A stretch of DNA of 12,258 nt from an uncultured Clostridium sp. (GTDB lineage Bacteria; Bacillota; Clostridia; TANB77; CAG-508), in contig USTA01000009.1 of assembly GCA_900557475.1 (NCBI GenBank), positions 1-12,258 on the forward strand, written 5' to 3'. A model generated the notes under the pieces. The model was not told the origin of the DNA. It worked only from the letters and a program-made list of their open reading frames with translations, and made no database searches. Shown here piece after piece: positions 1 to 12,258 of the stretch (its first letter is position 1; each line of letters starts with the position of its first letter). The position numbers were made by a program, and so were the translations under genes.

Positions 1-780
1 TATATCCAAAATCTTTTAATTTTGAAATATTGTTTTGAACTATTGAGTTGTTTGTTGATTTTCCTATAAATCCTGCTACTGCATTTGTTCCATTTATAGT
101 TGCACTACTGAAACTTTTTGTAACAGAGGAATTTGTTAATAATCCTATTAGCCCTCCAACATTAGTATTTCCTTGTACATTTCCTATTGAATATGAATTT
201 AAAATTATTGCTCTATTGTATGCTTCTCCAACTAATCCTCCTATTGCATTTCCTTTTGATGTTACCTTTCCATTTGCTGAGCTTTCTTGTATTTGACTTT
301 GTCCAACATATCCTGCAATCATACCAACTCTACTACTTCCAGATGTTATAGCATCTGTTATATGTGTATTTGTAACAAAAGAATTCGTCATACTTCCAAT
401 TAGTCCACCAATTTGTTTATTAGTTGATGAAACTTCTATTTTCTTTCCTATTACATTTTCAATTTCACTATATTCTGCTTTTCTTGCTAATGCTCCTACA
501 TCTGCTAAAGCATTAGTAATTTTGGTGTTTTCTAATTTTAAGTTTGAAATATGTGCAAGTTTTAATGAATCGAAAATTGGTAATGTATTTCCTGTTATTT
601 TATGTCCTTGTCCATCTAGTTTTCCTACAAAAGTTCCATCTATTATAGCCTTTTCTCCTGTTAGAGATGATAGATCTATGTCATTATCTAATACATAATA
701 TCCTGATGAATTTTCTGTTAGTTTTTCTTTAAATTCTTTTGCTGATTTTATATGCACTTTATTTGCTTCATTTTCACCAT
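1..780 (-). repeat. Second GLUG-repeat region, after the catalytic domain (partial)
   Basis: From residue ~2398 the same layout recurs: 'SGYYVLDNDIDLSS', 'GKLDGQGHKITGNTLPIFD', 'AHISNLKLENTKI', then GGLIGS, GMIAGY, GGLVGE, GGLIGL and AGFIGK. It parallels the region before the protease domain (NGNGHKIYNLSKPIFD against DGQGHKITGNTLPIFD), so it looks like a duplicated M26 N-terminal-type domain. It runs out of the window. Confidence 0.8.
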
Positions 781-3700
781 TTAATACCTCTTGTCTAAAA
801 TCATCTGTTATACATTTTACATAGTGATAATTTCTTCTTCTAACATTTGTACTATTTGTTACATTTCTGTCTCCATTTTGTGCATCTATTTTTAGAGCAT
901 TTATATATACTTTCATTAATTCATCAGCATTCACATATGTTACTTTATTCCAGCTATCTTCCATTAGTTTATAACGTTCTTGTTTAAATTTTTGCCATGT
1001 CATAGTATCATCATTTGTAACTTTTTTGATAGCATCTAAGTCATTTTTACTTTTTCCGCTATAATAAGTAACATATCCGCCGTCATATCCACCTATCCCA
1101 AGCATTTGCCAAGCAGTATATTTAAATCCGTATGTATGTGTTCTTCCATTTTCATTATATGGTTGATACCATCTTCTTATGTACATTCCTTCTGAACCAT
1201 AAGCTCCGTCTGCTGTTTGTGTTGTATTTCCTGTTACGCCTGGCTTAATAGTAATTTGATTGCTCCATAAGTCATTTACTGTTTGTAATTTCATTTTTTC
1301 AAATTCTTCTTTTGAAAGTGTTTTCCATCCTACTGTCGAATAATCTTTTGGTGCATTTGGATAATAAATTTGTACTGCTACTTTTGATTGTTCTTCTGGT
1401 GTTAATTCTAAAAACGCCTTTGCCTCTACATAATCTAAGAAGTCAATTGTTTCGAACATTCTTCTATAATAACTCTCAATTTTTTCTTTAGAGTTAATTC
1501 TTTCTGGCGATAGATTTGTTGTTACTAATTGGCCCTTGTTGTAATTATAACTTAAGTTAAAGTTTACATCACCATCTCCTGCTCCTTGAGATGTATTTCC
1601 ATCTGTATAGTCCTCTGATCCACTTATTCCGTCAGATGATGCTCCTCCACCTATTGGTCTAAATCCATTATTTTTAAAGAATAATCTAGCTGTTTGATTA
1701 TGCCCTGTTTCATGTGTCCAAGTAGAATAACTATCTAGTGCATGATTTACTACAAAATATATTCTTTGACTTCCTGCATATGCTCCTACTCCACCTATCA
1801 TAGACCATTCATTTAATATCTCATTAAAATTCTTGTGAAATAAATCATTGGCTTTTGCATTAAATTGCTCTCCTAATCCTGGTAAGAATCTAGTATCTAT
1901 AGCTATATCACATATATTGTTAAAATATTTGCTTTCTATAAATCCTGCTGCTGTTCCATAGAATGTCGCTACTTGGTTTGCAAAGTTTTGCATTTTATTT
2001 AGTAATGTTTGTTGTTGTGTTTTATTTGTAGGGTCTGTTATATATACTCTTTGTGATCCCACAAAAAATACTGTTGGTGTTGATATCATATATCCAGCAT
2101 TTTCTGGTAATGTTAAAAGTGCTAACATATATTCTGGTCTCTTTTTTAGTTGTGTCCAAGCTCTATAATCAATGTCGCTTTCTTCATGCCCCTTTGCTTG
2201 AACTTCTACTAATGGTCCTTTGAAGTTTTCTGTAAACCAATCATTTGGATTTTTATTATCTGTTAAAATTTTAATATTATATTCGATAAAGTCTCCTATT
2301 TGTGATATTCCAAATCTATGTGCTAAAGTATCTCTATAATATTGGTAATTTACATGGCTATTTTTCCATCTACTATTCCAAAAGTCTGATATTAAGTCAC
2401 TTATCTTTATATTTTCTCTGTATAATTCTCCCTTGAATAACATAATGTCTGAAAGGTTTGCTCCATCCATATTTATTCCATAGAAACGAGAATAATAATT
2501 ATATGCAAATAAAATTTTTTTCATTTCATTATTGTTAAGTTTATTTTTTACTATTGTGTTTAGTATTTCATTTTCCATTGTTATACTATATCCACTTGCA
2601 CTAGATAAATGTTTGTAAATAAAATTATCCGCATTTTCTTTTTTTCTTACTACTTCATTAAAATGTACTTTATATGCTGGATGACCTCTGTCAAGAGAAA
2701 GCATTCCTTGCAGGTCTTTTTCATATTCTAAACTTTGTATATAATTGCTTAATTCTCTTACAATTGTTGCATCTTGTTTTATAATATATTTATCAAAGTT
2801 ATAATCAACATTTAGTTCATTAATATTATAGTTTGCTATATTGCCATAAGTGTCTTTAAATTTCAAATTGTATTTTTTAGTTGTATTATCATCAAATACT
2901 ACTTTTATATAACTTAGGTTTTTATAATTTTCATTTGTAGTAGCAACTACTAGTTTTCCTTTATTATCATAAGCTAAAATTGTTTTAATTAATTCTTTAT
3001 TTAAGATATCATCTTCACTAATTTTTGTTCCATCTAATACTAAATATTTTGCATCATAAAATGGCATTAATTTATACAAGTTACTATATAAAATTTCCTT
3101 ATTTTTATTATATTCTGTCATTTTTTCTAGTCTTGCTTTGTATGGAATATATATTTCATTTTCTTGTTTTTGTTCTTCTTTTACATTGTTTGGATCTGCA
3201 TTATTTAATGTTGGTAGTTTGTCATAACTACATCCATTTAAATTCCATATGTTTTCATCAAACTCAGCCTCTTTTTTACAAAAATCTTCGTCAAAATCAT
3301 CTTTAGATATTTTCTTAATTTGCATACTGTTGTTGTCTTTTAATGTTGATTCTTCCATTGCATAGTTTTTAGTAAACATATTTAATGTAGCACTTGTTCC
3401 ATATAATTTATATGAATTTCTTCCTGTTGCAAAGCTTATATTTTGTTTTAAATTAATTTGACCAGCATCTTTTGCAAATCCTACGATACCACCTATTCCA
3501 TTTGGACCATCTGATGAATCTATATTTACTTTTGCTATACAATTTTTTATATAGCTTGTGTCTGGTACATATTTTTCTACAAGACCTGCTATTCCGCCCA
3601 TTTCTTTTCTTCCTGAAATTGAACCAGTTACATATGAATTTTCTATTGTAGATGTATTAATATATCCTGTAATTCCTCCAATTGCACTTACAAGCCAATT

Positions 3701-6700
3701 TTGTGGTCCTGTTATAGTAAGCCCTGTTACACTACATTCTTTAATTGTACTTTCTGTAAGTTTTCCAGTGATTCCACCATAGTATGAATATTTTACTGAT
3801 GTTGTAATCGTCATATTTTTTACATGAACATTGCTTATAGTAGTATTATTTCCCGTTTCATTTGAAAGAACTCCTCTTCCTGTAACATTATCTGTATTTG
3901 ATAAATGCACATTTTCTAATACTAAATCTTTAATATTAGCTCTTGATACATAGTCAAAGATTGGTTTAGATAAGTTATATATTTTGTGTCCATTTCCATT
4001 TAATGTTCCTGTAAATGTTATGTCTGCTCCTACCAAAGATCTGTGATCTCCTGTAATTGTTGATGCATCATAATCTTTGGTTAATTCATATGTTCCATTT
4101 GGATTTTCTTTCATTCTCTTTATCAAACTTGCTAGTGAATTATTTGTAGCTTTATTATTTTCTACTGTTCCATAATCTACTTCTAATTTATTCTGCTTCA
4201 TATTATTTTCATATTGCACTACATTTTCATATTCTAATTCAAGCTTTAATATATTGTTTTCTACTCTATATCCTTTTAATGGTGCATAGAAAGCTGGAAT
4301 ATCTTTCATTTCAACTTTTACCAAAAATTGAGACGCGTTTTCTAATTCGTAAGTATATAGGCTTGTTACCTCTTCTATTTTTTCCCCATTTTTTCTGTAT
4401 AGATATACATCTAATACATCTTTCATTTCTATCTTACGCGTTGTAAATTCCATTTCATCTTCTAGTAGAATTTGAGCTTTGTATAGATTATTTTCATCTG
4501 TTCCTAAATTATAATCTGCGACTACTTTAATATAGTAATATTCACTATCTGTTTTATCAAAGATTATTTCATTATTATTAGATTGTAAATCTTGAATCTT
4601 TATTTCTTTTTTGCTTTGGTCTGTAATAATAATTTTTCCACTAACTAAAGTTTGTTCATTATCAATTAAAGTAAAGCCTGCTTTTATTTTGTTTTTATTT
4701 TCTGTATCTTCATTATATGAAAAATCTTCTATTGTAGGTTTTTCCTTTAGAATTTCTATCTCTATTTTTGTTTCACTTGAAAGTTCTAATGCTACTCCAT
4801 TTGATAAAATCACTTTTTCTATTTTTATTTCTTGTTTTCCACTTACATCATATCCTACTAATGTAACTGTATACTTATCTGTACCTGTTTTTCTTGTTAC
4901 TTTATATGGATTTCCATTTATTATTACATCTTCTGGTATAAAGATAGATGCATTAGTACTTGAAAAACTAAAAATTATTTCTTCATTTTTATTAAAATAT
5001 ATTGTTTCTTTGTTTTTGTTTGCTGTTTTTAAATTACTTACTTGTAATTTGTAATCATGCACTAATATAATTGGTATCTCTTCTATTAGTTGGTCTTTTA
5101 CCTCATGGTCTTCTGCTTCTACAAATCTATTATATGTAGCAAGAACTTTTGCTGTATATAACACATCTTCTTCTACATAGTCAAAAGTAACAATTCCTTT
5201 TCCGTTTTCATCTTTTATTATTTCTTTTTCTTCTACAATTTGTTCTTTATTTAATAATTGTACTTTTCCACTTATGTAGCTATTGTCTGCATCATTTATT
5301 GTGAAATTTAAAGTAACTTCATGTTTTCCTAAGCTATCTTCTTGACTTACATCACTAATTGTTGGTATATCTTTTAAAACATTTACTTGTAATGTATTAG
5401 TAACACTTGCTTCTATACCGTCTTCAAATATTAATTTTGTAGTTTCTAAATTTAATAGTTTAGCTACACTTCCTACTGGAATTGTAATTTTATATTTTCC
5501 ATTAGATATCTTTATTGCTTTATAATTTACGCTATTTACTCGAATTTTTTCTATATTTTGCTTGCTATTTGTTTCTATTTCATATGTAATATTTATTGAT
5601 TCATTTTTTTCTACTTCTGTTTTATTTATTTCTGTTTGTTTTGTATTTGCATATATAATTGCTGATACTTCCTGCATTAATATTACTTTATTTTTATTTA
5701 TTTCTGTATCTGTCGCCCTATAACTTGCAATTACTTCTACTATATATTTTGTTGTTGCTTTTGTTTCTAATATTGTTTCTATTTTTCCATTTTTAATCTC
5801 ATCTTTGCTTAAATCTTTGCTTTGGATTATATTCTTGTTCTCGTCATAAAGCACAACTTTTGCACTTTCTATTGTTTTTCCTTGGTCTATAATATCAAAT
5901 TTAATTTTAATATTTTTTTCTAATATATTTTCCTGGGCTTCAAAATTACTTATGCTTGGTTTTTGTTCTTCTATTCTAACTTGGATACTATTGTTTTTAT
6001 CTAAAATAATTTCTTTTCCATTTCCAAGTTTTACTTTTTCTATTGTAATTAATTGATTTCCTAAACTTTCAATTCCATCTATTGTTGCAACAAAGTGATT
6101 ATCTTTTTCTTCTACTTGATATTCCTTCCCATTAATTGTTACAACAGTTGGTTTAAATGTATTGTTATTAGTCTCTTCAAATGCTGCATTTGTACTGTCA
6201 AAAGAAACTTGTATTGGCTCTTTTTTTATAAAAGTTGTATTTTCTACATCGTTCTTCAATGTTTTTAGATTAGATATTTTTAGTTTATAATCTAAATTTA
6301 CAGTAAATTCTTTTGAATAGAAAATAGTTTCTCCTTGATGCTCATTTCCTGTTAATTGCTCTGGAGCTAAATTATAATTTATTTCTATTTCAACTATATA
6401 AGTTTTACCTTCTTTCACAGGTATTTCTTGTTTGTTATTTCCTACTTTTATAGGAGTTTCTACTAAAATCTTATTTTCTGCCTTCTCATAAGCTGTAAAT
6501 TGGGCAGAAATAATACTATTTTCTGTATCTACTAATGAAAAACTGACATTGGCTTTTCCTTCAAATGTTTCTTCTAATTTATAAGATTTTTCATCCATAA
6601 ATGGTTTATCTTTTAAGACGCAAGCAGAAAAATTATAATCTATTTTTACTTCTTCATCTGTTGAAAGTATTACTTTTGAAAATTTGAATTCTTTTTTCTC

Positions 6701-7966
6701 CGCTATATTTCCTACATTTAATTTTACTTTATACTCATTTCCTATTTCATTTGTTTTTTCCGCATTATATTCTGCACCATTTATTATTACTTTTTTAATT
6801 GATACATCTTCATAGTTTATTTTTCCTATAAATGAGATTTCTATTTCTTGATTCTTACTTGGGTAATAATTTTCTGTGCTAATATTTTCTAGTTCTACTA
6901 CATATTCTCTTTTATTCTCTATCTTTTTAATTAAAATTGTTAAGTCTGTTACAGTTATTCTTTTATCATTATTTAAGTCTGCATTTTCTAATTTATCATC
7001 AGATAGTTTTTCAAGTCCTATTAGATGTTTTTCTACTAATTCAACATCTGTATAATTTATTAGCCCATCATCATTTACTTCTCCTTTTTGTACATTTTTC
7101 ATAACTACACCATATGTAGTTCCTGCTATTTGTACAGTTAAGAATATTGCTAAAATAATAGTCATTAGTTTTTTATTTTTATTTTTCATTTTTTTATCTA
7201 TTTTTTTATATTTTATGAAAAAATAGATTGTTATTAAAATTAATATTTCTATTGCAATAAAAATAAAGTTGTTTTCTCCTGTTTGAGGAATAGCTGTTGG
7301 TGGTACTTTATTATTTTCATTAGTACTTCCATTACCTTGTACATTATTGTTTTGATTTCCTCCACCTTGATTATTATTACTACCATTTTGATTTTCACCA
7401 TCTTGGCTACTACTATTATCATTCTGGTTATTATTATTATTTTCATTGTCGTTATTTTGTTCTTCATTGTTATCTATAAAATCTCTAATTACATTTATAT
7501 TTATATTAGATTTTTCTATTTCTATATCTTTTTTTCCCTCTGAAGTTGTTTGATTATTTATTCCTATAATTGTGTTCCCTGCACTTGCATTTTGCCTTAC
7601 TTTTAATTTTATCTCTAGGAACTCTTCTGCCACTTTTGTTCCGGCTTTTTTTATTATAACAAATTCATTGTTAGCTTTATTGTATTCTAAATTAGACCAA
7701 TAATTTTTAGTTTTAAAATTAGTTTCATCTATTTCAAAAAAGACATCTTTATCATAGTTAATTTGCCCTTTATAAGCATAAATCCCTTTTTCAATTTCTT
7801 TGAATTCATTTAATTTTAAATTAACTGTAATTTCTTCTTCATTTTCTGCTTTTATTTCATATTTATTAGCTGTTAGCTCTGTATTTAAGCTCACTCCTAA
7901 AACATTTGCCCCACTAAGCAATAGTATGAATACTATACTAGTTATAAATAATCTTTTTAGCTTCAT
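1..7966 (-). CDS. Giant M26-type (ZmpA/B/C, IgA1-protease-like) surface zinc metallopeptidase, C-terminus cut by window edge
   Basis: The frame is open from ATG at 7966 to position 1 (2655 codons seen; the stop lies outside). I re-checked the frame at residues 226, 296 and 2085 and at the left edge, and all agree. Order by residue: signal-like segment 1-25; cohesin-like domain ~28-160; Asn/Gln/Gly linker ~166-221; IPQTG 226-230; hydrophobic segments ~234-250 and ~266-280; dockerin ~295-350; four A/B repeat pairs ~353-1166; M26 N-terminal domain with GLUG motifs ~1168-1584; M26 catalytic domain ~1620-2390 with HETGH at 2085-2089; second GLUG domain ~2398 onward. The N-terminal sorting signal followed by two hydrophobic segments is the known streptococcal M26 layout and argues for one protein, not two. 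H2085 and H2089 should bind zinc and E2086 act as the base; the third ligand may be E2118 (GSEDYTDG). The protein is much longer than streptococcal M26 proteases (about 1900 residues). A plausible Shine-Dalgarno stretch (AAAGGGGATAGGA) precedes ATG. The substrate is unknown; IgA1 cleavage should not be assumed. Confidence 0.9.
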   Translation of the reverse strand, partial: MKLKRLFITSIVFILLLSGANVLGVSLNTELTANKYEIKAENEEEITVNLKLNEFKEIEKGIYAYKGQINYDKDVFFEIDETNFKTKNYWSNLEYNKANNEFVIIKKAGTKVAEEFLEIKLKVRQNASAGNTIIGINNQTTSEGKKDIEIEKSNININVIRDFIDNNEEQNNDNENNNNNQNDNSSSQDGENQNGSNNNQGGGNQNNNVQGNGSTNENNKVPPTAIPQTGENNFIFIAIEILILITIYFFIKYKKIDKKMKNKNKKLMTIILAIFLTVQIAGTTYGVVMKNVQKGEVNDDGLINYTDVELVEKHLIGLEKLSDDKLENADLNNDKRITVTDLTILIKKIENKREYVVELENISTENYYPSKNQEIEISFIGKINYEDVSIKKVIINGAEYNAEKTNEIGNEYKVKLNVGNIAEKKEFKFSKVILSTDEEVKIDYNFSACVLKDKPFMDEKSYKLEETFEGKANVSFSLVDTENSIISAQFTAYEKAENKILVETPIKVGNNKQEIPVKEGKTYIVEIEINYNLAPEQLTGNEHQGETIFYSKEFTVNLDYKLKISNLKTLKNDVENTTFIKKEPIQVSFDSTNAAFEETNNNTFKPTVVTINGKEYQVEEKDNHFVATIDGIESLGNQLITIEKVKLGNGKEIILDKNNSIQVRIEEQKPSISNFEAQENILEKNIKIKFDIIDQGKTIESAKVVLYDENKNIIQSKDLSKDEIKNGKIETILETKATTKYIVEVIASYRATDTEINKNKVILMQEVSAIIYANTKQTEINKTEVEKNESINITYEIETNSKQNIEKIRVNSVNYKAIKISNGKYKITIPVGSVAKLLNLETTKLIFEDGIEASVTNTLQVNVLKDIPTISDVSQEDSLGKHEVTLNFTINDADNSYISGKVQLLNKEQIVEEKEIIKDENGKGIVTFDYVEEDVLYTAKVLATYNRFVEAEDHEVKDQLIEEIPIILVHDYKLQVSNLKTANKNKETIYFNKNEEIIFSFSSTNASIFIPEDVIINGNPYKVTRKTGTDKYTVTLVGYDVSGKQEIKIEKVILSNGVALELSSETKIEIEILKEKPTIEDFSYNEDTENKNKIKAGFTLIDNEQTLVSGKIIITDQSKKEIKIQDLQSNNNEIIFDKTDSEYYYIKVVADYNLGTDENNLYKAQILLEDEMEFTTRKIEMKDVLDVYLYRKNGEKIEEVTSLYTYELENASQFLVKVEMKDIPAFYAPLKGYRVENNILKLELEYENVVQYENNMKQNKLEVDYGTVENNKATNNSLASLIKRMKENPNGTYELTKDYDASTITGDHRSLVGADITFTGTLNGNGHKIYNLSKPIFDYVSRANIKDLVLENVHLSNTDNVTGRGVLSNETGNNTTISNVHVKNMTITTSVKYSYYGGITGKLTESTIKECSVTGLTITGPQNWLVSAIGGITGYINTSTIENSYVTGSISGRKEMGGIAGLVEKYVPDTSYIKNCIAKVNIDSSDGPNGIGGIVGFAKDAGQINLKQNISFATGRNSYKLYGTSATLNMFTKNYAMEESTLKDNNSMQIKKISKDDFDEDFCKKEAEFDENIWNLNGCSYDKLPTLNNADPNNVKEEQKQENEIYIPYKARLEKMTEYNKNKEILYSNLYKLMPFYDAKYLVLDGTKISEDDILNKELIKTILAYDNKGKLVVATTNENYKNLSYIKVVFDDNTTKKYNLKFKDTYGNIANYNINELNVDYNFDKYIIKQDATIVRELSNYIQSLEYEKDLQGMLSLDRGHPAYKVHFNEVVRKKENADNFIYKHLSSASGYSITMENEILNTIVKNKLNNNEMKKILFAYNYYSRFYGINMDGANLSDIMLFKGELYRENIKISDLISDFWNSRWKNSHVNYQYYRDTLAHRFGISQIGDFIEYNIKILTDNKNPNDWFTENFKGPLVEVQAKGHEESDIDYRAWTQLKKRPEYMLALLTLPENAGYMISTPTVFFVGSQRVYITDPTNKTQQQTLLNKMQNFANQVATFYGTAAGFIESKYFNNICDIAIDTRFLPGLGEQFNAKANDLFHKNFNEILNEWSMIGGVGAYAGSQRIYFVVNHALDSYSTWTHETGHNQTARLFFKNNGFRPIGGGASSDGISGSEDYTDGNTSQGAGDGDVNFNLSYNYNKGQLVTTNLSPERINSKEKIESYYRRMFETIDFLDYVEAKAFLELTPEEQSKVAVQIYYPNAPKDYSTVGWKTLSKEEFEKMKLQTVNDLWSNQITIKPGVTGNTTQTADGAYGSEGMYIRRWYQPYNENGRTHTYGFKYTAWQMLGIGGYDGGYVTYYSGKSKNDLDAIKKVTNDDTMTWQKFKQERYKLMEDSWNKVTYVNADELMKVYINALKIDAQNGDRNVTNSTNVRRRNYHYVKCITDDFRQEVLNGENEANKVHIKSAKEFKEKLTENSSGYYVLDNDIDLSSLTGEKAIIDGTFVGKLDGQGHKITGNTLPIFDSLKLAHISNLKLENTKITNALADVGALARKAEYSEIENVIGKKIEVSSTNKQIGGLIGSMTNSFVTNTHITDAITSGSSRVGMIAGYVGQSQIQESSANGKVTSKGNAIGGLVGEAYNRAIILNSYSIGNVQGNTNVGGLIGLLTNSSVTKSFSSATINGTNAVAGFIGKSTNNSIVQNNISKLKDFGY
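3215..4200 (-). repeat. First GLUG-repeat region (M26 N-terminal domain)
   Basis: Residues ~1256-1584 have the M26_N layout: 'LTKDYDAS', 'GTLNGNGHKIYNLSKPIFD', 'ANIKDLVLENVHL', then GLUG-like motifs GGITG, GGITGY, GGIAGL and GGIVGF, each followed by strand-turn patterns such as 'STIENSYVTGSI'. Such repeats are expected to form a parallel beta-helix-like solenoid. Confidence 0.8.
4466..6910 (-). repeat. Four A/B pairs of beta-rich repeats in the M26 protein
   Basis: Residues ~353-1166 alternate two ~100-residue modules. Module A carries a pattern like 'YKL-ISNLKT ... ING-YKV ... IEKV-L-NG' and begins near residues 353, 557, 770 and 969. Module B opens with 'KPTI-NF' (or DIPTISD), has 'F-I-D' in the middle and ends '(I/V)KV-A-Y'; three copies begin near 668, 865 and 1073, and the first near 455. 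A2 and A4 are the most alike, sharing DYKL-(I/V)SNLKT. They probably form a stalk that holds the catalytic part away from the wall. Confidence 0.75.
6917..7084 (-). other. Type I dockerin domain of the M26 protein (residues ~295-350)
   Basis: Two calcium-binding half-repeats are readable: GEVNDDGLINYTD and, about 30 residues later, ADLNNDKRITVTD. Each keeps the D/E-x-N-x-D...D spacing, and a helix follows each (VELVEKHLIG; LTILIKKIE). This is the duplicated F-hand pattern of dockerins; only the first calcium residue of loop one is conservatively changed (E for D). Confidence 0.85.
7120..7291 (-). other. N-terminal IPQTG sorting signal plus membrane hairpin of the M26 protein
   Basis: IPQTG (residues 226-230) fits the LPxTG-type sortase motif with I at position 1. 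It is followed by a hydrophobic stretch (FIFIAIEILILITIYFF), a basic patch (KYKKIDKKMKNKNKK) and a second hydrophobic stretch (LMTIILAIFLTVQIAG). The frame is continuous, so the signal sits internally near the N-terminus, as in streptococcal M26 proteases. Met260 (codon ending at 7187) starts what alone would look like a signal peptide; a separate internal start cannot be excluded. Confidence 0.8.
7304..7471 (-). repeat. Low-complexity Asn/Gln/Gly/Ser/Glu linker of the M26 protein
   Basis: Residues ~166-221 are almost only N, Q, G, S, D and E, written with AAT, CAA and GGT codon runs. This is typical of a flexible wall-spanning linker just before a sortase signal. The runs could vary in length between strains. 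The plus-strand open frame over this stretch is only a shadow of the biased codons. Confidence 0.85.
7486..7885 (-). other. Cohesin-like domain of the M26 protein (residues ~28-160)
   Basis: Just after the signal-like segment is a beta-rich stretch with the cohesin pattern: an opening strand (ITVNLKL), a central GQINYDKDVF resembling the cohesin 'YDP..L' strand, and later strands FVIIKK, EFLEIKLKVR and a closing IEIEKSNI. Cohesins are beta-sandwiches that bind dockerins. The match is by eye at fold-pattern level, so a related Ig-like or carbohydrate-binding sandwich is possible. Confidence 0.55.
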
Positions 7967-8001
7967 TTTTATCCTATCCCCTTTCTTACTTTAGCTAAAA
8001 T

Positions 8002-8030
8002 ATTATAACATAATTTTTGATATTTTTCTA
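8002..8030 (-). promoter_or_regulatory. Extended -10 promoter for the M26 gene
   Basis: On the minus strand TATAAT (8002-8007) is preceded by TGT, giving an extended -10. The hexamer 17 bases upstream is TAGAAA (8025-8030), a 4/6 match to TTGACA. Transcription would start near 7995, leaving a leader of about 30 bases. Confidence 0.55.
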
Positions 8031-8034
8031 CATT

Positions 8035-8046
8035 TCTTTGCAAAGA
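8035..8046. promoter_or_regulatory. Perfect 12-bp palindrome, candidate operator
   Basis: TCTTTGCAAAGA is a perfect palindrome just upstream of the M26 -35 region. Its core TTTGCAAA recurs at 8104-8111 inside GTTTTGCAAAC, 67 bp away and still within the divergent region. In AT-rich DNA this could be chance. Confidence 0.3.
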
Positions 8047-8156
8047 TTTTTATCTTTTTTCTTACTTTTTATGGTAATTTTTCATACTTGTTTTTCTATC
8101 TGTTTTGCAAACTGTACTTAAACTATATGTTTTCAGGTCCTTTCCCTATCGCTCAT

Positions 8157-8185
8157 TTGACTAATTATGTAAATTATGTTATACT
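8157..8185 (+). promoter_or_regulatory. Sigma-A-like promoter of the 161-residue protein gene
   Basis: TTGACT (8157-8162), a 17-base spacer, then TATACT (8180-8185). A second TATACT follows directly at 8186-8191. This is near consensus and gives a leader of about 35 bases before the start codon. Confidence 0.75.
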
Positions 8186-8214
8186 TATACTGTAACTGTT
8201 AATTTTTACAATAT

Positions 8215-8220
8215 AGGAGG
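8215..8220 (+). promoter_or_regulatory. Strong ribosome binding site, AGGAGG
   Basis: Perfect AGGAGG with seven bases (ATAAAAG) before ATG at 8228; it fixes the start of the gene. Confidence 0.9.
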
Positions 8221-8227
8221 ATAAAAG

Positions 8228-8713
8228 ATGATAGAAACAACATTAGAAAGAGAAAAACGGGCCGAAGCTATTGGTATTTTAGAAAATATCGGGAAAACGC
8301 TAACATCAAAATTTTATTATTCATTCAGAGACGGCAATACCGCAAAAATAGTAGGCTGGGGATTTACTCCTAGCTCGAAACCAGTATATTATATCCAGTT
8401 TCCTACCGGAGACTTTGATATAATACCTGTTGCCAAACGTTACGGAGATAGCAAATTTATGTTCGAAGGTCCTTTAGAGTCTTCAGTTAAAATTTGCAAG
8501 CGGAGACAACTGGCGGAGGAACGTTCCCTTCTACAATACATGGGAAAGAGTGTATTGTTTCAGACAGTTTCTGCATTTAGACCTGGCGAAACTGCCGAAA
8601 TCATCGGCTGGGGATTTAGTGAAAACTATGAAATCCCTTTACTACTAATCAGGTTTAAAAATTCAGAATGTTATAGTGGGAATGCCCATGACATTTTGAA
8701 AATGTTGATTTAA
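8228..8713 (+). CDS. Unrecognised 161-residue protein built from two copies of one module
   Basis: I do not recognise the family. The protein is an internal duplication with a period of 84 residues. Each half has a charged helix-like lead (EREKRAEAIGILENIGK; KRRQLAEERSLLQYMGK), then the pattern FR-G-TA-I-GWGF (residues 33-46 and 117-130), then a hydrophobic strand (YYIQF; LLLIRF). The repeated strands and glycines suggest two small SH3- or Tudor-like barrels joined by helices; this is inference from pattern only. There is no signal peptide or membrane segment, so it is probably cytosolic. It has its own promoter, a perfect AGGAGG and a terminator, so it is monocistronic. Two of its lines count 38% and 45% G+C against 22-32% in neighbouring genes, and it uses codons such as CGG, GCC and ACC that are rare around it; this suggests acquisition from elsewhere. 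The gene is surely real; its function is open. Confidence 0.9.
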   Translation: MIETTLEREKRAEAIGILENIGKTLTSKFYYSFRDGNTAKIVGWGFTPSSKPVYYIQFPTGDFDIIPVAKRYGDSKFMFEGPLESSVKICKRRQLAEERSLLQYMGKSVLFQTVSAFRPGETAEIIGWGFSENYEIPLLLIRFKNSECYSGNAHDILKMLI

Positions 8714-8730
8714 CATTTTATCCATTTGAG

Positions 8731-8744
8731 CTCGCACTAGCGAG
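8731..8744 (+). repeat. Small perfect hairpin CTCGC-ACTA-GCGAG
   Basis: A 5-bp GC-rich stem with a 4-base loop lies between the stop codon at 8713 and the main terminator. It could help protect the 3' end of the transcript or be a minor pause hairpin. Confidence 0.4.
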
Positions 8745-8748
8745 TTTA

Positions 8749-8799
8749 CCCCCTATTACAGTCTTTAGGACCATAATAGGGGGATTTATTAATTTTTTA
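8749..8799 (+). terminator. Rho-independent terminator of the 161-residue protein gene
   Basis: CCCCCTATTA (8749-8758) pairs perfectly with TAATAGGGGG (8774-8783). Inside the loop GTC (8761-8763) can pair with GAC (8769-8771). A T-rich tail (ATTTATTAATTTTTTAT) follows. The opposite strand has no U-rich tail, so it works for the plus strand only. Confidence 0.8.
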
Positions 8800-8828
8800 T
8801 AATTTAAAACTACGCTTTTACAAAAAAT

Positions 8829-9053
8829 CTAAGAACTTATCTTTTTTTGTATGCCTAATCCATCTCCTACGCAAATTAATGTTTCAACTCTTTTATTTTT
8901 TCTTTTTTCGGCAATATTTACCTTTAAAGATTTTATAAAATTATCTCTTTCATCTTTTTGGTTTATAACTTTGGGTTCTTCTAACCTCTTTACTTTTTCT
9001 TCTTTAACAAATATATTTTTTATAAATATAATCATTTTTCTTATAATATTCAT
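8829..9053 (-). CDS. Small basic hypothetical protein, 74 residues
   Basis: The ATG at 9053 has a good ribosome site (GGGAAGGAG, about seven bases upstream) and overlaps, as ATGA, the stop of a short open frame upstream; this is usual for translationally coupled genes. The N-terminus (MNIIRKMIIFIKNIF) is hydrophobic with scattered lysines and could be a membrane-associating helix. A Lys/Glu-rich middle follows, ending in a less biased tail, VETLICVGDGLGIQKKISS, which looks like the conserved part. No family is recognised. It is probably the second gene of an operon with the transglutaminase-like gene. It ends in a TAG next to a T-rich stretch; I see no clear hairpin terminator. Confidence 0.6.
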   Translation of the reverse strand: MNIIRKMIIFIKNIFVKEEKVKRLEEPKVINQKDERDNFIKSLKVNIAEKRKNKRVETLICVGDGLGIQKKISS

Positions 9054-9154
9054 CTGTCTTGCTCCTTCCCTTCTACTATTTTACCAGAGCTTCTTGATAG
9101 TTCTGCTATTTCTTTAGTTTGTTTAGTAGCTTCCCATGGTCTAGCACCGATTAT
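9050..9154 (-). other. 34-codon open stretch, possible frameshifted C-terminus of the transglutaminase-like protein
   Basis: After the 694-residue frame stops at 9141, a different frame stays open from 9154 to TGA at 9050-9052. It has a protein-like composition: GARPWEATKQ, then KEIAELSRSSG, then GKEQDR. A +1 shift inside the repetitive AATAATAAATAATC run would join ...YDYDLIIN to IGARPWE..., giving a protein of about 725 residues whose stop overlaps the next start as ATGA. A true frameshift, a sequencing indel or a programmed shift all fit. Confidence 0.45.
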
Positions 9155-11225
9155 TTATTATTAAATCATAATCATAACATTCAAAACGTTTTGTAAACTC
9201 ATTTTGCTCTATTTCTATAAATTGTCCCTCACTTTTATCTGCAAAATAAAATTTATTTTCTATTTCATCTGAGTCAATATATGCAAACATAACGGGTCTT
9301 TTATCTTTGTCGTTTCTTTCATATACCCTATTTACAACACACTTATTAAATTTCAAATTATCATTATCAAGCAATATATCGCTTAATATTCTCATACTAG
9401 AATTTTGGCATGTTACAAATTCAGGGCAAAATTCTTTTAATAGTGAAAATTGTTTAGAAATATTTTCTTCTGGTTTATTTGCATAGATTTTATGCATCTC
9501 TTCTGATTTGTCCAATAAGTGAACTATTGGAAATTGACCGTCCTTATCTGCTAACCCCACACTAGAAAATAGTTTTCTTAAACTTTCGTCATCTAAATTT
9601 AAAGTAGCATCTTGTAATTTTTCATCATTTTTATGACACTCAAGGTCTATTCCATCAATATTGATGTCTTTTTTCCTTGCTTCTTCATAGCTCATACAAA
9701 AATTATCTGGTCTTCCGCCAAATCTATTTGTTGTTAAATTCCATGTTGGGTCTAAAATCGTATTTCCTTTTACCGTTTCTCCATTTGCAAGTGGAAGTTC
9801 AATATCTTTAATTTTTAAAAATGCATGTCCTTTTCCACCAATTATTTCACTTTCTATACCAATTCTATCAAGCATATATTGTTCTACTTTTGCTATTCCA
9901 TTGCAAACTCCATATCCAGAGCTTATTATTCTATATAAAGCTCTAGCATTTGCTCTATCAAACACTTCTGTATCAAAATCAGGACTATAACTTATTTTCT
10001 TTCCAATTACATTATCTATTATTGCTAGTTTTTGTGCTTTTGAATATTCTGGGTTTAACCCATCTATTACCGAGCTTATCCATTCTTCGGCTTCTTTATA
10101 TTCTTTCCCAGTTTGAACATACTGCACTCCATTATCTAATGAGCTAATAACTCCTAATTCTGGACATATACTGCAAAGATTTAGCAAATAATATTTTTCC
10201 TCTTCCGAAATATTTTCTGGATTTACTGATATTAAATTATCTAACCCCGAATAATCCTCTAAATTTCTTTGCAAATCTAAAATAACCTTTCCAGTATATT
10301 CTTCCGTTTTAATATCAAGTGCTGACTTATATTCTTCTGGTAGATTACTTTTATCAAGGCTATCCTTAACATTTTGTTTTAATGTAGCTAGTATTTCTCT
10401 TTTCGCACCTAAAGATAAATCAATTTCTTCTAACTTCAATATAAATTCCTTTTGCATGCTTGCATCTAGTTCTCTTACAACTTCATATGGGTGAATATCA
10501 TGTTCACTACAAAATTCTTTATATTGCACAAAAATGTCAATTATTTGACTAGTTTCAAATGATCTTATTATATTAATTTTATTGTTCTTAGAAAGATTTT
10601 TATCTTCTAACAACGTATTTAATTTACTTTCAGCATTAAGTGTATTTATAATATTTGTTTTTTCATAATCACTTAAATTATATATCTCTAGCATTTTTAA
10701 TTTAGAATCATCACTTTGCAACATTTTTATTAATTCAGTAACATCATAATCTTGAAAGTGTAATTTATTTATAACTAGGTCTTTGTCCATAAGAATGTCT
10801 TTCCTTGCATTCTCTCCTATGCTAGAAATAATATTTCTCAATTCGTATCCAGGAATATTTTTCTTCTCTAAGAAATCTTCATTACGTAATATTTTTTCTT
10901 TTGCATTATCACTCATTCCCTTAATAATCTCAACTATTTCATAACTTGAAAATCCTTCTGTAAGCTCTTCATTTCTTATCATTTGTAATTTTATATCTTC
11001 ATTCGAAACGTTTTTAATTACTTTTTGCCTTACCCTGTCACTACTTTTTATAAAATGTGGATATTCAAATATTCTCAATTTTTCTTCATCACTCAAAAAA
11101 TCATTTATTAAATTTACTAATTCTTTTGCATTAAAATCATATTTAATTAAAGTTTCTCTACTTGCAAATACACTAAACTTGTTATCTGTTTGTTCTAATA
11201 GCTTTCTTAAATCTTGAGCGTTCAT
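9141..11225 (-). CDS. Helical-repeat protein with a transglutaminase-like (Cys-His-Asp) domain
   Basis: The 694-residue frame starts at ATG 11225 behind GAGGAGGAG. The N-terminal third holds helical repeats of about 33 residues: units start near residues 29, 62, 95, 127, 160 and 187, most with Tyr first, then 'II-x-L/M...K' and a final Leu (for example YEIVEIIKGMSDNAKEKIL, YELRNIISSIGENARKDIL). A helical middle follows. The C-terminal half has a papain-like transglutaminase fold signature: C441 in SGYGVCNGIAKVEQ, H467 in GGKGHAFLKI and D492 in ILDPTWN, with spacing normal for the family. This superfamily includes cross-linking enzymes, proteases and peptide N-glycanases, so the reaction is not predictable. 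I see no signal peptide or membrane segment. The repeats suggest protein binding that presents a partner to the catalytic site. It heads a probable operon with the 74-residue gene, and its last residues may be altered by a frameshift. Confidence 0.88.
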   Translation of the reverse strand: MNAQDLRKLLEQTDNKFSVFASRETLIKYDFNAKELVNLINDFLSDEEKLRIFEYPHFIKSSDRVRQKVIKNVSNEDIKLQMIRNEELTEGFSSYEIVEIIKGMSDNAKEKILRNEDFLEKKNIPGYELRNIISSIGENARKDILMDKDLVINKLHFQDYDVTELIKMLQSDDSKLKMLEIYNLSDYEKTNIINTLNAESKLNTLLEDKNLSKNNKINIIRSFETSQIIDIFVQYKEFCSEHDIHPYEVVRELDASMQKEFILKLEEIDLSLGAKREILATLKQNVKDSLDKSNLPEEYKSALDIKTEEYTGKVILDLQRNLEDYSGLDNLISVNPENISEEEKYYLLNLCSICPELGVISSLDNGVQYVQTGKEYKEAEEWISSVIDGLNPEYSKAQKLAIIDNVIGKKISYSPDFDTEVFDRANARALYRIISSGYGVCNGIAKVEQYMLDRIGIESEIIGGKGHAFLKIKDIELPLANGETVKGNTILDPTWNLTTNRFGGRPDNFCMSYEEARKKDINIDGIDLECHKNDEKLQDATLNLDDESLRKLFSSVGLADKDGQFPIVHLLDKSEEMHKIYANKPEENISKQFSLLKEFCPEFVTCQNSSMRILSDILLDNDNLKFNKCVVNRVYERNDKDKRPVMFAYIDSDEIENKFYFADKSEGQFIEIEQNEFTKRFECYDYDLIINNRC

Positions 11226-11273
11226 TACTCCTCCTCATTTGTAATTCTAGTATCCGTCTTTTATTCTATATAA

Positions 11274-11302
11274 ATAATATCACACCAATTTGTAGTTTTC
11301 AA
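11274..11302 (-). promoter_or_regulatory. Sigma-A-like promoter of the transglutaminase-like operon
   Basis: On the minus strand TTGAAA (11297-11302), exactly 17 bases, then TATTAT (11274-11279). The leader to ATG 11225 is about 40 bases and contains the GAGGAGGAG ribosome site. Confidence 0.7.
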
Positions 11303-11344
11303 TAAATATGCAAATTCAGTTTTAGATTTTTCAAAAGCTTAAAG

Positions 11345-11370
11345 AGTGTCATTTCTGACACTACTTTTTG
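11345..11370 (+). terminator. Hairpin AGTGTC/GACACT with a T-run on the plus strand
   Basis: A 6-bp perfect stem (11345-11350 with 11357-11362) is followed by ACTTTTTG. It is terminator-shaped on the plus strand, but no plus-strand gene precedes it. On the minus strand it lies just beyond the toxin remnant with only a weak tail (CTTTAAG), so it may have ended that gene. Confidence 0.35.
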
Positions 11371-11380
11371 CTCAAATTCG

Positions 11381-11519
11381 TTAATTATATACTTCTATTC
11401 TATATCCTACTTCAAAAGCTAAAACTGTTATTTCTTCTTGTATTTCACATAATACTCTATAATCTCCAATTCGGTATTTCCACTGCCAAATCTATTTTCT
11501 ACTAATCCTTTGATATAAA
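11381..11519 (-). pseudogene. RelE/ParE-type toxin remnant, frameshifted and N-truncated
   Basis: The C-terminal frame reads WKYRIGDYRVLCEIQEE, then VLAFEVGYRIEVYN and a stop at 11381. This matches the C-terminal half of RelE/ParE mRNA-interferase or gyrase-poison toxins ('W-YRIGDYRV--EI ... V-EVGHR-EVY'). The piece before it, KGLVENRFG, is the usual preceding segment but sits in another frame, so a single-base indel lies near 11485. The N-terminal half and any antitoxin are absent; a terminator for another broken gene lies immediately upstream. It is surely non-functional as read. Confidence 0.7.
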
Positions 11520-11540
11520 AAAATCGGGGACAATGTCCCC
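11517..11540 (-). terminator. Terminator of the broken 62-residue gene
   Basis: On the minus strand GGGGACATTGTCCCC (11526-11540) folds as GGGGA-CATTG-TCCCC and is followed by GATTTTTTT. It overlaps the stop codon (11540-11542) of the remnant upstream. Confidence 0.7.
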
Positions 11541-11727
11541 TAAACTCCTTGCTTTTTCCATCTTAATGTTCTTACTTCAAAACATATCTGAATTACTTCA
11601 TCTTTCTTATTTTTTAAAGTATCATCTACGACAGCAATCCATCCAAGTTTATCGTAGTATTCCAATGCTTCGTGAACTAAATGGTATCATCAGCAATAAA
11701 CGTAGCCTTATTAACGATTTTATACAT
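11540..11727 (-). pseudogene. Broken small gene (62 residues if one base is restored), unknown function
   Basis: Two minus-strand frames join end to end. From ATG 11727: MYKIVNKATFIADDTI then a stop. In the next frame: LVHEALEYYDKLGWIAVVDD, then KNKKDEVIQICFEVRTLRW and a stop at 11540-11542, right before a terminator. Adding one T to the run near 11684 gives a continuous 62-residue protein containing two 'DDT' segments. No family is recognised. The lack of a clear ribosome site before 11727 means the real start may be elsewhere; the frame is open a little further upstream but looks less protein-like there. Confidence 0.45.
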
Positions 11728-11750
11728 ACAATATGGAAATCCGAAAATAG

Positions 11751-12017
11751 ATAAGGAATAAAATAGCAACACATTCCACTATACACAAAAAAATAATCTC
11801 TTATTACATGAATCTAAAAACGAGTTCTGCCAATACACATATGTTAAGACACACCTATGCAACTCGTTGTATTGAGGCTGGTGTTCCTGCAGAAGTATTA
11901 CAAAGATTGTTAGGACATAAAAATATTTCTATTACTATTAATACTTATACAACTATCTTCAATAAATTTAAAGAAAATGCATTAGAAAACTATATAAATT
12001 ACATTAAAAATATCTAG
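11751..12017 (+). pseudogene. Tyrosine recombinase (phage/ICE-type integrase), C-terminal fragment
   Basis: Numbering from ATG 11808, the fragment carries the box II motif H11-M-L-R14-H-T-Y-A-T, then CIEAGVPAEVLQRLLGH (H37) and the nucleophile Y47 in INTYTTIF, followed by a charged tail. These are the last catalytic residues of a tyrosine recombinase. The first catalytic Arg, the Lys and the whole DNA-binding N-terminus are missing; the frame is open only back to 11751 and no ribosome site precedes 11808. Full enzymes have about 300-400 residues, so this is a remnant. It points at the adjacent tRNA-Tyr, the common target of such elements. A short translated fragment cannot be excluded but would be inactive. 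Confidence 0.85.
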
Positions 12018-12034
12018 TTGCATTAAAATTGCAT

Positions 12035-12079
12035 TAGAAAAACCGTAGATTTATTGATATTTCAACGTTTCTACGGTTT
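12035..12079 (-). terminator. Terminator of the tRNA operon
   Basis: AAACCGTAGA (12040-12049) pairs perfectly with TCTACGGTTT (12070-12079). On the minus strand the stem is followed by further T's (run GGTTTTTC), seven bases past the tRNA-Tyr 3' end. It may also stop reading from the integrase side on the plus strand. Confidence 0.7.
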
Positions 12080-12085
12080 AAAATT

Positions 12086-12171
12086 TGGTGGGTAGAGATG
12101 GATTCGAACCATCGTACCCTTTCGAGAACAGATTTACAGTCTGCCGCCTTTAGCCACTCGGCCATCTACCC
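12086..12171 (-). tRNA. tRNA-Tyr (anticodon GTA)
   Basis: 86 bases including encoded CCA (12086-12088). Acceptor GGGTAGA pairs with TCTACCC, D-arm is GCCGAGTGGCTAAAGGC, anticodon loop is CTGTAAA with GTA, a long class II variable arm follows, and the T-arm is GATGG-TTCGAAT-CCATC. All arms pair, with one G-T in the anticodon stem. Confidence 0.95.
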
Positions 12172-12193
12172 ATGATTAATATAAAAAATAAAA

Positions 12194-12258
12194 TGGTGCG
12201 CCTTCAAGGATTCGAACCTTGGACCCACCGGTTATGAGCCGGTTGCTCTGACCAACTG
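12194..12258 (-). tRNA. tRNA with CAT anticodon (Met, or Ile2), 5' end cut by window edge
   Basis: Encoded CCA is at 12194-12196, T-arm is CAAGG-TTCGAAT-CCTTG, anticodon loop is CTCATAA with a CCGG/CCGG-rich stem, and the window ends in the D-arm (CAGTTGGTCAGAGC). The acceptor 3' strand AAGGCGC predicts a 5' start GCGCCTT outside the window. Elongator Met and lysidine-modified Ile2 tRNAs both carry CAT, and this fragment does not settle which it is. Confidence 0.9.

Follow-up and report, generated by a model that had tools for sequence, protein, structure and literature searches.

A cohesin and a dockerin flank a sortase-type motif and two hydrophobic segments at the front end of a clostridial M26-type protease

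An uncultured Clostridium sp. encodes, in a single reading frame, an M26-type protease whose front end carries a cohesin and a dockerin on the two sides of a sortase-type motif and two hydrophobic segments. The frame occupies positions 2..7966 on the minus strand of the window, by which we mean the whole stretch of 12,258 nucleotides that was analysed. Its 2655 residues are truncated at the window edge and fall about 450 residues short at the far end relative to the closest database relative (P0002, 3102 aa), which is 97% identical over the front-end residues. The front end runs without interruption from residue 1 at position 7966 to residue 350, which ends at 6917, and its minus-strand translation reads MKLKRL...IPQTG...KGEVNDDG...ITVTDL. 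The domain architecture reported in the initial annotation is confirmed, and it lies beyond chance because both curated Pfam cut-offs are passed, solved cohesins top the fold search, and, among 46 aligned front ends including that of the window, Dockerin_1 matches in all 46 and Cohesin in 34. We infer that the precursor is cut twice and that its cohesin and dockerin then re-join the pieces on the cell surface, an account to which we give, taken whole, somewhat better than even chances.

The cohesin (residues 40-159; positions 7490..7849, minus strand; modelled strands at 26-160) follows an N-terminal signal segment at residues 1-24 (7895..7966, minus strand) that was read from the sequence and modelled as a helix at 2-18. 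Pfam assigned PF00963 to residues 40-159 with an E value of 1.3e-6 and 29.1 bits (cut-off 24.1) when residues 1-350 were scanned, and with 7e-7 and 30 bits against the same cut-off when the first 170 residues were scanned alone; the domain was missed when the whole 2655-residue frame was scanned. Because Pfam misses cohesins in long proteins, and 12 of the 46 aligned front ends fall short of E 0.01, the number of cohesins counted per genome is a minimum. AlphaFold2 modelled the domain with a pLDDT of 94-98, and the best structural matches in a fold search are solved cohesins, the C. perfringens modules 2vo8, 2jh2, and 2w1n, of which 2vo8 and 2w1n are titled in the PDB as cohesin modules of glycoside hydrolases. 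The cohesin call made earlier for residues 28-160 is thus borne out by both profile and fold. A sequence search of solved structures with the single cohesin sequence gave no matches, and one with a 35-row cohesin profile gave weak matches, the best of which (E 0.048) is an adenylyltransferase, with cohesins from 0.053 upward. By our own strand mapping, the better-conserved cohesin strands are those of the 8-3-6-5 sheet, which we take to be the dockerin-binding face.

On the far side of the membrane region, Pfam, a structure-sequence match, and the model agree on a type I dockerin with two calcium-loop repeats at residues 295-349 (6920..7084, minus strand). Dockerin_1 (PF00404) matches these residues with an E value of 9.6e-11 and 42.2 bits when residues 1-350 are scanned, and with 38.6-43.8 bits over different scans, the top value coming from a shorter piece and the cut-off being 22.9 throughout. 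Among solved dockerins, the best sequence match is 4fl4_A (1.4e-7), and the dockerin previously placed at residues 295-350 stands on both counts.

Between the two domains, all on the minus strand, lie an Asn-rich linker (residues 163-225, 7292..7480), with pLDDT below 50 at 176-184 and 186-220; the sortase-type motif IPQTG (residues 226-230, 7277..7291); a first hydrophobic segment (residues 233-255, 7202..7270), identified from the model and hydropathy; and a second (residues 268-286, 7109..7165), which ends in TTYG and after whose residue 286 a signal-peptidase cut is predicted. The loop between the two segments carries +9/-1 charges. IPQTG, a hydrophobic segment, and a basic loop are present, but the LPXTG_anchor model (TIGR01167) scored 14.9 bits, under its cut-off of 15.9. 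In an alignment of 46 front ends (the window and 45 loci), the two hydrophobic segments occur in all 46, and 45 have, by a loose test, a small-x-small motif behind the second of them. A sortase-type motif is found in 17 of the 46, and the other 29 keep the pair without it, as counted with our own pattern, which is strict and overlooks forms such as SPNTG in P0026. Loss of the motif through loss of sortase is ruled out by sortase matches in 38 of the 38 genomes searched. Since 29 front ends lack the motif even though sortases are present in every genome searched, the architecture does not depend on sortase.

The remainder of the frame is a peptidase M26 by three features, all on the minus strand: Peptidase_M26_N (PF05342) at residues 1144-1383 (3818..4537); Peptidase_M26_C (PF07580), the better of whose two stretches lies at 2024..2842 with 95.4 bits against a cut-off of 22; and an HExxH motif, HETGH, at residues 2085-2089 (1700..1714). 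The best NCBIfam match is ZmpB, at 180.5 bits, far under the model cut-off of 3000. The IgA1 proteases of streptococci and Gemella and the Zmp proteins, which are M26 enzymes, likewise combine an N-terminal LPXTG-type motif with an M26 protease, and a figure legend places membrane segments near that motif in streptococcal M26 proteins (PMC2225412). These proteins are stated, in a passage of PMC9637739, to have at least one G5 domain each, whereas Pfam found no G5 domain at E <= 1 in the 2655 residues of the window protein and none at E <= 0.01 in the full-length relative P0006; a cohesin-dockerin pair around the hydrophobic segments is present instead. The passages on streptococcal M26 enzymes in the sources consulted mention neither cohesin nor dockerin. 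According to an excerpt of PMC7695701, sortase A links the streptococcal enzymes covalently to the cell surface, which differs from the non-covalent anchoring that we propose for the window protein.

A database search with residues 1-355 yielded 29 protein relatives. By our own profiles both domains are present in all 29, a count in which 11 of the relatives had themselves contributed rows to the profiles and two are short. HExxH is found in 27 of the 29 and a sortase-type motif between the domains in 20, and none of the 29 has a hydrophobic segment after the dockerin above our hydropathy threshold. On the 46 aligned front ends, Pfam at E <= 0.01 reported Dockerin_1 in every one and Cohesin in 34, the cohesins of the other 12 falling short of that value. 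A genome scan gave 78 loci, whose classes we counted ourselves. In 38 of them cohesin and dockerin share one frame. Another 25 loci are split into a cohesin gene (305-326 aa) and, after it on that strand, a second gene that carries the same class of dockerin. Ten loci show an M26-type dockerin alone, several of them lying where a contig ends, and the remaining 5 contain unrelated dockerins. Full-frame Pfam scans of three fused loci reported M26_N in L001 and a dockerin alone in L025 and L060; the cohesin of L060 (genome G017) was not found by Pfam.

The split loci bear directly on how the window protein may be processed. Of the 25 second genes, 24 begin with a hydrophobic, signal-like segment that leads straight into the dockerin and most often ends in IYA; in the exception, L043, the second-gene frame starts at the dockerin itself. 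Because the separate dockerin genes open with a segment equivalent to it, the second hydrophobic segment of the window protein is likely a signal peptide, and signal peptidase probably makes a second cut there that releases the dockerin end. The initial annotation, correct in its domain calls, was incomplete here, as it lacked this second cut. The TTYG end of the segment lies 56 residues past G230, and a passage of PMC9637739 puts cleavage of the streptococcal enzymes 56 residues downstream of their motif. Sixteen of these 25 genes have HExxH near residue 1850-1920, the remaining 9 frames being shorter than 1810 aa, and Pfam found M26 in the one second gene scanned (L033). The first gene of a split locus combines the same cohesin class with its own, different C-terminal dockerin. 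With this second dockerin, the cohesin half of the split lineage looks like an adaptor; its layout is that of the C. thermocellum cohesin-X-dockerin chains 3kcp and 4fl4 and differs from the window protein, where a membrane region separates cohesin from dockerin. At one locus (L070) another cohesin gene stands between the cohesin and dockerin genes, and an LPKAG motif occurs in two more cohesin-like genes, of which the one scanned falls just below the Pfam cohesin and anchor cut-offs.

The cohesin and dockerin classes are coupled. Class-specific profiles were run on 49 genomes that had been picked for carrying such loci, and the figures therefore describe coupling, not frequency; the strong rows used were 60 of 71 for cohesins and 64 of 87 for dockerins. 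Of the 64 class dockerins, 32 are in frame with a class cohesin, 25 lie within 2.5 kb after one on the same strand, and 7 are in neither position. Two of these 7 (in G009 and G420) are near contig ends; five class dockerins (one each in G411, G024, and G020 and two in G418) have no class cohesin nearby, and all four of these genomes have a pair elsewhere. Conversely, 57 of the 60 class cohesins are paired and the other 3 lie in short or contig-edge frames, two of which (in G413 and G419) contain a partial dockerin among the dropped rows. Pfam searches of 27 genomes found one, G016, in which the sole cohesin and the sole dockerin recognized by Pfam are both within this protein. G001 and G012 each have one cohesin and three dockerins, and 19 of the 27 genomes have 3-9 cohesins, these cohesin counts being lower bounds; in genomes rich in cohesins and dockerins, other partners exist and the pair may also bind these.

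A one-chain AlphaFold2 model of the 350-residue front end, built on the 46-row alignment, reached a pTM of 0.71. Over 350 residues, the computed pTM ceilings are about 0.46 for the cohesin alone, about 0.61 with the dockerin added, and about 0.76 with the hairpin as well, and the best computed case without the dockerin, in which cohesin, signal segment, and hairpin are perfectly fixed, gives 0.68. Because the observed value exceeds the latter, it suggests, indirectly and by our arithmetic, that cohesin and dockerin are docked. As a control, the first gene of a split locus, with its other dockerin, gave a pTM of 0.45, where 0.48 would be expected undocked and 0.85 docked; this control had a shallower alignment (25 vs 46 rows) and lower pLDDT. 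Overall, we consider it quite probable that the two domains bind each other. Covariation was computed over 93 pairs retained from 114 after deduplication, together with the window's own pair (Neff 42). The signal between the domains was 0.247 vs at most 0.226 in 20 shuffled pairings, an excess for which shared ancestry alone can suffice. Among the top 40 covarying pairs, 7 fall on the expected face vs 13.6 expected, and the top pairs are at variable positions; covariation is thus uninformative or counts against the expected interface.

Taken together, the presence of both domains in all 29 relatives, the split pairs, the pTM of 0.71 vs 0.45, and genome G016 make re-joining of the two pieces the best-supported reading. 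One gene specifies a precursor in the order cohesin, sortase-type motif, two hydrophobic segments, dockerin, M26 protease. Sortase would cut at IPQT/G and link the cohesin to the wall; signal peptidase would cut after residue 286 and free the dockerin-protease; and the wall-linked cohesin would then likely catch its own dockerin, so that the released protease stays at the cell surface. For the window's own protein, we regard the two-cut route as fairly probable. Where relatives have no sortase motif, the first hydrophobic segment would keep the cohesin in the membrane, and there it would serve the same role.

One alternative has the two domains serving different partners, the cohesin receiving dockerins of other proteins and the dockerin attaching to another scaffold, with no mutual binding, comparable to cellulosome adaptor scaffoldins. 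We consider this unlikely: the pair in G016 has no other partner detectable by Pfam, cohesins and dockerins of the class co-occur, and a docked-like pTM was obtained for the fused form but not for the first gene of a split locus. Less likely again is that no cut occurs, so that the membrane hairpin persists and contact between cohesin and dockerin forms a lasting clamp within the protein, making the protease more rigid at its outer base. In its favour, the pTM of 0.71 also requires that the hairpin be positioned together with cohesin and dockerin, and two distant M26 proteases recognized by Pfam (L162 and L163), with cohesins of 40.4 and 31.9 bits and two hydrophobic segments, have no LPXTG motif, and visual inspection shows no clear small-x-small site beyond the second of these segments; their dockerin-like parts are divergent (23.7 bits in L163, none reported by Pfam in L162). 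Against an uncut hairpin stand the small-x-small motif in nearly all aligned front ends and the second segment's opening of a separate gene in nearly all split loci. Under the re-joining account, the pair in distant relatives without a clear signal-peptidase site would instead clamp the two outer ends of a membrane hairpin left uncut. Finally, that Met260 starts a second protein, so that overlapping or internal initiation would yield cohesin and dockerin-protease as two products, has the split gene pairs of relatives in its favour but is very improbable, as by eye no Shine-Dalgarno-like sequence precedes Met260, a clear one (AAGGGG, 7978..7983, minus strand; AAGGGGATAGG lies immediately 5' of the start codon) precedes Met1, and the frame is single and open in 38 loci and 29 proteins.

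Cohesin-dockerin pairs are assembly joints between different proteins, and in cellulosomes scaffoldin and enzyme are separate genes, one scaffold serving many enzymes. The window protein shares with the type I systems of C. thermocellum and others the cohesin fold and the two-repeat calcium-loop dockerin but differs in that both halves, rather than sitting on separate genes, are within one precursor of one protease. A single chain contains both halves of the clasp, one on either side of the region where cutting is likely. If the re-joining account is true, this would be a non-covalent cell-surface anchor with a built-in one-to-one stoichiometry, and it would account for cell retention of a protease whose sortase motif sits at the wrong end. 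In the pneumococcal enzyme, the N-terminal domain reportedly matters for retention. In the open full-text literature, outside which most subscription papers lie, no paper joining cohesin, dockerin, and M26 was found; the only match for dockerin with IgA1 protease was a surface-display review, and this domain order is absent from the titles and abstract openings among the matches listed.

The front-end profile finds matches at E <= 0.001 in 234 of 385 sampled genomes from one order, although many of these matches are partial, and the window's front end finds matches at E <= 1e-20 in 44 of 385 genomes from another. We entertain, tentatively and at slightly less than even chances, the broader view that this is a self-docking display cassette, with receptor and ligand flanking a cut site and exactly one anchor per enzyme, that is a common M26 front end in at least two orders, may carry other cargo, and by fission into neighbouring genes may have seeded a small scaffold system. 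Among the outlying loci, L164 has both Pfam domains and HETLH, with no M26 reported by Pfam, and L165 was scanned with Pfam over residues 1-4940. In L159, a front end made up of a cohesin, LPNTG, a pair of hydrophobic segments, and then a dockerin precedes a BNR/Sortilin-type propeller in place of M26, so that this front end can also bear cargo other than M26.

At one of the loci recovered by genome scans for relatives of the protease, a dockerin gene with an HExxH motif is preceded by three tandem cohesin or cohesin-like genes (L070:8447-11225). LPKAG is present in two of these three, one of which, when scanned with Pfam, scored just below the cut-offs. The gene group has the appearance of a small scaffold that would hold proteases at the cell wall. 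A cohesin-X-dockerin adaptor gene is located at L033:10001-10933, in a locus where the cohesin and the dockerin of the protease are encoded separately, and 24 further genes are similar; the predicted structure of its product resembles the cohesin-X-dockerin chains of C. thermocellum.

In the window, a minus-strand gene (9141-11225) encodes a 694-aa protein that had no match in a Pfam scan and in which a transglutaminase-like stretch (GVCNGIAK...GHAFLKI...LDPTWN) can be read by eye. A 161-aa plus-strand frame (8228-8713), divergent from the protease gene, also gave no match in a Pfam scan. Among the relatives' loci, the L049:9509-13297 protein has a cohesin and, at its C-terminus, a dockerin, along with Ig-like domains and a transglutaminase core match that, at 22.9 bits, falls just below the cut-off of 23. 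Upstream of the cohesin gene of the L050 locus, L050:3282-9425 encodes a protein of 2048 aa that ends in a C-terminal dockerin and also contains NPCBM and F5/8 type C domains.

The same front end as on the protease, here composed of cohesin, LPNTG, two hydrophobic segments and dockerin, is borne by a BNR/Sortilin-type propeller protein (L159:209-3058). A front end of this kind, together with HETLH, is likewise found in two further proteins, those of L164 (4468 aa), for which the Pfam scan reported no M26 match, and L165 (6363 aa).
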